Part shown: positions 1 to 64,000 of the stretch, in pieces
Layout of the letters: every line of letters starts with the position of its first letter
How positions within the stretch are numbered: position 1 is the stretch's first letter
From: Aquimarina sp. MAR_2010_214
GTDB taxonomy: Bacteria; Bacteroidota; Bacteroidia; Flavobacteriales; Flavobacteriaceae
Direction of reading: 5' to 3'
Length of the DNA: 64,000 nucleotides
Assembly: GCF_002846555.1 (NCBI RefSeq)
Contig: NZ_PJMS01000001.1
Location: 3,472,001-3,536,000 of the forward strand
Program-made: the position numbers and the translations under genes
Notes under the pieces: model-generated
Seen by the model: the letters and a program-made list of their open reading frames with translations, nothing else
Told to the model about the DNA's origin: nothing
Database searches by the model: none

Positions 1-1503
1 TACTATGTGAAGTCAAAAATAGGAGAAACTTCTAGAATATTGATTTATGGAGCAGGAGATTCGGGATTAATAACTCTTGCAGCGGTAACTAATGATTCTA
101 ATAGATCTTTGTCAGTAGTAGGTTTTGTTGATGACAATTCTCAAAAAATTGGTAAAACAATTAATGGAATTAGGGTATATCCTTCGGGAATGATCAACCA
201 AAGCTTTATTACAAAAAACAATATTAAGGAGATCGTTGTATCAATACCGCATATAAGCAAAAAGAGACTCTCAGAAATCTCTGATAATTTACTTAAACTG
301 CAAGTTACAGTTAAAATAATACCAGCAGTAAATGATTGGATTGATGGTAAATTAAAGGTTTCTCAGATTAAAGAAATCCAAATAGAAGACTTATTAGAAA
401 GAGCTCCTATTAATATGGATAATCAGAATATTACGCAAGAGCTTAATGATAAGGTAGTTTTGATAACAGGAGCAGCTGGATCAATAGGAAGCGAAATAGT
501 AAGACAAGCTTCATATTATAGCTATAAACATCTTGTTTTAGTCGATCAGGCAGAATCTCCTTTATATGACTTACAACAAGAACTCTTAAGTAAAGGAGTA
601 ACTAATTTTACACCTATTGTTGCTGATATAAGAGATCACCAGAGAGTTGAAACTATATTTGAAGAATATAGACCTAATATGGTTTTTCATGCAGCAGCAT
701 ATAAACATGTGCCTCTTATGGAGAATAATCCTTGTGAAGCAATTAAGATTAATGTTCTTGGAACTAGGAGATTAGCGGATTTGTCATCTGAGTTCGGTGT
801 AGATAAATTTGTTTTTGTATCTACCGATAAAGCAGTTAACCCTACAAATGTAATGGGAGCAACTAAAAGAGTTGCTGAAATGTATATAAAATGTATTAAT
901 AAGACCAGTGAAACTAAATTTATCACAACCAGATTCGGGAATGTATTGGGATCCAATGGATCCGTTATTCCATTATTTAAAAAACAAATTCAAAAAGGAG
1001 GGCCGTTAACTGTTACTCATAAAGATGTAACTCGTTTCTTTATGACTATACCAGAAGCCTCTCAATTGGTTATTGAAGCAGGAACGATGGGTAATGGAGG
1101 TGAAATATTTATTTTTGATATGGGAGAATCTGTAAAGATTTTCGATCTGGCAAAGAAAATGATACGATTATCCGGTCTTAGATATCCAGAAGATATAGAT
1201 ATAAAAATTACTGGCCTTAGACCAGGGGAGAAATTATATGAAGAACTTTTGGCCGATACAGAAAATACATTACCTACATATCATAAGAAAATAATGATAA
1301 GTAGGTTTGATGATAATGATTGTGTTTTGGTAAAAGATAAAATAGATGATCTTTGTATCATGAATTTATTGAGTCAGGATTATCAGATTGTAGGGAAATT
1401 AAAAGAGATTGTTCCAGAATTTATTTCTAATAATTCTACTTTTGAGAGTATCGATAAAATTAACAAAAGAAGTATTCAAGGTAAGCGAGAAGTTCTTGCA
1501 TAG
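1..1503 (+). CDS. CapD/PglF-type nucleoside-diphosphate-sugar dehydratase/epimerase (5' end outside window)
   Basis: The reading frame is open to the first base of the window, and the GTG at position 7 is probably internal. Family members are about 630-650 aa with four N-terminal membrane helices, so those helices would lie upstream. What is visible is a first Rossmann-like domain (motif LIYGAGDSG), then the catalytic short-chain dehydrogenase domain with the NAD(P)-binding motif ITGAAGSIGSE and the family's STDKAVNPTNVMGATKR segment, followed by RFGNVLGSNGSV. In this family the enzyme converts UDP-GlcNAc-type sugars to 4-keto-6-deoxy intermediates at the inner membrane. It precedes wza- and wzc-like genes, so it is part of a capsule or exopolysaccharide locus. 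Family call is firm; the exact sugar substrate cannot be read. Confidence 0.9.
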   Translation, partial: YYVKSKIGETSRILIYGAGDSGLITLAAVTNDSNRSLSVVGFVDDNSQKIGKTINGIRVYPSGMINQSFITKNNIKEIVVSIPHISKKRLSEISDNLLKLQVTVKIIPAVNDWIDGKLKVSQIKEIQIEDLLERAPINMDNQNITQELNDKVVLITGAAGSIGSEIVRQASYYSYKHLVLVDQAESPLYDLQQELLSKGVTNFTPIVADIRDHQRVETIFEEYRPNMVFHAAAYKHVPLMENNPCEAIKINVLGTRRLADLSSEFGVDKFVFVSTDKAVNPTNVMGATKRVAEMYIKCINKTSETKFITTRFGNVLGSNGSVIPLFKKQIQKGGPLTVTHKDVTRFFMTIPEASQLVIEAGTMGNGGEIFIFDMGESVKIFDLAKKMIRLSGLRYPEDIDIKITGLRPGEKLYEELLADTENTLPTYHKKIMISRFDDNDCVLVKDKIDDLCIMNLLSQDYQIVGKLKEIVPEFISNNSTFESIDKINKRSIQGKREVLA

Positions 1504-1670
1504 AGCTTGATACATTATTATAAAGGTATTAATAGTAAGGGAAGAAATACCTTCATAGCATTTTAGTAAGAGGAGATCGGCTTGTTTAGGGGAATAGACT
1601 TGCCAAAATTGTTTATGGTGTTCTTTAACATGCATAAAAGGAAAAATAGTATAGATAAATCAAAATCTCA

Positions 1671-1699
1671 TTGCTAAATTAAATAAAGTTATATTTTTG
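1671..1699 (+). promoter_or_regulatory. Bacteroidetes-type promoter upstream of the wza-like gene
   Basis: A TTG at 1671-1673 is followed after 18 bp by TATTTTTG at 1692-1699, an exact match to the Bacteroidetes -7 consensus TAnnTTTG. The start codon of the exporter lipoprotein is at 1736. This suggests the wza-wzc pair can be transcribed independently of the upstream dehydratase gene. It is a pattern match only. Confidence 0.55.
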
Positions 1700-1735
1700 T
1701 AACTCGTTAAAGACTTACTTATAAAGTATTAAAAT

Positions 1736-2512
1736 ATGCGATATAGATTTTTGTTGTTATTTGTGGGATTAATATCAGTTTTTTCCTGTAAAGTGCCTGA
1801 GAATGTAGTTTACTTTCAAAACTCTGCAAATTTGGAGAATATTTCTTCAACAAATTCTTTTACTTCTGTTTTTAAAGTTGATGATATCGTTGGGATAATA
1901 GTTTCAGCTGCTGATATGGATGCGGTAAGACCATTTAATCTAATACAAAGTTCTTCTATATCACAGGGAGAAAGTGGAGGAGGAAATGCTAGTTCGGGAG
2001 AACCTACTTATTTAATAAATGAGGAAGGGAATATTGATTTTCCTGTTTTAGGAGAACTAAAAATTGCTGGCTTAACTCGAATTGAAGTTAAGGAAATGGT
2101 TAAAGAAAAACTGAAAGTGTATATTAATGATCCTATAGTAAGTGTAAGGCTTAAAAACTTTAAAATTACTGTTCTAGGAGAAGTAAAAACCCCAGGATCT
2201 TATCCAATTCCTAATGAAAGAGTTACAGTCATTGAAGCTCTTGGTTTAGCAGGTGATATGACAATTAAAGGAAAAAGAGAAAATGTAATAATCATTAGAG
2301 AAAATGAAGGAGTAAATACATACCACCGTGTGGATCTTACTTCTAAATCAATTTTTGAATCTCCGGTATACTATTTAGCGCAAAACGATGTTCTTTATGT
2401 TGAACCAAATAATTCGAGAATAAAAGAATCCAAAGCACGTAACAATACCCTAAGTGTAATCATCAGTATCGTTGGTGTTGTTTTATCTGTAGTTACTTTG
2501 GTTATAAGATAA
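1736..2512 (+). CDS. Wza-like polysaccharide export outer-membrane lipoprotein
   Basis: 258 aa. The N-terminus is a lipoprotein signal with the cleavage site VFS-C around residue 18. A polysaccharide export (Poly_export) domain with the motif NEEGNIDFPVLGELKIAG is followed by an SLBB-type domain (FKITVLGEVKTPGSYPIP). A hydrophobic segment closes the C-terminus (about residues 237-256). In the family such proteins form the outer-membrane channel for capsule or exopolysaccharide and contact a Wzc-type co-polymerase. The wzc-like gene starts 7 bp downstream of the stop codon, so the two are very likely co-transcribed. Length is usual for Bacteroidetes members. Confidence 0.92.
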   Translation: MRYRFLLLFVGLISVFSCKVPENVVYFQNSANLENISSTNSFTSVFKVDDIVGIIVSAADMDAVRPFNLIQSSSISQGESGGGNASSGEPTYLINEEGNIDFPVLGELKIAGLTRIEVKEMVKEKLKVYINDPIVSVRLKNFKITVLGEVKTPGSYPIPNERVTVIEALGLAGDMTIKGKRENVIIIRENEGVNTYHRVDLTSKSIFESPVYYLAQNDVLYVEPNNSRIKESKARNNTLSVIISIVGVVLSVVTLVIR

Positions 2513-2519
2513 TAAGTAT

Positions 2520-4880
2520 ATGATTTCTAATACCGATAATGCTCCTGCAAAGAGTGCTAATTTTGATTCGTCTTCTGGGTTTAGTTTTAATCTTAGAGAT
2601 CAAATCATAAAATACCTTAAACACTGGTATTGGTTTGCATTAAGCGTCTTTGTTTTTGTTTCTTTAGCATATGTTAAAGTAAGATATACAATTCCTCAGT
2701 ATAATGTCTCTTCTACCATTGTGATTTCTCAGGAAGAAAGTATGAGTGAATCTGAGTTGTCTGCATTTAAAGATCTTGGAATATTAGATGATGGACAGAG
2801 TAAAATAGAGAATGAGATTCAGATTATTAAATCAAGAACACTATTGACTAATGTAGTTAATAATTTAAAACTAAATGTTCGATATTTTAGTGAAGGAAGA
2901 ATTTTGGAATTAGAGAGTTATCCAAAATCACTTATTGAAATTAATTTTTTATCAGATGACTCTATAGTGCATAAAAAATCAAAGATCTTTTATGTACGAA
3001 TTGATTCTAGCACCTCGTTTTCTTTTTTAGATGAAAAAAATCAGAAGCTAAGTGATCATTCTTTTGGAAAAACTATTAGTACTAGTGTCGGAGATATTAT
3101 TATTACCCCGAGTGTAGATACTATGGAAGCTAATAGTGGTAAGATCATAAAAATTGTAATAGCGCCAGTAAAATTTGTTGCAGAATCGTATAGAAACAGG
3201 TTGTCTATCATGTCGGTTAAAGGCTCATCGATTGTTAAATTGTCATTAAACGACCCAGTAAAGGAAAAAGCAAAAGATATTATTAATAACCTTGTAGAAG
3301 AATATAACAAGGCAACTGTAGAAAATAAAAAACAAGCTTCGGAAAGAACAGCAGATTTTATAAATGACCGATTAGAACTTATTTCTGGAGATTTAACCCA
3401 GGTAGATGACCAGGCGGCAACTTATCAATCCAGAAGAGGTTTAACTAGTAGTGATGTAGGAGTTCAAGCTCAACAATTCTCGAGTTTAGATACTAAAAAT
3501 TCTCAGGAAATTGCACGATTAAATACACAGCTTTATTTTATAGAATCAATGAGAAAGTTTGTGCTTAGTCAAGAGGGAAAATTTGATCTTGTACCACAAT
3601 CTAATTCAGGATTTAGTGACCCAACGGTTGCTACCACTATATCAAGATATAATGGATTGATTCTTCAAAGACAACGTTTATTAAAAACTTCGAGTGTAAA
3701 GAACCCTGTTGTTGTAAATATAGATCAGCAGATTGGTGGTTTAAGACAGGTTCTGACAGGGAGTTTAAATAGTCTGAAAAACTCAATTAAGGGACAATTA
3801 CGAAGCTTAAATACGCAAAATCAATATTTTGGAGGTCAAATATATAGCGCACCAACACGACAGAAAGATATTAGAGCTATTGAGCGTGAGCAAACTATAA
3901 AAGAACAACTATACCTTTATCTACTTCAAAAAAGAGAAGAAGCAGAAATAAAAAGTCATATCACTCTTTCTAATGCCAGAGTAATAGATAAAGCTTCTAC
4001 ATTGGGATCATATCCAGTATCCCCAAATAGGAAAACAATATATGCAGGAGCTCTTTTCTTTGGTTTGATATTGCCTTTTCTTATTATATATACTTCAGAT
4101 CTGTTGAATGTAAAAGTAAGTTCAAGAGAGGATCTGGAAAAAGTACTTTCTATGCCAATTATTGGATCTATACCAAAAGTGAAATCTAAAAATAGAATTA
4201 TGATTTCACAAAATGATAGATCGGGAATAGCAGAAGCATTTAGGATTTTAAGAACTAATCTTGACTTCTTAATGGCAGGAATTAATAAAACGAAAGGGAA
4301 GATTATTTTTGTTACTTCTACTATTTCTGGAGAGGGAAAGACTTTAATTTCTTCAAATTTGGCCAAAACTTTAGCTATTTCAGGAAAGAAAGTAGCTTTT
4401 TTGGGTACAGATTTAAGAGACCCTAAACTTCATAAGTTTTTTGACTTGCCTAATGGAAAAGATTCTAAAGGACTTACTAATTTTATAATGAATAGCGAGT
4501 TAACTCCAGAAGATATTATATATAAAGATAAAGCAGAAGACCCATTTGATATTATACCCTCTGGAGCAATACCACCTAACCCTGCAGAACTTCTAATGCA
4601 GGATAGAGTAGATGTAATATTTAAATACCTCGAAGAACACTATGATTATATTATTGTAGATACTGCTCCTGTGAGTCTTGTCACCGATACACTTTTAATA
4701 GCAAAACATGCAGATTTAAGTATTTATATCGTAAGAGAAAATTACTCTGATAAAAGAGTGTTACAGGTTCCTGAGAATTTCTATAGAGAAAAACGTTTAC
4801 CAAATATTGCAGTTTTACTTAATGCTGCAGGTAATAAGGCTGATTATAACTATGGATATGGTTATGGTAAAAAGAATTAA
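2520..4880 (+). CDS. Wzc-like polysaccharide co-polymerase / tyrosine autokinase
   Basis: 786 aa. An N-terminal Wzz domain is flanked by two membrane helices (about residues 37-55 and 505-525) with a long periplasmic, partly coiled region between them. The cytoplasmic C-terminal BY-kinase domain has a Walker A (STISGEGKTLISS, near residue 600), a Walker A' (FLGTDLRDPKLH) and a Walker B-like IIVDTAP. The tail DYNYGYGYGKKN carries tyrosines 776, 778, 780 and 782, the usual autophosphorylation cluster. By family, it controls polysaccharide chain length and export with the Wza-like protein. Its stop codon overlaps the stop of the convergent phosphatase gene in a shared TTAA. Confidence 0.93.
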   Translation: MISNTDNAPAKSANFDSSSGFSFNLRDQIIKYLKHWYWFALSVFVFVSLAYVKVRYTIPQYNVSSTIVISQEESMSESELSAFKDLGILDDGQSKIENEIQIIKSRTLLTNVVNNLKLNVRYFSEGRILELESYPKSLIEINFLSDDSIVHKKSKIFYVRIDSSTSFSFLDEKNQKLSDHSFGKTISTSVGDIIITPSVDTMEANSGKIIKIVIAPVKFVAESYRNRLSIMSVKGSSIVKLSLNDPVKEKAKDIINNLVEEYNKATVENKKQASERTADFINDRLELISGDLTQVDDQAATYQSRRGLTSSDVGVQAQQFSSLDTKNSQEIARLNTQLYFIESMRKFVLSQEGKFDLVPQSNSGFSDPTVATTISRYNGLILQRQRLLKTSSVKNPVVVNIDQQIGGLRQVLTGSLNSLKNSIKGQLRSLNTQNQYFGGQIYSAPTRQKDIRAIEREQTIKEQLYLYLLQKREEAEIKSHITLSNARVIDKASTLGSYPVSPNRKTIYAGALFFGLILPFLIIYTSDLLNVKVSSREDLEKVLSMPIIGSIPKVKSKNRIMISQNDRSGIAEAFRILRTNLDFLMAGINKTKGKIIFVTSTISGEGKTLISSNLAKTLAISGKKVAFLGTDLRDPKLHKFFDLPNGKDSKGLTNFIMNSELTPEDIIYKDKAEDPFDIIPSGAIPPNPAELLMQDRVDVIFKYLEEHYDYIIVDTAPVSLVTDTLLIAKHADLSIYIVRENYSDKRVLQVPENFYREKRLPNIAVLLNAAGNKADYNYGYGYGKKN

Positions 4881-5614
4881 GAAAACTCAATATTGTTTTT
4901 CATTAAAGAAGTAATTTTTTTAGAAGCTTTATAATCAAACCCTTTTTCCAGAACTTCCAATTGATGATAGTTGTGTACATCAGTACCCGTAAAATCAATA
5001 TAACCTAGGTCTATCAGTTTTTTGGCAAAGGATTTTATTTGCTCACCATAATATCCTGACATCGATAATAAGTTAAGTTGAAATAAGAACCCGGATTCTT
5101 TTAATTCGTCATATTTTTTTAGATCATCATGATAAAAAGAATACCGTTCTGGATGTGCCAAAATAGGAATGTATCCTGCCAATTTAATTTCGAATAAGAT
5201 TTCGTTTAGATTAATAGGAGGGGCAAAAGTCGACATTTCGACCAAGATATAATTTTTGTGTAATAGTAAAATGTCATTGTTTTTTATACGTTCATAAAAC
5301 AAATCGTCCATCATGTATTCTGCACTTGCTTGTAGTTCTATTTTTGTTATCCCAAGAGGAACGAGAACATCTTTAAGTTTTTTTAAATTACTAGTTATTG
5401 TTTGCGAAGAATTTGGCCATATGTCCTGCATTATATGAGGAGTAGTAATTACTTTTTTAAATCCAAAATTTTCAAATTGTTCCAGAATATAACCTGATTG
5501 ATAAATTGTTTTTACTCCATCATCGATACCCGGAAGCAAATGTGAATGAATATCAATGTAGCCATCGGGTACAATTTCTTTAAAAGGAACGTCTTTTTTT
5601 GATAAGAACCGCAA
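4877..5614 (-). CDS. CpsB/CapC-type PHP-domain tyrosine-protein phosphatase
   Basis: 245 aa. The PHP metal-binding motif DIHSHLLPGIDDG lies near residue 21, with further metal ligands in TTPHIMQD, LAHPERY and FTGTDVHNYH. In Gram-positive bacteria and Bacteroidetes this family dephosphorylates the tyrosine kinase that controls polysaccharide export, and here the likely substrate is the product of the adjacent wzc-like gene. The gene is convergent with wzc rather than co-directional, and the two stop codons overlap by 4 bp. A TAnnTTTG match on the minus strand (5692-5699), 78 bp upstream, could serve as its -7 element; no clear -33 TTG was seen. Confidence 0.9.
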   Translation of the reverse strand: MRFLSKKDVPFKEIVPDGYIDIHSHLLPGIDDGVKTIYQSGYILEQFENFGFKKVITTPHIMQDIWPNSSQTITSNLKKLKDVLVPLGITKIELQASAEYMMDDLFYERIKNNDILLLHKNYILVEMSTFAPPINLNEILFEIKLAGYIPILAHPERYSFYHDDLKKYDELKESGFLFQLNLLSMSGYYGEQIKSFAKKLIDLGYIDFTGTDVHNYHQLEVLEKGFDYKASKKITSLMKNNIEFS

Positions 5615-5719
5615 TTTGATTTTTGTTTTGGGGTGAACGTAAAATATACCTATTATAATAACACTATTAGTGCTTTACAGCAAGTAAAATGCAAAAATAG
5701 AGATTTATTATACATAAAA

Positions 5720-5753
5720 AAACTGTTTAGGATTAGAGATTCCTAAACAGTTT
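5720..5753 (-). terminator. Rho-independent terminator of the sigma/head-GIN operon
   Basis: The perfect inverted repeat AAACTGTTTAGGA / TCCTAAACAGTTT has an 8-nt loop and is followed on the minus strand by a run of T. It lies 25 bp after the stop codon of the head-GIN gene, so it would end the four-gene operon that starts at 8718. Confidence 0.85.
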
Positions 5754-5777
5754 AATTTATGAATAGTTATTTTAATG

Positions 5778-6512
5778 CTATCTTTTTGTAATATCTCCTG
5801 ATCCAGATACCTTTTTATCTTCTTTTTGAGGGTCTCCTTTATAGAATATATCACCAGATCCGGATACACGAGCCTTTAAAAAGGTACTAGCCGTTACTTC
5901 GATATCCCCAGATCCAGATACGGTGGCTGTTACATTCTTTGCATTTAACTCATATGCAGAAAGATCACCAGATCCAGATACATTTCCGTTAAAACTGTCT
6001 GTACTTCCTTTTAATGCCAGATCACCAGAACCAGATACTTGCCCCCATATGTTTTTTGCATCTACAACAAGTTTAACATCACCAGATCCAGATACTCTAG
6101 TTTTAAAATCAGAGGCTTTAATTGGATCAGAGCTATGTATATCGCCTGATCCTGATAGTGTTACTTGAGTTAGATCTTTAAAAGGAACGGTAATAATTAG
6201 TTTTTTTCCTATAGAAGGTTTTAGGTAATACCCTTTTTTTACATAAACTCTTAAGGCATCTCCTTCGACTTCGGTTATAATATAATCAACAAGATTACTT
6301 TCTCCCTTGATTGTGATCTTGCCTTCTGTACCTGATATTAAGGATACATCCAGACTTCCCTTTACTTTTATTTGATCATAGTCTGATGTTGTTCTATTTT
6401 TGGTAACAGAATTGCCATTACCACTGATTTTTTTTCCATTTCCCCACCATTGTGCTTGCAAAGAAGTTATACCACACAATGTAAGCCCTATAATAAATGC
6501 TGCTGTTCTCAT
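5778..6512 (-). CDS. Head-GIN domain protein with seven SGSGD repeats
   Basis: 244 aa with a signal peptide (cleavage near LQA-QWW, residues 1-21). The N-terminal half resembles DUF2807, the putative auto-transporter adhesin head-GIN domain. From about residue 120 there are seven copies of SGSGD spaced 16-24 residues apart, the pattern expected of a right-handed beta-helix with one copy per turn. No enzyme motif is seen. It is the last gene of the operon sigma factor, anti-sigma-like protein, DUF4097-like protein, head-GIN protein. Its role is unknown; a structural or adhesive envelope protein is an inference. The repeat is visible at DNA level as recurring CCAGATCCAGATA-like blocks on the plus strand, which could recombine. 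Confidence 0.85.
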   Translation of the reverse strand: MRTAAFIIGLTLCGITSLQAQWWGNGKKISGNGNSVTKNRTTSDYDQIKVKGSLDVSLISGTEGKITIKGESNLVDYIITEVEGDALRVYVKKGYYLKPSIGKKLIITVPFKDLTQVTLSGSGDIHSSDPIKASDFKTRVSGSGDVKLVVDAKNIWGQVSGSGDLALKGSTDSFNGNVSGSGDLSAYELNAKNVTATVSGSGDIEVTASTFLKARVSGSGDIFYKGDPQKEDKKVSGSGDITKR

Positions 6513-6540
6513 TTTGTTGATGTATTAGTATTTTGTATAA

Positions 6541-7632
6541 TTAGTTTTTTCTTAATTTGATTCCACCATAGCTAGAGGTAATATTAATTGCTTTTCCACT
6601 ATTAGCTTGGCCGTTATATCCTTGATAATCCTTTTTAGAATCCTTAGCGTATTTCTTTTGTACATTTATACTTTCGTCTAGTTTAATACCTCCATATGAA
6701 GTCTTAATTGCAAAATCAAAGGTGCATCCATCTTCATATCCAATATTAACACTGGTATAATCTGTTTTGATTGTTACATTTTTGAAGGTTGGTTGTAATG
6801 AACGCACTTCGATAGATCCATAATCAGAATTAATATTTAGTTCTTCAGAAATGCTTCCAATTTTTGTGTTAACGTAATCTGAAACTCCTATTATTTTACC
6901 GCCATTTTCTATTCGAATCCCACCATAATCGCAGTTGTAGTTCAAGTTTTTTATAGATTTAAACTTTGATTGTGTATAATCTGCATTTAGATCGATTCTA
7001 TCACCTTTGCCAACTTCAAAATCAGAATAGTCTGCGTTGATTTTTCCATTTTTCATATAAGAAATAGTACTGTTGTTGGTATAATCTATATTGATGTAAT
7101 TGTTATCGCCTAATAACTCTCCGATAATAATTTGACCATAATCACAGTTGATTTTAGCGCTACCTTTTATTTTATCCAGAGTGATGCTTCCGTAATCGTT
7201 ATTAAAATCTACACTATTGGTTATAGGAACTTTTACAGTATAATTGATTTTCATATTCATATTGTTATTCCATCCGCTAGTCCATTTATCCCACCAGGAG
7301 CTATCATTTTTATTAAAAGTCGTTTTAGCACTAACCATCTGAGAAGAAGAATCAAACTCTACGTTGATAGATTCGAGTTTTTTGATCACTTTTTCTTCAC
7401 TATCACCACTTACTTTAATCGTAATTACCATGACGATTCGATTTTCATTCCAGGAAGTAATGTCCAGATTACCATAATCATTACTGATTTTTAATAAGGC
7501 ATCAGCGTTAACCGAGAAGTCCTTTTTTAATGTCTTTTCTTTGGTGTGTTTTCCTTTCAGATCTCCATTATTGGCTAATGCCAGGGCAGGAATCATGAAT
7601 AAGAGGATTATATTATAGTATAAAGTTTTCAT
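6541..7632 (-). CDS. Exported DUF4097-like repeat protein
   Basis: 363 aa with a signal peptide (about residues 1-20, ending ALALA-NNG). The body consists of repeats of about 20 residues built around D-Y-G/T or S-Y-G followed by a short beta strand (NDYGNLDI, NDYGSITL, CDYGQIII, CDYGGIRI, SDYGSIEV, TSYGGIKL, SSYGGIKL), again suggesting a beta-helix. It resembles the DUF4097/DUF2807 group of putative adhesin-like proteins. Its first 20 bp overlap the end of the upstream anti-sigma-like gene, so translation is probably coupled. Function is unknown; the neighbouring head-GIN protein has a similar predicted fold, so the two may be partners. Confidence 0.82.
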   Translation of the reverse strand: MKTLYYNIILLFMIPALALANNGDLKGKHTKEKTLKKDFSVNADALLKISNDYGNLDITSWNENRIVMVITIKVSGDSEEKVIKKLESINVEFDSSSQMVSAKTTFNKNDSSWWDKWTSGWNNNMNMKINYTVKVPITNSVDFNNDYGSITLDKIKGSAKINCDYGQIIIGELLGDNNYINIDYTNNSTISYMKNGKINADYSDFEVGKGDRIDLNADYTQSKFKSIKNLNYNCDYGGIRIENGGKIIGVSDYVNTKIGSISEELNINSDYGSIEVRSLQPTFKNVTIKTDYTSVNIGYEDGCTFDFAIKTSYGGIKLDESINVQKKYAKDSKKDYQGYNGQANSGKAINITSSYGGIKLRKN

Positions 7633-8173
7633 TTTCTGATATTTTAAATTCGTTAATGCTGTTAATTTTTTGAAGTACCTCGTCTAATAAATTTGCACGT
7701 TTCTGAAAGTTCTTAATCATAGCACTAATTACACGTTTATCGTTTCCACTATGAAAAAGATCTTTTTTAAGTGTTTCATAATCAGACTCTAACTTTTCTA
7801 ACTGATTCATAGCGTCCAAAACCAATTCTTTGGTTTCTGTAGAAGAAACTTTATCGATTTCTTCGAGTTGCAATTGAATAGCAGAGGTAAAAAAGCTTTG
7901 AGTTTCCTTCATTTTAGGAGAAACATTTGCCAGATCTACTTCTTCTGTTGGATTAAACATAAAAGTCATTGCTGCCATCCCAAATACTATAGCAATCGAA
8001 GCGGCTATTGCAAGAGGTTTATACCAATTCACCTTTTTAGGCTGCAACTGCACAACTTTGTTTTGTTGCTGCAACTTTTCTAAAAACCGCATTTGGTGAT
8101 TAGCAGAAGGGTCATGTATGTCTAATTGATTTTGCATACGTTTAAATAACTTTTCTATTTTATCGGTATTCAT
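7613..8173 (-). CDS. Membrane anti-sigma-factor-like protein
   Basis: 186 aa from the ATG at 8173. A longer frame back to 8230 exists, but the 8173 start gives the usual ATGA overlap with the stop of the sigma factor gene. A single membrane helix lies around residues 70-90 (PLAIAASIAIVFGMAAMTF) between a charged cytoplasmic N-terminus and a helical C-terminal part rich in Glu and Lys. No zinc-binding HxxxCxxC anti-sigma motif is seen. Overlap with an ECF sigma gene plus the one-helix topology suggests a regulator of that sigma factor. This is inferred from context, since the protein itself is weakly conserved. Confidence 0.72.
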   Translation of the reverse strand: MNTDKIEKLFKRMQNQLDIHDPSANHQMRFLEKLQQQNKVVQLQPKKVNWYKPLAIAASIAIVFGMAAMTFMFNPTEEVDLANVSPKMKETQSFFTSAIQLQLEEIDKVSSTETKELVLDAMNQLEKLESDYETLKKDLFHSGNDKRVISAMIKNFQKRANLLDEVLQKINSINEFKISENENFIL

Positions 8174-8718
8174 ACAAATTGTAATTTTTTTCGTAAGCTT
8201 TCTTTTGCGCGCGAAATAAGCGTACGACAATTAGAATATGATATATTCATGATTTGACAGATTTCTTCATAATCGTAACCTTCTATAAGGTATAATGATA
8301 ATGCAGTACTATAGCTGTCTTTAAGTTGAGTTAGTGTATTTAATACTGTATTTACTTTTACAGAAGTCAGATCTTCTTCCACAATTCCGTTGCTATCTGT
8401 AAGAGCATACTCAACAGTTTCTAGGGCTACTTCACGATGAATATCTTTTTTACGTGATGCGGTTAAACTGGCATTAATTACTATCCTTTTTAACCAAGCC
8501 CCAAACATATTATTGTCTTCTAGCATTGATAGTTTTGTAAAAGCTGTTAAAAAGGCTTCTTGCATAATATCTTCAGCTTCTGCTGTGTCCTTTATGATTC
8601 TCAATGCTGTATTGTACATTGCCTTATAATAACGATTGTATGTTTCGAGCTGCGCATTTTGATCTCGCTCGCGACATTTCGCAATTAGTTGCTCTGTATT
8701 TAGTTGGGTTAGTGACAA
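8170..8718 (-). CDS. ECF-type RNA polymerase sigma factor
   Basis: 182 aa, typical of the extracytoplasmic-function sigma-70 group. Region 2 is seen around residues 25-90 (DTAEAEDIMQEAFLTAF, then MFGAWLKRIVIN) and region 4 in the last 55 residues (GYDYEEICQIMNISYSNCRTLISRAKESL). It heads an operon of four genes with tight spacing and overlaps, and it probably directs transcription of its own operon, as is common for this family. The target stimulus is not readable. A run of T on the plus strand lies just before the start codon. Confidence 0.92.
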   Translation of the reverse strand: MSLTQLNTEQLIAKCRERDQNAQLETYNRYYKAMYNTALRIIKDTAEAEDIMQEAFLTAFTKLSMLEDNNMFGAWLKRIVINASLTASRKKDIHREVALETVEYALTDSNGIVEEDLTSVKVNTVLNTLTQLKDSYSTALSLYLIEGYDYEEICQIMNISYSNCRTLISRAKESLRKKLQFV

Positions 8719-8834
8719 AAAAAATAATTTACTTTAACATAAAGATATATATTGCAATGCTTTGTTACAGTTTTTTTATTTTTTTTTAAAAACTTGTGGC
8801 ATAACAATTGAAATGTAAATAGTGAATCTATACT

Positions 8835-8858
8835 AAAGGCCTTGTTTTAATGGCCTTT
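8835..8858 (+). terminator. Hairpin in the sigma factor/lon intergenic region
   Basis: AAAGGCC / GGCCTTT with a 10-nt loop, followed by a moderately T-rich stretch. It lies in the 222-bp divergent gap, about 80 bp before lon. It could be a leader structure of lon or the terminator of a short upstream transcript. No gene is seen before it on the plus strand. Confidence 0.35.
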
Positions 8859-8940
8859 ATAAGGTTTTTAATCAGTTTCATTAAATTCTAAAAAAAAATG
8901 TTGTTTTGTTGTGATGACAAAATGACTTTGATATATACTT

Positions 8941-11391
8941 ATGGCTAAAACCAAATTTACGACACTTGACAGTTTGTCATTTCAGGGGATAGATGAAGAT
9001 GCAGAATTAATTCCTTTAATGACACCAGAAGATGAAGAAGAAATAGATAAAGAAGAATTACCAGAAATATTACCAATATTACCTTTGAGAAATACGGTGT
9101 TATTTCCTGGAGTTGTTATTCCTATTACTGCAGGAAGAGATAAATCGATTAAACTTCTTAATGAAGCTAATAATGGTAATAAAACAATAGGTGTAGTTTC
9201 TCAGAAAGAAGAGGATATAGAAAACCCATCTTTAAAAGATATTAATAGAGTAGGTGTAGTAGCTCGTATTCTAAGAGTTTTAAAAATGCCTGACGGTAAT
9301 ACTACTGTAATACTACAAGGAAAAAAACGATTTCATATAGATGAGGTTGTAGAAGAGGAACCCTATATTAAAGCTAAAGTTAAAGAAGTTCCTGAGGCAA
9401 GACCAGCAAAAGAGAATAAAGAATTTAGTGCTATAATTGATTCGATCAAAGATTTGGCTTTAGAAATCATAAAAGAAAGTCCAACGATACCTTCTGAAGC
9501 CTCGTTTGCTATTAAAAATATAGAAAGTAATTCTTTTCTTATCAATTTTGTATCTTCTAATTTAAACCTTCCTGTAGAGGAAAAACAAAAATTACTGGAG
9601 ATCAATGACCTTAAGAAAAGAGCATTAGCTACTTTAAAATATATGAATGTAGAGTTTCAGAAACTGGAACTTAAAAATGACATTCAGAGTAAGGTTCAGC
9701 ATGATATGAGCCAGCAACAGCGGGAGTATTTCTTACATCAACAGATGAAAACCATACAAGAAGAACTTGGAGGTGTCTCACATGAAGATGAAATTGAAGA
9801 AATGCGTTTACGTAGTAAGGACAAGAAGTGGGACGAAAATGTAAAAGAACATTTTGATAAAGAGCTGTCCAAAATGCAACGTATGAATCCACAGGTAGCT
9901 GAGTATTCTATACAACGTAATTATTTAGACCTGTTTCTGGATTTACCTTGGAATGAGTTTAGTACAGATAAGTTTGACCTAAAACGAGCTATGAAGATTT
10001 TGGATAGAGATCATTATGGTTTAGACGAAGTAAAACGTCGAATTATAGAATACCTTGCAGTATTAAAACTGCGTAATGATATGAAATCCCCGATACTATG
10101 TCTATATGGCCCTCCTGGGGTAGGTAAAACTTCATTAGGAAAATCTATAGCAGAAGCTCTGGGAAGAGAATATGTAAGAATATCATTGGGAGGATTGCGT
10201 GATGAAGCAGAAATAAGAGGACATCGAAAAACGTATATAGGAGCAATGCCGGGTAGAATTATCCAAAGCCTTAAAAAAGCAGGAACCAGTAATCCTGTAT
10301 TTGTGTTGGACGAAATAGATAAATTATCAGTCGGTAATCAGGGCGATCCATCATCTGCTTTATTAGAAGTTTTAGATCCTGAGCAGAATTCTGAATTTCA
10401 CGATAATTTCCTTGAAATGGGATTTGATCTCTCTAAAGTAATGTTTGTAGCTACTTCTAACAGTCTGGGAACAATTCAGCCCGCACTTAGAGATCGTATG
10501 GAGATCATTAATGTAACTGGGTACACAATTGAAGAAAAAATTGAGATTGCCAAACAACATTTGTTGCCAAAACAGTTAGAAGAACACGGATTGAATAAGT
10601 CCCATATTAAAATGGGAAAGGTACAACTAGAAAAAATAGTTGAAGGATATACCAGAGAATCTGGAGTACGAGGCTTAGAAAAACAAATTGCTAAAATGGT
10701 GCGTTATGCGGCAAAGAATATAGCAATGGAGGAGGAGTATAATGTGAAAATTAGCAATGAAGATATTATTGAAGTTCTTGGAGCACCAAAATTAGAACGT
10801 GATAAGTATGAAAATAATGATGTAGCTGGCGTAGTAACAGGGCTTGCATGGACAAGTGTAGGTGGAGATATTCTATTTATAGAGTCTATTCTCTCTAAAG
10901 GAAAAGGAAACTTGAGCATTACCGGAAACTTAGGAAAGGTGATGAAAGAGTCTGCTACCATTGCTATGGAATATATTAAGGCCAATGCTGCAGAATTAGG
11001 GATCAATCCAGATATTTTTGAAGCATATAATGTGCATATACACGTACCCGAAGGAGCTACGCCAAAAGATGGCCCTAGCGCAGGAGTTACAATGCTAACT
11101 TCTTTGGTTTCTTTATTTACACAACGTAAGGTTAAGAAAAGCCTTGCTATGACAGGAGAGATTACATTACGGGGAAAAGTATTACCTGTTGGTGGAATTA
11201 AAGAAAAAATCCTTGCTGCAAAAAGAGCACATATAAAAGAGATATTACTTTGTGAAGATAACAGGAGAGATATTAATGAAATTAAACCTGAATATTTGAA
11301 AGGGCTTAAATTTCATTATGTTAAAGAAATGGAAGATGTATTAAAATTTGCAATTACCAATACCAAGGTTAAAAATGCAAAGAAATTATAA
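8941..11391 (+). CDS. lon: ATP-dependent protease Lon
   Basis: 816 aa, full length for Bacteroidetes Lon. The N-terminal substrate-binding LON domain (about residues 40-245) is followed by an AAA+ module with Walker [10 protein letters not shown] from residue 390 and Walker [10 protein letters not shown]. The protease domain has the catalytic Ser713 in KDGPSAGV and Lys756 in GGIKEKIL. It degrades misfolded and regulatory proteins in the cytoplasm. The gene stands alone. A possible promoter is TTG at 8901 with TGACTTTG at 8923-8930, one mismatch from TAnnTTTG, but it would leave almost no leader. A strong bidirectional terminator follows. Confidence 0.97.
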
Positions 11392-11420
11392 GAATATAGT
11401 TTAACACGATTATAAAAACA

Positions 11421-11448
11421 AAAAGCAGCGTTTAAAAACGCTGCTTTT
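11421..11448. terminator. Bidirectional terminator between lon and the mreB-like gene
   Basis: AAAAGCAGCG / CGCTGCTTTT with an 8-nt loop, flanked by A-rich sequence on the left and T-rich sequence on the right. It sits between the convergent ends of lon and the MreB paralogue and fits a terminator in both directions. Confidence 0.9.
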
Positions 11449-11462
11449 TGTTTTTTATGTTT

Positions 11463-12503
11463 TTATTGCCTTCTCTTTTTAATCAAGACATCTTTATATA
11501 ATTCAAGGTTTTTTAAAACAATGTCGCTTCCTTTTACAACAGTTTCTAGGGGTTGATCTCCTAGGTGTACAGGAAGTTCTGTAGCTATAGATAATCGACC
11601 ATCAAGCCCTCTTAGCATTGATCCACCACCTGTTAAATAAATACCAGAATTATAGATATCAGCAGAGATTTCTGGAGGAATTTCAGAAAGCGTCTCCATA
11701 ATTGCATTTTCTATTTGTATAATAGACTTATCCAAACTTTTTTTAATCTCTTTATGTGATAATTGTATTTGTTTAGGTTTTCCTGTAAGAATATCTCTTC
11801 CTTCTACCATCATTTTTTCTGGAGGTGATGCTAAGGTATCGATTGCAGAACCAATTTTTATTTTTATTTTCTCTGCCATAGACTCTCCTATATGTAGATT
11901 TCGAGATTCTCGTACATATTGAATGATATCCTCATTAAAAACATTTCCGGCAATTTTTACAGATTGGCCACTAATTATTCTCCCCAAAGAGATCACAGCA
12001 ATTTCTGTAGTTCCTCCGCCTATATCTACAACCATATTTCCTTTAGGTTCTAGAACATCTATCCCGCCACCTATTGCGGCGGCTATAGGTTCTGGTATTA
12101 GAAATATATTTTTTGCATTGAGTCGTTTTGCAGATTCTTGTACCGCTCGCATTTCAACTTCGGTACTTCCGCAAGGGATAGCAATAATCATATTGTAAGA
12201 AGTTGCAAAAGCTGAAGTATTAAAAACGGATAACTTTTTGATAAATGTCTTTAACATTTTCTCTGCTGCATCAAAATTAGAAATAACACCATTATTAAAT
12301 GGAGATATTGTTTTTATATTCTTGTTAATTTTGCCACGCATCATACCTGCTTCTTTACCTACTGCAATAATTTTTCCGGTAATTTGATGGATTGATATGA
12401 TAGAGGGATTGTTTACTGCTATTTTTCCTTTATAGGTAATAAGCGTATTTGAGGTGCCAAGATCTATTGCTATTTTTTCGTTTAAAAAATCAAAAAAGCC
12501 CAT
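11463..12503 (-). CDS. MreB-family actin-like protein (lone paralogue)
   Basis: 346 aa, the full MreB length. Actin-fold ATP-binding motifs are present: the phosphate-1 loop IAIDLGTSNT, the phosphate-2 loop VVDIGGGTTEIAV and the adenosine loop GIYLTGGGSML. The start is MGFFDFLNEKIAIDLG. MreB filaments guide lateral cell-wall synthesis in rods. The canonical mreB sits upstream of mreC and mreD, but here there is no mreCD. The gene is isolated and convergent with lon, with a 210-bp gap before cmk on the other strand. Some positions depart from the usual MreB text (IPCGSTEVEMRAVQESAKR; SRNLHIGESMAEKIK). It may be a second, specialised MreB; whether the genome has a canonical mreBCD operon cannot be seen here. 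Confidence 0.88.
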   Translation of the reverse strand: MGFFDFLNEKIAIDLGTSNTLITYKGKIAVNNPSIISIHQITGKIIAVGKEAGMMRGKINKNIKTISPFNNGVISNFDAAEKMLKTFIKKLSVFNTSAFATSYNMIIAIPCGSTEVEMRAVQESAKRLNAKNIFLIPEPIAAAIGGGIDVLEPKGNMVVDIGGGTTEIAVISLGRIISGQSVKIAGNVFNEDIIQYVRESRNLHIGESMAEKIKIKIGSAIDTLASPPEKMMVEGRDILTGKPKQIQLSHKEIKKSLDKSIIQIENAIMETLSEIPPEISADIYNSGIYLTGGGSMLRGLDGRLSIATELPVHLGDQPLETVVKGSDIVLKNLELYKDVLIKKRRQ

Positions 12504-12713
12504 GATTTGTGTATACTTAGGTTAATGTGTGTTGATTTAAGGTGTAATAAAGTAACTTACGTTCATACAGTTAAGGTTTAAAGGTAAATAACTTCGATAA
12601 AGCGTAATTATTGTGTTTATAAATAAGTTTTACACCATTTCATATATTATCAAATGATTGCAAGCCTTTGTTATAGCACATTAATTTCTATATTTTGATA
12701 CGTAATTTATAAA

Positions 12714-13526
12714 ATGCCATTTCGTATAATTATTTCTTTGATAATAACTTTTTTTTATATATTATGTATTTTCCAAATAGTTTGGTTTATTTTTGGTTTT
12801 AATACAAATAGCATTTCTCACAAATTGGAAGACAATAAGATAATAATAGCTATAGATGGACATTCTTCTACAGGAAAAAGTACTGTCGCAAAACAATTGG
12901 CCAAAGCATTAGGATATATTTATGTAGATACAGGAGCAATGTATCGAGCAGTTTCTTTATATGCTATGAGAAAAAAAATTATTGATGAGCTTCATTTTGA
13001 TCATGAAGAACTAGAAAAAGATCTTTCGGCAATAGATCTTAGATTTAAGATAAATCCTAAAACTGGTTTGGCAGAAATCCTACTTAATGGGGAAAATGTA
13101 GAAAGAGAAATCAGAACGCTTACAGTTTCTAGGTATGTAAGTAAAATTGCTGCTATTTCGAGTGTTCGTAAAAAATTAGTCGAACAACAACAAAAAATGG
13201 GGATAGATAAGGGGATTGTTATGGATGGAAGAGATATAGGAACCGTTGTTTTTCCATATGCAGAACTTAAACTATTTATGACTGCAACGGCCAAAGATCG
13301 TGCAGAACGTAGATTTCTGGAACTTAGAGAAAGGGGAGAAGATGTTACCTATGAAGATGTTTTAAAAAATGTTGTTAATAGAGATCACATAGATAGTACA
13401 AGAAAAGATTCACCACTTAGGAAAGCAGAAGATGCTATCAAGATTGATAATTCTAACCTTACTTTAAAAGAGCAATTTGAACAAATTTTACAACTTGCTA
13501 AAACTTCTGTTACTACGGCTACTTAA
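12714..13526 (+). CDS. cmk: Cytidylate kinase
   Basis: The (d)CMP kinase domain begins at KIIIAIDGHSSTGKSTVAKQ (nucleotides from about 12837), with VDTGAMYRAV, MDGRDIGTVVFPYA and the RAERRFLELRERGE lid region. It phosphorylates CMP and dCMP in the cytoplasm. The only ATG in frame before this domain is at 12714, which would add about 37 very hydrophobic residues. Known Cmk proteins start right before the P-loop, so translation more likely starts at a non-ATG codon such as the TTG at 12825, giving about 234 aa. The stop overlaps that of the convergent gene in a shared TTAA. Function is sure; the start is not. Confidence 0.93.
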   Translation: MPFRIIISLIITFFYILCIFQIVWFIFGFNTNSISHKLEDNKIIIAIDGHSSTGKSTVAKQLAKALGYIYVDTGAMYRAVSLYAMRKKIIDELHFDHEELEKDLSAIDLRFKINPKTGLAEILLNGENVEREIRTLTVSRYVSKIAAISSVRKKLVEQQQKMGIDKGIVMDGRDIGTVVFPYAELKLFMTATAKDRAERRFLELRERGEDVTYEDVLKNVVNRDHIDSTRKDSPLRKAEDAIKIDNSNLTLKEQFEQILQLAKTSVTTAT

Positions 13527-13891
13527 TTTTTGGGTGCAACAAGAGAATCTGAGATATTATTCTCTTTTAGATTAAAATCTACAAGCTCTCGAGATTCATA
13601 TAATTTCATACCTTCTTTTACCCATTCTATTAATTCTATATACTCCTCATTGTTACTAAGAATAAGAACACGATTTAATCGTAAAAGGTGGTGATTGGCA
13701 TATTGTTTATATTTTTTTATCGTAGTGTCAGAAACTGAATAAAATGGTTTATTGTCCAGGATTTTATATTGTTTCCCATTATTCATAACTATTTGATCTT
13801 TATGCTCATATATAATCCTTGTTTTGGATAAAGATTGTGCATAATTTTGTGCTGTGATAAATAAGAAAACTAAAAGTAGTAATTTTTTCAT
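13523..13891 (-). CDS. Small exported protein of unknown function
   Basis: 122 aa with a clear signal peptide (KLLLLVFLFITAQNYAQ, cleavage near residue 18). The mature part is mixed charged with no cysteine and no motif I recognise. A good promoter lies 26 bp upstream. It is convergent with cmk and shares a 4-bp overlap of stop codons with it. Periplasmic or outer-surface location is inferred from the signal peptide. Confidence 0.75.
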   Translation of the reverse strand: MKKLLLLVFLFITAQNYAQSLSKTRIIYEHKDQIVMNNGKQYKILDNKPFYSVSDTTIKKYKQYANHHLLRLNRVLILSNNEEYIELIEWVKEGMKLYESRELVDFNLKENNISDSLVAPKN

Positions 13892-13916
13892 ATAAATATT
13901 CTATAGATTCGGAATG

Positions 13917-13946
13917 CAAAAGTACGGTAAAACCGTAAAAAAACAA
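13917..13946 (-). promoter_or_regulatory. Promoter of the small exported protein gene
   Basis: On the minus strand TTG (13946-13944) is followed after 19 bp by TACTTTTG (13924-13917), an exact TAnnTTTG match. The start codon at 13891 is 26 bp further on. Spacing and sequence fit the Bacteroidetes housekeeping promoter. Confidence 0.6.
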
Positions 13947-14054
13947 GAATTTACAGTGCTTAGATCGTCACTTTTTCGACGAAATGCATAATTTTGAGGT
14001 ATTTGACAAGGGAAAAAAGTAAAATGAAGTTAAGTTGTTGAAAATTAGTACATA

Positions 14055-14084
14055 AATCAGGCTGCCTTTCTAGACAGCCTGATT
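14055..14084 (-). terminator. Hairpin after the metallopeptidase gene
   Basis: AATCAGGCTG / CAGCCTGATT, a perfect 10-bp stem with a 10-nt loop, 30 bp after the stop codon of the minus-strand metallopeptidase gene. The following sequence is only weakly T-rich. Confidence 0.7.
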
Positions 14085-14113
14085 GTATATAACTTATTTT
14101 GTTTTACTTCTTT

Positions 14114-17077
14114 TTAGTTTAGGATAAACTTTTTTGTTTCAGTTTTGGCACCTGATGTTACAGAAATAAAGTACAATCCAGAAGTCAAATTATTTAACTC
14201 TATTTTACGTTCAGAAACTTTACCTTTTTTTATCGTTTGACCAATTTGGTTAACAATTTTATAATCTGAGTTGTTAGCATTTTTCATATGGATCATGATA
14301 AAGCTATGTGCAGGATTTGGATAAATTGTAAAGTCATTTATTTTATTATTAAGACTACTTGTAGACGAAGTTGTTAACGCTAATGAAGTGTTATTTCTAC
14401 TACCGGACCCACCTATAACGACAGTATAATCTTCTACTTCTCCATAAGAGAAAGATTCACATGAAGTTGGAACGGCATCATATTTCATAGAAACTCTCAT
14501 TCTTGTAGTTCCATCTGTTGCACTTGCAGGTACAGTAAAGCTACCACTTACGGGAGTTGTGTTAGAAGGCGCTTTAGTCCATACTTGTTCTCCGGCATCA
14601 GTAAAATCACCATCCTGATTGTAATCAATCCAAACTGAATATCCTTCATCATATGCTGCTGTTCTAGGAAATGTTGGAGTAATGGTTATGGTATTAGAAT
14701 TTCCTTTAGCCAAGTTGGTAGACTCAGCCGTAAAATTACTGTACCCATTAGTTCCTGCATTAGAAGTTTTATTGATAGTTCCTAGAACCACTTTACCAAT
14801 ATATTCATAAGAAGTATCATTACCATTAGATGCACAGTAATTTATTGGAGTACCACCATCGGTAGTAGTTGCTGTTGCAGTAGTACTAAAACCAGATTGA
14901 TTTCCTGCTGCGTCTTTAGCCTTTACTCTAAAAGAATATGATGTATTTGCCGATAATCCAGTAGCTTGATAAGTTGTAGTTGTAGCTGTTCCTATAACTG
15001 TACTACCTTGATAAACATCATATCCACTTACTCCAACATTATCTGTAGAAGCGTTCCAGGATAGATCAATAGTAGTTTGTGTAGGATTAGACGCAGTCAA
15101 ACTTGCAGGAGTTGAAGGGGCTTCTGTATCTCCACCTGTTCCTCCGGTGATTTCAAAGTTGGCATTAGAAATATCAAAGAATATGTTTCCTGATCCTTTT
15201 ACCATGATTCTGTTTTGCGTTCCTTGAGAATTAGGTACTGTTATGCTATGAGAACCATCGTTTGGTACTGCTGTAGCAATAACAGTTGGATATGTATCTC
15301 CTCCATCTGTAGATAATAAGATATCGACATTAGCAGCATTAATTCCATTTCCTGTCGTACCAGCAACATTCCAGGTTACGGTTTGTGTAGAACCAGCAGA
15401 CCAGCTAACATTAGTATTAGGAACATTAACAACAAAAGGTCCTGCAGAAGCAGTGACATTAACCTTCATGTTATCACTATTATTTGCTCCACCACCAGCT
15501 TTATTATCTCTTACTGTTAATCTGAAGTTTAAGGCTCTCGTTACATCTGGTACAGCTTCCCATTTCCATGAAGTAGCACCAGTTTTGATCGTTTGTAATC
15601 TTGGAAAATACCTTTGATTGGATGCTGTAGGAGTGTATGATCTGAAAGCTACACCAGAAGTTACAGTCGGACCAGGAAATGTCCCTACACGACCATCAAT
15701 TTGTTCCCAACAATAGGTAAGCGCATCACTACTATTAGCATCAGTTCCTTGACCGGTTAATACAAATGCAGTTCCTTTTGGAACTGTATAATCAGCTCCT
15801 GCATTTGCAGTAGGTATAGCATTACCAGTATTTGTATTTGTCTGACAAGTTGTTGATTTTACATAGTTAGTAATTTGCTGAATAGTTACAGCATGAAAAT
15901 AAGGATCACTATTCTGTTGTACATCAGTTTGTTGGTCTGGTGGAGTATTAGGTCGATCTGTAATCCCTGCATATCCCATAATGGTCGTACCACTTCCTGG
16001 TTCTACCTGAATACTGCTGCTTGCATCACTAGTAAAAGTAAAGGTATGATTTCCACCGAATTGATGTCCCATTTCATGTGCTACATAATCAACATCATAA
16101 ATATCTCCTTGAGGTGTATTTCTAGAAGAAAAACCACTCCCTTTTTGTCCATTTTTACATACACAGCCGATACATCCTGCATTACCATTTTTTGTAGCAA
16201 GAACAAATACATGACCAATATCATAATTTGCCTCACCTATAACGCTAGTAAGTGTAGATTGTAACTGACTGTTATAACTTCCTGTATATGGATCAGTATT
16301 TGCATTTGTGTAAACAACAGCATCATTGTTGGCAATAAGTACCATTGTAACCCCAAAATCGGTTTCATAAATTCCATTTACACGAGTCATAGTAGCATTG
16401 ATAGCAGCCATTGCTCCTGCCTTAGTACCTCCATGAAATTGAGTATATTCGCCAGTAGTCGAAACCGCTAATTTAAAAGTTCTTAAAACACCGTCATCAG
16501 CATTTTTTTGATTGATCCCACTCTTATTAGAAAAGTCAGGCGTATTCTCATCAACAGAACAGTTTAATCTGTCAATAGTACCGGTTCTTTGATCTCTGGA
16601 GTAAATAGTATATACAGAACCGCTTGTTGTATATGGCTCTATAAATACAGCTTTAGAATTACCAGATAGGCGCATGCTTTGTAGTCCAGAAGGAGCAATA
16701 CTAAATCTGATTGTAGCTGTTGGATCATCGATTCCCTGACCAGCATACGATTTAATCTCAGGATATTTGGCTGCAAGATCAGGATGCATTACAGGAGCCT
16801 CTACTATACTATAAGATTCCATATTACCTTGTTCATTTGGAAACTGCATAATAACAGTAGAACCATTTGATGATTTCCCTCGTAATTGAGAATTCTGAAG
16901 TGCTTTTTTCAGAACTTCAATATTAAGATCAAAAAGAGTGTTTGATGGTAAATCTGCCTTTGTCTTTATAATAGTAAGACTTTTTGCAGAACTAGTTCTT
17001 TGCCAAGGGTTATTACCTTGTGCGAATACGTGGCCTACAATGAATAAGCTCACGAATAAAAATAATCGCGTTTTCAT
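14114..17077 (-). CDS. T9SS-secreted reprolysin-like zinc metallopeptidase with Fn3 and GEVED domains
   Basis: 987 aa from the ATG at 17077, which places the signal peptide (MKTRLFLFVSLFIVGHVFAQG) at the N-terminus; a frame from 17101 is less likely. A propeptide-like region is followed by a reprolysin-type (metzincin) catalytic domain with HEMGHQFGGNH at residues 334-344 and the Met-turn TIMGYAG. Next come a region matching other flavobacterial reprolysin-like proteins (about 430-650), a fibronectin type III domain (TPASLTASNPTQTTIDLSW), a GEVED domain (YGEVEDYTV) and a T9SS type A sorting domain (IYPNPA to KKFILN). It is probably secreted and degrades extracellular protein. A shorter paralogue lies at 47757-50294. 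Confidence 0.93.
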   Translation of the reverse strand: MKTRLFLFVSLFIVGHVFAQGNNPWQRTSSAKSLTIIKTKADLPSNTLFDLNIEVLKKALQNSQLRGKSSNGSTVIMQFPNEQGNMESYSIVEAPVMHPDLAAKYPEIKSYAGQGIDDPTATIRFSIAPSGLQSMRLSGNSKAVFIEPYTTSGSVYTIYSRDQRTGTIDRLNCSVDENTPDFSNKSGINQKNADDGVLRTFKLAVSTTGEYTQFHGGTKAGAMAAINATMTRVNGIYETDFGVTMVLIANNDAVVYTNANTDPYTGSYNSQLQSTLTSVIGEANYDIGHVFVLATKNGNAGCIGCVCKNGQKGSGFSSRNTPQGDIYDVDYVAHEMGHQFGGNHTFTFTSDASSSIQVEPGSGTTIMGYAGITDRPNTPPDQQTDVQQNSDPYFHAVTIQQITNYVKSTTCQTNTNTGNAIPTANAGADYTVPKGTAFVLTGQGTDANSSDALTYCWEQIDGRVGTFPGPTVTSGVAFRSYTPTASNQRYFPRLQTIKTGATSWKWEAVPDVTRALNFRLTVRDNKAGGGANNSDNMKVNVTASAGPFVVNVPNTNVSWSAGSTQTVTWNVAGTTGNGINAANVDILLSTDGGDTYPTVIATAVPNDGSHSITVPNSQGTQNRIMVKGSGNIFFDISNANFEITGGTGGDTEAPSTPASLTASNPTQTTIDLSWNASTDNVGVSGYDVYQGSTVIGTATTTTYQATGLSANTSYSFRVKAKDAAGNQSGFSTTATATTTDGGTPINYCASNGNDTSYEYIGKVVLGTINKTSNAGTNGYSNFTAESTNLAKGNSNTITITPTFPRTAAYDEGYSVWIDYNQDGDFTDAGEQVWTKAPSNTTPVSGSFTVPASATDGTTRMRVSMKYDAVPTSCESFSYGEVEDYTVVIGGSGSRNNTSLALTTSSTSSLNNKINDFTIYPNPAHSFIMIHMKNANNSDYKIVNQIGQTIKKGKVSERKIELNNLTSGLYFISVTSGAKTETKKFILN

Positions 17078-17121
17078 ATAAGTTGAGTTTGAGTTAAGCA
17101 ACGAAATTAAAAATATTATTC

Positions 17122-17151
17122 AATTTTTGCTAAATTTTTGCTAAATTTTTG
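17122..17151. repeat. Short tandem repeat upstream of the metallopeptidase gene
   Basis: The 11-bp unit AATTTTTGCTA occurs twice in tandem (17122-17132 and 17133-17143) with a third partial copy (17144-17151), 45-75 bp before the metallopeptidase start. The remaining sequence of the 302-bp gap 17078-17379 is AT-rich, with no gene seen and one terminator at its right end. Confidence 0.7.
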
Positions 17152-17330
17152 AGAATTTGTTATCATTTTGTTATTATTTATGGTTTTTACGTAATTCTAT
17201 AACGGTTTTAACGAAGGTTTTTATAGCATGTGCAATTTTGTATACCATTTTTGATTTGTAAAACTTAGAAAAGTTTCTTATTAAGAAAGGAGAATTTTTA
17301 AAAAGAAGTAGATTTTAAAGAATTGGAGTA

Positions 17331-17368
17331 AAAAAAAAGACCACTAATTTATAGTGATCTTTTTTTTA
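17331..17368 (-). terminator. Terminator of the LysM gene
   Basis: GACCACTA / TAGTGATC with a 5-nt loop and one mismatch, extended by an A8 run on the left and a T8 run on the right. It lies just after the minus-strand LysM gene, whose stop codon begins at 17382. Confidence 0.85.
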
Positions 17369-17379
17369 TTTATATAATA

Positions 17380-17757
17380 TTATAAATTAGGAATAACAAG
17401 TTCCTGATCTGGATGAATAACATCTGGGTTTTTAAGAATATTTGTATTTGCTTCAAAAATAGCCTTGTATTTCATTGCATCACCATAATAGTGCTTTGCA
17501 ATTTTGCTTAATGATTCACCACTTTTTACTGTATGTCTATGATATACAGAAGTATCAGCAACTTTGATATCCGCCATAATATCAGAAGGAGAACTTCCAC
17601 CTATTTCTTTTATTTTATCCCAAAGTTGATTTTTTTCATACTGCGTGTTTGCAGTACCTTTTATCTTAAGAGTTCCATTTTCTTCAGATACACCACCGTC
17701 CTGGATATTTAATTCTTGTCCTAAATCCAGAACACTTTGATATTTCGACTTCACCAT
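17380..17757 (-). CDS. BON/LysM domain protein (YgaU/Kbp-like)
   Basis: 125 aa with no signal peptide. The first half resembles a short BON domain (GTLKIKGTANTQYEKNQLWDKIKEIGG). The second half is a LysM domain (YHRHTVKSGESLSKIAKHYYGDAMKYKAIFEAN through HPDQELVIP). The layout matches YgaU/Kbp, a cytoplasmic potassium-binding protein in E. coli, though the same architecture is often just called a peptidoglycan-binding LysM protein. CAAATATA at 17794-17801 is a minus-strand TAnnTTTG match about 37 bp upstream. Function is by family only. Confidence 0.88.
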   Translation of the reverse strand: MVKSKYQSVLDLGQELNIQDGGVSEENGTLKIKGTANTQYEKNQLWDKIKEIGGSSPSDIMADIKVADTSVYHRHTVKSGESLSKIAKHYYGDAMKYKAIFEANTNILKNPDVIHPDQELVIPNL

Positions 17758-17907
17758 AACTAAGTTGATTTTAAATTATTAATTAGCTTTACCCAAATAT
17801 AACAAATAATAGAATGGTGTTCACATAATTTTAGGATTAAAAATTGATCAATTATCGTTGAAATACATAATTTATCTATATTCGGGCACCTTTTAATACA
17901 ATACTCA

Positions 17908-18696
17908 ATGTTCCGCAAACGTTTCTATTATATCATTCAGTTACAATACCTTGGTTTTAGATATCATGGTTGGCAGAAACAACCTACAGTAAATACTCTT
18001 CAGCGAATGGTAGAACGAACAATCGCTTATGTTCTGGAGCATAAAGATTTTAAAGTTCTGGCAACAGGAAGAACAGATGCTAAAGTATCGGTTAATCAAA
18101 CCTATATTGAATTATTTGTAGACCATCAGCCTCTGGATATTGAAGTTTTTTATCCTTTATTTAATCAAAACCTACCTCAGGATATAAGGGCTTTGGGCAT
18201 TGAAGAAACTAATGAGCAGTTTAATATTATTCAATCTCCGAAGAGTAAAGAATATTTGTATTTATTCTCCTTCGGAGAGAAATTTCATCCTTTTTGTGCT
18301 CCGTTTATGTACAACATTACAGAAGAACTTAATATAAGCTTAATGCAAGAAGCAGCTACACTATTTGTAGGAAAACATAATTTTAGATCATATTGCCACA
18401 GACCTTCAGAAAATACAATTTTGGAAGGCGAAATAACCCATTGTGAAATTAAAAAAAATGAAGTGTATACTGCTAGTTTTTTCCCAAAAGAAAGCTATCT
18501 TTTACGCGTAAAAGGTGAAGGGTTTAAAAGAAACCAAATTCGCTTAATGATGGGAGCATTATTGGATTTAGGAAAAGGAAAAATAAATCTTAATTTTATC
18601 AAACAAACCCTTGATCCTGAAGCTGATGAAATTGTATTAGAACATATAGTTCCCGGTTCTGGATTAATTTTAAACTCAGTCGAATTCAAAACATAA
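17908..18696 (+). CDS. TruA-family tRNA pseudouridine synthase
   Basis: 262 aa. The catalytic aspartate is in ATGRTDAKV (about residue 57), and the N-terminus YYIIQLQYLGFRYHGWQKQP is the family's typical YDG-like start. FRNQIRLM-type residues (FKRNQIRLMMGALLDLG) lie near the C-terminus. TruA isomerises U38-U40 in tRNA anticodon arms. The usual DAGVHA is replaced by DAKVSVNQ, which is seen in a second TruA-like group in Bacteroidetes, so this may be a paralogue of the main TruA. It is followed after 3 bp by a MOSC gene and then an aldose epimerase-like gene, probably one transcript. Confidence 0.88.
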   Translation: MFRKRFYYIIQLQYLGFRYHGWQKQPTVNTLQRMVERTIAYVLEHKDFKVLATGRTDAKVSVNQTYIELFVDHQPLDIEVFYPLFNQNLPQDIRALGIEETNEQFNIIQSPKSKEYLYLFSFGEKFHPFCAPFMYNITEELNISLMQEAATLFVGKHNFRSYCHRPSENTILEGEITHCEIKKNEVYTASFFPKESYLLRVKGEGFKRNQIRLMMGALLDLGKGKINLNFIKQTLDPEADEIVLEHIVPGSGLILNSVEFKT

Positions 18697-18699
18697 ACC

Positions 18700-19347
18700 A
18701 TGAAAGTCTTATCTACTAATATTGCAACTCCTCGTATTATATTTTGGAAAGGAAGAGAAGAAAAAACTGGGATCTATAAACTTCCGGTTGAAAACCCTAT
18801 ATATTTAGAGAAAGAAGATGTTCGAAATGATCATGTAGTAGATAGAAAATATCATGGCGGAGTTGATAAAGCTTGTTATTTATATTCGGCAGATCATTAT
18901 CCCTATTGGAAAACAAAATATCCTGATTTAGAATGGGATTATGGAATGTTTGGTGAGAATATTACGATAGAAGGATTTGATGAAGAAAACATAAAAATTG
19001 GATCTGTTTATAAACTTGGAGGAGCTACAATACAGGTTTCTCGCCCTAGACAACCTTGCTACAAACTAGGTATTCGTTTTGGTAATCATGCTATATTAAG
19101 GCAGATGATAGATTCGTTATTTTCTGGAGTATATGTAAGGATAATCGATCCAGGACCTGTTTCTGTTGGTGATGAATTACAACTAATAAAAGAAAATGAT
19201 AATGGAATATCCATTTCCGAATTAAATACATTACTATTTCATTATGATGAAAATACTCATCTAGAGCTTGCTAAAAAAGCACTTAGGGACACTTTGGTTT
19301 CTGATAGTGATAAAAAATATTTTAGAAAAAAAATAAAAGCCTACTAG
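18700..19347 (+). CDS. MOSC domain protein
   Basis: 215 aa. The MOSC domain shows VDRKYHGGVDKACYLYSADHY, GMFGENITIEG and the conserved cysteine in RPRQPCYKLGIRFG. The MOSC family binds sulfur carried on that cysteine and occurs in molybdenum-cofactor sulfurases and YiiM-type enzymes; this stand-alone form resembles YiiM. It lies 3 bp after the truA-like gene and 3 bp before the next gene, so translation is likely coupled. The substrate is unknown. Confidence 0.88.
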   Translation: MKVLSTNIATPRIIFWKGREEKTGIYKLPVENPIYLEKEDVRNDHVVDRKYHGGVDKACYLYSADHYPYWKTKYPDLEWDYGMFGENITIEGFDEENIKIGSVYKLGGATIQVSRPRQPCYKLGIRFGNHAILRQMIDSLFSGVYVRIIDPGPVSVGDELQLIKENDNGISISELNTLLFHYDENTHLELAKKALRDTLVSDSDKKYFRKKIKAY

Positions 19348-19350
19348 TAT

Positions 19351-20151
19351 ATGCCGGATAAGACAAGATTATATAGTACCGATAAAAAGAGTATGGTTAC
19401 TATTGATAAAGGTGAATTAATAAGTTATCAGGTAGATGATATAGAGCTAATGCACCAAAAAGGAAATTTAGGGTGGGGGAACACAGAAATTGAAATGTTT
19501 CCTACGATTGGCTCAACCAAAGAAAACCAGTTTTCTGTGCAAACCCCAAAAGGAGAAGCAAAACTAGATCAGCATGGGATTTTAAGGGTTATGGACTATC
19601 TTCCTATAGCGATTGAGAAGAGTAGTGCTTGTTTTTATAAAAAATACGTAGCGAATACTCAATTGCCTAATCATAAATATCCTAATAAATCTTCGCAACA
19701 ATGGCTTAATTGGCCATATGATTTTGAGTTTATAAAAACTTTTGAATTATCAAATGAGGCTTTAAAAATCACCTTTGAGATAAAATCAGAAAAGAATATG
19801 CCATTAATGCTAGGTTTTCATCCGGCATTTAAAATTTATAGCAAGAATGTCATAGTGAAAACTACAGGTCAGAATATTTCTTTGAATACTATTTTAGAAG
19901 CAGGAGCATCTGCATTCTTATTAGAAGACTGTAAAGAAATAACGCTCACAAACAATGGGAGTCTTGCTGTTAATTTGAAAACAAATGGTTTTAGGCATAT
20001 AATGCTATGGAGTGAAGTGACAAATATGATTTGTATAGAACCGATTACATTTTATCCCTCAAGTGTTCCTGCACATAAACTACATACAGGGTTTGATTAT
20101 AGTTCGGGGCACGAAAAATTTGAAGTCATCATTTCTCCTTACTACGATTAG
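19351..20151 (+). CDS. Aldose 1-epimerase-like protein
   Basis: 266 aa. The fold is recognisable from GELISYQVDDIELMHQ, MFPTIGSTKEN, the histidine in GFHPAFKIY and the glutamate in CIEPITFYPSS, the positions of the catalytic base and acid of galactose mutarotase-like proteins. It would act on a free or phosphorylated sugar in the cytoplasm. It is the third gene of a tight group with truA-like and MOSC genes. A 289-bp AT-rich gap without visible genes follows. Confidence 0.85.
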   Translation: MPDKTRLYSTDKKSMVTIDKGELISYQVDDIELMHQKGNLGWGNTEIEMFPTIGSTKENQFSVQTPKGEAKLDQHGILRVMDYLPIAIEKSSACFYKKYVANTQLPNHKYPNKSSQQWLNWPYDFEFIKTFELSNEALKITFEIKSEKNMPLMLGFHPAFKIYSKNVIVKTTGQNISLNTILEAGASAFLLEDCKEITLTNNGSLAVNLKTNGFRHIMLWSEVTNMICIEPITFYPSSVPAHKLHTGFDYSSGHEKFEVIISPYYD

Positions 20152-20440
20152 TCGAATTACTTTTGTTTTTAGGCTTTCAAAAACATGATAAAAATTGTGG
20201 TTTGCAATTTTTGGATAGTAAAGCACAATTAATTTATTAAATTCCAGTTACTATAGGGTTGATTCTTAAAAAATTAAGTTTTTATTAACGCTCCAAAACC
20301 TTGTTAATAGAGGTCACTCTCTAGTGTTAATATTTTAATTTAACGTTTCATAGGTCTTAATTATGATACATTACGAAGTTTTAATTTTTGTAATTATTAT
20401 AAGATAGACTATAAAAAGTAATAACACAAACTCAATACTT

Positions 20441-21397
20441 TTGAAAAGGGGCTTTTACATACTAATTTTAGTCTTTACTATTTTCTTATCCTGTAGTAAT
20501 GATGATAGATTGTTAGACGACAAATATGTTCGAGGCGTTCGGCTGACTAATAATTATGCAGAGAAATCAAATGACCATAAGTTTTTAAGATACATACTCA
20601 ATGATGATTATATAATTACAGGGGTACATAAAGTCAAGATAAAACCATGCATCTCAAAAAAAGAGGATTCTATACCAGTAAAGAAAGAAGAATCCCCTGA
20701 GAAAAAGCCAAAGGAAAAAAATAAAAAGATAAGGAAGGAAGTAAAAAGAGAAATAGAAAAAGAAAGCGATTCTATAGAAATTAAATATAGGAGGTATCAT
20801 TTTATTGGATTACCAAAAGAAGTTACTAATCAAATAGTAACACTACCAAAAAGAGAAGGTTTTGACAGGTTGATACAACAACAGGAAGGAACACTAGAAA
20901 TATTAAAAGAAAAGCTGATAAGTAGAGAACATGGAGGCGGTAAAATGTATAAGGATTTAGCTATTGATTATCTTGTACAAATTGACAATCATTTAAAATT
21001 TATAGAGTTTTATAATGAAAGATTGTACGATGCGTATTTAAAATTAGTGATAGAAGCAAAACAGCTTGACCGTTCGATAGAAGAAGAATACAATACTGTA
21101 TATGGGAAAATAAATAGCAGCACCGTTAAAGATTCTGTGGATGTAGAAAAGTTAGCAGTTTTAGAAAAAAAATATATATCTCATAAAGAACTATTAAAAA
21201 CGCTCTTGGATTGGAACTTAAAGTTAGAAGATTTTCAAAACTCTACTGATGATTTTAAGATATTGAAAGATCGTAATATTGCAGAGACATTCGAGATGTA
21301 TAAAAATAAATCTTCACAAAAAGAAGTAATTCATTATTTAGAAATACGATTAGCAGATTTATTTCATAATGCTATTAGATCTATGGAAGAAGACTAA
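20441..21397 (+). CDS. Lipoprotein of unknown function, TTG start
   Basis: 318 aa. The lipoprotein signal (RGFYILILVFTIFLS-C) begins immediately at a TTG codon, and no ATG or GTG lies in a position that keeps the signal peptide, so TTG is the likely start. After the lipid cysteine there is a Lys/Glu-rich segment (residues about 70-110, SPEKKPKEKNKKIRKE-type) that is probably a disordered or coiled linker, then a helical domain. No known domain is recognised. It is convergent with recQ with a 4-bp overlap of stop codons. Confidence 0.75.
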   Translation: MKRGFYILILVFTIFLSCSNDDRLLDDKYVRGVRLTNNYAEKSNDHKFLRYILNDDYIITGVHKVKIKPCISKKEDSIPVKKEESPEKKPKEKNKKIRKEVKREIEKESDSIEIKYRRYHFIGLPKEVTNQIVTLPKREGFDRLIQQQEGTLEILKEKLISREHGGGKMYKDLAIDYLVQIDNHLKFIEFYNERLYDAYLKLVIEAKQLDRSIEEEYNTVYGKINSSTVKDSVDVEKLAVLEKKYISHKELLKTLLDWNLKLEDFQNSTDDFKILKDRNIAETFEMYKNKSSQKEVIHYLEIRLADLFHNAIRSMEED

Positions 21398-23523
21398 GAT
21401 TCTGAACTTTTTTCTTCTAAAATTGTTAACACCAATTTTATAGTGTTGTAATCTATAGCTCCTTCAAAATGCTCAAAATATGGTTTTAAGGTTTCAGGAT
21501 TGTCCAATTCTTTTTTAGCGTTTTTTACAGTATTAAGATCTTCTTTACTTACAAAATGTTTTAAATCAATACTTTCGCCATTTTCGTATAGTTTCATAAT
21601 ATGCGAGAAGATGGTGGATTGTGCCAGTTGACGTTGGAGTGCTATTTCTTCTATAGAGAGCCCTTGTTGGTATAAGGTTAAAGTTTCTAAATGAGTATTC
21701 CCTTTTTTAGTACTTTTCTTTTTTTTCTTTTTTGTTTTTTCTGCCGAAAAATCAATAATAGCTTTAATGAACTGGTATCCGTAGTTTTGCATTTTTTGTC
21801 GTCCAACTCCATTAATCTGCATAAATTCTTCATCACTTATTGGACGAAATTTCTCCATTTCTTTAAGGGTTGCATCACTAAAAATCTGATAGGCAGGAAT
21901 CCCGGCTTCTTTAGCTAATTCTAATCGTAGTTGACGTAGTTTCTCAAATAGATTAGGTGCTGCTCCCTGATCCACTTGATTTATAGCAGCAGCTTGTTTT
22001 GCTTTTTCAAACTCTTGTAAATGTGCAAGGCTCACTTTTTCTCCTTCAAATAGCACTTTTCGCGAAAGCGTAGTGAGTTTTAATTTATTGTTTTGATGAA
22101 AAGCAATCTCCAGATATCCTTGATTGATTAATTGTATGATATATTGTTGCCAATCTCTCCATGGCATATCACTACCAATACCATATGTTTTTATGTTTTG
22201 ATATTCTTTATCATATACAGCTGTATTTTGTGCACCTCGTAATATATCAATCACAGTACCAATAGGTTCTTGTTCTTTGGTTCGGGTTACTGTAGATAAT
22301 GCTTTTTGGGCAATAATAGTCCCGTCGATAAAAGTTGGGGGGTTCTTACATACATCGCAATTCCCACAATCTTCTTCGATTAATTCTCCAAAATAGCTAA
22401 GTAAAATTTTGCGTCGGCAACTCAGAGAATCAGCGTATTGCTTCATACGATCTAGTTTTGCTAATTGTACTTCCTGGTTGCCAGACATGTTAGCAAACTT
22501 TTGTAATTGTACTACATCTGCATAACTATGAAAGAGTAGCGTAAAGGACGGTAAACTATCTCGACCAGCACGGCCAATTTCTTGATAATACCCTTCAATA
22601 TTTTTTGGCAAATTGTAATGAATTACCCAGCGTACATTTGATTTGTCGATACCCATTCCAAAAGCAATTGTAGCACAAACTATCTGAACGGTATCATTAA
22701 TAAAACCTTCCTGAACAGAAGATCGTTTTTGATGATCGACTCCTGCATGATATGCTTGTGCATTAAACCCCTGGTTTTGCAATTTTTCAGATAGCATTTC
22801 TGTAGTTTTTCTACTTAAGCAGTAGATAATTCCACTATCATTAGGTTTATCTTTGAGGAAATCAATGATTTGCTCAATTCTCTTATTTCCTGGTCGTACT
22901 TCTAAGCTAAGGTTTTTACGATCAAAGGAAGCAAGATATCGTTTGGCATTTGAAATGTTTAACTGATCACAAATATCTTGGCGTGTTGCTTTATCTGCCG
23001 TAGCAGTTAGTGCAATAACCGGTGTTTTAGGAAACCTGTTTTTAAGATACCCCAGTTGTGTATATGCTGGCCTAAAATCATGACCCCAGGCAGAAATACA
23101 ATGCGCTTCATCTATTGCAATTAAACTAATTTCTATTTGTGAGAATATCACTTCTAAAAACGATAAACTCTCTGGAGCGATATATAGTAACTTGATTTCT
23201 TTATCCGATAATTTTTGGTAAATTTCCTGTTGTTCGGTTTCGGTCTGACTACTATTGATAAAAGCTGCTTTAATACCGTTTGCCAATAATCCATCTACCT
23301 GATCTTTCATTAAAGCAATTAAAGGAGAAATTACCAGAGTTACCCCAGGCAACAATAGTGCTGGTAGCTGATAACATATAGATTTACCACCTCCTGTAGG
23401 CATAATAACAAGGTTATCATCTCCGGCAAAAACAGAGGCAATGATATCTTGCTGTAATGGACGAAAGCTATCATACCCAAAATATTCTTTTAAGGTATGT
23501 GAAATGAGTTGTTGATCTGGCAT
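21394..23523 (-). CDS. recQ: ATP-dependent DNA helicase RecQ
   Basis: 709 aa. Helicase motifs are all present: Walker A MPTGGGKSICYQLPALL, DEAH box IDEAHCISAWGHDFRP, motif VI QEIGRAGRD. The zinc-binding RQC region has the cysteines of CRRKILLSYF through CGNCDVCKNPP. An HRDC domain follows (about residues 515-590), then a Lys-rich linker and a C-terminal helix-turn-helix (HTH_40-type) region. It unwinds DNA during recombination and repair. The length with the extra C-terminal HTH is normal for Bacteroidetes RecQ. Confidence 0.96.
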   Translation of the reverse strand: MPDQQLISHTLKEYFGYDSFRPLQQDIIASVFAGDDNLVIMPTGGGKSICYQLPALLLPGVTLVISPLIALMKDQVDGLLANGIKAAFINSSQTETEQQEIYQKLSDKEIKLLYIAPESLSFLEVIFSQIEISLIAIDEAHCISAWGHDFRPAYTQLGYLKNRFPKTPVIALTATADKATRQDICDQLNISNAKRYLASFDRKNLSLEVRPGNKRIEQIIDFLKDKPNDSGIIYCLSRKTTEMLSEKLQNQGFNAQAYHAGVDHQKRSSVQEGFINDTVQIVCATIAFGMGIDKSNVRWVIHYNLPKNIEGYYQEIGRAGRDSLPSFTLLFHSYADVVQLQKFANMSGNQEVQLAKLDRMKQYADSLSCRRKILLSYFGELIEEDCGNCDVCKNPPTFIDGTIIAQKALSTVTRTKEQEPIGTVIDILRGAQNTAVYDKEYQNIKTYGIGSDMPWRDWQQYIIQLINQGYLEIAFHQNNKLKLTTLSRKVLFEGEKVSLAHLQEFEKAKQAAAINQVDQGAAPNLFEKLRQLRLELAKEAGIPAYQIFSDATLKEMEKFRPISDEEFMQINGVGRQKMQNYGYQFIKAIIDFSAEKTKKKKKKSTKKGNTHLETLTLYQQGLSIEEIALQRQLAQSTIFSHIMKLYENGESIDLKHFVSKEDLNTVKNAKKELDNPETLKPYFEHFEGAIDYNTIKLVLTILEEKSSES

Positions 23524-23593
23524 AACTACAAAGAAAAGAAAATAGCATGTGAAAATGAATTTGTTTTATTTGTAATTCTTGTTTTGGTTGTAA

Positions 23594-24511
23594 TTATTTG
23601 TTCCAGAAATTCCAGATTGGCTTTTTAGTATATAGGTGACGGGATTCTTGTAAGTAAGTATTTATTATTCGAGGTTTGCGATTTAATATTTTTTCGACCG
23701 TATCATTTGTAGGTTCGGGACTATTAATTGCTAATTCGTCAAGTTCTACGATGTGGCGTGCTAACCATTTTGGTAGTTTAGCTCTTTTTGTTAAGGTATG
23801 ATAAAACTCTTCTGTACTGATATTTATATATTCAATCTTACTGTTAGTTACAAAAGATAACCGTTCGGCCATATCATAGTTTGTGATAGCTTCTGGACCA
23901 GAAAGGATAACTGATTTTTTATGTAAAGCTTGATTCGATATTAAGTAGTGTACAGCAACTTCTGCAACATCACGACAATCAATATAATTCCTTGAGGCAT
24001 TACCCATAGCACCAAAAAATTTACCAAATCGTCTGATGGTAAAAGTATTTCGTTCCCAATTTTGCATAAATGAATGCGGTCTTAAGCAGCAGTAATCTAT
24101 TGAGCTTTTGGCAAGGCTTTCTTCAATTTTACGATGCCAGTTACTAACTTCGACCTTTATACCAGGAGGAATTATCGGTGATGATAATTTAACAATTCGG
24201 CCAATGCCGGTTTCTTTAGCTATTTTGATTATATTAACTTCATTTTCAATCTGTTCGGGAGAAGTTCCTGTCAGTAGAAAAAGAGCATCTGCTTTTTTAC
24301 AGGCATGTTTAAGTTGTGATTTTGATTTTAAATCAGCGCTGATGTAACTTATATTTGTACACTGTTTATGTAATTTGATTGGGTATTCTCGATTGGGATT
24401 TCGTAGTACACCTCGAACAATACAGTTCTTAACACTTAATTGATGCATTACTTCTGATCCTACTGTCCCAGTACATCCAAAAACAACAATGGTTGGTTTT
24501 ATTGTATTCAT
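23594..24511 (-). CDS. NmrA-like NAD(P)-binding protein
   Basis: 305 aa. A Rossmann fold of the NmrA/atypical SDR type is shown by VVFGCTGTVGSEVMHQL at the N-terminus and by ALFLLTGTSPEQ. The family includes redox-sensing regulators and isoflavone-reductase-like enzymes; the substrate is not predictable. The start codon overlaps the stop of the upstream membrane protein gene by 4 bp (ATGA), so the two are co-translated. Confidence 0.85.
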   Translation of the reverse strand: MNTIKPTIVVFGCTGTVGSEVMHQLSVKNCIVRGVLRNPNREYPIKLHKQCTNISYISADLKSKSQLKHACKKADALFLLTGTSPEQIENEVNIIKIAKETGIGRIVKLSSPIIPPGIKVEVSNWHRKIEESLAKSSIDYCCLRPHSFMQNWERNTFTIRRFGKFFGAMGNASRNYIDCRDVAEVAVHYLISNQALHKKSVILSGPEAITNYDMAERLSFVTNSKIEYINISTEEFYHTLTKRAKLPKWLARHIVELDELAINSPEPTNDTVEKILNRKPRIINTYLQESRHLYTKKPIWNFWNK

Positions 24512-24912
24512 GACTGTTTTTTAATTTTAGATATTGGTTGTCGCCAGGTGGTGATAGCAGTACCGAGAATAGTTGAAAAAAGAATATTAAATATCTCTGA
24601 TTTTAGATACGCTAATTCTATTGTAATTAAAGACAGAAGTACCATAACAATGACTAGTAATATGGTTCTTATGAATTTATTTGCAGGAAAAAATTGAAGC
24701 TTTTCCATACTCCATAATAGCATATAACTCAAACATGCTGCAATAAGAGAAGGGATAGCAATTGTTGTATAGCTTGCCTGCATTATTTCTGGATTATTCA
24801 TAAACCATCCTGATACCCAGGACATAACTGCGGGAAATATGTATGATGGAATACAAGCAAAAAGAAATGTTTTTGTGTTAAAATTACTTGTTTTATTAGG
24901 GTTGTTTTTCAT
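24508..24912 (-). CDS. Four-helix membrane protein of unknown function
   Basis: 134 aa from the ATG at 24912; another ATG at 24924 is possible. Four hydrophobic segments (about residues 18-36, 48-66, 82-105, 110-128) suggest an integral membrane protein. No known domain is recognised. It forms a two-gene unit with the downstream NmrA-like gene, with overlapping stop and start. Confidence 0.7.
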   Translation of the reverse strand: MKNNPNKTSNFNTKTFLFACIPSYIFPAVMSWVSGWFMNNPEIMQASYTTIAIPSLIAACLSYMLLWSMEKLQFFPANKFIRTILLVIVMVLLSLITIELAYLKSEIFNILFSTILGTAITTWRQPISKIKKQS

Positions 24913-24955
24913 TGTAATATGCATGGATAAGTCTTTTATAGATTAGAACATTGAA

Positions 24956-25858
24956 TTAATGGAAAGGATTAAATTTGATTCCAACAGTAATAGAAGGTTT
25001 TGATTTTGGATTAAAATCGAATACAGTATTCTCATTAGAATCTTGCAATTCATAATTATCATAAACGGAGTATAGCCCTCGTGCCATAATCCCTAAACTG
25101 CTATTTATGCTATAATTATATTCTAATCCAGCAGAAATAGATGTATATATTGCCCGATCAATTTCAGTATTTCTTAGATGAATAGGAGTGTTTAGATTTG
25201 CAGAGAAATCGTTTAGATCACCTAGAAATTTTATAGAATGTTTATCATTAAGATTGTACTTTATATATGTATTTGGAATTCCTAAGACAAAAGATAATTT
25301 ATCATTTACTCTTGCCATCAGGTTTACAGTAGGGGTAATACTCGTTTTACCTGCCATTGTAAGGTAGCCAGCTCCAAAAGTTAATTTATAATATCCTGTA
25401 CTGTTCTTTTTGTGAAATGTTTTTTCGATAAAAACGATACCATTAATATTGAGATCATCTGCTTCAATATTTCCTTTTAAATTTGATATTATATGTGGCA
25501 TTGTTAAAGCATTAAAAGACCAGTTTTCTGAGATTTTATACTTTAATAATAAGCTATAATTTATATTATAAAACCGATCTGTGCTATTTGAAAATTCTGG
25601 TACACCAGATTGGTATTTGAAATGGTGATAATCGACTCCAATAGTGTTATAGATTGTTATAGTATTCATTTTGATAGGAGGTAGTCCTAATTTCATATTG
25701 ACCTTTTGATATTCAAACAGATCATCTTTCATAATCGAAGGAGTGTAATACAAATAAAAAATATCTCTATCTTCATCTAAAACAAATACCTCTCCGTTTA
25801 CCTGACTATGTATTTTGAATATAAGTAGTAGAGATAAGATGCATACTTTTTTAATCAT
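24956..25858 (-). CDS. Probable outer-membrane beta-barrel protein (DUF6268-like)
   Basis: 300 aa from the ATG at 25858, which gives a clean signal peptide (KKVCILSLLLIFKIHSQ). The mature protein alternates polar and hydrophobic residues with many aromatic strand ends (FKYQSG, YYKLTFGAGYL, SISAGLEYNYS), and it ends in ITVGIKFNPFH, as expected of an outer-membrane barrel. It resembles DUF6268-type proteins of Bacteroidetes, but I am not certain of that family. Confidence 0.72.
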   Translation of the reverse strand: MIKKVCILSLLLIFKIHSQVNGEVFVLDEDRDIFYLYYTPSIMKDDLFEYQKVNMKLGLPPIKMNTITIYNTIGVDYHHFKYQSGVPEFSNSTDRFYNINYSLLLKYKISENWSFNALTMPHIISNLKGNIEADDLNINGIVFIEKTFHKKNSTGYYKLTFGAGYLTMAGKTSITPTVNLMARVNDKLSFVLGIPNTYIKYNLNDKHSIKFLGDLNDFSANLNTPIHLRNTEIDRAIYTSISAGLEYNYSINSSLGIMARGLYSVYDNYELQDSNENTVFDFNPKSKPSITVGIKFNPFH

Positions 25859-26043
25859 GATTTTAGGTTTACTATTTATACAAAGGTCGATTGTATATGT
25901 ACCCGTAAAATTGCCAAATGACAATAAATGATTTTAATATTAAGGTGCCCGTTTTGATGTTTATGTGATAAAAAAACAGAAAGCATAGAAAAAGAAAGAA
26001 TCTTACTATGTTTTATAAGTGGAGTAACAGTTGTTTGTCTATG

Positions 26044-26610
26044 TTATTTATAGATTTCTTTTCTAATTCTGCTAAGAGAAGAGGGAGTAACACCCAAAAA
26101 TAAAGATAAATCTTTAAGAGGGACTCTATTAATAAGATCTGATCTTTTTAGGAGGTCTAGATATCGTTCTTTAGCAGTAAGGGATTGAAAATTATGAATA
26201 CCATAGAGTACACTTGCGAAGGAATCCTCCCAAACAAGCCTCCCGAATTTTTGCCAAATAGGAAAACGTTCATAGAGGTTTTCCATATTCTGATATGTAA
26301 TTGTATACAAAACAGTATCTTCTATTGCTCTTATATAAGAATCAGAGCGAGCCTTTGATTTTATTTTTGAAATATCGGCAATGAGTTCATTTTCAAAAGC
26401 AAAATATCTTGTTGATTGAATATCATTTTTTATATCATATATGATGAGTCCTCCAGAATCTACAAAATAATAATCTGTTACCAATTGTTCCTTTTTTAAA
26501 ACAAATTGCCCTTTTGCAATACGTCTCTGTTTGAAAAAAGAGCGTGCTATTTCTAATTCTTTTTCAGTAATGCTTACATAACTTTTAATGTAATTAGTTA
26601 GTTTTTCCAT
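26044..26610 (-). CDS. Crp/Fnr-family transcriptional regulator
   Basis: 188 aa. A cyclic-nucleotide-binding-like beta roll (residues about 15-110) is followed by a winged helix-turn-helix with the recognition segment LKDLSLFLGVTPSSLSRIRKEI. There is no cysteine, so no FNR-type iron-sulfur cluster can form. The recognition helix has S-S-x-x-S-R where FNR has E-x-x-S-R. It belongs to the large group of Bacteroidetes Crp-like regulators whose ligands are unknown. A perfect FNR-type palindrome (TTGAT-N4-ATCAA) lies 66 bp upstream of its start, but no -7 element with the right spacing accompanies it. Confidence 0.88.
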   Translation of the reverse strand: MEKLTNYIKSYVSITEKELEIARSFFKQRRIAKGQFVLKKEQLVTDYYFVDSGGLIIYDIKNDIQSTRYFAFENELIADISKIKSKARSDSYIRAIEDTVLYTITYQNMENLYERFPIWQKFGRLVWEDSFASVLYGIHNFQSLTAKERYLDLLKRSDLINRVPLKDLSLFLGVTPSSLSRIRKEIYK

Positions 26611-26675
26611 TAATGCTCATCACCGTTATAAATTCATGTGGGTTTAGTTTCACTTGTTTTAACAAATCCGACTTT

Positions 26676-26689
26676 TTGATAAAAATCAA
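26676..26689. promoter_or_regulatory. FNR-type palindrome TTGAT-AAAA-ATCAA
   Basis: An exact match to the FNR/CRP-type consensus TTGAT-N4-ATCAA, between the end of the methyltransferase gene and the start of the Crp/Fnr gene, centre 72 bp before that start. Unlike the sites at 29377, 42338 and 42488 it lacks a TAnnTTTR element 29.5 bp away. It may be an autoregulatory site or chance in AT-rich DNA. Confidence 0.4.
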
Positions 26690-26696
26690 TTGCTTA

Positions 26697-27335
26697 CTAT
26701 CCGTTTATTTTTTCTGCTATTAATATGGTATGAATTTCTTCAGTTCCATCTGTTTTTGGGTAATTTTTATGTAATAATTGTTTTCTTTGGAAAGAATTAG
26801 CTGTTAACTCTTTTTCAATACTTTCTAAATCATGATAGTAAAAATACATTCTATCTCCGCTACTTCCTGATACGTAACCCGAATCTTTATAGTTTCCGGT
26901 AACAAAACTTATATAAAATACTCCCGAATTGTTAAGTAATTTATTGCAATCCGCAATCATTTTAAAACAATCAGATTTAGATAAGTAGGGGATACAAAAC
27001 CCACAAATAATGGCGTCAAATTTTTGAGATATTGTATGTATTTCTCTACTATCCATTAAGAGTACTTCAGCACTAACGTTATTTTTTCTTGCCAACTCGA
27101 TCATATGTGCAGAGTTATCGATAGCCTTTATTTTGTAGTTAGGGTTTTTAGTCAAAAGATAACGTGTTATGTTTCCTGGGCCACAACCAATTTCCAGAAT
27201 ATATGGATTGTTCTTAGAAATTAATTCACAGAAAATGTCGTAGGTATCATTATACAAGTCCAAATTCATAAACTTGTCTTCATAAATTTGAGCTATCTTA
27301 TTCCATGTTGCAAATGTTTCCTGGTACTTATCCAT
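26697..27335 (-). CDS. Class I SAM-dependent methyltransferase
   Basis: 212 aa. Motif I ILEIGCGPGNITRYLL, motif II AIDNSAHMIELARKN and the following acidic loop are typical of the Methyltransf_25/11 group. The substrate cannot be predicted. It is a single gene; CAAAAATA at 27382-27389 is a TAnnTTTG match on the minus strand about 46 bp upstream. Confidence 0.88.
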   Translation of the reverse strand: MDKYQETFATWNKIAQIYEDKFMNLDLYNDTYDIFCELISKNNPYILEIGCGPGNITRYLLTKNPNYKIKAIDNSAHMIELARKNNVSAEVLLMDSREIHTISQKFDAIICGFCIPYLSKSDCFKMIADCNKLLNNSGVFYISFVTGNYKDSGYVSGSSGDRMYFYYHDLESIEKELTANSFQRKQLLHKNYPKTDGTEEIHTILIAEKING

Positions 27336-27510
27336 TTTTCTTTAATTATTTTGAAATGATAAATCCTCTAGTCACTACTTCAAAAATATAAAGAATATAG
27401 ATCATCGATGAAAAATCAGTATAATTCATAGAAAAACTGTGAATAGTCAAATTCTGGTAAAACTTACGTAATGATATTTTTTACTGTTTAATTAAAATAT
27501 TTAGAGGAAA

Positions 27511-28395
27511 TTACTCAAATAAATCAGAACTTAGGTATCGATCTCCACGATCACAAATAATGGCAACTAATACACCATTTTCTAAAGTTTTAGCTAATTT
27601 TAGTGCTGCTGCAACAGCTCCGCCACTACTCATTCCAGAAAAAACACCTTCTTCTTTGGCTAGTCTTTTCGCCATAGCAGTAGCTTCTTCCTGACTCACT
27701 TCTACAACTTGATCTACCTTATCAGGGTTAAATATTTTTGGAAGATATTCTTTTGGCCATTTACGTATACCTGGTATTCTGGATTCATTAGTTGGTTGTA
27801 CACCAACAATTTGTATATCTTTTGACTGTTCCTTTAGATACGTTGATGTTCCCATAATGGTTCCTGTAGTTCCCATAGAAGATACAAAATGTGTAATTTG
27901 ACCTAGAGTATCTCTCCAGATTTCGGGTCCTGTAGTTTTATAATGAGCACGCCAATTATCATCATTAGCAAATTGATTAAGCATTACGTAGCCTTCATTT
28001 TTTACTTTATCTTCTGCATAATCTCTAGAACCTTCTATGCCAATATCAGCAGAGGTAAGCGTTACTTTTGCGCCAAATGCACGCATCGTTTGTACTCGTT
28101 CTTTAGTTGAGTTTTCGGGCATTACCAATTCAATATCAAGTTTAAATATTCCTGTAATCATTGCCAAAGCAATACCGGTATTACCACTTGTCGCTTCAAT
28201 AAGTTTAGTGTTTTGATCAATATCACCACGATCTAATGCAGATCGGATCATATTATATGCAGCACGATCTTTAACACTTCCTCCTGGGTTATGTCCTTCT
28301 AGCTTTAGATATAATGTAATATTTGGATTGTCAATTAAGGAAGTAGCCTTTACCAAAGGAGTGTTTCCTATCAGGTCTAAAATGTTATGCGACAT
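27511..28395 (-). CDS. cysM: Cysteine synthase B (O-acetylserine sulfhydrylase)
   Basis: 294 aa, a PLP enzyme of the CysK/CysM family. The PLP lysine is in NPGGSVKDRAA, the substrate loop is EATSGNTGIALA, and the phosphate-binding loop is SSMGTTGTIMGTS. The CysM-like features are the length and KYLPKIFNPDKVDQVVEV. It makes cysteine from O-acetylserine and sulfide or thiosulfate. The gene overlaps the stop of cysE by one base, so both steps of cysteine synthesis are encoded by one transcript. Confidence 0.94.
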   Translation of the reverse strand: MSHNILDLIGNTPLVKATSLIDNPNITLYLKLEGHNPGGSVKDRAAYNMIRSALDRGDIDQNTKLIEATSGNTGIALAMITGIFKLDIELVMPENSTKERVQTMRAFGAKVTLTSADIGIEGSRDYAEDKVKNEGYVMLNQFANDDNWRAHYKTTGPEIWRDTLGQITHFVSSMGTTGTIMGTSTYLKEQSKDIQIVGVQPTNESRIPGIRKWPKEYLPKIFNPDKVDQVVEVSQEEATAMAKRLAKEEGVFSGMSSGGAVAAALKLAKTLENGVLVAIICDRGDRYLSSDLFE

Positions 28396-29186
28396 TAAAC
28401 AACTTTTTTGATCTTAATTTCTGATGTATTCGTAATAATAGAATTTTCGGGAACCGAAGAAGTAATCCATGCATTACCTCCAATAGTACTATTAGCTCCA
28501 ATTACAGTACTACCTCCCAATATAGTAGCATTGGCATAGATAGTTACATTGTTTTCTACTGTTGGATGACGCTTTACATTCCGAAGTTTTCTGTCTACAT
28601 ATAATCCTCCAAGGGTCACACCTTGATATATTTTTACATTATCTTTTATAATTACTGTTTCTCCGATAACAATACCGGTTGCGTGATCGATAAAAAACGA
28701 TTCTCCTATTGTTGCTCCGGGGTTAATATCGGTACCTGTCAAACGATGTGAGTATTCTGTCATTAATCGAGGAACTAGAGGTAAACCAAATTTAAGAAGC
28801 TCATGACTTAATCTGTAGATTGCAATAGCATAAAAACCAGGGTAGGCCATGTAAATTTCTTCTATTGAATTTGCAGCAGGATCACTTTTCATAAAAGCTT
28901 GTGCATCCAGATTTAGTTTTTCTAATATACTAGGTAATTTTTCTAAGTATGATTGCCAGAGTTTGCTACAGGGTTTTTCTGTTTCCCAACAAGCTAAATC
29001 TACAAGTTCTTCAAAAGTTTGCTCTAGAATATCTATATTTTTTGCAACTTCTGTATCCGTATCAAATAGCGTATAAAAAAGCAAATTTGTAAAATATTCA
29101 GTTCTTTCTTTTAGCTTAAGCTTAAGATTAGGGTTCTTTTTCTGCTCCCTTATTTTAGCAATAATTTTATCTTTCTCTTTGGTCAT
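28395..29186 (-). CDS. cysE: Serine O-acetyltransferase
   Basis: 263 aa. A helical N-terminal domain is followed by a left-handed beta-helix with hexapeptide repeats (GATIGESFFIDHATGIVIGETVIIKDNVKIYQG is the family core; VTLGG and ATILGGSTVIGANSTIGGNAWI follow). The catalytic histidine is in IDHATG. It makes O-acetylserine for the adjacent cysM product. The long N-terminal part resembles EpsC-type enzymes. It is divergent from the norC operon with a 286-bp gap. Confidence 0.94.
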   Translation of the reverse strand: MTKEKDKIIAKIREQKKNPNLKLKLKERTEYFTNLLFYTLFDTDTEVAKNIDILEQTFEELVDLACWETEKPCSKLWQSYLEKLPSILEKLNLDAQAFMKSDPAANSIEEIYMAYPGFYAIAIYRLSHELLKFGLPLVPRLMTEYSHRLTGTDINPGATIGESFFIDHATGIVIGETVIIKDNVKIYQGVTLGGLYVDRKLRNVKRHPTVENNVTIYANATILGGSTVIGANSTIGGNAWITSSVPENSIITNTSEIKIKKVV

Positions 29187-29376
29187 TACAGTCTTTTTGA
29201 AAACTCTAGTAAATATATAGAATAAAGAATATAAAAGTCTTATTTAATCGCAAATCCTTACATTTTTAGAATAATAATAACAAATGAAAGATGTGATTAA
29301 CTGTATTTTGTAAAATTTAGTTAATCTTCTGATAAAAACAAAGTGTTTTGTTTAACAAATCATTATGAATTGTTTT

Positions 29377-29420
29377 ATGATATAAATCATATTTGTCTAT
29401 AACTCCTTTTTTTATTTTTA
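29377..29420 (+). promoter_or_regulatory. FNR-type box and -7 element of the norC-norB-nirS promoter
   Basis: The palindrome ATGAT-ATAA-ATCAT (29377-29390) matches TTGAT-N4-ATCAA at all but the outermost bases. Its centre is exactly 29.5 bp before TATTTTTA at 29413-29420, a TAnnTTTG-like -7 element with A in the last place. If transcription starts 6-8 bp after that element, the box is near -42, the usual place for class II activation by an FNR/CRP-type protein. The same geometry occurs at 42338 and 42488. A short palindrome ATAAAAAG-GT-CTTTTTAT (29432-29449) lies in the leader before norC. Confidence 0.7.
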
Positions 29421-29472
29421 CAAAATTAAAGATAAAAAGGTCTTTTTATACTAATTTAAATTAATAGTAACT

Positions 29473-29907
29473 ATGTTATCTAAAAAACAAGCACGAAATT
29501 TCTTTTTGGGAGGAACATTGGTCACTTTTTTAGCATTTATTGGATTGACAATATACTCTTTTAGTGAGGATCAGGATCAATCAAATTACACCGAAATAAC
29601 AGAACAGGTGGTGCGAGGAAAAACACTGTGGGAAACCAACAACTGTATGGGGTGTCATACTATTTTGGGAGAAGGAGCCTATTACGCACCAGAATTAACA
29701 AAGGTTTTAGATCGAAGGGGAGAAGGATATGTAAAAGCAGTTTTAATGACCCCTGTTCCTTGGGCGCCTAATGGTAGAAAAATGGTTGCTTATGGTTTTT
29801 CTGAGGAAGAAGCAGGTGATCTTATCGCCTTTTTTGACTGGATTGATGATATAGATCTTAATGGTTTTGATACTGTCGTGTCTCCATTAGCAAAAGACAA
29901 AAACTAA
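29473..29907 (+). CDS. norC: Nitric oxide reductase cytochrome c subunit NorC
   Basis: 144 aa. One N-terminal membrane helix (about residues 11-29) is followed by a cytochrome c domain with the heme motif CMGCH (Cys58, Cys61, His62) and the likely axial methionine in GRKMVAYGF. It feeds electrons to NorB. It is the first gene of the nor/nir cluster, 19 bp before norB, and the FNR-type promoter at 29377 lies upstream. The first residues (SKKQARNFFLGG) are typical of NorC. Confidence 0.94.
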   Translation: MLSKKQARNFFLGGTLVTFLAFIGLTIYSFSEDQDQSNYTEITEQVVRGKTLWETNNCMGCHTILGEGAYYAPELTKVLDRRGEGYVKAVLMTPVPWAPNGRKMVAYGFSEEEAGDLIAFFDWIDDIDLNGFDTVVSPLAKDKN

Positions 29908-29926
29908 CTAATTAAAATATACATAG

Positions 29927-31276
29927 ATGAAATATAAATCTCAAAAAGTAGCGTATTGGTTCTTTGCCTTATCTATGCTACTGTTAGTCTTACAAATTAC
30001 TTATGGATTTATTATGGGCTTTGCTCGTATTGGCATGGATGGATTACATGAGTTTATTCCTTTTAATACAGCCAGAGCAGTGCATACCAATTTATTAGTA
30101 GTTTGGTTGTTATCAGGGTTCATGGGAGCAGCATATTATATCATTCCCGAAGAAGCTCAACGAGAATTGGTAAATGTGAAATTAGCTTATGTACAACTAA
30201 TTTCTTTGGCCTTAGTAGGTGTTGCAGCTATAATTGGTTATCATTTTAATTGGTGGGAAGGGCGTAAATTCCTAGAAATACCTAGACAATTGGACTACTT
30301 AGTCGTTATTAATGTATTGTTATTTTTAGGATTAATATTAGCCACTTTGTTTAAAGGTAAACGAAGAACGACTACGGCTTTGGTACTCTCTATGGGATTA
30401 TTATTTGCCGCTCTACTTTATATTCCAGGAATGCTTCCTTTTGATAGCCAGGTAACAGATTCTTTCTTTCGTTGGTGGGTAGTACATTTATGGGTAGAAG
30501 GTGTTTGGGAGTTGATCATGGGAGGGATCTTATCGTTCTTATTAATCAAGCTTACCGGAGTAGATCGAGAAGTTATCGAAAAGTGGTTATATGTAATTGT
30601 AGGATTAACATTCTTATCAGGCGTTTTAGGAACAGGACACCATTACTATTATATAGGGGTGAATAAGATATGGTTAATTGTCGGAGGTATATTCTCTGCA
30701 CTAGAACCTTTAGCATTCTTGGCAATGGCACTATTTGCGGTAAATATGTATCGTAAAGGCGAAAAAAGACATCCCAATAAACTTGCTTTATTCTGGACTT
30801 TAGGGGCTGCTATTGTATCATTTTTAGGTGCTGGGTTATTAGGTTTTGCTCATACCTTACCTCAAACTAATTTATACACACACGGAACCCTAGTAACAGC
30901 TATGCATGGTCATCTTGCTTTTTGGGGCGCATATGCTATGATCGTTCTTGCTATTATTAGTTATAGTTTACCCAATATGACTGGTAGAAAATTATACCTA
31001 AGTCCGCGCGGAAGAGCTGCTTTTTGGTTGTCGAATATCGGTATGATAGGGATGACAGTTGCTTTTGGAGTTGCAGGAGTAGCACAGGTATACTTAGAAC
31101 GTAAGTTCAAAATGGATTTTATGCAAGTGCAAAACGAAATAAGCATTCATTTTGTAGTACTTCTTCTATGTGCTACAGTATTAACAATTGGTATAGTATT
31201 ATACATTATGGATTTTATAAAACATGGTCGCCCTAATGATGAAGCTATAGAATTACAAGACGAATCATATAATTAA
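29927..31276 (+). CDS. norB: Nitric oxide reductase large subunit NorB (cNOR)
   Basis: 449 aa with twelve hydrophobic helices. All metal ligands known from Pseudomonas NorB are visible: His53 and His329 (low-spin heme b), His327 (heme b3), and His187, His238, His239 plus Glu191 (FeB, in HLWVEGVWE and GTGHHYYY). The spacing between them is the same as in the Pseudomonas protein. It reduces two NO to N2O at the inner membrane with electrons from NorC. There is no quinol-oxidase-type N-terminal extension, so this is the cytochrome c-dependent type. Confidence 0.95.
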   Translation: MKYKSQKVAYWFFALSMLLLVLQITYGFIMGFARIGMDGLHEFIPFNTARAVHTNLLVVWLLSGFMGAAYYIIPEEAQRELVNVKLAYVQLISLALVGVAAIIGYHFNWWEGRKFLEIPRQLDYLVVINVLLFLGLILATLFKGKRRTTTALVLSMGLLFAALLYIPGMLPFDSQVTDSFFRWWVVHLWVEGVWELIMGGILSFLLIKLTGVDREVIEKWLYVIVGLTFLSGVLGTGHHYYYIGVNKIWLIVGGIFSALEPLAFLAMALFAVNMYRKGEKRHPNKLALFWTLGAAIVSFLGAGLLGFAHTLPQTNLYTHGTLVTAMHGHLAFWGAYAMIVLAIISYSLPNMTGRKLYLSPRGRAAFWLSNIGMIGMTVAFGVAGVAQVYLERKFKMDFMQVQNEISIHFVVLLLCATVLTIGIVLYIMDFIKHGRPNDEAIELQDESYN

Positions 31277-31284
31277 TTGATATC

Positions 31285-32943
31285 ATGAAAAACTTAAAAC
31301 TAAACGTATTATGTATTGCTTTGTTAGCAATTGCAGTGAGTTGCAAAAGCGATAAAAAAGGAGGAGAACCTGATTATTCTAAAAAAGTAGACACAGAAAC
31401 AACTAAGGGGATTCAAATATCTGATGCAGAAATAGAAAGAGGTAGTCAAATCTATTTTGATAAATGTGCAGGATGTCACGGATCAAGTAGAAAAGGAGCT
31501 ACAGGACCTTCATTATTACCTGATGGAGATGGGAAATATGTATCTATGAAAAATCTGGGCACGGCTGGGATTAGAACCTTTATAGAAAACGGTACTCCTA
31601 GTGGTATGCCGGAGTGGAAAGGTATTTTGCCAGAAAATGATATTGAATTACTAACACGTTTTTTACAGGTAGATCCACCTGCAATTCCACCGTATGGAAT
31701 TGGTGAAATAAAGGCAAGTTGGAAATTAATAGTTCCTGTTGCAGATAGACCTACCAAACCAGAACATAAAAGAAATATAGATAATTATTTCGGAGTGATC
31801 ATGAGGGATGCTGGTAAAGTGGCTATAATAGATGGAGATACAAAAGAAAAATTAGCCGTACTTAAGACCGGTTTTGCGGTTCATATTTTAAGAACTTCTG
31901 CTTCTGGAAGATATATTTATTCTGTTGGGAGGGATGGTAGAATAACGATGATAGATACCTATACCGAAACACCAACCATTGTTGCAGAAGTTAAAGGTGG
32001 TTTTGATGCACGTTCTGTAGAGGTGTCAAAATATAAAGGTTTCGAAGATAAATATCTGGTCTTTGGAGGATATAGCCCAAGTCATATAGCTATTTTGGAT
32101 GCTCAGACATTAGAACCTTTAAGTGTAACCACAACATCGGGTAATGCATGTGATGGAGAGAAAGAATTTATAGAAGAAGCCCGTGTAGCATCGATTGTGG
32201 CATCACATACAGATCCGGTATGGATTTGTAATGTGAAAGAAACAGGGATGGTTTGGATTGTAGACTACACAGATCCTAGAAAACCAGAGATGACTCAAAT
32301 TCCTTCAGCAAGGTTTTTGCATGATGGAGGATGGGATTCTACAGGACATTATTTCTTAGTTGCAGCAAATGCCAGTAATAAAATTGTAGTGATTGATGTA
32401 CCTAATAAAAAATTGGTAAAAATCATAGAAACAGGTATCAAACCTCACCCGGGGAGAGGAACAAATATTAAAAACAAATTAGGAAATCTTTGGGTAACTT
32501 CTCACTTAGGAGAAAATAAACTATCGTTTATTAAGACGAATCCGGGAGAGGGGCAATGGACAGTTGTTAAAGAAGCCAAAGCTCCTGGTAGTGGTGGTGG
32601 AGCACTATTTGTAAAATCACATCCAAAATCTAAAAATTTATGGGTCGATAGAACATTAAATCCAGATGCCAAATTAAACTCTGTAGTTGATGTTTTTGAT
32701 ACGAATACATTAGAGTTAAAGAAAACACTTCCTGCTCCAGAAGGAGTAAACGGTAGAGCCGTTCATATGGAATACAATAAAGCAGGTAATGAAGTTTGGG
32801 TTTCTTATTTTATGGGAGAGAAAAGTGCTGTAGTAATCTATAATGATAAAACACTAAAAGTTAAACAAATCATTCAGGGGGATTGGGTAGAAAACCCAAC
32901 TGGTAAGTTTAATGTTTACAATACAACCCACGATATTTACTAA
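31285..32943 (+). CDS. nirS: Cytochrome cd1 nitrite reductase NirS, predicted lipoprotein
   Basis: 552 aa. A c-type heme domain (CAGCH, Cys61-His65) is followed by the eight-bladed d1-heme propeller. The propeller shows VHILRTSASGRY, ARSVEVSKYKGFEDKY, the two active-site histidines His346 in FLHDGGWDS and His388 in KPHPGRGTN, and the terminal FNVYNTTHDIY. All match Pseudomonas NirS closely. It reduces nitrite to NO. Unlike soluble periplasmic NirS it starts with a lipoprotein signal (ALLAIAVS-CKSD), so it is probably membrane-anchored. It lies 8 bp after norB; a hairpin follows. No heme d1 synthesis genes (nirF, D/L, G, H, J, E) are in the window. Confidence 0.94.
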   Translation: MKNLKLNVLCIALLAIAVSCKSDKKGGEPDYSKKVDTETTKGIQISDAEIERGSQIYFDKCAGCHGSSRKGATGPSLLPDGDGKYVSMKNLGTAGIRTFIENGTPSGMPEWKGILPENDIELLTRFLQVDPPAIPPYGIGEIKASWKLIVPVADRPTKPEHKRNIDNYFGVIMRDAGKVAIIDGDTKEKLAVLKTGFAVHILRTSASGRYIYSVGRDGRITMIDTYTETPTIVAEVKGGFDARSVEVSKYKGFEDKYLVFGGYSPSHIAILDAQTLEPLSVTTTSGNACDGEKEFIEEARVASIVASHTDPVWICNVKETGMVWIVDYTDPRKPEMTQIPSARFLHDGGWDSTGHYFLVAANASNKIVVIDVPNKKLVKIIETGIKPHPGRGTNIKNKLGNLWVTSHLGENKLSFIKTNPGEGQWTVVKEAKAPGSGGGALFVKSHPKSKNLWVDRTLNPDAKLNSVVDVFDTNTLELKKTLPAPEGVNGRAVHMEYNKAGNEVWVSYFMGEKSAVVIYNDKTLKVKQIIQGDWVENPTGKFNVYNTTHDIY

Positions 32944-32952
32944 ATATTTTAT

Positions 32953-32991
32953 GCCCATTGATAGTGTATGATAATACTTCTGTCAATGGGC
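32953..32991 (+). terminator. Hairpin after nirS
   Basis: GCCCATTGA / TCAATGGGC with a 21-nt loop, followed by TTTATAAAT. It lies 10 bp after the nirS stop and 23 bp before the TonB receptor start. It may be a partial terminator or an mRNA-stabilising structure that separates expression of norCB-nirS from the genes downstream. Confidence 0.6.
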
Positions 32992-33013
32992 TTTATAAAT
33001 AAAAAGAAAAAAT

Positions 33014-35014
33014 ATGAGAGCCTATCGATTAGTATTAGGTATGCTTTTAGTATATACATCGAGTTTTGCTCAAAAAAAAGAGCGCGATTCTGTAGATGTA
33101 GAACAACTAGAAGAAGTTGTGATTACGGCACAATATACACCATATTCAGAAAAAAACGCAGTATATAAAGTACATGCAATACCTTCAAAAACAATTCAAA
33201 AAAAAGCAGCTAATAACTTAAGAGAATTATTACAACAAGAATCAAATATAGATTTATCACAAAACTCGGTTTTTGGTACAAGTATAGAAATACAAGGAAT
33301 TTCAAAAGAAAACATAAAAATTCTAAAGGATGGAGTCCCTTTTATGGGAAGACTAAATGGTATTATTGATTTAAATCAAATCAATCTATCAAGTATTGAA
33401 AGAGTCGAAATTATTGAAGGCCCTGTGTCTGTTTTTTATGGAACAGATGCTTCTGGAGGAATTATAAATCTTATTTCTAAGAAAAATCAAACTGAAATCC
33501 TTAAAGGAGATGTATCTACTTATTATGAAGATATTAATGCTTTAACGGTTAATGGAAACCTGGGGTATAAATTTGGAAAAAACCAATTGAATCTTAATGG
33601 AGGTTATTATGATTTTGATGGATTAAGCACTAACGACGCTCTTAGAAATCTTAACTGGGAAGAAAGGAATCAATATTTTGGAGGAATTTCATATACGAGG
33701 AATTTTGGCAAATTAGACGTAGTCTACGACGGAAATTTCTCTAAAGAAAAGTTGTTTTCTGTCGGAGATCCAGATAGGAGAGGAGATATTAAAGATAAAG
33801 ATTATCATACCAGAAGAATTGATAATAATTTGAACATAAAAGGAGATATATTTAATAACAAATTTATAACTGCAACTGTTTCATATCTAGATTATCAAAG
33901 ATATCATGACACTTTTGATGTTGATCCAACGACTTTAGAACGTAAACTATCAGAGAGTGATAGCAAAGAAGATAATATTGTCAAATTTAATTACTCGGGA
34001 GTAAAGGCGCAATTAGGTAAAAATGTACAATCTGAAGTTGTTAACTATGCTTTCGGGACCGATATTAATAATGAATATACAAAAGGAAGTAGAATTTTGG
34101 ATGAAGAACAATCGTTATTTACTTCGGCTTTTTACGGAAGCTTAAATTATAAACTAACGAAAAACCTGGAAGTTCAACCAGCTGCCAGATATACATGGAA
34201 TAGTAATTATGGCTCATTGCTTTCACCAGCATTTAATACGCTTTATAAATTAGGGAATAATCATAAGATACGTCTTTCGTATGCACAAGGTTTTAGAGCA
34301 CCTTCTTTAAAAGAGACTTATTTAGATTTTCAAATAAGTGCAGGCCCAGTGACTTATATTATAAATGGAAACGAAGATCTGGAGGTAGAAAAATCAAATA
34401 GTTTTAATTTGAATTATAATTTTCACCAACCATTAGGTGTTTCTAAATACTTTTCTGTAGAACCATCATTTTTCTATAATGAAATTTCAAATTTGATAGC
34501 TTTAAGTGAATTTGTTGATAATGAAAGACAATACATCAATATTGACAAATTTAAATCTTTGGGAGGTACACTCAAACTTTCTTATAAACCTATTACATCT
34601 TTATTAGTAAAAACAAATTTTTCATTAATAGGGCGATACAATAAATACAATGAGAAATTCGATTCTATTGAATATCTATATTCTCCCGAGGTCTCTGTGA
34701 ATTTAAGTTATGAGCTTGAAAAAGTAAGTGTAGCATTGGATGTCTTCTATAAATTTTCTGGCGAAAGAGAAGGGTTTATTATTGACCCAGATAATGCAAA
34801 TAATTTGATGAAGACGACTAGAAAAAGTTTTAATAATCTAAACACAACTATTTCTAAAAGATTTTTTAAAAACTCTTTCATAGCTTCTATAGGAGCCAAA
34901 AACTTATTTGATGTACAGGATATTGAAGCAGTAGATGAAGCAGGTAGTGCTCACTCCAGAAATATGCAATTATGGGGTAGGTCGTTTTTTGTAAAAACAA
35001 GTTATCGTTTTTAG
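33014..35014 (+). CDS. TonB-dependent receptor inside the denitrification cluster
   Basis: 666 aa. A signal peptide (about residues 1-19, ending SFAQ) and a short TonB-box-like stretch (EEVVITAQ) precede a plug domain (NLRELLQQ, IEIQGISKENIKILKDGVP, VEIIEGPVSVFYGTDASGGIINLIS). The rest is a barrel ending in a terminal strand with C-terminal phenylalanine (VKTSYRF). It has no carboxypeptidase-regulatory N-terminal domain. Such receptors import metal chelates, heme, vitamin B12 or copper carriers. Its place between nirS and norQ suggests it supplies a cofactor metal or heme for NirS or NorB. That is inference; the ligand cannot be read. Confidence 0.9.
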   Translation: MRAYRLVLGMLLVYTSSFAQKKERDSVDVEQLEEVVITAQYTPYSEKNAVYKVHAIPSKTIQKKAANNLRELLQQESNIDLSQNSVFGTSIEIQGISKENIKILKDGVPFMGRLNGIIDLNQINLSSIERVEIIEGPVSVFYGTDASGGIINLISKKNQTEILKGDVSTYYEDINALTVNGNLGYKFGKNQLNLNGGYYDFDGLSTNDALRNLNWEERNQYFGGISYTRNFGKLDVVYDGNFSKEKLFSVGDPDRRGDIKDKDYHTRRIDNNLNIKGDIFNNKFITATVSYLDYQRYHDTFDVDPTTLERKLSESDSKEDNIVKFNYSGVKAQLGKNVQSEVVNYAFGTDINNEYTKGSRILDEEQSLFTSAFYGSLNYKLTKNLEVQPAARYTWNSNYGSLLSPAFNTLYKLGNNHKIRLSYAQGFRAPSLKETYLDFQISAGPVTYIINGNEDLEVEKSNSFNLNYNFHQPLGVSKYFSVEPSFFYNEISNLIALSEFVDNERQYINIDKFKSLGGTLKLSYKPITSLLVKTNFSLIGRYNKYNEKFDSIEYLYSPEVSVNLSYELEKVSVALDVFYKFSGEREGFIIDPDNANNLMKTTRKSFNNLNTTISKRFFKNSFIASIGAKNLFDVQDIEAVDEAGSAHSRNMQLWGRSFFVKTSYRF

Positions 35015-35047
35015 TGATAAACAAATTAAATCATAATAGTGAATAAC

Positions 35048-35164
35048 AAGGTCTAGAAAGTGATCCCAAGTTAGTGTTTTACTAGTTTGTATAAAACTTA
35101 GAATATTCTGTGAAGCCCCCATATCAAAGTTACTTCTGTTTTATACGATCACTTTTTAGACCTT
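35048..35164. repeat. Long imperfect inverted repeat between the TonB receptor gene and norQ
   Basis: The left arm at 35048-35065 is complementary to 35147-35164 with one mismatch in 18 bp (AAGGTCTAGAAAGTGATC against GATCACTTTTTAGACCTT). The right arm continues with GTTTTATAC (35138-35146), complementary to GTATAAAAC at 35089-35097. The 117-bp unit can therefore fold into a bulged hairpin of about 27 bp with a 40-nt apical loop. It fills most of the 160-bp gap. It could be a regulatory RNA structure, a processing site or a small MITE-like element; no target-site duplication was identified. Confidence 0.75.
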
Positions 35165-35177
35165 ATATAAATGTTTG

Positions 35178-36002
35178 ATGATGCCAAGTATTACAACTGA
35201 AGAAAAAAATAATATTAATTCTAAGAAATTAATGATACCATTCTATAAACCAATAAAAAAGGAAATAGAAGTTTTTGAACATTCTTACAAAAGCAAAATT
35301 CCGTTTTTATTAAAAGGACCTACAGGTACCGGTAAATCAAGGTTTATTGAGTATATGGCGTATCAATTAAGCAAGCCCCTAATTACAGTTAGTTGTCATG
35401 AAGAGACCTCTTCTACAGATTTAATAGGTAGGTATATTATCAAAGGAGCCGAGACCATCTGGTTGGACGGCCCATTAACTACCGCAGTTAAAACAGGAGC
35501 CATTCTTTATTTGGATGAAATTGCAGAGGCAAGACCAGATGTGATTGTTGCTATTCACTCACTTACAGATCATAGAAGAGAATTGTTTATCGATAAATTA
35601 GGAGAAACCATAAAAGCGCACCCAGATTTTATGTTAGTTGCCTCTTTTAATCCAGGGTATCAACGAGGGTTTAAAGAGTTAAAACCTTCAACAAGGCAGC
35701 GTTTTGTGGCAATATCTTTTGATTATCCAGATTCTAAAATCGAAGCAGATATTTTGATAAATGAAACAGATATTCTTCCGGCTGATGCCAAAAAACTAGT
35801 AAATATTGCAAACAAAATTAGAAACTTAACCGAGTTAGGCTTAACTGAAACCGTTTCTACACGACTGCTGGTAGATGCCGCAAAATTAATTCATTCTGGT
35901 TTGCCAAAACGTCTCGCAGCACATGTGGCTATCGTAGAACCTCTCACAGATGATCTTGAGGTGATCAATGCTTTAAAAGATCTATGTGACTTGATGATAT
36001 AA
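35178..36002 (+). CDS. norQ: NorQ/NirQ/CbbQ-type AAA+ ATPase
   Basis: 274 aa from the ATG at 35178; another ATG follows at 35181, and a TTG at 35175 is less likely. Walker A KGPTGTGKS is at about residues 46-54, Walker B is ILYLDEIAEA, and the MoxR/CbbQ signature includes TSSTDLIGRY and FNPGYQRGFKELKPSTRQRF. NorQ works with the VWA protein NorD to activate nitric oxide reductase, probably by inserting the non-heme iron. norD follows after 27 bp. The family call is firm. Confidence 0.93.
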   Translation: MMPSITTEEKNNINSKKLMIPFYKPIKKEIEVFEHSYKSKIPFLLKGPTGTGKSRFIEYMAYQLSKPLITVSCHEETSSTDLIGRYIIKGAETIWLDGPLTTAVKTGAILYLDEIAEARPDVIVAIHSLTDHRRELFIDKLGETIKAHPDFMLVASFNPGYQRGFKELKPSTRQRFVAISFDYPDSKIEADILINETDILPADAKKLVNIANKIRNLTELGLTETVSTRLLVDAAKLIHSGLPKRLAAHVAIVEPLTDDLEVINALKDLCDLMI

Positions 36003-36029
36003 TTTAAAATATAGAATGTTTGGTAATGA

Positions 36030-37853
36030 ATGTTTAGCTACACTATACCGAAATGTAACAGATCAATATTAGAAAACATGTTTGAGTTTGAACCAGATGA
36101 ATATATCTTTACCAAGTTTGCCCATTATTTCAAACGGCGTAGAAAGAAAAAGGAAGCAAACTTGGCTTATGCAATAACATTAAATGACATAAAACCTCGT
36201 TTAACCATTTTTGCAAGAGCCATTACAGGTAAACCTATCGAAATTTATGAAGCTGAAAGAGAAGGTGGTTATAAAAATAACAACTTCTTTTTACCTTCAA
36301 AATATGCTGAATTCTTATCAGTCGAAGAAAATATTTCTTTTTATCTGTTCAGGGTATTGTATCTAGCTACTCAAAAAAATTTAGATTTGAATTGGAATGA
36401 CACCTCAGAACATTCTGTAGACGAATCCCGAACACTAGCCTTAGATACTTCATCAAAAGTACTGAAGTATTTATTTGAAGACTTTCCGATCACCGAGAAT
36501 TATTATCAAAAATTCATAGAATATTATACCAAAAAAACTAAAAAAGAAACACCAGTAGATTATTCATTTATTTATGGGAAGTGGATGCGCAATATTCCTG
36601 AAGAAATGCTCAATGATACTTTGAATAACTTCACCGAAAAAATAAAAACTACTAATCCAGAGCAGCCAAAAACAACGTTGAAAGCTAATGCGGTAGAGGA
36701 AATAATTTCAATTCAGATAGATGAAAAACAAGTAGAAGATGCTGTCTTACAACATCAGTTTGAAAAGGTGGAAACGGCAGATGAATTCGGAGGGAATTTC
36801 AGAAACATGGATGGAGATGATGAGCTAGATGATCATGCTAATGCTTTAGAAGATTTAAATATGAAGTACACTGTGCGAGTTGATGACACCGCACATTCGG
36901 TTTATCAGGCGGATTTTATAGAAAATACAACCATTGCAGAAAGTGCCGAAAGAAATGAAAAAGGATATTTTATCCCTTATGATGAATGGGATTATGCAAA
37001 GCGCACCTATAAAGACAATTTCTGTAAAGTATATCCCAAAACCATTCTAAAAACAGATGTAGAATATTATAAAAAAACAATATCTAAGAATGGATCTACG
37101 CTGCTTGGTTTACGAAAAATGTTGACAACAGTTAATAATAGATACCAACAGCAACGTAGACAAACACAAGGAGAAGAATTTGATTTAGATGCCATAACCG
37201 ATTTGTTTGTCGATGTACATTCTGGAGTAACTCCATCTGAAAAAATATATTTATCAAAACAAAAAAAAGAAAAAGACCTATCCATTTTACTATTGTTAGA
37301 TAGTAGTTTATCTAGTGATGGCTATGCTGCTGGTAATCGGGTTATCGATGTAGAAAAACAAGTTTCCATTCTTTTTGGTGAAATATTAGATGAATTTAAT
37401 ATCGATTTCTCAATCAATTGTTTCTATTCGAAAACCAGAAATCATTCTAGTTATGTAACAATCAAAGGTTTTGATGATAATTGGAGTAAAGCAAAATTTA
37501 AAATAGGAGCTGTAGAGCCTGGAGGATATACTCGCATAGGACCGGCACTTCGACATTCGGGAGCATTATTGGATAAAAGAAATACGAAGAACAAATGGAT
37601 TATTCTTATTTCTGATGGAAAACCAAATGATTATGATAGATATGAAGGGAAATATGGAATCAATGATATAAAACAAGCCTTACGAGAACTTAATGAACGC
37701 CAAATAAATTCATATGCCCTGGCAATTGAAGCACAGGCAAAATACTATTTGCCACAGATGTTTGGGCAAAACCATTATCAAATTTTAACAACACCAGTAG
37801 AACTACTACAATCATTAGTAAAACTCTACGAGAAGATTAAACACCAAAATTAA
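36030..37853 (+). CDS. norD: NorD, VWA-domain nitric oxide reductase activation protein
   Basis: 607 aa. The C-terminal von Willebrand A domain has the MIDAS motif DSSLS (Asp424 to Ser428), RIGPALRH with the MIDAS threonine region (GGYTRIGPALR), and LISDGKPND. The N-terminal half is helical and charged, as in other NorD proteins. It pairs with the AAA+ ATPase NorQ. The stop codon is directly followed by the ATG of the next gene, so the genes from norD to norE form one run with no spacer (37853/37854, 38828/38829, 39353/39354). Confidence 0.92.
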   Translation: MFSYTIPKCNRSILENMFEFEPDEYIFTKFAHYFKRRRKKKEANLAYAITLNDIKPRLTIFARAITGKPIEIYEAEREGGYKNNNFFLPSKYAEFLSVEENISFYLFRVLYLATQKNLDLNWNDTSEHSVDESRTLALDTSSKVLKYLFEDFPITENYYQKFIEYYTKKTKKETPVDYSFIYGKWMRNIPEEMLNDTLNNFTEKIKTTNPEQPKTTLKANAVEEIISIQIDEKQVEDAVLQHQFEKVETADEFGGNFRNMDGDDELDDHANALEDLNMKYTVRVDDTAHSVYQADFIENTTIAESAERNEKGYFIPYDEWDYAKRTYKDNFCKVYPKTILKTDVEYYKKTISKNGSTLLGLRKMLTTVNNRYQQQRRQTQGEEFDLDAITDLFVDVHSGVTPSEKIYLSKQKKEKDLSILLLLDSSLSSDGYAAGNRVIDVEKQVSILFGEILDEFNIDFSINCFYSKTRNHSSYVTIKGFDDNWSKAKFKIGAVEPGGYTRIGPALRHSGALLDKRNTKNKWIILISDGKPNDYDRYEGKYGINDIKQALRELNERQINSYALAIEAQAKYYLPQMFGQNHYQILTTPVELLQSLVKLYEKIKHQN

Positions 37854-38828
37854 ATGAACTCTTTTTTATCAGAAATAGAAAAATTACCAGAGGGACATCC
37901 GGTAAAAGTGTATTATCAGGAAAGTGAACTAATTCAGGAATTATTATCAGAATTATACGAAGCAGATGCGGTAAAAGATTTTCAAAAGTATTTTAATATA
38001 TTCAATCAGCTAACTACAATAGAAAAACGATTTGCTCGAAAAGAAAACCAATTATTTCCCTACTTAGAAAAGCATGGTTGGAATGGCCCCAGTCGTGGTA
38101 TGTGGTCGTTTCATGATAATTTAAGAGACCAGATAAGGTTATTGAATACGTACAATGCAGAGAGAAATACTTCTAAAATATCAGAAAACCTTCCATATTT
38201 AATTGAAGGTATAAAACGTCTTTTGATTATCGAAGATATGCGATTATTTCCTAATGCTATGCAAATACTTTCCGAAGCAGACTGGAAAGAGTTTTATGAA
38301 GGAGACGAAGAAATGGGGTGGATGTTATCCGAAAAACCAATTCCATATCCTGAAAGAGAAGCATCATATATTCATCCAAGCGAAGATTTTACAGAACGTG
38401 ATTTATCTTTTTCGTTAGAGAATACTTTTCATTATGATGAAGGATATATGACTCCTGATCAGGTAAACTTATTACTTCGATATTTACCAGTTGATATTAC
38501 ATATGTAGATGAAAATGATAAAGTTATTTTTTATAATCGGGGAGAGGATAGGGTTTTTCCCAGAAGTAAAGGAATTATAGGAAGAGAAGTTCGTTTTTGT
38601 CATCCGCCCAAAAGTGTGGATATGGTATTGCGTATTGTAGATGAATTTAGAGCAGGTACAAAAGATGTTGCAGAGTTCTGGTTTAATTATAGAGGTCAGG
38701 TAATTCATATCAGATACTTTGCTATTAGAGATAAAAACAAAAATTATAAAGGAGTTATCGAAATGTCTCAGGATGTAACCGATATTCAAAAACTGAAAGG
38801 TGAAAAACGATTGTTAGATTGGGATTAA
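37854..38828 (+). CDS. DUF438/hemerythrin-like protein with a C-terminal PAS domain
   Basis: 324 aa. The N-terminal 80 residues resemble DUF438. A hemerythrin-like helical region follows with candidate metal ligands in RKENQLFPYLEKHGW, MWSFHDNLRDQI and IEDMRLFPN. The C-terminus is a PAS domain of the PAS_10 type (LPVDITYVDENDKVIFYNRGEDRVFPRSKG is its start, then GREVRFCHPPKSVD). There is no kinase, cyclase or DNA-binding output domain. In other bacteria DUF438-hemerythrin proteins are linked to nitrosative stress and low oxygen. Its place between norD and norE suggests a role in sensing or handling NO or iron, which is inference. Confidence 0.85.
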   Translation: MNSFLSEIEKLPEGHPVKVYYQESELIQELLSELYEADAVKDFQKYFNIFNQLTTIEKRFARKENQLFPYLEKHGWNGPSRGMWSFHDNLRDQIRLLNTYNAERNTSKISENLPYLIEGIKRLLIIEDMRLFPNAMQILSEADWKEFYEGDEEMGWMLSEKPIPYPEREASYIHPSEDFTERDLSFSLENTFHYDEGYMTPDQVNLLLRYLPVDITYVDENDKVIFYNRGEDRVFPRSKGIIGREVRFCHPPKSVDMVLRIVDEFRAGTKDVAEFWFNYRGQVIHIRYFAIRDKNKNYKGVIEMSQDVTDIQKLKGEKRLLDWD

Positions 38829-39353
38829 ATGAAATATCAGGGTAAGAATATTGTAATAATGCTATTTGTTTTTGTGTTACTCCTCGCTTGTAAGCAAAAC
38901 ACAAAAGAGTATTCATTAGTGTTTGTGAAAAATAATGAGGTACAGTACTCTGATTTAAAAACTTTAGACGCTCCCGAAAAAGTATTATTGTCTTGGTATT
39001 TATATGCCTATGGAAATGAATGTAATACCAATTCTTTAAAAGTCAAGTGTCAATTATTAAAAGAAATGAATATCAATGATGAATGTAACCCCGAGCATTT
39101 AAATACTTTATTACAATGGTTTTCTGGTGATATGTTGGTGGTGTATAAATTAAATAGATGTCCCAATATGGCAGTTAATTCAGCCATTCAAAATACGATA
39201 GATGATATCACTTTAGTAAGATCATCAGATACATTGTCTATTACAATCAAAGTGAGAGGGGTAAACGAATCTCAGGAAAAAAGCTGGAATATAGTTCAAA
39301 CGGAGACTTTTTTAATAAAAGAAAGAAATTTGCAAAGAATAAAAAGACAATAA
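38829..39353 (+). CDS. Lipoprotein of unknown function in the nor operon
   Basis: 174 aa. The lipoprotein signal is KNIVIMLFVFVLLLA-CKQN. The mature part has four further cysteines (YGNECNTNSLKVKCQLLK, NDECNPEH, LNRCPNM) and no known domain. It is fused head-to-tail without spacer between the DUF438/PAS gene and norE, so it is almost surely co-expressed with NO reductase. A periplasmic accessory or assembly role is inferred only from position; the cysteines may form disulfides or bind metal. Confidence 0.75.
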   Translation: MKYQGKNIVIMLFVFVLLLACKQNTKEYSLVFVKNNEVQYSDLKTLDAPEKVLLSWYLYAYGNECNTNSLKVKCQLLKEMNINDECNPEHLNTLLQWFSGDMLVVYKLNRCPNMAVNSAIQNTIDDITLVRSSDTLSITIKVRGVNESQEKSWNIVQTETFLIKERNLQRIKRQ

Positions 39354-39935
39354 ATGAAAATATCAGAAATAGATCATAAAAACATATTTTATCCACCGGG
39401 AGGAATCTTGTTATGGATCATCATTTATTTGGAATTATTAACCTTTGGAATTGCTTTGATTGTTATGGTGTTTTATGGTAAGCAAGAACCAGATATTTTT
39501 CATACTTCGAGATTACTATTAAATCCCACTTTTGGGATGATGAATACTATTTTTTTATTGACAAGTGGTTTTTTAATGGCAATAAGTGTACGAGAACTGA
39601 AAACTCAGAATACACAAAAAGCAAAACAATACTTATTGTTGACAATGTTTTTTGGAATGCTTTTTTTACTATTAAAAACTATTGAATATTATGATAAAAT
39701 TGAAGCTGGTTTAGGTATGGGATATAATACTTTTTTTAGTTTTTATTGGATGCTTACCCTTTTTCATGTAGTACATGTTATTGTTGGTTTGGTGATTTTG
39801 ATTACCATTTATTATGGAATCCTAAAAGAAAAAAAATCAACCACAATTGAAGATGTAGAAGCCAGTGCTGCATTTTGGCATATGTGCGATTTAATATGGT
39901 TACTTCTTTTTCCTATAATGTATTTACTTTTTTAA
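39354..39935 (+). CDS. norE: NorE-like cytochrome c oxidase subunit III family protein
   Basis: 193 aa with five hydrophobic helices. The COX3 family is recognisable from PPGGILLWIIIYLELLTFG at the start, LLNPTFGMMNTIFLLTSGF and FHVVHVIVGLVILI, ending in ASAAFWHMCDLIWLLLFPIMYLLF. NorE-type proteins accompany NO reductase and support its activity without being core subunits. It follows the lipoprotein gene without a spacer; norF begins 2 bp after its stop. Confidence 0.9.
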   Translation: MKISEIDHKNIFYPPGGILLWIIIYLELLTFGIALIVMVFYGKQEPDIFHTSRLLLNPTFGMMNTIFLLTSGFLMAISVRELKTQNTQKAKQYLLLTMFFGMLFLLLKTIEYYDKIEAGLGMGYNTFFSFYWMLTLFHVVHVIVGLVILITIYYGILKEKKSTTIEDVEASAAFWHMCDLIWLLLFPIMYLLF

Positions 39936-39937
39936 AA

Positions 39938-40171
39938 ATGAACAAAACTGCAATATATACCTGGATTCTTTTATTAATACTTACTGTAGTATCTGCTTTA
40001 TTTTCTCAAGTTGAAGGGAAGTATATTGTTCTTGTTATCCTGATCCTATCAGTATTGAAATTTATTGGTGTTGCTTTTCAGTTTATGGAACTTAAAAATG
40101 CTCATTCCTTTTGGAAATATGCAATCATTTTTTTTGTTTTACTTTTTATGGTAATTGTAATGATTATATAA
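39938..40171 (+). CDS. norF: NorF-like cytochrome c oxidase subunit IV family protein
   Basis: 77 aa from the ATG at 39938; a longer frame starting at 39875 overlaps norE and is unlikely. Three hydrophobic segments (about residues 6-24, 29-47, 55-76) with the motif GVAFQFMELKNAHSFWK match the prokaryotic COX4 family, which includes NorF. It closes the nor/nir cluster. No terminator is obvious in the 60 bp before the convergent acyl-CoA synthetase gene. Confidence 0.85.
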   Translation: MNKTAIYTWILLLILTVVSALFSQVEGKYIVLVILILSVLKFIGVAFQFMELKNAHSFWKYAIIFFVLLFMVIVMII

Positions 40172-40231
40172 ATTGTTTGTTATTATATAAAACTGGGTAA
40201 TTTTTATTTTTTCAACCAAGCAATATAATTC

Positions 40232-42289
40232 TTATTTTACAATGTTTATACGTATGTCTACGGCAGTAATCGCTTTTTGTGTTCCCATTAGGGGGTTGAT
40301 ATCCATTTCTACTATTTCAGGAGCTGCTTCTACCAGTGCAGAGATACGTTGAATGATTTCAATAAAGAGGGTTTCGCTAACGCCCTCTTTACCACGAATA
40401 CCTTGAATTAGCTTATAGCCTTTTAATGAGGCAATCATTGCTTGTATTTCTGGTTTTGATAAAGGACTTAAACCTGCAGTAACATCATTCATGATTTCAA
40501 TATAAATACCTCCTAGTCCACATAGTATAGTATGATTAAAGCCAGGTTCTTTTTTAACTCCAACAAATAATTCGATACCGCTGAGCATAGCTTGAATCAT
40601 AACACCGGTAGCATTGTTAATTTGCATGAGCTTATCAAAGTTTTGAGTAACTTCTTCTATAGAATTTACATTCAAAATAACGCCCTGTGCATCTGATTTA
40701 TGTAAAGGGCCAACGACCTTCATTACTAATGGAAAATTCATCTTTGAAGCTTCAGTTATCAAAGTTTCTTTGTTAGATTCAACAATTTCTATAACTCTAG
40801 GTACACCAGCAGCATCCAAAAGTTGAGTTGCTTCAAAAGGTGATAAGTAGCCTGATTTAGCATTATCGATAACAGCTCTTATTTTCTTTACATCAACATT
40901 TGGCAATTGTACATCTTCTGTAGTAGGTGGTGGAGTTTTATATACTTGAGCTAAAGCTTTCCCTAAAACTACTTCATCAGGAAAGTTAATATTTCCTTTT
41001 TCTAAAAATGTATTGATTTCTTTTCGAGCATTTATAACTGATGGCAATACAGGAAAAATTGGTTTTTTACAAATATCCAATTTTACACTTAGTACATTGT
41101 AAACATTTTCTACATCAAACAATCCAGGGCTACCAAAAACTACAGCCATAGCATCTATATGATCAAACTTATGCTCACAATAATCAATAATAATACCCAA
41201 TTGTTCTGCTGTTCCTGTAGCTAGAAAATCAATGGGGTTGCTCACCGAAGAACCTGGGTATAAAAAACTCTCAAGTGTTTTTGCATCTTTACCCTCGATA
41301 ACCGGTATTTCTAATCCGCCTTTTGAGAGTTCATCAGATAGCATTACTGCAGAACCACCCGCATGCGTAATTATCGCAATATTTTTACCTTTAAGAGGCT
41401 TATAATTAAAAATTGAAGCTACACTTAATAATTCTTCTCTGCTACTACAATACACTATTCCTGCTTTTTTAAACAAGGCTCTTACCGTCATATCAGAGCT
41501 TGCTATAGCACCTGTGTGAGAAGAGGCAGCTCTACTACCTTCGGCTGTGCTTCCTGCTTTTATTGCTGCTATTTTAGCCCCTTTTCGAATTAGAGAGGAG
41601 GCATGTTTTAATAGTTTTTGCGGATTTTTAATTGCTTCTAAATAAAGTAGTTTAACTTGCGGATCGATGTTTGGATCATAATTCGTATCCATATATTCAA
41701 GTATTTCCTCTACACCTGTTTGAGCCGCATTTCCTACTGAATATACATTGGCAAATTTTACACCTAAAGATGCTCCTGCTTCCATAATAAAAACTGCTGT
41801 CGCCCCAGAACTTGAGATTAAATCACAACCTTTTTTATTATACTCGGGAATGGGAGTTGTAAAAACTCCTTTATATTTTTCGCATAAAACACCAATACAA
41901 TTTGGACCAATTAAACAGCCATTTACACTATTTACAAGATTGGCAATTTCTTTTTCTAATTGTTGTCCTTCTTCATTAGTTTCTGAGAATCCAGCAGAAA
42001 TAATTATGAATGCTTTTGTGTTTTTCTGTAGCGCTAAAACACGTACTGTTTCTAAACAATATTTAGATGGTATTGCCAGTATAGCCAAATCTGTATTAGG
42101 AATATCATTAACAGAGTGATAACTTTTTATTCCTTGTACTTTATCCTCCTTTGGATTTATAATATTAAGTTTTCCTTCGAACCCTCCCTCAAGAATATTT
42201 TTTACAATTTTTCCTCCAGGTTTTTTAATATCATTAGAACCACCAACAATAACAATGTTTTTGGGGTCTAGTAATTGTCTATTTATCAT
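40232..42289 (-). CDS. ADP-forming acetate/acyl-CoA synthetase (fused alpha-beta)
   Basis: 685 aa from the ATG at 42289, which starts directly before the CoA-binding domain (LLDPKNIVIVGGSNDIKKPGG); an upstream ATG at 42331 would add a hydrophobic stretch. Domains in order are CoA-binding, succinyl-CoA ligase-like with the phospho-histidine in ASSHTGAIASSD, and a C-terminal ATP-grasp domain (FEATQLLDAAGVPRV onwards). It would convert acetyl-CoA or other acyl-CoA plus ADP and phosphate to acid, CoA and ATP. It is divergent from a CBS gene, and both promoters have FNR-type boxes, which suits ATP gain under low oxygen. Confidence 0.92.
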   Translation of the reverse strand: MINRQLLDPKNIVIVGGSNDIKKPGGKIVKNILEGGFEGKLNIINPKEDKVQGIKSYHSVNDIPNTDLAILAIPSKYCLETVRVLALQKNTKAFIIISAGFSETNEEGQQLEKEIANLVNSVNGCLIGPNCIGVLCEKYKGVFTTPIPEYNKKGCDLISSSGATAVFIMEAGASLGVKFANVYSVGNAAQTGVEEILEYMDTNYDPNIDPQVKLLYLEAIKNPQKLLKHASSLIRKGAKIAAIKAGSTAEGSRAASSHTGAIASSDMTVRALFKKAGIVYCSSREELLSVASIFNYKPLKGKNIAIITHAGGSAVMLSDELSKGGLEIPVIEGKDAKTLESFLYPGSSVSNPIDFLATGTAEQLGIIIDYCEHKFDHIDAMAVVFGSPGLFDVENVYNVLSVKLDICKKPIFPVLPSVINARKEINTFLEKGNINFPDEVVLGKALAQVYKTPPPTTEDVQLPNVDVKKIRAVIDNAKSGYLSPFEATQLLDAAGVPRVIEIVESNKETLITEASKMNFPLVMKVVGPLHKSDAQGVILNVNSIEEVTQNFDKLMQINNATGVMIQAMLSGIELFVGVKKEPGFNHTILCGLGGIYIEIMNDVTAGLSPLSKPEIQAMIASLKGYKLIQGIRGKEGVSETLFIEIIQRISALVEAAPEIVEMDINPLMGTQKAITAVDIRINIVK

Positions 42290-42307
42290 AAATCTGTTGA
42301 TTTGAAA

Positions 42308-42351
42308 CAAAAATAACTCGACCAACATCACTTATTTATGACTTATATCAT
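42308..42351 (-). promoter_or_regulatory. FNR-type box and -7 element of the acyl-CoA synthetase promoter
   Basis: On the minus strand the palindrome ATGAT-ATAA-GTCAT (42351-42338) has its centre exactly 29.5 bp before TATTTTTG (42315-42308), a perfect TAnnTTTG. The left half-site and N4 spacer (ATGAT-ATAA) are the same as in the norC box. The start codon at 42289 is 18 bp further on. It was found by taking the norC spacing and looking at the predicted place. Confidence 0.7.
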
Positions 42352-42487
42352 ATTATTTCTAGTTTGAATTAAAATTAGTAAATGTTAATGTAAGATAGAC
42401 TTACCAAATACTTTTTAGAGTTTATTGAATACTATTTATGTGTAGATTTTTACTACGAAAAAACAAGCAATTTTTTATACATATAAG

Positions 42488-42531
42488 CTGATATTTATCA
42501 TAATAATTCTGTGAGTTTGATGCTACCTTTA
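42488..42531 (+). promoter_or_regulatory. FNR-type box and -7 element of the CBS-protein promoter
   Basis: The palindrome CTGAT-ATTT-ATCAT (42488-42501) has its centre exactly 29.5 bp before TACCTTTA (42524-42531), the same TAnnTTTA form as in the norC promoter. The start codon is at 42555. It fits class II activation by an FNR/CRP-type protein. Confidence 0.65.
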
Positions 42532-42554
42532 GTATAGAATTTAAAACTAATAGA

Positions 42555-42974
42555 ATGAAAAAAAGAACACCTGTTTCCAAAATTATGACTTCCGATGTAA
42601 TAACTTTAAATCACACTAATGGTTTAGAAACAGCGGAAAAGTTATTTAAAGATAATAATATTCGTCATATTCCTGTAGTAAGTGGTAATGCTATTACTGG
42701 TATGTTAAGCTACACAGACTTACTACGTATTAGTTTTGCAGATGCGGTAGATGTAGATGAGCGTGATGTTGATACTGTAGTTTATGAAATGTTTACTATA
42801 GAACAGGTAATGGCAAAAAACCTGATTAGCGTAAACTCTAATACTACAATCAAAGAAGTTGCAGAAATATTATCGAAGAAAGAATTTCATGCACTACCAG
42901 TAGTAGATAATGGTAAATTGGTTGGTATTGTTACAACTACAGATTTAATAAATTATTTACTAGAACAATTCTAA
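42555..42974 (+). CDS. Two-CBS-domain protein
   Basis: 139 aa consisting of a CBS pair: PVSKIMTSDVITLNHTN through HIPVVSGNAITGMLSYTDLL, then EQVMAKNLISVNSNTT through HALPVVDNGKLVGIVTTTDLI. Such proteins bind adenine nucleotides and act as energy sensors for partner enzymes. It is divergent from the ADP-forming acyl-CoA synthetase gene, and both have the same FNR-type promoter layout, so it may modulate that enzyme or another part of low-oxygen metabolism. The partner is inference. Confidence 0.93.
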   Translation: MKKRTPVSKIMTSDVITLNHTNGLETAEKLFKDNNIRHIPVVSGNAITGMLSYTDLLRISFADAVDVDERDVDTVVYEMFTIEQVMAKNLISVNSNTTIKEVAEILSKKEFHALPVVDNGKLVGIVTTTDLINYLLEQF

Positions 42975-43000
42975 CAACTCAGTTTTTATATAATGATAAA

Positions 43001-43027
43001 AAAGGAAGCATATTGCTTCCTTTTTTT
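43001..43027 (+). terminator. Rho-independent terminator after the CBS gene
   Basis: AAAGGAAGCA / TGCTTCCTTT, a perfect 10-bp stem with a 3-nt loop followed by a T run. It lies 26 bp after the CBS stop codon. Confidence 0.9.
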
Positions 43028-43129
43028 GCTTAATAATTCAAAAGCTTTATTCAATATTATGCTATAAATTTAAGTTAAACTTCTGCAGGGAAAACAGATT
43101 TTAGTATTTTTAAGATCAAAGAATAGGTT

Positions 43130-43807
43130 ATGAGTACAATACCAAAAACAGCATTTGAGTTTTTAAAGGATTTAAAAAATAACAATCATCGAGATTGGAT
43201 GACCGAAAATAAGAAGCGATACCAAAATAATGAAAAGATATTGAAAGTGTTTTATGCGTCTATTGCAGAGCGTTTAAATGAGAAAGATGAGATCGAAAAA
43301 ACCAAAGTATTTAGAATTAATCGAGATATCCGCTTTAGCAAAAATAAAACACCCTATAATGTGCACCGTAGCGCAAGTTTTAGTAGGGCAGGAGCACATA
43401 GAAGAGGAGGATATTATTTACGTCTAGAACCTGGTAATTCGCTTATGGCCGGAGGCTTTTTTAGTCCAGAATCAGCAGATTTATTACGTATCAGGAAAGA
43501 ATTTGAAATGGATGATCAGGAGATTAGAGAAATTTTGTCTGAAACAGACTTTAAAAATTCATTTGATGGTTTTAATCCTTCAAATCAGGTAAAAACTGCT
43601 CCTAAAGGATTTAGCAAAGATCATCCTAATATTGATTTGATCAAAAATAAATCATTTTATGTAACCCATAATTTTACAGATGCTGAGGTTTTTGCACCTG
43701 ATTTCTTGGATAAAGTAGTTTATCATTATGAATTGTTAAGACCGTTTTTTGATTATATGAGTGATGTACTTACCACTGATCTTAATGGAGTCTCATTAAT
43801 AGACTAA
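43130..43807 (+). CDS. DUF2461 domain protein
   Basis: 225 aa, the usual length of DUF2461 proteins. Typical segments are FEFLKDLKNNNHRDWM at the start, VFRINRDIRFSKNKTPYNVH, GGYYLRLEPGNSLMAGGFF and KGFSKDHPNIDLIKNKSF. The family's function is unknown. It is a single gene between a terminator and the end of the LytS-like kinase gene. Confidence 0.9.
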   Translation: MSTIPKTAFEFLKDLKNNNHRDWMTENKKRYQNNEKILKVFYASIAERLNEKDEIEKTKVFRINRDIRFSKNKTPYNVHRSASFSRAGAHRRGGYYLRLEPGNSLMAGGFFSPESADLLRIRKEFEMDDQEIREILSETDFKNSFDGFNPSNQVKTAPKGFSKDHPNIDLIKNKSFYVTHNFTDAEVFAPDFLDKVVYHYELLRPFFDYMSDVLTTDLNGVSLID

Positions 43808-43840
43808 TTTTTGTAGCATATTATAAAAAGGCTGTACTAA

Positions 43841-44935
43841 TTATTTATCTAAGTTATTGTGAATAGGAATCTTCATAATTGTATGTACTCCTTTATGATT
43901 AGGATTAGTATTAAAAATAAATTCAAAATCATGATGATAAAGAGTATGCAATCGCTCTTTTACATTCTTTATTCCAAGACCCTGATTGGTTTTGTTCTCA
44001 AATAATGGTTGACCATTATTTTTAATTAAAATGATTAACCAGTTATCTTGTTGATATATATGCATATTCACGTTTAGGTCTGTAGTGTCATAAGAATACC
44101 CGTGTTTTAAAGAATTTTCTATAATAGGTTGTATAAGCATTGTAGGGATCATAACCCCTTTTATGTTATCTTCTATTTTGATATCTATTGTCAAATGATC
44201 AGAAAAACGCATCTTCATGATATCTATATATTTATTAAGAACTTGCACTTCTTTGTATACAGGAATTAGATTTACTTCTTTTAAAATTAGAATTTCTCTT
44301 AGCAAATCACCTAGGTTTGCGACCATATCTTGTGCCTTTTTTTGATCTTCTTTTATAAGAGCAGAAATGCTATTTAAAGTATTAAACAAAAAATGAGGAT
44401 TTAATTGAGATTTAAGAACTTCCATCTTAATATCTGTAAGTTGTTTAGCTAATACAGCTTTTTGTATTTCGGTTTTGGTAGTTCTCTTAATGTAGTAGTA
44501 AGAATAAATAATAGTAACAAACCCTACATATCCCAAAAAATGCAAATTAGAATCTGATATGATAGTAATAACTCCTTGTCTACTAAATAATTTAGAATTC
44601 ACACTTTCTGTAATGCTTACATAGACATAGCTAATCACGTATAAATAGAGACCAAAAAGTAATGAAAATAAGAAATGAACTCCAATGATAGATCTCCACT
44701 TGTACTCCTTGTCGATCATCATTTTTGTTATTATTAGAATGAGTATTACTGCAGGAGGAACGATAATCAAGTTAGCAATTATGATATCATAAGTGATTTG
44801 TTTCCAGGCTATATTTGTATAAGGTTTTACCTCATATAACTTTAATAATACTCCTTTTGATATAAAAACAATATGATACATAGCTACATACCCCAATAGT
44901 ATAAGAAATAGCTTTTTGTCTAAATATTTTTTCAC
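43841..44935 (-). CDS. LytS/YehU-type sensor histidine kinase
   Basis: 364 aa. Four or so N-terminal membrane helices (up to about residue 155) are followed by a His_kinase domain with the phosphorylated histidine in LKSQLNPHFLFNTLNSISALI. The ATP-binding part has PTMLIQPIIENSLKHGY and GLGIKNVKERL. It phosphorylates the LytTR regulator encoded directly upstream (one base between the genes). No periplasmic sensor domain is seen, so the signal is probably membrane-associated. The target is unknown. Confidence 0.93.
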   Translation of the reverse strand: MKKYLDKKLFLILLGYVAMYHIVFISKGVLLKLYEVKPYTNIAWKQITYDIIIANLIIVPPAVILILIITKMMIDKEYKWRSIIGVHFLFSLLFGLYLYVISYVYVSITESVNSKLFSRQGVITIISDSNLHFLGYVGFVTIIYSYYYIKRTTKTEIQKAVLAKQLTDIKMEVLKSQLNPHFLFNTLNSISALIKEDQKKAQDMVANLGDLLREILILKEVNLIPVYKEVQVLNKYIDIMKMRFSDHLTIDIKIEDNIKGVMIPTMLIQPIIENSLKHGYSYDTTDLNVNMHIYQQDNWLIILIKNNGQPLFENKTNQGLGIKNVKERLHTLYHHDFEFIFNTNPNHKGVHTIMKIPIHNNLDK

Positions 44936-44936
44936 T

Positions 44937-45701
44937 CTATAATCCCATTTTAATCAAAAATTCCTTTTTATAACTTCTGCTTACTTTAAGTTGTTTAAGA
45001 TCCTTCATTTTTACACTAATCTCTCCTCGATTAAAATTAATTAGTTCCTTGATACATTCTATATTTATAATTGTAGAGCGGTGTATTCTAATAAATTCTT
45101 TATTGTCTAATTTGTTTAAGAGATTATACATAGATTCGCGAAGTACATATTTTGTTTTATCTGTATAGATCTCTACATAATAATTTGAAGCTATTATGTA
45201 TTGAATGTTATAAGGAGAAACAAAGAGCGTTTTATTACCTAAAGAAACTGGGATTTTTCTTTTATGAGAAGAATAGTCTATTGGTTTTACATGTTTTAAC
45301 AGAGCGTTTATTTTCTTTTCGAGATTTACGGTTTCGTCTTTTTTAAAAATATCAATAACTCTGTGTACAGATCTATAAAAACGCTCCTCTTTATAAGGTT
45401 TTAACAAATAATCGAAAGCAAAAAAATCAAATGCTTTTATCGCAAATGAATCAAAAGCACTTACAAATATAACTAGAGGAACTTTTGACGTAATTTTTTC
45501 TAAAACATCAAAACCAGTCATGTCTTTTAACTGAATGTCTAAAAAAATTAAGTCAGGATACATTTCATTTATCATTAGTATGGCTTGTTGACCTGTTTTA
45601 CAATGTCCTACTACTTCAATTTCAGAAATACTAATGAGTAAGTTTGCTATTAATTTTCTGGCCAAAGGCTCATCATCTATTATTAGTGTTGAAATTTTCA
45701 T
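44937..45701 (-). CDS. LytTR-family response regulator
   Basis: 254 aa. The receiver domain has the acidic pocket IDDEP, the phosphorylated Asp in YPDLIFLDIQLKDMTG and the lysine in DYLLKPYKEERF. A LytTR DNA-binding domain follows from about residue 150 (YIIASNYYVEIYTDKTKYVLRESM, EFIRIHRSTIINI). It forms a two-gene operon with the LytS-like kinase. The divergent T9SS protein gene 262 bp away is a candidate target, which is inference. Confidence 0.93.
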   Translation of the reverse strand: MKISTLIIDDEPLARKLIANLLISISEIEVVGHCKTGQQAILMINEMYPDLIFLDIQLKDMTGFDVLEKITSKVPLVIFVSAFDSFAIKAFDFFAFDYLLKPYKEERFYRSVHRVIDIFKKDETVNLEKKINALLKHVKPIDYSSHKRKIPVSLGNKTLFVSPYNIQYIIASNYYVEIYTDKTKYVLRESMYNLLNKLDNKEFIRIHRSTIINIECIKELINFNRGEISVKMKDLKQLKVSRSYKKEFLIKMGL

Positions 45702-45963
45702 AAAAGATTGTACTGTGCTATACTATTTGTTGGTGATTGTAGTACAATGTATATAAAAAAAACTGTAAGTTTTATATGCTGGTTATCTTTGGGATTGATG
45801 TAACACCATCTACATCATAAAAAATACAATTTACTTCATTGTATACGCAAAACACTTCAACAATATATTATAGAGCTAATTAATACATATATTTAAAAGA
45901 CTTATACTAGACATACACAAAAGGTAGTACGGTCATAATTTAACTAACACACAAAAATAATTC

Positions 45964-47112
45964 ATGATGAAAACATTTTACATTTTTCTATTTGTTATCA
46001 CATCTATAGTAGGGCATGCCCAAACAGTAACTACAATTTTGGACTCACCCACAGAGGATATTGATGATGCCTTAGCACTTGATTCTGAAGGAAATTTATA
46101 TGGCTCTAATTTTTCTGGCGATACCGTATATAAGATTACACCATCGGGAGAAATAAGTGCATTTGTAACAGGATTAAGTAACCCTAATGGATTGGCTTTT
46201 GACTCAGAAGATAATCTTTTTGTGGTAGAATATACAGGAGCGGCAATACGTAAATATGATAATGAAGGAAATCTTTTACATACATATCCTGTAGGGGACT
46301 TTCCGTCAGGGATAATCAAGGCATTTTGTAGTGATGCTATGATATTTACATATGCAGATTTTGGTAATGCAGAGAACAATAGCGTAAATGAGTTGTTGCC
46401 AGACGGAACTATAAGAGAGCTTTATCAAGGAGCACCATTAAGTGTTCCTGTGGGGTTAACTTTTGATCATAGCGGAGTACTCTATATAGGTAATTATTTA
46501 GATAGAAAAATTTATAGGTTACGTCCTGGTAAAAATGAATTAAAATATATAGCAACGGTTCCTGATTCTGGTACTAATGCTCCGTATTTAGCTTTTATTG
46601 CTTATGCCAAAGGATCACTTTATGGAACCGTATATGGAGAGCACAAGATTTATAAAATACACCCTTGGTTTACTGATCGTGTAGAAATATTTGCAGGTAG
46701 CACTTCAGGGAGTATGGATGGCGATATTTCTGAGGCTACTTTTTCTTTTCCTTCCGGAATTATCTCAAATAAGAGAGAAAACACACTTTATGTTTCAGAA
46801 TTTAGCGGAGTAGGAAATGTTAGAAAAATATCGCTACGAAAAAAGAAGTGTAATCTTGATATAAAACTTAAAGCATATCCTAATCCAGTTTCAGAATTAC
46901 TAAATATCAAAGTAGAATTGTCAGAAGAAACGAATTTTAGAATTAAAGTTGAATCTCTATTTGGAGGAAATGTAGTTTTTGAGAGTCAGGAAACTTATGA
47001 CGGAGAAGATTTTTTAAAAACGATTTCTGTAGAGAATTGGTCGCCTGGTTTTTATAGAGTACTAATTTCTAAAAATAGTTGTAGGAAGTCTAAACTACTA
47101 ATTGTTAGATGA
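45964..47112 (+). CDS. T9SS-exported NHL/SMP-30-like beta-propeller protein
   Basis: 382 aa with a signal peptide ending IVGHAQ. Propeller repeats of the NHL or gluconolactonase type run to about residue 290 (ALDSEGNLYGSNFSGDTVYKI, GLAFDSEDNLFVVEY, GLTFDHSGVLYIGNYLDRKIYRL, FPSGIISNKRENTLYVSEF). The C-terminal 80 residues are a T9SS type A sorting domain (KAYPNPVSELLNIKV to KSKLLIVR). It is therefore probably secreted or surface-bound. No catalytic residues are obvious. Confidence 0.88.
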   Translation: MMKTFYIFLFVITSIVGHAQTVTTILDSPTEDIDDALALDSEGNLYGSNFSGDTVYKITPSGEISAFVTGLSNPNGLAFDSEDNLFVVEYTGAAIRKYDNEGNLLHTYPVGDFPSGIIKAFCSDAMIFTYADFGNAENNSVNELLPDGTIRELYQGAPLSVPVGLTFDHSGVLYIGNYLDRKIYRLRPGKNELKYIATVPDSGTNAPYLAFIAYAKGSLYGTVYGEHKIYKIHPWFTDRVEIFAGSTSGSMDGDISEATFSFPSGIISNKRENTLYVSEFSGVGNVRKISLRKKKCNLDIKLKAYPNPVSELLNIKVELSEETNFRIKVESLFGGNVVFESQETYDGEDFLKTISVENWSPGFYRVLISKNSCRKSKLLIVR

Positions 47113-47120
47113 AAAAATAT

Positions 47121-47157
47121 TTAAAAGGCTGGTTGTCATGTCCAATCAGCCTTTTAA
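47121..47157. terminator. Terminator between the propeller gene and the SDR remnant
   Basis: TTAAAAGGCTG / CAGCCTTTTAA with a 15-nt loop, 9 bp after the propeller gene stop. The similar element AAAAGGC...GCCTTTT follows the intact minus-strand SDR at 51734, so this one may have belonged to the decayed SDR copy as well as ending the plus-strand gene. Confidence 0.82.
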
Positions 47158-47167
47158 TTTAGCTCAT

Positions 47168-47400
47168 TTCCTACCAATTTCTAATTCTATATCATAAAAA
47201 AAAAGCATTATCCAATGCAAGAAACAATGCCGATTTAATAGCTACTTCTTAGGTGGCCAAAATGGCCCAATCATACTCGCTTTGTAAATCTCTTTTCTAT
47301 TTCTTCAGTAAATATTTTAGTTATCTCATTTTATCAAATATTGGTGTTACAATTAGATCTACCATCATTGAATTGTCTTTTTATTTTTCGATAGTAATAC
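47168..47400 (-). pseudogene. Decayed 3' remnant of a third SDR oxidoreductase gene
   Basis: The minus strand of this stretch lines up base by base with the 3' ends of the SDR genes at 50493 and 51786. The plus-strand texts CAATTTCTAATTCTATATCAT, AAACAATGCCGATTTAATAGCTACTTCTTA, CTATTTCTTCAGTAAATATTTT and CATTTTATCAAATATTGGTGT each have a clear counterpart in the intact copies. Stop codons and frame shifts interrupt it (for example TAG and TAA in the region matching EEVAKSALFLAS). Only about the last 75 codons are recognisable. The left boundary is next to a terminator like that of the intact copy; the right boundary is vague. Confidence 0.75.
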
Positions 47401-47756
47401 GATGCATTTTGAAAAGACAAGAGGTGGGTGTATTTATTTGAATTACAGTGTTTTGTAGGAGGTATACTTCTCGGTTTAGATAAGGATATTTAACTGTTTA
47501 TTGTTAAATAATTAAGTTTTTTTTAACCTGATCTTAAAAAAAAGTGAAAAAAAAATAGGGTACAGCATGAATTAACTGTTGTGTAAGAAAAGTAATAAAC
47601 GTTTGAGAGTAAAATTAGGATATATTATTTTCTCATAAGAACGAAGGGAATAAAATTGCGATTGAGGATAATTATAGAGTAATAGCTATGGGAGTAACTA
47701 ACCAATAGTCATTGTTCTATATAGGCTTGAATTATTAATTTTAATATATATACCTT
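47401..47756. other. AT-rich non-coding gap before the second metallopeptidase gene
   Basis: No gene is seen. The stretch includes oligo-A and oligo-T runs and the segment TTAACTGTTTATTGTTAAATAATTAAG near 47490. No exact TAnnTTTG element was found close to the start at 47757, so the promoter is not assigned. Confidence 0.5.
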
Positions 47757-50294
47757 ATGAAAACTCAACTTTCATTAATGATGGTGCTATTTGTAGTAAC
47801 CATTGGCTTTTCTCAAAATGACATTTGGAAAAGAACCTCAAATTCTAAAAACTTACAAAAAAACAAAAGTACAGCAAGTTATTTGCCGGGCAATATCCTT
47901 TATGAGTTGGATATAGAGCAAATGAAAAAAACGCTTAAAGCCTCTCCGCTCAGAAGTAAATCTAGTAAAGGCTCTGGCAAGGTAATGTCATTTCCGAATG
48001 ATAATGGAATCATGGAATCCTATACCATATTAGAATCTCCGGTTATGAGTCCAGAACTATCGGCACAATATCCCGATATTAAATCTTATGTTGGATACGG
48101 AATTGAAGATCCAACCGCAACAATTCACTTTAGTGTTTCGCCAAGTGGTTTACAAACTATGCGTTTATCAGGGAGATCAAAAGCTGTATTTATCGAACCC
48201 TATACCATAGATGGTAATACCTATAGCGTGTATACAAAAGATAGCAAAATAAGTGAGATAAAAAGGTTTACCTGTGGAGCAATAGAAGATGATCATCAAA
48301 AATCTACACAAGGTATTAGAGCAAAAAACGCAGACGATGGTAGATTAAGAACATATGATTTAGCGATTTCTACGACAGATGAGTATACTGCTTTTTATGG
48401 AGGAGTAGCACAAGCACAAGCTGCTATTAATGCCACTATAAACAGAGTAAATGCAATTTTTGAAAGAGATTTTTCGATAACACTCAATTTAGTACATACC
48501 AAAATTTATCCAAATAACAGAGAGACCCCTGATCCATATAATTTTGTTCGAAGGGGACGTAACATAATCACTAATTATAGTACTATGCTACAAAGAGTGC
48601 TAGATGCAGAGAGAGTTGATAATAACCCCATTAATTATGATATAGGTCATCTTTTTGGAGGAGTAGATAGTTCTGGTAACGCAGGAGAGATAGCATCTGT
48701 ATGTGATGCTGATAATAAAGGGAAAGGATATACAACTTCTAGGGAACCTAGAGGTGATACATTTGATATAGATTTTGTAGCTCATGAAATGGGACATCAA
48801 TTTGGAGCTAATCATACCTGGACATTTGGACCAAATGAAAGAACCAATAGACAAGTGGAACCAGGAAGCGGTACTACCATTATGGGATATGCGGGGATAA
48901 CAGGTGCTAATACAGATGTGCAGCAAAATAGTGATGCCTATTTTCATGCGGTTTCTATCAAACAAGTTACAGATTTTGTGAAAGCTTCACAATGTGCTAC
49001 AGTTACTAATACTCGTAATAATGTTCCTGTAGTAAACGCTGGAGCAGATTATACCATTCCTAAAGGAACACCTTTTGTGTTAACAGGCGAAGGAAGAGAT
49101 GCCGATGCTAGAGATAATCTTACCTATTGTTGGGAACAAATGGATGAAGATGATGCTAGGACCAAGTTACCTACTAAAAATGCAACAACAGGAGTAGCTT
49201 TTAGATCATATAGTCCTAAAGCTTCTAAAAAACGATATTTCCCTAGGTTAAGTACTATAAAAAAAGGGAAAACAGCATGGAAATGGGAGGCAGTTCCTGA
49301 TGTTGCCAGAGCTTTAAACTTTAGGTTAACAGTAAGAGATAGGAGAGAAGGTGTTGGAGCAAATAAAAGTGATGATATGAGAGTGAATGTTATTGAAGCA
49401 GCAGGGCCATTTAAGGTTACTAATTTAAATCGTAAACATATAAGGTTAAGACCTAACACGATGCATACATTAACCTGGGATGTAGCAGAGACTAATCGAA
49501 ATGGAATAAATGCTGCAAATGTTGATATTTTATTATCAGAGGATGAAGGGAAAACATACCCATTAAATAAAGCTTTGGCTAGAAACGTTAGAAATGATGG
49601 TGAACATGAAGTAAGACTTCCAGAAACATTAGCTAAAAAGTATAGAATCATGGTAAAACCTGTGAATAATATCTTTTTTGATATCACTAATGAAAACTTT
49701 GAAATCGCAAACTGTATTGATGCAACTATAACTATACGATTAGATAAATATCCTAAGGAAACTACTTGGAAAATTGTTGATAGCAATAATAATATTGTAT
49801 CAGAAGGAGGTCCATACAAAGATGATCAAAAAGAAACAGAAATTGTTTTGCCTGATTGTTTTATACCTGGTAGATATACATTTACTATTAATGACTCTCA
49901 GAACGATGGTATATGTTGTGGTTATGGTAGAGGTTCATACGCTATAACTTCTGGAGGTAATCCGTTGATTTCTGGAGCAGAAAATATTGGTAGTTCAGAA
50001 TCTAAAGAGTTTGAGATTGCTGCCCCAGCAGTTGTTGCTCGAAATGGAATTAATAATAAAAATGAAGTAACCAAAGTGTATCCTAATCCAATAATAAATA
50101 ATGGGATTTTAAATGTAGCTACTCCTTCTGATAATACTCTTTTTGCTATACATGATGTATTAGGAAGGAAAGTATTACAAGGGAAAATAAATAATAATAA
50201 TAAGATTGATTTAAACTCTCTTAAAGCAGGCTTATATATGGTAACGTTAGATCTCGATGGGAAAAAGTTTGTACATCAGGTTGTTAAGCAATAA
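47757..50294 (+). CDS. T9SS-secreted reprolysin-like zinc metallopeptidase, second paralogue
   Basis: 845 aa. A signal peptide (ending IGFSQ) is followed by the same propeptide-like region, catalytic domain (HEMGHQFGANH, residues 343-353, Met-turn TIMGYAG) and middle region as the protein at 14114-17077. Near-identical passages include KAVFIEPYT and PDVARALNFRLTVRD. After about residue 640 it differs: instead of Fn3 and GEVED it has one cysteine-containing domain (CIDATITIRLDKYP, NDGICCGYGRGSYAI) of a type common in flavobacterial secreted proteins, then a T9SS type A sorting domain (VYPNPIINNG to VHQVVKQ). It is a likely secreted protease. Confidence 0.93.
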   Translation: MKTQLSLMMVLFVVTIGFSQNDIWKRTSNSKNLQKNKSTASYLPGNILYELDIEQMKKTLKASPLRSKSSKGSGKVMSFPNDNGIMESYTILESPVMSPELSAQYPDIKSYVGYGIEDPTATIHFSVSPSGLQTMRLSGRSKAVFIEPYTIDGNTYSVYTKDSKISEIKRFTCGAIEDDHQKSTQGIRAKNADDGRLRTYDLAISTTDEYTAFYGGVAQAQAAINATINRVNAIFERDFSITLNLVHTKIYPNNRETPDPYNFVRRGRNIITNYSTMLQRVLDAERVDNNPINYDIGHLFGGVDSSGNAGEIASVCDADNKGKGYTTSREPRGDTFDIDFVAHEMGHQFGANHTWTFGPNERTNRQVEPGSGTTIMGYAGITGANTDVQQNSDAYFHAVSIKQVTDFVKASQCATVTNTRNNVPVVNAGADYTIPKGTPFVLTGEGRDADARDNLTYCWEQMDEDDARTKLPTKNATTGVAFRSYSPKASKKRYFPRLSTIKKGKTAWKWEAVPDVARALNFRLTVRDRREGVGANKSDDMRVNVIEAAGPFKVTNLNRKHIRLRPNTMHTLTWDVAETNRNGINAANVDILLSEDEGKTYPLNKALARNVRNDGEHEVRLPETLAKKYRIMVKPVNNIFFDITNENFEIANCIDATITIRLDKYPKETTWKIVDSNNNIVSEGGPYKDDQKETEIVLPDCFIPGRYTFTINDSQNDGICCGYGRGSYAITSGGNPLISGAENIGSSESKEFEIAAPAVVARNGINNKNEVTKVYPNPIINNGILNVATPSDNTLFAIHDVLGRKVLQGKINNNNKIDLNSLKAGLYMVTLDLDGKKFVHQVVKQ

Positions 50295-50429
50295 ATAATA
50301 TTTACTTCATGAAGTGGTTTTTATTTTTTCAATAGGCTTCAAAAAGCTTCTCTTCATATTTTATTCCTTTACGAATAAAAGCTAGCTATTTCTTGCTTCA
50401 ATAAAAAATTTAGACCACTTCTATTTTTT

Positions 50430-50461
50430 AAAGGCAATCAGAAAATTTTCTGATTGCCTTT
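50430..50461. terminator. Perfect palindromic terminator between convergent genes
   Basis: AAAGGCAATCAGAAAA / TTTTCTGATTGCCTTT is a 16-bp perfect palindrome without spacer. It lies between the metallopeptidase stop (plus strand) and the SDR stop (minus strand) and can serve both directions. Confidence 0.85.
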
Positions 50462-50492
50462 ATATTATATGTATCATTAGTTATGACCTAAA

Positions 50493-51245
50493 TTAAACTT
50501 GAGTCATCCCGCCGTCAACTTCCAATTCTATACCATTGATATATGATGCATCATCTGATGCCAGAAATAATGCAGATTTAGCTATTTCTTCTGGGGTTCC
50601 GAAACGACCTAGTGGGACTTGCTGTGCAAAACCTTTTCCCATTTCTTCTGAAACATCTTTTGGTAACCCCATTTTACTGAAAATTGGAGTAGTAATAGGC
50701 CCTGGAGAAATAGAATTAACACGAATAAATCTGGACTTTACTTCTGATGTTAAAACCCGTTGATACGCCCGTAATGCACCCTTAGTAGCAGAATATATCG
50801 CCAGGCCATCAAAAGCTCGATGTGTAACGACAGAATTATTAAATAAAATAGTTCCCTCGTTATTGATATGAGGTAATGCTTCCTTTACTGCTAATATTGG
50901 TCCTTTTACATTAATGTTAAAGATCTCTTCATAATGTTCTTCTGTGATCTCATGTGTTGGAGTAGGGTGTAAAACAACGCCTGCATTAAGAAATAGGATA
51001 TCAATTTTACCATATTTATCGATAGCTTCTTTAATTAATCTTTTATTATCCTCTGGTTTAGCTACATCTGCAGTAACGGTTATAAAATCACCTTCAAGTG
51101 TTTCTGCAACTTCATCTAGTGCCTCTTGACGTCTTCCCGAGAGTACCACTTTGGCACCTTCCTTTAAGTACAATTTTGCCGTGGCTAATCCAATTCCACT
51201 ATTTGCTCCAGTTATCACGGCTACTTTGTTGTGTAATTTTTTCAT
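50493..51245 (-). CDS. SDR-family oxidoreductase, copy 1
   Basis: 250 aa classical short-chain dehydrogenase. The cofactor motif is TGANSGIG, the catalytic tetrad residues lie in LFLNAGV (Asn), NNSVVTHRAF (Ser) and YSATKGA (Tyr and Lys), and the C-terminus is INGIELEVDGGMTQV. Arg in SGRRQEA after the second strand suggests NADP(H) preference. It is closely similar along its whole length to copy 2 at 51786-52535, so they are recent duplicates. It lacks the TetR operator-like site found before copy 2. The substrate is unknown. Confidence 0.92.
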   Translation of the reverse strand: MKKLHNKVAVITGANSGIGLATAKLYLKEGAKVVLSGRRQEALDEVAETLEGDFITVTADVAKPEDNKRLIKEAIDKYGKIDILFLNAGVVLHPTPTHEITEEHYEEIFNINVKGPILAVKEALPHINNEGTILFNNSVVTHRAFDGLAIYSATKGALRAYQRVLTSEVKSRFIRVNSISPGPITTPIFSKMGLPKDVSEEMGKGFAQQVPLGRFGTPEEIAKSALFLASDDASYINGIELEVDGGMTQV

Positions 51246-51733
51246 TCTAATTGCTTTTTGGTTAATGAATATTTATATAGAGTAATTATTTTAATATATA
51301 TTGGATGAAATAGATTATTCAAAATATGGTTAATAGTTTTTAGATAAGAAATAGAACTGTTTTTTTGAACTAATAACAGAAACTATCATTTCAACTATCA
51401 AGAGGTGAATAGTCATATAATTATGATGTATATCTACTATGGGAATTTTAGAATTCTTGAATATAGTATATATCCAGTACAATATATTTGAAGTCCTTTG
51501 ATAGAACCACTTGTAATTATTTTTTCCCCTTCCATTGTGTATCATATTTTACGAAATATACACCAGATGGGATTTGTCTGGAAATTATGTGAAAAACCTC
51601 TATTTTTTATGTGATAACAGGTTTTAAATCGATAATATACAAATAATCAGTGTGTTATGCAAAAGTTTGATATTGTGAGTTTTTATGAGAATTTGATGTT
51701 AAGAAAGATTATGATGGAAATGAAGCAAATTTA
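51246..51733. other. Non-coding gap between the two SDR genes
   Basis: This AT-rich stretch between the start of SDR copy 1 and the terminator after copy 2 holds no gene that I can support. A 71-codon open frame on the minus strand (51330-51545) has no recognisable features. The promoter of copy 1 must lie at its left end, but no exact TAnnTTTG match was found. Confidence 0.5.
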
Positions 51734-51765
51734 AAAAGGCCGATTTTTATAGAAATCAGCCTTTT
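51734..51765 (-). terminator. Terminator after SDR copy 2
   Basis: AAAAGGCCGATTT / AAATCAGCCTTTT with one mismatch and a 6-nt loop, 20 bp after the stop of the minus-strand SDR gene, with T-rich sequence following on that strand. Confidence 0.8.
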
Positions 51766-51785
51766 CTATTTTATAGAGAAGTATT

Positions 51786-52535
51786 TTATATTTGGCTTAA
51801 TCCACCATCAATTTCTAAATCCACACCATTAATAAAAGATGCATCTTCTGAAGCTAGAAATAAAGCAGATTTAGCAACTTCTTCAGAAGTCCCGAAACGA
51901 CCTAAAGGTACTTGTTGAGCAAAACTTTTACCCATTTCTTCTACAACACCTTCTGGTAGTCCCATTTTACCATAAAGAGGTGTTTCGATGGGGCCTGGGG
52001 CAATAGAATTAACACGAATACCTCTAGATTTTACCTCAGAGGTTAAAACGCGTTGGTAAGCTCTTAAGGCTCCTTTGGTTGCAGAATAGACACCTAATCC
52101 ATCAAACCCTTTTTGAGTTACAACAGAGTTAGTGAATAATATGGTTCCACCATCATTTATATGTGGCAAAGCTTCTTTGGTAGCTAATATTGGTCCTTTT
52201 ACATTAATACTAAATAGCGTATCGTAATGCTCTTCTGTTATTTCATGTACGGGAGCTACCGGTGCGATTCCTGCATTTAGAAAGAGAATATCAATTTTTC
52301 CGTATTTAGAAGTCGCTTCATTAATTAACCTTTTGTTGTCTTCTTCTATGGCGACATCGGCTTTTACTGTAATAAAATCCCCTTCCAGAGCTTTTGCAAC
52401 TTCATCTAATGCCTCTTGACGTCTTCCTGAAAGTACCACTTTGGCGCCTTCTTGTAAATACAGTTTTGCTGTTGCCAATCCTATTCCGCTATTGGCTCCT
52501 GTAATAACCGCTACTTTGTTTTGTAACTTTTTCAT
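51786..52535 (-). CDS. SDR-family oxidoreductase, copy 2
   Basis: 249 aa classical short-chain dehydrogenase with the cofactor motif TGANSGIG, FLNAGI, TNSVVTQKGF, YSATKGA and the C-terminus INGVDLEIDGGLSQI. It is a close paralogue of copy 1; most differences are conservative. It is co-directional with the TetR gene 65 bp upstream, and a palindrome in that gap (52566-52585) matches one before the TetR gene, so this copy is probably repressed by that regulator. Induction by a reactive or toxic carbonyl compound is a plausible role but is inference. Confidence 0.92.
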   Translation of the reverse strand: MKKLQNKVAVITGANSGIGLATAKLYLQEGAKVVLSGRRQEALDEVAKALEGDFITVKADVAIEEDNKRLINEATSKYGKIDILFLNAGIAPVAPVHEITEEHYDTLFSINVKGPILATKEALPHINDGGTILFTNSVVTQKGFDGLGVYSATKGALRAYQRVLTSEVKSRGIRVNSIAPGPIETPLYGKMGLPEGVVEEMGKSFAQQVPLGRFGTSEEVAKSALFLASEDASFINGVDLEIDGGLSQI

Positions 52536-52565
52536 TGTATCATTTTTAAGTTTATAAATAGTTTA

Positions 52566-52585
52566 TTTGGAACAATCGTTTCAAA
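52566..52585. promoter_or_regulatory. Likely TetR operator before SDR copy 2
   Basis: TTTGGAACAATCGTTTCAAA is a near-perfect palindrome (TTTG-AAC halves, one mismatch) 31 bp before the SDR start. The same right half, ATCGTTTCAAA, recurs before the TetR gene at 53189-53208. AAACGAT-type palindromes are typical for TetR/AcrR operators. Confidence 0.65.
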
Positions 52586-52600
52586 TTAAGTTAAAAAAAA

Positions 52601-53182
52601 TTAGTATAGTACTTTTAGTATAGTACGAATGAGATTTCTTAAATCTTCTTCGTTTTTGTTTAATATCCCTGTCATTCTAAGCCCTTGTATAGATGAAAAG
52701 AGGTAAAGTGCATATTGGCTAGCTGTTTGGTTCTGATTAAATATCTTTTCCATTTGTCCTTTGGTCACAATATCTTCAAGCATTGCAATCATTCTATCTT
52801 GATTTTTTTCCATAAAGGATTTGATTAAAGGCTCTTGATTTGTCATTTCGGACTTACAATTAACAACCAAACAACCTTTACGATTATTATCATTAATAAT
52901 TTCATGAACATATAAATCAAAGATTGCTTCAATAGCCTCGGTAGCATTATATGATTGTGCTAATTTTTGACTAATATTATTTCCAAACGTAGATTGATAA
53001 TACGAAAGAACCTCTAGAAACATATGCAATTTACTTCCAAAAGAGTTATAAATACTCGATCGATTTAAATCTGTTGCATCTACCAAATCTTGCATAGAGG
53101 TACCATTATATCCTTTTACATGAAATACTTCGGTAGCTTTTTGCAAAACTGTATTTCTATCAAATGTTTCTACTTTTGGCAT
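52601..53182 (-). CDS. TetR/AcrR-family regulator
   Basis: 193 aa. The N-terminal helix-turn-helix is typical (RNTVLQKATEVFHVKGYNGTSMQDLVDAT, then RSSIYNSFGSKLHMF). The C-terminal part resembles the TetR_C domains of AcrR-like proteins and contains NRKGCLVVNCKSEM with two cysteines, also common in YxaF/LmrA-like repressors of oxidoreductase genes. It is directly upstream of SDR copy 2, and both genes have the same operator-like palindrome, so autoregulation and control of the SDR are likely. Confidence 0.9.
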   Translation of the reverse strand: MPKVETFDRNTVLQKATEVFHVKGYNGTSMQDLVDATDLNRSSIYNSFGSKLHMFLEVLSYYQSTFGNNISQKLAQSYNATEAIEAIFDLYVHEIINDNNRKGCLVVNCKSEMTNQEPLIKSFMEKNQDRMIAMLEDIVTKGQMEKIFNQNQTASQYALYLFSSIQGLRMTGILNKNEEDLRNLIRTILKVLY

Positions 53183-53188
53183 ATCTTA

Positions 53189-53208
53189 AATGAAATGATC
53201 GTTTCAAA
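53189..53208. promoter_or_regulatory. Likely TetR operator before its own gene
   Basis: AATGAAATGATCGTTTCAAA contains the palindrome TGAAA-TGATCG-TTTCA, 6 bp before the TetR start codon. It shares ATCGTTTCAAA and the overall dyad with the site at 52566-52585. Confidence 0.65.
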
Positions 53209-53254
53209 ATTAGCTAAAATTAGCAAGGAGTATTGTTATAAAAATCATAAAGTT

Positions 53255-53782
53255 TTATAAAGCAAGTTTCATCATCATATCAGTTTGGAGGTCTGTTCCT
53301 AACATAAATTGATGGGTATCAAAGATTTTAAAACCATTTCTTTTATAAAAGGTTATCGCTCTAGGGTTTTTCTCCCAAACACCTAACCAAATAAATTCAA
53401 TAGATTTTTCTTTTGCTATTTGTAGAGTTTTTTGAAATAATAATTGCCCAATTTTCTTGCCCTGATGTTCCTTTACAACATATATTCGTTCTATTTCTAG
53501 AGTATTACCTTCTAGAGGTTCTGTTTGAGCATTACCTGAGTTTAGTTTTATATATCCAGCTATTTGATTATTTACCCATGCAAAATAAAACTCAGAGTTT
53601 GGATTATGAAGCTCTTTTGTAATGTTATCTAAAGTGAATTTTTTATTTAGATATTCATTGATATTTTTTTCTGTGTTGTGAGGAGGCCCAAAGGCATCAT
53701 AAAATGTTTGACGGCCGATATCCAATAACTTATAGATGTCGTTTGATTGCACTGTTTTAATTTGAACTTCTTTTAATATCAT
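53255..53782 (-). CDS. GNAT-family N-acetyltransferase
   Basis: 175 aa. The acetyl-CoA-binding motif is IYVVKEHQGKKIGQLLFQ, and the fold is supported by GYIKLNSG before it and FYKRNGFKIFDTHQF after it. It transfers an acetyl group to an unknown amine. It lies upstream of the TetR gene on the same strand, 72 bp apart, and is probably a separate unit. Confidence 0.9.
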   Translation of the reverse strand: MILKEVQIKTVQSNDIYKLLDIGRQTFYDAFGPPHNTEKNINEYLNKKFTLDNITKELHNPNSEFYFAWVNNQIAGYIKLNSGNAQTEPLEGNTLEIERIYVVKEHQGKKIGQLLFQKTLQIAKEKSIEFIWLGVWEKNPRAITFYKRNGFKIFDTHQFMLGTDLQTDMMMKLAL

Positions 53783-53896
53783 TTTGACAATGAATTAGTA
53801 GCTAAACAGCATATATGCCTTTTTTGAATGATATACTTTCTTAGATAGCCTTTACAGGTCTTACTATTATAATTATACTAAAACGTACTTTTTAAA

Positions 53897-54646
53897 CTAA
53901 ATAATACGTTTGATTACTCTTAATTGATGAGTATGCGTACGTTTCTCGGCGTTATAGATTCCGGTGTGGTCAATTCGATCTACGCGCACTTTGCCATGGG
54001 CATGGATGATGTAGTTGTCTTTCATCATAATACCTACATGGGTAATTGCACCTTCTTCATTATCAAAAAATGCCAAATCTCCGGGTTCACTTTCTTCAAT
54101 AAAACTTAAAGGATCGCCTTGAGTTGCTTGTTGAGATGCGTCCCGTAATAGCTTATAACCATTAAGTTTATATACCATTTGAGAAAACCCGCTACAATCA
54201 ATACCAAAATTTGTTTTTCCACCCCAAAGATATGGAGCATTAAGAAATAGAAAAGCGGTATTCACTATATTTTCTTTGGATTGTTTTTCTGTAATTCTCG
54301 TACCTTCATAATGATGTCTAAAAAAATCTAATGCTTTCAGAGATGCCCCAAGAGGGATAGGCATTAGTTGATCATCATTGCAACTTACAAATTCGACCAT
54401 ATCTCCCACCAGACAGAGCGGTTGTTTATCAAAATTGATATATTCTTCCTCGGTGACCTCTATGTATTGTTTGTTATCAATCCAGCCTTCATAATGATCA
54501 AAGGCCAAACGAATTTTACTCCATTTTTTACGTTTTTCTAACACTTTAAAATGTTCGCCATATAATATCTGGGAAACCATTTCACTGGAATCCTGAGGCT
54601 CGAAACGTAATGGAACAATACTTAGATTACAAATACCGTATTGCAT
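53897..54646 (-). CDS. C40-family (NlpC/P60) peptidase with SH3-like domain
   Basis: 249 aa. The N-terminal part is a bacterial SH3-like domain (residues about 1-65, LYGEHFKVLEKRKKWSKIRL). The NlpC/P60 catalytic domain has the cysteine in FGIDCSGFSQ and histidines in ITHVGIMM and IIHAHGKV. It would cleave peptide bonds in cell-wall peptides. No signal peptide is seen, which matches the cytoplasmic recycling-type members (YkfC-like dipeptidyl peptidases). Its upstream region holds the long hairpin that ends the thiolase gene. Confidence 0.9.
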   Translation of the reverse strand: MQYGICNLSIVPLRFEPQDSSEMVSQILYGEHFKVLEKRKKWSKIRLAFDHYEGWIDNKQYIEVTEEEYINFDKQPLCLVGDMVEFVSCNDDQLMPIPLGASLKALDFFRHHYEGTRITEKQSKENIVNTAFLFLNAPYLWGGKTNFGIDCSGFSQMVYKLNGYKLLRDASQQATQGDPLSFIEESEPGDLAFFDNEEGAITHVGIMMKDNYIIHAHGKVRVDRIDHTGIYNAEKRTHTHQLRVIKRII

Positions 54647-54704
54647 GAATTTTTATAGAAAAACAGACGAATAAACGTCAGATATTAAACAATTTGATTG
54701 AGAT

Positions 54705-54760
54705 TCAGAAAATAGAAGTTAAGAGGAAAAACCTTTGATCTCTTAACTTCTATTTTCTGA
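54705..54760 (-). terminator. Long perfect hairpin after the thiolase gene
   Basis: A 21-bp perfect stem (54705-54725 with 54740-54760) and a 14-nt loop, 8 bp after the thiolase stop codon. It is longer than needed for termination. It lies 59 bp before the start of the co-directional C40 peptidase gene. Confidence 0.85.
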
Positions 54761-54767
54761 TTTATAA

Positions 54768-55946
54768 TTATACTCTTTCGATTACCATGGCAGATGCACC
54801 ACCACCACCGTTACAGATAGCAGCAGCACCAATTTTGGCGTTATTTTGTTCTAATACATTGATTAGAGTGATCAATATTCGTACTCCAGAACACCCTAGA
54901 GGATGCCCAAGGGAAACGGCACCACCATTTACATTAGTATTAGAATCATTAAGCCCTAGAATTTTTAGATTTGCTAGTCCTACAACAGAGAAAGCCTCAT
55001 TAAATTCAAAGAAATCTATATCATCAAGTGAAATCCCAGCTTTTTCTATAGCCTTAGGTAATGCTTTTGCAGGAGCAGTCGTAAACCACTTTGGTTCCTG
55101 TGCTGCATCAGCATAACTTTTTATTCTTACAAGAGGTGCTAATCCTAGTTCTTTAGCCTTTTCAGCACTCATAACAACAACCGCTCCGGCTCCGTCATTA
55201 ATTGTAGAAGCGTTTGCAGCAGTAACTGTTCCTTCTTTAGAAAAAGCAGCGCGTAAAGCAGGAATTTTTTCCATTTTCACATTTTTATACTCTTCATCTT
55301 CTGTAACCATAACTGGTTCTCCACGTCGTTGAGGCACTGCTACAGGAACTACTTCATTATTAAATTTTCCATCGGCCCAAGCCTTTGCAGAACGCTCATA
55401 AGATTGTATTGCAAAAGTATCTTGATCTTCTCTACTAAAATTATGTTCTGTGGCACAAAGATCTGCACAAACTCCCATTGCATTATGGTCATAGGCATCT
55501 ACTAATCCATCTTTCTGCATACCATCTTCCATTGTCTGAGGCCCAAATTTATGCCCTGCTCTTAGTCGCACATAATGAGGTATTAAGCTCATGTTTTCCA
55601 TTCCTCCGGCAACTACAATGTCTGCATCTCCTAAGGCAATAGTTTGTGCGGCATGCATAACAGCTTTCATACCACTTGCGCATACTTTATTTACTGTAGT
55701 ACAAGGAACTGTATCCTTAATCCCCGCTGCTAATGCAGCTTGCCTAGCTGGAGCTTGTCCATTCCCCGCTTGCACTACATTACCCATGAATACTTCCTGA
55801 ACTAATGAAGGGTCAAGGTTTATTTTATCTAATGCACCTTTAATTGCAGTAGCTCCCAATTGAGTTGCAGGAACAGTAGATAAACTTCCCATAAAACTTC
55901 CTATTGGTGTGCGTACTGCAGATACGATTACTACTTCTTTACTCAT
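54768..55946 (-). CDS. Acetyl-CoA C-acetyltransferase (thiolase)
   Basis: 392 aa, full length for biosynthetic-type thiolases. The nucleophilic cysteine is in NKVCASGMKAV (about residue 88). The histidine is in GGAVSLGHPLGCSG and the second cysteine in CNGGGGASAMVIERV. It condenses two acetyl-CoA to acetoacetyl-CoA or runs in reverse. It stands alone, without fadB- or hbd-type neighbours, so its pathway here (isoprenoid, fatty acid or amino acid degradation) is open. Confidence 0.95.
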   Translation of the reverse strand: MSKEVVIVSAVRTPIGSFMGSLSTVPATQLGATAIKGALDKINLDPSLVQEVFMGNVVQAGNGQAPARQAALAAGIKDTVPCTTVNKVCASGMKAVMHAAQTIALGDADIVVAGGMENMSLIPHYVRLRAGHKFGPQTMEDGMQKDGLVDAYDHNAMGVCADLCATEHNFSREDQDTFAIQSYERSAKAWADGKFNNEVVPVAVPQRRGEPVMVTEDEEYKNVKMEKIPALRAAFSKEGTVTAANASTINDGAGAVVVMSAEKAKELGLAPLVRIKSYADAAQEPKWFTTAPAKALPKAIEKAGISLDDIDFFEFNEAFSVVGLANLKILGLNDSNTNVNGGAVSLGHPLGCSGVRILITLINVLEQNNAKIGAAAICNGGGGASAMVIERV

Positions 55947-56231
55947 TATTTATGTTTTAAAAATGTGTGTATTGATTTTTGCGAATTTAGTGATTTTTAA
56001 AGGATATGCATAGTGAAGTTACTAACAAGAATACAAATGTGGTACTGACTTATTTTTTACTACTTTTGAGTAATTTAAATAATACTGTTGAAAAAATGAA
56101 TATTATTAATGATAATCACCTTTTTTGTGAATTATTATCTGATTGTTTTTAATGAGAGAATGACCAAATGAAGATGTTATATGGAGTATTAAATTTTTAA
56201 TCAGATTAGATTGATTAAAAAAGACAATATC

Positions 56232-58277
56232 ATGAAAAGATTTTTAAATAGATTATATGAAAGACAATCCTCTATCTATAGGATTTTTCTTTTTATATGC
56301 ACTACAGCACTTATTGTATATTTATTTCCTAAAGGAGGAATATTTAAATACGAATTTACCAAAGGGAAACCTTGGCAATATGAAAACCTATATGCCCCTT
56401 TTGATTTTGCAATTGCAAAAACTGAAGCAGAAATTGAGGCAGAGAAAAGACGAATTAATGATGATGTAATTCCATATTTTGAATATGATACTATAATTGC
56501 TAATACTGCTAAAGAATATTATGATACTGCATTTTCTAATTATTTAAAAGTATTAGATCAAAGTGGTAGTAGGGATCAGGCAAAACTTTTTGGTAGAATA
56601 TTGCTAAATGATATATATAGACATGGGGTTTTGCAAGAAAAGTATTCCTATGATGATGATAGGCAAATTTTTTTAAATAAAGGAAACACAGCAGAAGCAA
56701 TAACGTATGGTCAAATTCTAACTTCTAATGTCTTAACCAGAACAATTAATTCTCGTATTGATAAAAGTGAATATACGAAGTTTAAAAGTGATTATGTAGC
56801 CCTGTTTTATGATTTGATAAAGCCTAATGTAAGATTAAATAAAAGATTAACTGAGAGTACTTTAGAAATTGAACTAGAGAAAGTTCTTACTACCAGAGGA
56901 GGAGTGTCTAGAGGGAGTAGAATTATTGCTAAAGGAGAAGTAGTAGAAGGAGATAAACTGCAAATATTAAATTCGTTAAAAGCAGAATATGAATCTCAGG
57001 TTTGGAGCGATAAAAACTTCTATTGGATCGTATTGGGTTATTGTCTATTGGTTTCATTGGCACTTATGATGCTTTTATTGTTTATTAAAAAATATAGAGC
57101 AGATATATATGAAAATAATACTCAGGTAACCTTTATTTTTTTTAATGTTCTTTTTCTTGTGTTAATAACCACATTGGTGGTTAAATATCGATCAGATTAT
57201 ATCTATGTGGTTCCGTTGTGTATTCTTCCTTTGATTCTTAAAGCATTTTTTGATTCGAGATTAGGATTGTTTACCCATGTAATTACAGTATTGATACTGG
57301 GATTTGTTGTTCCCAATAGTTATGAGTATACCTTTTTGCAGATTATAGCAGGAATTGTAACGATATTAACAATTTCAGAATCTTTTAAAAGAGCTAATTT
57401 GTTTATTTCTGTGGGACAGATCACCTTAATTTATATCTTGGCATATATTGCATTTCATGTTATTCATGAAGGAAGTATAAGCAATATCGATTGGATGACA
57501 GTTGGATTGTTTGTGATAAGTGGGTTTGCAACACTTATAGTGCACCCTTTAATCTATGCATATGAAAAGATTTTCGGATTGATTTCTGATGTCTCGTTAT
57601 TAGAACTTAGTGATACAAATTCGGTTTTACTTAAAGAATTATCGAATAAAGCACCTGGAACATTTCATCATTCCCTTAATGTAGCGAATATTGCAGAAGC
57701 AGCTGCCAATGAAATCGGAGCTAATGCAATGCTGGTAAGAGTAGGAGCTTTATATCATGATATTGGTAAAATGGCTAATCCTACTTATTTTACTGAAAAT
57801 CAATTAACTTCGGGTAATGCGCATGATGTATTGTCCCCCAAAGAGAGTGCAAGAATTATTATTAATCATGTAATACGGGGTATAGAGATTGCAAAAAAGA
57901 ATAATTTACCGGATCGTGTCATCGATTTTATCAGAACCCACCATGGAACAAGTACTGTGTATTATTTCTATAGCAAAGAAAAAGAAGCTAATGAAAATGT
58001 GAATATTGAAGATTTTCAATACCCAGGGCCAAGGCCATTTTCTAAAGAAACGGCCATTTTGATGATGAGTGATAGTGTAGAAGCAGCTTCAAAAAGTTTG
58101 AAAAACCCTACAAGTAGTTTGATTGATTCTTTCGTAGAAAAAATAGTAAGTAAACAAATGGAGGATAATCAGTTCTTGAACGCTAATATTACTTTTAAAG
58201 AAATTCAACAAGTTAAAAAAGTCTTTAAACGTAAATTAACCAATATTTACCATCTTAGAATAGAATACCCGGAGTAA
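56232..58277 (+). CDS. 7TM-HD (PgpH-type) phosphohydrolase
   Basis: 681 aa from the ATG at 56232; a TTG at 56211 is less likely. One N-terminal membrane helix is followed by an extracytoplasmic 7TMR-HDED domain (to about residue 265), seven membrane helices (about 270-465) and a cytoplasmic HD domain with HHSLNVANIAEAAA, LYHDIGKM and FIRTHHGTS. This architecture defines PgpH, which degrades cyclic di-AMP in Listeria. It is probably a c-di-AMP phosphodiesterase in this organism, by family only. It has no tightly linked partner. Confidence 0.92.
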   Translation: MKRFLNRLYERQSSIYRIFLFICTTALIVYLFPKGGIFKYEFTKGKPWQYENLYAPFDFAIAKTEAEIEAEKRRINDDVIPYFEYDTIIANTAKEYYDTAFSNYLKVLDQSGSRDQAKLFGRILLNDIYRHGVLQEKYSYDDDRQIFLNKGNTAEAITYGQILTSNVLTRTINSRIDKSEYTKFKSDYVALFYDLIKPNVRLNKRLTESTLEIELEKVLTTRGGVSRGSRIIAKGEVVEGDKLQILNSLKAEYESQVWSDKNFYWIVLGYCLLVSLALMMLLLFIKKYRADIYENNTQVTFIFFNVLFLVLITTLVVKYRSDYIYVVPLCILPLILKAFFDSRLGLFTHVITVLILGFVVPNSYEYTFLQIIAGIVTILTISESFKRANLFISVGQITLIYILAYIAFHVIHEGSISNIDWMTVGLFVISGFATLIVHPLIYAYEKIFGLISDVSLLELSDTNSVLLKELSNKAPGTFHHSLNVANIAEAAANEIGANAMLVRVGALYHDIGKMANPTYFTENQLTSGNAHDVLSPKESARIIINHVIRGIEIAKKNNLPDRVIDFIRTHHGTSTVYYFYSKEKEANENVNIEDFQYPGPRPFSKETAILMMSDSVEAASKSLKNPTSSLIDSFVEKIVSKQMEDNQFLNANITFKEIQQVKKVFKRKLTNIYHLRIEYPE

Positions 58278-58321
58278 TTCTTAACTATAGACATCAATTA
58301 TGATCTAATCTCAATTTTCAA

Positions 58322-58603
58322 TTACTCTACTTTCTTTAAATATTTTCTATCCATCCAAAAGGTTCCGAAAGGAATAATAGAGCAAGCTAAAACAATCATA
58401 AGTGTTTTGATGTTCCATTGTTTTTCTGGTTTCACAAGAAATGCAAATACAATATAAATTAGGAAAAGAAACCCATGAGCCATTCCTATTATTTGATTAG
58501 GTTCTGGAGATTCGAAAATATATTTTAAAGGCATGGTTACAAAGAGGATAAGTAAGTAAGAAATACCCTCAAGATAGCTGATTAGTCTGAAACTGGTAAT
58601 CAT
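58322..58603 (-). CDS. DUF3817 small membrane protein
   Basis: 93 aa with three hydrophobic helices. SYLEGISYLLILFVTMPLKY and IGMAHGFLFLIYIVFAFL are typical of DUF3817. Function is unknown. It lies 20 bp after the mechanosensitive channel gene on the same strand, probably one transcript. Confidence 0.88.
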   Translation of the reverse strand: MITSFRLISYLEGISYLLILFVTMPLKYIFESPEPNQIIGMAHGFLFLIYIVFAFLVKPEKQWNIKTLMIVLACSIIPFGTFWMDRKYLKKVE

Positions 58604-58623
58604 AAAATTATATTGATATTAAG

Positions 58624-59862
58624 TTATTTTTCTGAAGTATAATTTAGCTCGAATACCTCTAGATTAAAATACGGTATAGCAGATAATAAATGGTCAAAAA
58701 TATCGGCCATTATTTGTTCATAGTTTTTCCAAATTTTATTATTACTAAAGGCATATATTTCTAAAGGTGTTCCTTGAGCAGAAGGCGGTAATTGACGACT
58801 CATAATTGTCATTTCTTTATTGATAAACGGATGGTTTTCTAAATATAATTCTACATACATTCTAAAAACTCCCATATTAGTTAGGTTTCTTCCATTCATC
58901 AATACACTTTTGTCAATCTTGGATTTCTGATTATAAGAGTCTATATCTTGTTGTGTGGTGGTAAGGTAAGATTCAATAAGCTCAATTTTTTTTAATTTAT
59001 CGAGATCACCTTCAGATAAAAAGGAAATGCTGGATGTTTTGATTAACAGTGCTCTTTTAATTCTTCTTCCGCCCGAGTTCATCATACCACGCCAATTTTT
59101 AAATGACTGCGATGTAAGATAATATGTTGGGATCGTAGTGATGGTTTTGTCAAAATTTTGAACTTTTACTGATGATAGATTAATCTCGATGACATCGCCA
59201 TCGGCCCCATATTTTTGCATAGTGATCCAATCTCCAATTCTAACGGTATCATTTACTGCTACTTGTATGCTTGCAACAAAACCCAGAATGGTATCTTTAA
59301 AAATTAGAAGAATAACGGCAGACATTGCTCCAAGAGCTGTTAAGAATGTCCATATCGACTTTCCTGTCATCAATGAAAACACTAGAATAGCTCCTATAAA
59401 CCATACAAATATCATAAACACCTGTACATAACTATCGATAGGTTTATCTTTAAAAGAATCTAAAGACTTTAAAAAATCTCTAAAAGTTCTAAGAATACTT
59501 CTTAATACCCATATTATTAGTACGATAACCATAACATTAAACAGGGTTTCCAGATATTTTTCTGCTGTAGGAAAAGCAATAAATAACATAGGAACAATCC
59601 ATATTGTTAGGGATAATGGTACTATATGTGCCAGATAATCAAAGGTTTTATTTTTGACTAGATAATCGTCGAAGGTATTTTTAGATTTTGAGGCATAGCT
59701 TTTAAAGATGGCTACAATAACTTTTTTCATTACAAAATCTAATAGAAAAAGAACAACTACCAGGATACATATCCCTATAAGAAGGTTTAAGTATTCTGCT
59801 GTATTTTCTGAAATACCTTTTGAAACAAGAAGGTTATAGAAGTAACGGGTTAAATCTTTCAT
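58624..59862 (-). CDS. MscS-family mechanosensitive ion channel (YbdG-like)
   Basis: 412 aa. About five membrane helices (residues 22-200) are followed by the MscS beta domain (VNDTVRIGDWITMQKYGADGDVIEINLSSVKV) and a C-terminal cytoplasmic part. The arrangement and the sequence around NWRGMMNSGGRRIKRALLI match the larger YbdG-like channels. It would release solutes on osmotic downshock. A TAnnTTTG match on the minus strand (59894-59887) lies 25 bp before the start. Confidence 0.9.
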   Translation of the reverse strand: MKDLTRYFYNLLVSKGISENTAEYLNLLIGICILVVVLFLLDFVMKKVIVAIFKSYASKSKNTFDDYLVKNKTFDYLAHIVPLSLTIWIVPMLFIAFPTAEKYLETLFNVMVIVLIIWVLRSILRTFRDFLKSLDSFKDKPIDSYVQVFMIFVWFIGAILVFSLMTGKSIWTFLTALGAMSAVILLIFKDTILGFVASIQVAVNDTVRIGDWITMQKYGADGDVIEINLSSVKVQNFDKTITTIPTYYLTSQSFKNWRGMMNSGGRRIKRALLIKTSSISFLSEGDLDKLKKIELIESYLTTTQQDIDSYNQKSKIDKSVLMNGRNLTNMGVFRMYVELYLENHPFINKEMTIMSRQLPPSAQGTPLEIYAFSNNKIWKNYEQIMADIFDHLLSAIPYFNLEVFELNYTSEK

Positions 59863-59997
59863 GACTGTCTGGTACTAAAATTCATGCAAAAATAGGATTC
59901 TAGCTTTTTATAAAGTAAATAAAATGAAAGATTTTATTTTTTTAAAAGATATTGGAAGAGGTAAGGAGATCTGAAAAATTTATTTTCCTGCCATTTA

Positions 59998-60051
59998 GAG
60001 CAGCGTCGAAAGACAATCATCTTTTATTATTGGTATTTTTTGACGCTGCTC
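59998..60051. repeat. Intergenic inverted repeat, REP-like
   Basis: GAGCAGCGTC (59998-60007) and its complement GACGCTGCTC (60042-60051) flank a 34-bp spacer, and partial pairing extends inward (GAAA with TTTT). Read on the minus strand, TGTCATGTTGAGCAGCGTCAAAA resembles the TGTCATGTTGAGC...GTCGAAA intergenic repeats common in Bacteroidetes. It lies in the 251-bp gap between the channel gene start and the end of the receptor gene. Confidence 0.6.
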
Positions 60052-60113
60052 AACATGACAGAATGAATGTTTCTTAAACAATCTGTTTTAATATAATTTA
60101 ATCTATGTTGTTA

Positions 60114-63083
60114 CTATAGTTTATAATTTAAAGATAGATTAAACATAGTTCCTAATTGACTAAAATGAAAACCATCATAAGTCATCTGTGAATATCTTTG
60201 ATTAAAAGTGATTAGGTTGGAAGCTGTTTTTAATTCTGCCGGATCATTCATCATTGCATCACCCGCGGCGTTAAGAGATTTAAACTCCCATTCTGGTAAA
60301 ACATTTAATAGGTTATTAACATTTACGGCAACAGTAAATTTGTCTGTTGCATTAAAATTAATACCTAAATCTGTAACAATTTTAGGGATGAACTCGGTTT
60401 TTAAATTAGGACTTAAGCCCTGTTGTCTAAATTCTGTTTTTCCGAAATATGTATTATTTATAGAAAAACCAAATTTACCAATATCATAACTAGTTCCCAA
60501 AATCCATTTGGTTTTAGGTCTAGAAGTAAAGAATAAGGCTTCCTGAGTAAGGTTAACTACAGATTGTCCAGCACTAGCAACAATTGCTGGGTTTTTAACA
60601 TCCCCATCTCTTTCGTTTTCTATTGTATAATTACCAGATAAACTAAATCCAAGGGAGCCACCAGCTAGATTTATATTTTTATAATTTGCAACAACATCTA
60701 TACCAGAAGTTCTGGTATCGAGTGCATTAACAAAAAAACTTAGGTCATTTAAGTTATTGTCATTTAGTAATTGATCAAGGTTTGTATTACCAATACTATT
60801 ACCAACAGCATCGGTAGCAGTTTTTCCAATTTCGGTACTTAGTACAATCCTGTCTTCAACCTGAATATTATAATAATCAATAGTAAAGTTTATATTACTA
60901 TTAATCTTAGCACCAATACCAACAGTGATATTTGTGGATTCTTCTGCATCTAATTGTGGAATATCTAATAATTTTGCTTGCGGAGAAACATTATTTATTA
61001 ATCCACCAACTTGAATCCCTGCTCCCGGAACAAAACTATACTGCGCTTTTTGAGTATAAATTTGATGAAGTGTTGGTGCTCTAAATCCTGTAGAAATTGA
61101 GGCTCTTAGAGTTAATTTATCGTCTAAAAATTTGTAGCGCGAACTTAGTTTCCACACAAAAGCGTCACCAAAATCACTATAATCTTCTAATCTAACCGTA
61201 CCGTTAACTAGAAAATCTTCGGTAATATCATATGCTATATCCAAATATCCACCAAAATTATAACGATTAAAAGTTCCAGAATTTTCAGGACTATTCCCAG
61301 CAAAAGAATCGGCACCACCGCCATCATATGAAGCGAGATCTCCTTCAATAATTTCAAAGGTTTCTGTTCTAAATTCTGTTCCAAAACCAATGCTGATTTT
61401 ATCAGTAACTAATTTTGCAATATCAATATTTCCTACACTATGTCTAAATCCAGTTCCTCCTGGATCAAACGATATAGGGCTATTTTCTCTATACAATTCA
61501 GAACCTTGTGTAAGTTCACCAGGATCTACAGAACCATTGTTATTTGTATCAATCCATGTAGAGGGAGAATAAACAGTATTGCGATTGTGCGAATTATTTA
61601 CTTTATAGGTTTGTGTGTTTCCTCCAGTAGTGTAACTTAGATCATAATTCCAACCATTTCTTTTCGTTTTAAAACCAATGGTAGCATTATAATCATTAAG
61701 ATCTCCTTCAAAAGTAGGTACATATCCAACATACTGACCATTTGGACCATCAGGAAAAAAATCAGCTAAATAAGGAAAATCGGCTTCCGTTCTCCAATAT
61801 GGAGTTCTGTAATTAGCGAAGCTATTTATTTTCTTATATACATAGGCAGCATTTAAGTAGATCTGCGTATTTTTATTTATATCATATCCACCATTTACCA
61901 AAAATTTAGCTGCTGCTGTTTCTGGTGACCCATTGATATTTCCTGCATCAGGTTTGAGGGCCAAAAATTGATCAACATCTGCTCTTCCCTGTGTATTAGA
62001 AGCATTGATTTCTGCAAGTCTGGTAGTATGATTAGCAGTACCCACATAGTTATCGATAAATTCTTGCTGAGCTTGTTCTGCTGTAAGACCTGTTAGAGTA
62101 GCTCCTCCGTTTAAAGCTTGCCCTCCAGCATCTAAATAACTACTATAGCTATCAGGATTTGTGAAAACGAAATCATCAAATTCTCCTTGTCCATCTACAG
62201 TTCCTGGTCTATTGGCTAGGCTTACTTTAGAGAAATCTACAGTATAGTTAAAGAACCCTTTGTCTTCTCCAATAGAACTACCATTGTTTAAGCTAATTCC
62301 TATCGTTTCTCCGTCTCCTTCAGATGTAATTCCTGACCTAATAGTTACAGAACCTTCTTCGGGATTATCTTTTAGAATAATGTTCATTACACCGGCAATG
62401 GCATCAGATCCATATTGTGCTGATGCACCATCTCTTAATATTTCTACACGTTTTATGGCATCTGTTGGTATTGCAGAAATATCAGAACCAGTTTCACCTC
62501 TTCCAGGAGAAGTTTGAGTGTACAATAAAGCACTTAGATTTTTCCGTTTTCCGTTAATAAGAATTAAGGTTCTACTAGGCCCCATATTTCTAATCTCATA
62601 AGGGTCTAATAATGAGGTTGCATCATTAACTGGTGTTTGAACAGTATTAAATGATGGTATTTTATATTGTAATGCTTTATCAAATGTAATTTGACCTGTA
62701 GAAGTTAATTCTTTTGCAGGCAATACATCAACAGGGAGCGAAGAAGTAGTATTACTTCTAGGTAGTGCTCTAGATCCTACTAAAATGATCTCTTCAAGTT
62801 CTGCTCCGGCACTTAAGGAAATATTAATGGTAGTTTGAGAATTTACAGAGACTTCTTTAGAATTAAAACCTATATAACTAAAGACCAGAATACCTTCTGG
62901 ATTGACTTCGATACTATATTTACCATCAAAATCTGTAGTAGAACCATTGCTGGTTCCTTTTTCAATAATATTTACTCCGGGTAAAGGAGAACCATCTGCA
63001 TCTGAGACGACTCCTGTTACTGTCTGTTGCGAAAAGCACAGACTTGTGGATAGTGCGATTAAAATAAATGCGAGTTTTTTCAT
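60114..63083 (-). CDS. TonB-dependent receptor with carboxypeptidase-regulatory-like domain
   Basis: 989 aa. A signal peptide (ending SLCFSQ) is followed by a carboxypeptidase D regulatory-like domain (VTGVVSDADGSPLPGVNII, about residues 20-95), a plug (EEIILVGSRALPRS, ALQYKIPSFNTVQTP, RVEILRDGASAQYGSDAIAGVMNII) and a large barrel ending LSLNYKL. It is of the TonB-receptor type found in Proteobacteria and Bacteroidetes rather than a canonical SusC, since no SusD gene is adjacent. The substrate is unknown. A second receptor gene lies directly upstream on the same strand. Confidence 0.93.
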   Translation of the reverse strand: MKKLAFILIALSTSLCFSQQTVTGVVSDADGSPLPGVNIIEKGTSNGSTTDFDGKYSIEVNPEGILVFSYIGFNSKEVSVNSQTTINISLSAGAELEEIILVGSRALPRSNTTSSLPVDVLPAKELTSTGQITFDKALQYKIPSFNTVQTPVNDATSLLDPYEIRNMGPSRTLILINGKRKNLSALLYTQTSPGRGETGSDISAIPTDAIKRVEILRDGASAQYGSDAIAGVMNIILKDNPEEGSVTIRSGITSEGDGETIGISLNNGSSIGEDKGFFNYTVDFSKVSLANRPGTVDGQGEFDDFVFTNPDSYSSYLDAGGQALNGGATLTGLTAEQAQQEFIDNYVGTANHTTRLAEINASNTQGRADVDQFLALKPDAGNINGSPETAAAKFLVNGGYDINKNTQIYLNAAYVYKKINSFANYRTPYWRTEADFPYLADFFPDGPNGQYVGYVPTFEGDLNDYNATIGFKTKRNGWNYDLSYTTGGNTQTYKVNNSHNRNTVYSPSTWIDTNNNGSVDPGELTQGSELYRENSPISFDPGGTGFRHSVGNIDIAKLVTDKISIGFGTEFRTETFEIIEGDLASYDGGGADSFAGNSPENSGTFNRYNFGGYLDIAYDITEDFLVNGTVRLEDYSDFGDAFVWKLSSRYKFLDDKLTLRASISTGFRAPTLHQIYTQKAQYSFVPGAGIQVGGLINNVSPQAKLLDIPQLDAEESTNITVGIGAKINSNINFTIDYYNIQVEDRIVLSTEIGKTATDAVGNSIGNTNLDQLLNDNNLNDLSFFVNALDTRTSGIDVVANYKNINLAGGSLGFSLSGNYTIENERDGDVKNPAIVASAGQSVVNLTQEALFFTSRPKTKWILGTSYDIGKFGFSINNTYFGKTEFRQQGLSPNLKTEFIPKIVTDLGINFNATDKFTVAVNVNNLLNVLPEWEFKSLNAAGDAMMNDPAELKTASNLITFNQRYSQMTYDGFHFSQLGTMFNLSLNYKL

Positions 63084-63480
63084 GTAATAATTTGTGTTTA
63101 AATAGTTGTTGATTTAAGATGATTGTTGGTTAAATATATTTAAAAATGATAGTATTTAACATAAAGTATTATGAATTTTTTAAAATATATGTGAAAAAAT
63201 CATAAAAAATTATGTTTTTTGTTTTGAAAATATTGTGAATTTGTATTTACAATATTTAACAAATAGGAGTTGTGTTATAAGGCTAGTATCTAAGTTTTAC
63301 TACTATATCTAAGATGTCAAAACGATGAACTAATCTAGGGAAATATCACAAAATTGTCAGAAAGAAGATGAGTACTATAATGGGTTTAAGTAAGCTTTAC
63401 TTTTTATGCTCCAATGTGAAATAATAGTAAGTAGGAATTGAAAAAGATATTTCTTATTTCTGAATGTTCAAAAAAATAAA
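63084..63480. other. AT-rich gap between two TonB receptor genes
   Basis: No gene is seen. The 397-bp stretch must carry the promoter of the receptor gene that starts at 63083; no exact TAnnTTTG with matching TTG was identified. The terminator of the upstream receptor gene marks its right end. Confidence 0.5.
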
Positions 63481-63508
63481 AAGACCGTCTAAAAACTTAG
63501 ACGGTCTT
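63481..63508 (-). terminator. Terminator after the partial TonB receptor gene
   Basis: AAGACCGTCTAA / TTAGACGGTCTT, a perfect 12-bp stem with a 4-nt loop, followed on the minus strand by a T-rich run. It lies 24 bp after the receptor stop codon. Confidence 0.9.
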
Positions 63509-63531
63509 ACAAAATATGTTTTTAATGTTTT

Positions 63532-64000
63532 TTAGAAATTAAAATCTAATCTAGCATAGTAATAAGCTCCACCAAATCCCATTTGAACAGCATCCCAGTA
63601 TCCACCAGCTTCTGTTTCTCCATCATTCTGTTGATCGGGATATTCATTAAAAATATTGTTTCCTCCAATGGTAAACTTTAGGTTATCAGTTAGCCTGTAT
63701 CCTGCATTTAGGTCTGCAGTAATTTTAGCACCATATACATCTTCTGCGTCCGTAAAATCGATAAGAACAATCTCACTAAAGTGTGTTAAACCAACCCCAG
63801 CATTAAACTTGTTTTTGCTGTAATTGGCATTGAAAGCAAATTTGCTTTCTGGAGCAGAAGCTAATAAAAAGGCTTTTTCTCTTTCTCCAAAAAAGGTGGC
63901 TTCATCTAAGCTCCCATTGTTTACATCCTCAATAGTCATATTGTTGATGTTTCCTGCTAGTGTTGCTGATACATCACCAAAGTCAAAGTTTCCTTTCCAA
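63532..64000 (-). CDS. TonB-dependent receptor, C-terminal part (cut by window end)
   Basis: 156 codons are visible and the frame stays open to base 64000, so the N-terminal part lies beyond the window. The sequence is a beta-barrel C-terminus: TLAGNINNM, KFAFNANYSKNKFNAGVGLTHFS, AGYRLTDNLKFTIGGNNIFNEYPDQ, and the terminal strand YYYARLDFNF. The pattern (outer-strand NNIFNEYPD motif, final Phe) is typical of TonB-dependent receptors. It is in tandem with the receptor gene at 60114, and the terminator between them makes separate transcripts likely. Confidence 0.9.
   Translation of the reverse strand, partial: WKGNFDFGDVSATLAGNINNMTIEDVNNGSLDEATFFGEREKAFLLASAPESKFAFNANYSKNKFNAGVGLTHFSEIVLIDFTDAEDVYGAKITADLNAGYRLTDNLKFTIGGNNIFNEYPDQQNDGETEAGGYWDAVQMGFGGAYYYARLDFNF

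Follow-up and report, generated by a model that had tools for sequence, protein, structure and literature searches.

What activates the promoters that stand before norC, the gene of an ADP-forming acyl-CoA synthetase (ACD) and the gene of a CBS-domain protein, and do the three belong together? All lie in the window, the whole stretch of 64,000 nucleotides analysed here, which covers positions 3472001-3536000 of the single contig that makes up this genome (5,982,454 bp). A sequence-only reading had assigned to each promoter an FNR-type palindrome whose centre lies 29.5 bp before the first base of a -7 element. Sequence reading and an exact-pattern scan find all of these elements where it had put them: box TGATATAAATCA (29378..29389) and, 23 bp below it, -7 element TATTTTTA (29413..29420) for norC, on the plus strand; box TGATATAAGTCA (42339..42350) and -7 element TATTTTTG (42308..42315) for ACD, on the minus strand; and box TGATATTTATCA (42489..42500) and -7 element TACCTTTA (42524..42531) for the CBS protein, on the plus strand. 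The three palindromes follow the consensus TGAY-N4-RTCA and the distance is identical in all three, 29.5 bp from the centre being equal to 23 bp between TGAYNNNNRTCA and TANNTTTR. The window contains the complete pattern, TGAYNNNNRTCA-N23-TANNTTTR, three times, whereas 100 dinucleotide shuffles averaged 0.03 matches and never gave more than 1.

According to the part of the start-site study of F. psychrophilum, another flavobacterium, that we consulted (PMC9723704), the sigma-A motif TAnnTTTG occupies positions -12 to -5. If this anchor is applied here, with the -7 element beginning at -12, the centre of the box falls at -41.5, in agreement with the class II position that had been claimed. The three sites thus combine a palindromic box with a rigidly spaced centre at -41.5, and we regard them as predicted class II promoters of an FNR-type activator, activation being suggested by their geometry.

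Does this spacing extend beyond the window? We scanned the genome for the box followed by TAnnTTTR at any gap of 8-38 bp, with the reversed pattern as control. Over all gaps, 97 pairs were found, and the control still gave 40; both motifs are AT-rich, which might favour a reading as chance or as an effect of composition in AT-rich intergenic DNA. The pairs are, however, concentrated at one gap: 23 bp holds 30 of the 97, whereas the remaining 28 gaps, with 22 and 24 set aside as well, hold 2.2 on average (Poisson p ~6e-24). All but one of these 30 sites lie outside ORFs of at least 150 aa, versus 20 of 61 pairs at gaps other than 22-24, and a called ORF start follows within 110 bp in 24 of the 30. 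Gaps 22 and 24 together hold six pairs, four of them outside such ORFs; the five sites at gap 24, three of which precede plausible targets, indicate that the 23-bp spacing is not absolute. In the 26 gap-23 sites that lie outside ORFs and are followed by a called ORF start at no more than 350 bp, the bases after TCA, which had no role in the search, are conserved as well (T in 24/26, A/T in 26/26, T or G in 23/26 and T in 21/26), at what is presumably the place of a -33 element. The proposed genome-wide scan yields 30 gap-23 sites with their downstream genes, and the pattern is not as frequent in shuffled sequence or within long ORFs; what had been claimed of the sequence is correct, and the case for it exceeds what was first put forward.

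The same geometry is found throughout the family. In a sample of 120 Flavobacteriaceae genomes, each from a different genus, 110 contain a gap-23 site; the total is 1676 sites, compared with 64 for the reversed pattern. When 296 genomes from the whole phylum were sampled, there were 492 sites against 23 in the same family (30 genomes), 32 against 1 in the same order (6 genomes) and 173 against 16 in the same class (37 genomes); in the other classes, four of 223 genomes have at least five sites (table read by eye). The gap peak and the family-wide counts against control already refute a chance origin, and the additional conserved bases, together with the dependence of site number on the presence of particular regulators described below, make it more improbable still; we give it practically no weight.

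Which genes do these promoters serve? Twenty downstream proteins (19 from this genome and one from another) and the window's own were scanned against Pfam, the other names being given by eye. Five gap-23 sites precede universal stress proteins (by eye), and another lies before the gene of FixS, a cbb3 maturation protein, after which comes a CcoN-like gene. Hsp20-like, ClpB-like and OmpW-like proteins (all three by eye) are also among the targets, as are a ThiF/rhodanese protein, a cytochrome c, an ABC1 kinase, an MlaE permease, a PAS protein, a PilJ-domain protein and an enoyl-ACP reductase. At gap 24, one site precedes a multicopper-oxidase/cytochrome c protein resembling copper nitrite reductase, and another the kinase of the regulator pair discussed below. 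The alphaproteobacterial FNR/FixK regulons, in the part of PMC2908626 consulted, include UspA, cytochrome oxidase subunits, oxygen-independent coproporphyrinogen oxidase, OmpW, Hsp20, a CBS-domain protein and FixL/FixJ, and the part of the F. psychrophilum study consulted reports induction of cbb3 under oxygen limitation (PMC9723704). We would read the targets as a hypoxia regulon, in which norC, ACD and the CBS protein stand side by side. The link between denitrification, ACD and the CBS protein suggested by the sequence-only reading therefore stands insofar as one geometry is common to the three, far above chance; it is not specific to denitrification, since the hypoxia-type regulon to which they belong has about 30 promoters. 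The list also has entries with no evident relation to hypoxia, namely a BRO-N protein, DUF3298 and WG-repeat proteins, and a 128-aa membrane protein that is present twice.

Which protein recognizes the boxes? Eleven proteins of this genome match HTH_Crp_2, two of them below cut-off. One is a fusion of 353 aa (positions 335018-336076 of the contig, minus strand) that joins Response_reg, cNMP_binding and HTH_Crp_2 domains (Pfam) and is encoded directly below a PAS-HisKA-HATPase_c kinase of 411 aa (Pfam). We refer to this receiver-Crp fusion as regulator B; 11 of the 30 gap-23 sites lie within 52 kb of its gene (p ~2e-12). A second type, regulator A, is a Crp/Fnr protein, of 225 aa in most cases, that begins with C-x-x-C; it was met in eight genomes with many sites (12-36) and no fusion among the matches scored. 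The recognition helices of the two are nearly alike, ATESAIR in A and ATESLIR in B.

Sorting the 120 genomes by A (E<=1e-35) and B (E<=1e-40; best 17 candidates scored per genome) shows that site number follows these two proteins. The median is 10.5 sites in the 44 genomes with A only, 14.5 (range 6-37) in the 28 with B only, to which this genome belongs, 25 in the 26 with both, and 1 in the 22 with neither, 20 of which have 0-2 sites (A or B versus neither: Mann-Whitney p=4e-11, a statistic that ignores ancestry). In one genome where only A was found (G083), 24 of 61 pairs are at gap 23 and at most three at any other gap. The exceptions lacking both are G048, with 29 sites, and G051, with 5; their assemblies are 82% complete (6% contaminated) and 88% complete, respectively. 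Twelve of the 44 genomes with A only have five sites or fewer, and the genomes with neither are often small, although 8 of the 22 measure 2.6 Mb or more. A repeat with the Crp part alone (25 candidates scored per genome) revealed no further genome with a fusion frame of at least 340 aa. With the best 7 candidates scored per genome, the phylum-wide sample has the fusion in at least 43 of its 296 genomes (at least 16 in the family, at least 1 in the order and at least 26 elsewhere in the class), and among these candidates no fusion appears in the 223 genomes of other classes. In a tree, 33 close fusions form a group (support 0.97) and seven distant ones are not placed, for which reason we do not claim a single origin of the fusion. 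As site number tracks A and B, and only B is found here, the fusion beside its kinase is the activator we would name for this genome; that it is so, within a class II low-oxygen regulon shared by the family, we consider likely.

Could these simply be class II FNR/CRP promoters under ordinary FNR control, as in proteobacteria? The box and its -41.5 position fit textbook class II sites, and the hypoxia targets are alike in the proteobacterial FNR/ANR systems. In 28 regulator A proteins from 30 loci (two loci without the text motif being set aside), cysteines stand at offsets 0, 3, 49, 55 and 102 in 28/28 and at offset 25 in 27/28. Offsets 0, 3 and 102 equal those of C20, C23 and C122 among the four cluster cysteines of E. 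coli FNR (C20, C23, C29 and C122); the offset of C29 is absent. Regulator A has, however, no match at E<=1e-35 in this genome, and by eye none of the 11 proteins matching HTH_Crp_2 has an N-terminal CxxC, the cluster cysteines that would mark a [4Fe-4S] FNR. The best candidate is instead the receiver-Crp fusion, a likely regulator that carries a receiver domain and is paired with a FixL-like kinase. Although the target list also overlaps the alphaproteobacterial FNR/FixK regulons, as far as the part of PMC2908626 consulted lists them, ordinary FNR control appears improbable here.

Is the partner kinase a FixL? The best solved relatives of its PAS domain are FixL heme domains (1d06, E=1.2e-13). 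The alignment places H66 of the kinase on the proximal heme histidine and R86 on the arginine that is R220 of Bradyrhizobium FixL, so by sequence it has the histidine and arginine of a FixL-type PAS domain. A kinase gene lies just upstream of the fusion gene in 38 of 40 fusion genes read (a further locus, with no readable fusion ORF, was set aside). Of these 38 kinases, all have the HisKA histidine, 31 the aligned heme histidine and 29 both this histidine and the arginine. The pair is incomplete in the other nine, among them all five large kinases (833-914 aa), which lack both residues and thereby point to a second type of sensor. In 23 of the 40 kinase-fusion loci, a box lies at the called first start or up to 200 bp before it, and three of those have a full promoter at gap 22-24.

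Other Crp/Fnr proteins of this genome deserve consideration. L024 and L026 have IES-x-x-R helices; the helix of L028, VETVIR, is close to that of FNR, and its gene lies between two boxes near truncated hemoglobin-like and clpB-like genes. One of the three, for instance as an NO sensor of the DNR/NnrR kind, might be the main activator, the fusion controlling another set of genes. L028 has a strong match (E<=1e-43) in 26 of the 120 genomes; however, the two of these without A or B have 2 sites (G086) and 5 sites (G051), and two that possess A besides (G100 and G026) only 2 each. These low numbers lead us to reject L028 as master regulator. Close relatives of L024 are too rare for that role (32-38% identity in the best other genomes), and a genome that has one without A or B contains 1 site, whereas genomes with B only reach the numbers given above. 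We hold it unlikely, if slightly less so than ordinary FNR control, that one of these proteins is the main activator; since their helices are of the E-x-x-x-R type, they could nevertheless share boxes with the fusion. The Crp protein encoded in the window itself (26044-26610) has the helix SSLSR, which is not of this type, and the box 67 bp before its gene (26677-26688) has no TAnnTTTR at gap 23.

Returning to the fusion as activator, the following chain of events may be proposed. At low oxygen, the FixL-like kinase would phosphorylate the receiver domain of the fusion; the phosphorylated dimer would bind TGAY-N4-RTCA and, as the geometry suggests, touch RNA polymerase at TAnnTTTR in class II fashion. 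The cbb3 oxidase, NO-respiration genes, universal stress proteins, chaperones, ACD and the CBS protein would then be made together, and in other Flavobacteriaceae A would serve the same boxes, alone or beside B. In rhizobia, the corresponding pathway has two proteins in series, FixJ, of the receiver-LuxR type, transcribing a separate FixK. The FNR of the sequence-only reading is most likely this FixL/FixJ-FixK pathway shortened to a kinase and a receiver-Crp protein, and one unusual protein probably joins here two regulators kept separate in other bacteria. Common to both systems are, by sequence, a FixL-type heme-PAS kinase, a receiver domain, Crp/Fnr-type DNA binding, a TGAY-N4-RTCA-type box and, for the part of PMC2908626 consulted, cbb3, denitrification, Hsp20 and CBS-domain targets. 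They differ in host group, in core promoter and in the placing of the receiver, which is fused here to cNMP_binding and HTH_Crp_2 in one polypeptide. The kinase operon of this genome, with the gap-24 site of its own, may be counted as another likeness.

Displacement of FNR by a FixK-type regulator has been proposed, with Caulobacter as example, in the part of PMC2908626 consulted; target genes and the exchange of an FNR type for a FixL-dependent type are alike in our case, whereas both types coexist in the 26 genomes with A and B, and the second is a fusion. A bolder view, somewhat less assured than the role of the fusion in this genome but still more probable than not, is that Flavobacteriaceae and their relatives in the class possess an ancient low-oxygen regulon of one geometry open to two unlike sensors, A and B. 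The fusion, driven by its FixL-like heme kinase, would then be FixJ and FixK in one chain and the sole activator in many genomes, including this one, and the ACD next to the NO-reductase genes would be a standing member. In searches of mainly open-access literature, no title or abstract listed describes a receiver-Crp fusion or a TGAY-N4-RTCA regulon in Bacteroidota. A MalR-like role has been predicted for Crp/Fnr homologues of a Flavobacteriales bin (PMC8510549, part consulted); the parts of PMC1183210 and PMC12471899 consulted contain nothing on a Crp-type output domain, and the words FNR and CRP are absent from the main text of the F. psychrophilum study (PMC9723704). Flavobacteria are major degraders in sea and soil, and we found little experimental footing for their low-oxygen sensing. 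If correct, the proposal would supply the promoter code, put forward two sensors as candidates and point to about 30 promoters as targets in a single genome; it would also mean that a two-component kinase can act straight on a Crp-type activator, that regulators can be exchanged with DNA sites unchanged and that an ADP-forming acyl-CoA synthetase is tied to NO respiration.

How far are the three window promoters themselves conserved? On the plus strand, norC (29473-29907, Pfam Cytochrom_C) is followed by norB (29927-31276, COX1), nirS for cytochrome cd1 (31285-32943, Cytochrom_D1) and, within 35175..40171, norQ-like, norD-like, hemerythrin-PAS, small lipoprotein-like, norE-like (COX3) and COX4_pro genes, of which hemerythrin/PAS, COX3 and COX4_pro were named by Pfam and norQ, norD and the lipoprotein by eye. 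A box stands upstream of norC in all nine relatives with a good NorC match, at -88 to -100 from the start of the match. At gap 23, two of these have TATATTTG (the exact pattern), four TTATTTTG or TTACTTTG (TTnnTTTG) and one TATATTGC; two have no recognisable -7 element. The two-CBS-domain protein (42555..42974, plus strand, 139 aa; Pfam CBS in two stretches) is encoded next to ACD in none of 65 ACD loci (E<=1e-8), and we discard it as a conserved partner. Among relatives, the geometry persists family-wide, and the norC and ACD boxes recur, as does the placing of ACD beside nor genes, but the CBS neighbour does not. On the CBS side of ACD, three Aquimarina relatives have a nadA-like gene (by eye).

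ACD (40232..42289, minus strand, 685 aa) carries CoA_binding_2, Succ_CoA_lig and ATP-grasp_5 domains (Pfam) in one chain, with no GNAT domain, as in an ADP-forming acyl-CoA synthetase; such an enzyme would convert an acyl-CoA into its acid, or the reverse, with ADP/ATP. Among solved structures, the nearest is that of an ADP-forming 4-hydroxybutyrate-CoA ligase of similar length (PDB 8wzu, residues 3-682, E=3.3e-83); ACD differs in that no NCBIfam model it matched reaches its cut-off (346.9 of 1200 bits for the acetate--CoA ligase model). ATP formation from acetyl-CoA, the role that the sequence-only reading gave it, is a conjecture. The closest named relative is from Aquimarina aquimarini (82%). 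Relatives align from residue 1 with the start at 42289, 18 bp downstream of the -7 element; the start at 42331 chosen by the ORF tool would place this element inside the gene and was rejected.

In 58 named ACD loci with a complete start (7 of the 65 being left out), a box occurs within 450 bp upstream of ACD in 28, against 2.2 expected. It lies 59-72 bp before the start in 20 of the 58, of which 11 show the exact pattern pointing towards ACD. Seven Aequorivita-type loci have a single box near ACD, and it belongs to the promoter of a divergent gene; a second NorC-like gene with a NorB-like one behind it (named partly by eye) is present in Aequorivita and Altibacter and is transcribed away from ACD with a gap-23 box of its own. 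None of 15 Prevotella-group loci has a box before ACD. Of the 65 loci, 13 have norQ/norD genes in the flanks retrieved; four of these have no box upstream of ACD, which speaks against a link between ACD and hypoxia. Outside the phylum, a TGAC-N4-GTCA box precedes ACD in four loci binned as Gammaproteobacteria/Lysobacterales, two of them from one bin. Each of the four has the proteobacterial core TATAAT at gap 22, in contrast to TAnnTTTR at gap 23 here, and with these boxed loci the link between ACD and hypoxia looks wider than Flavobacteriia.

Divergently transcribed from the gene for the ADP-forming acyl-CoA synthetase (ACD), a second NorC-like/NorB-like gene pair lies 5' of ACD at four loci (L046, L035, L048 and L051), with about 20-32% identity to the pair in the window where matched. 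At all four, a gap-23 site, that is, an FNR-type box (TGAY-N4-RTCA) followed after 23 bp by a -7 element (TAnnTTTR), points at this second pair. ACD relatives were also found on contigs binned as Gammaproteobacteria/Lysobacterales (L059, L076, L086 and L093), where an FNR-type box precedes the ACD start and is followed by TATAAT at a gap of 22.

A gap-23 promoter also precedes both copies of a gene for a 128-aa membrane-type protein (L007 and L008; G000:C1:2545536-2545993 and 3065707-3066165). The two proteins are nearly identical and so are their promoters, as if gene and promoter had been copied jointly. The copy that was scanned had no Pfam match.

Regulator A, the FNR-like CxxC protein (L159-L188), has six conserved cysteines, three of them spaced exactly as C20, C23 and C122 are in E. 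coli FNR. The fourth cysteine is placed differently from that of E. coli FNR, and regulator A may therefore carry an altered Fe-S site. In a distant receiver-Crp subfamily (42-43% identity; L204, L206, L208, L220 and L228), the kinases above the receiver-Crp genes are large (833-914 aa) and without heme-PAS residues; L206 has a complete gap-23 site 5' of its kinase gene.

Among the Flavobacteriaceae, genome G048 (assembly 82% complete, 6% contaminated) has 29 gap-23 sites, and neither regulator A nor regulator B, the receiver-Crp fusion beside a FixL-like kinase, was found in it. G387, a genome in the phylum-wide sample that belongs to a different class, has 28 gap-23 sites, with no receiver-Crp fusion among the matches listed (at most seven candidates scored per genome).

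Within the window, a small Crp/Fnr gene (26044-26610) has a TGAY-N4-RTCA box (26677-26688) 67 bp ahead of its start, with no TAnnTTTR at gap 23. Between nirS and norQ, and on the same strand, lies a gene that by eye resembles a TonB-dependent receptor (33014-35014).
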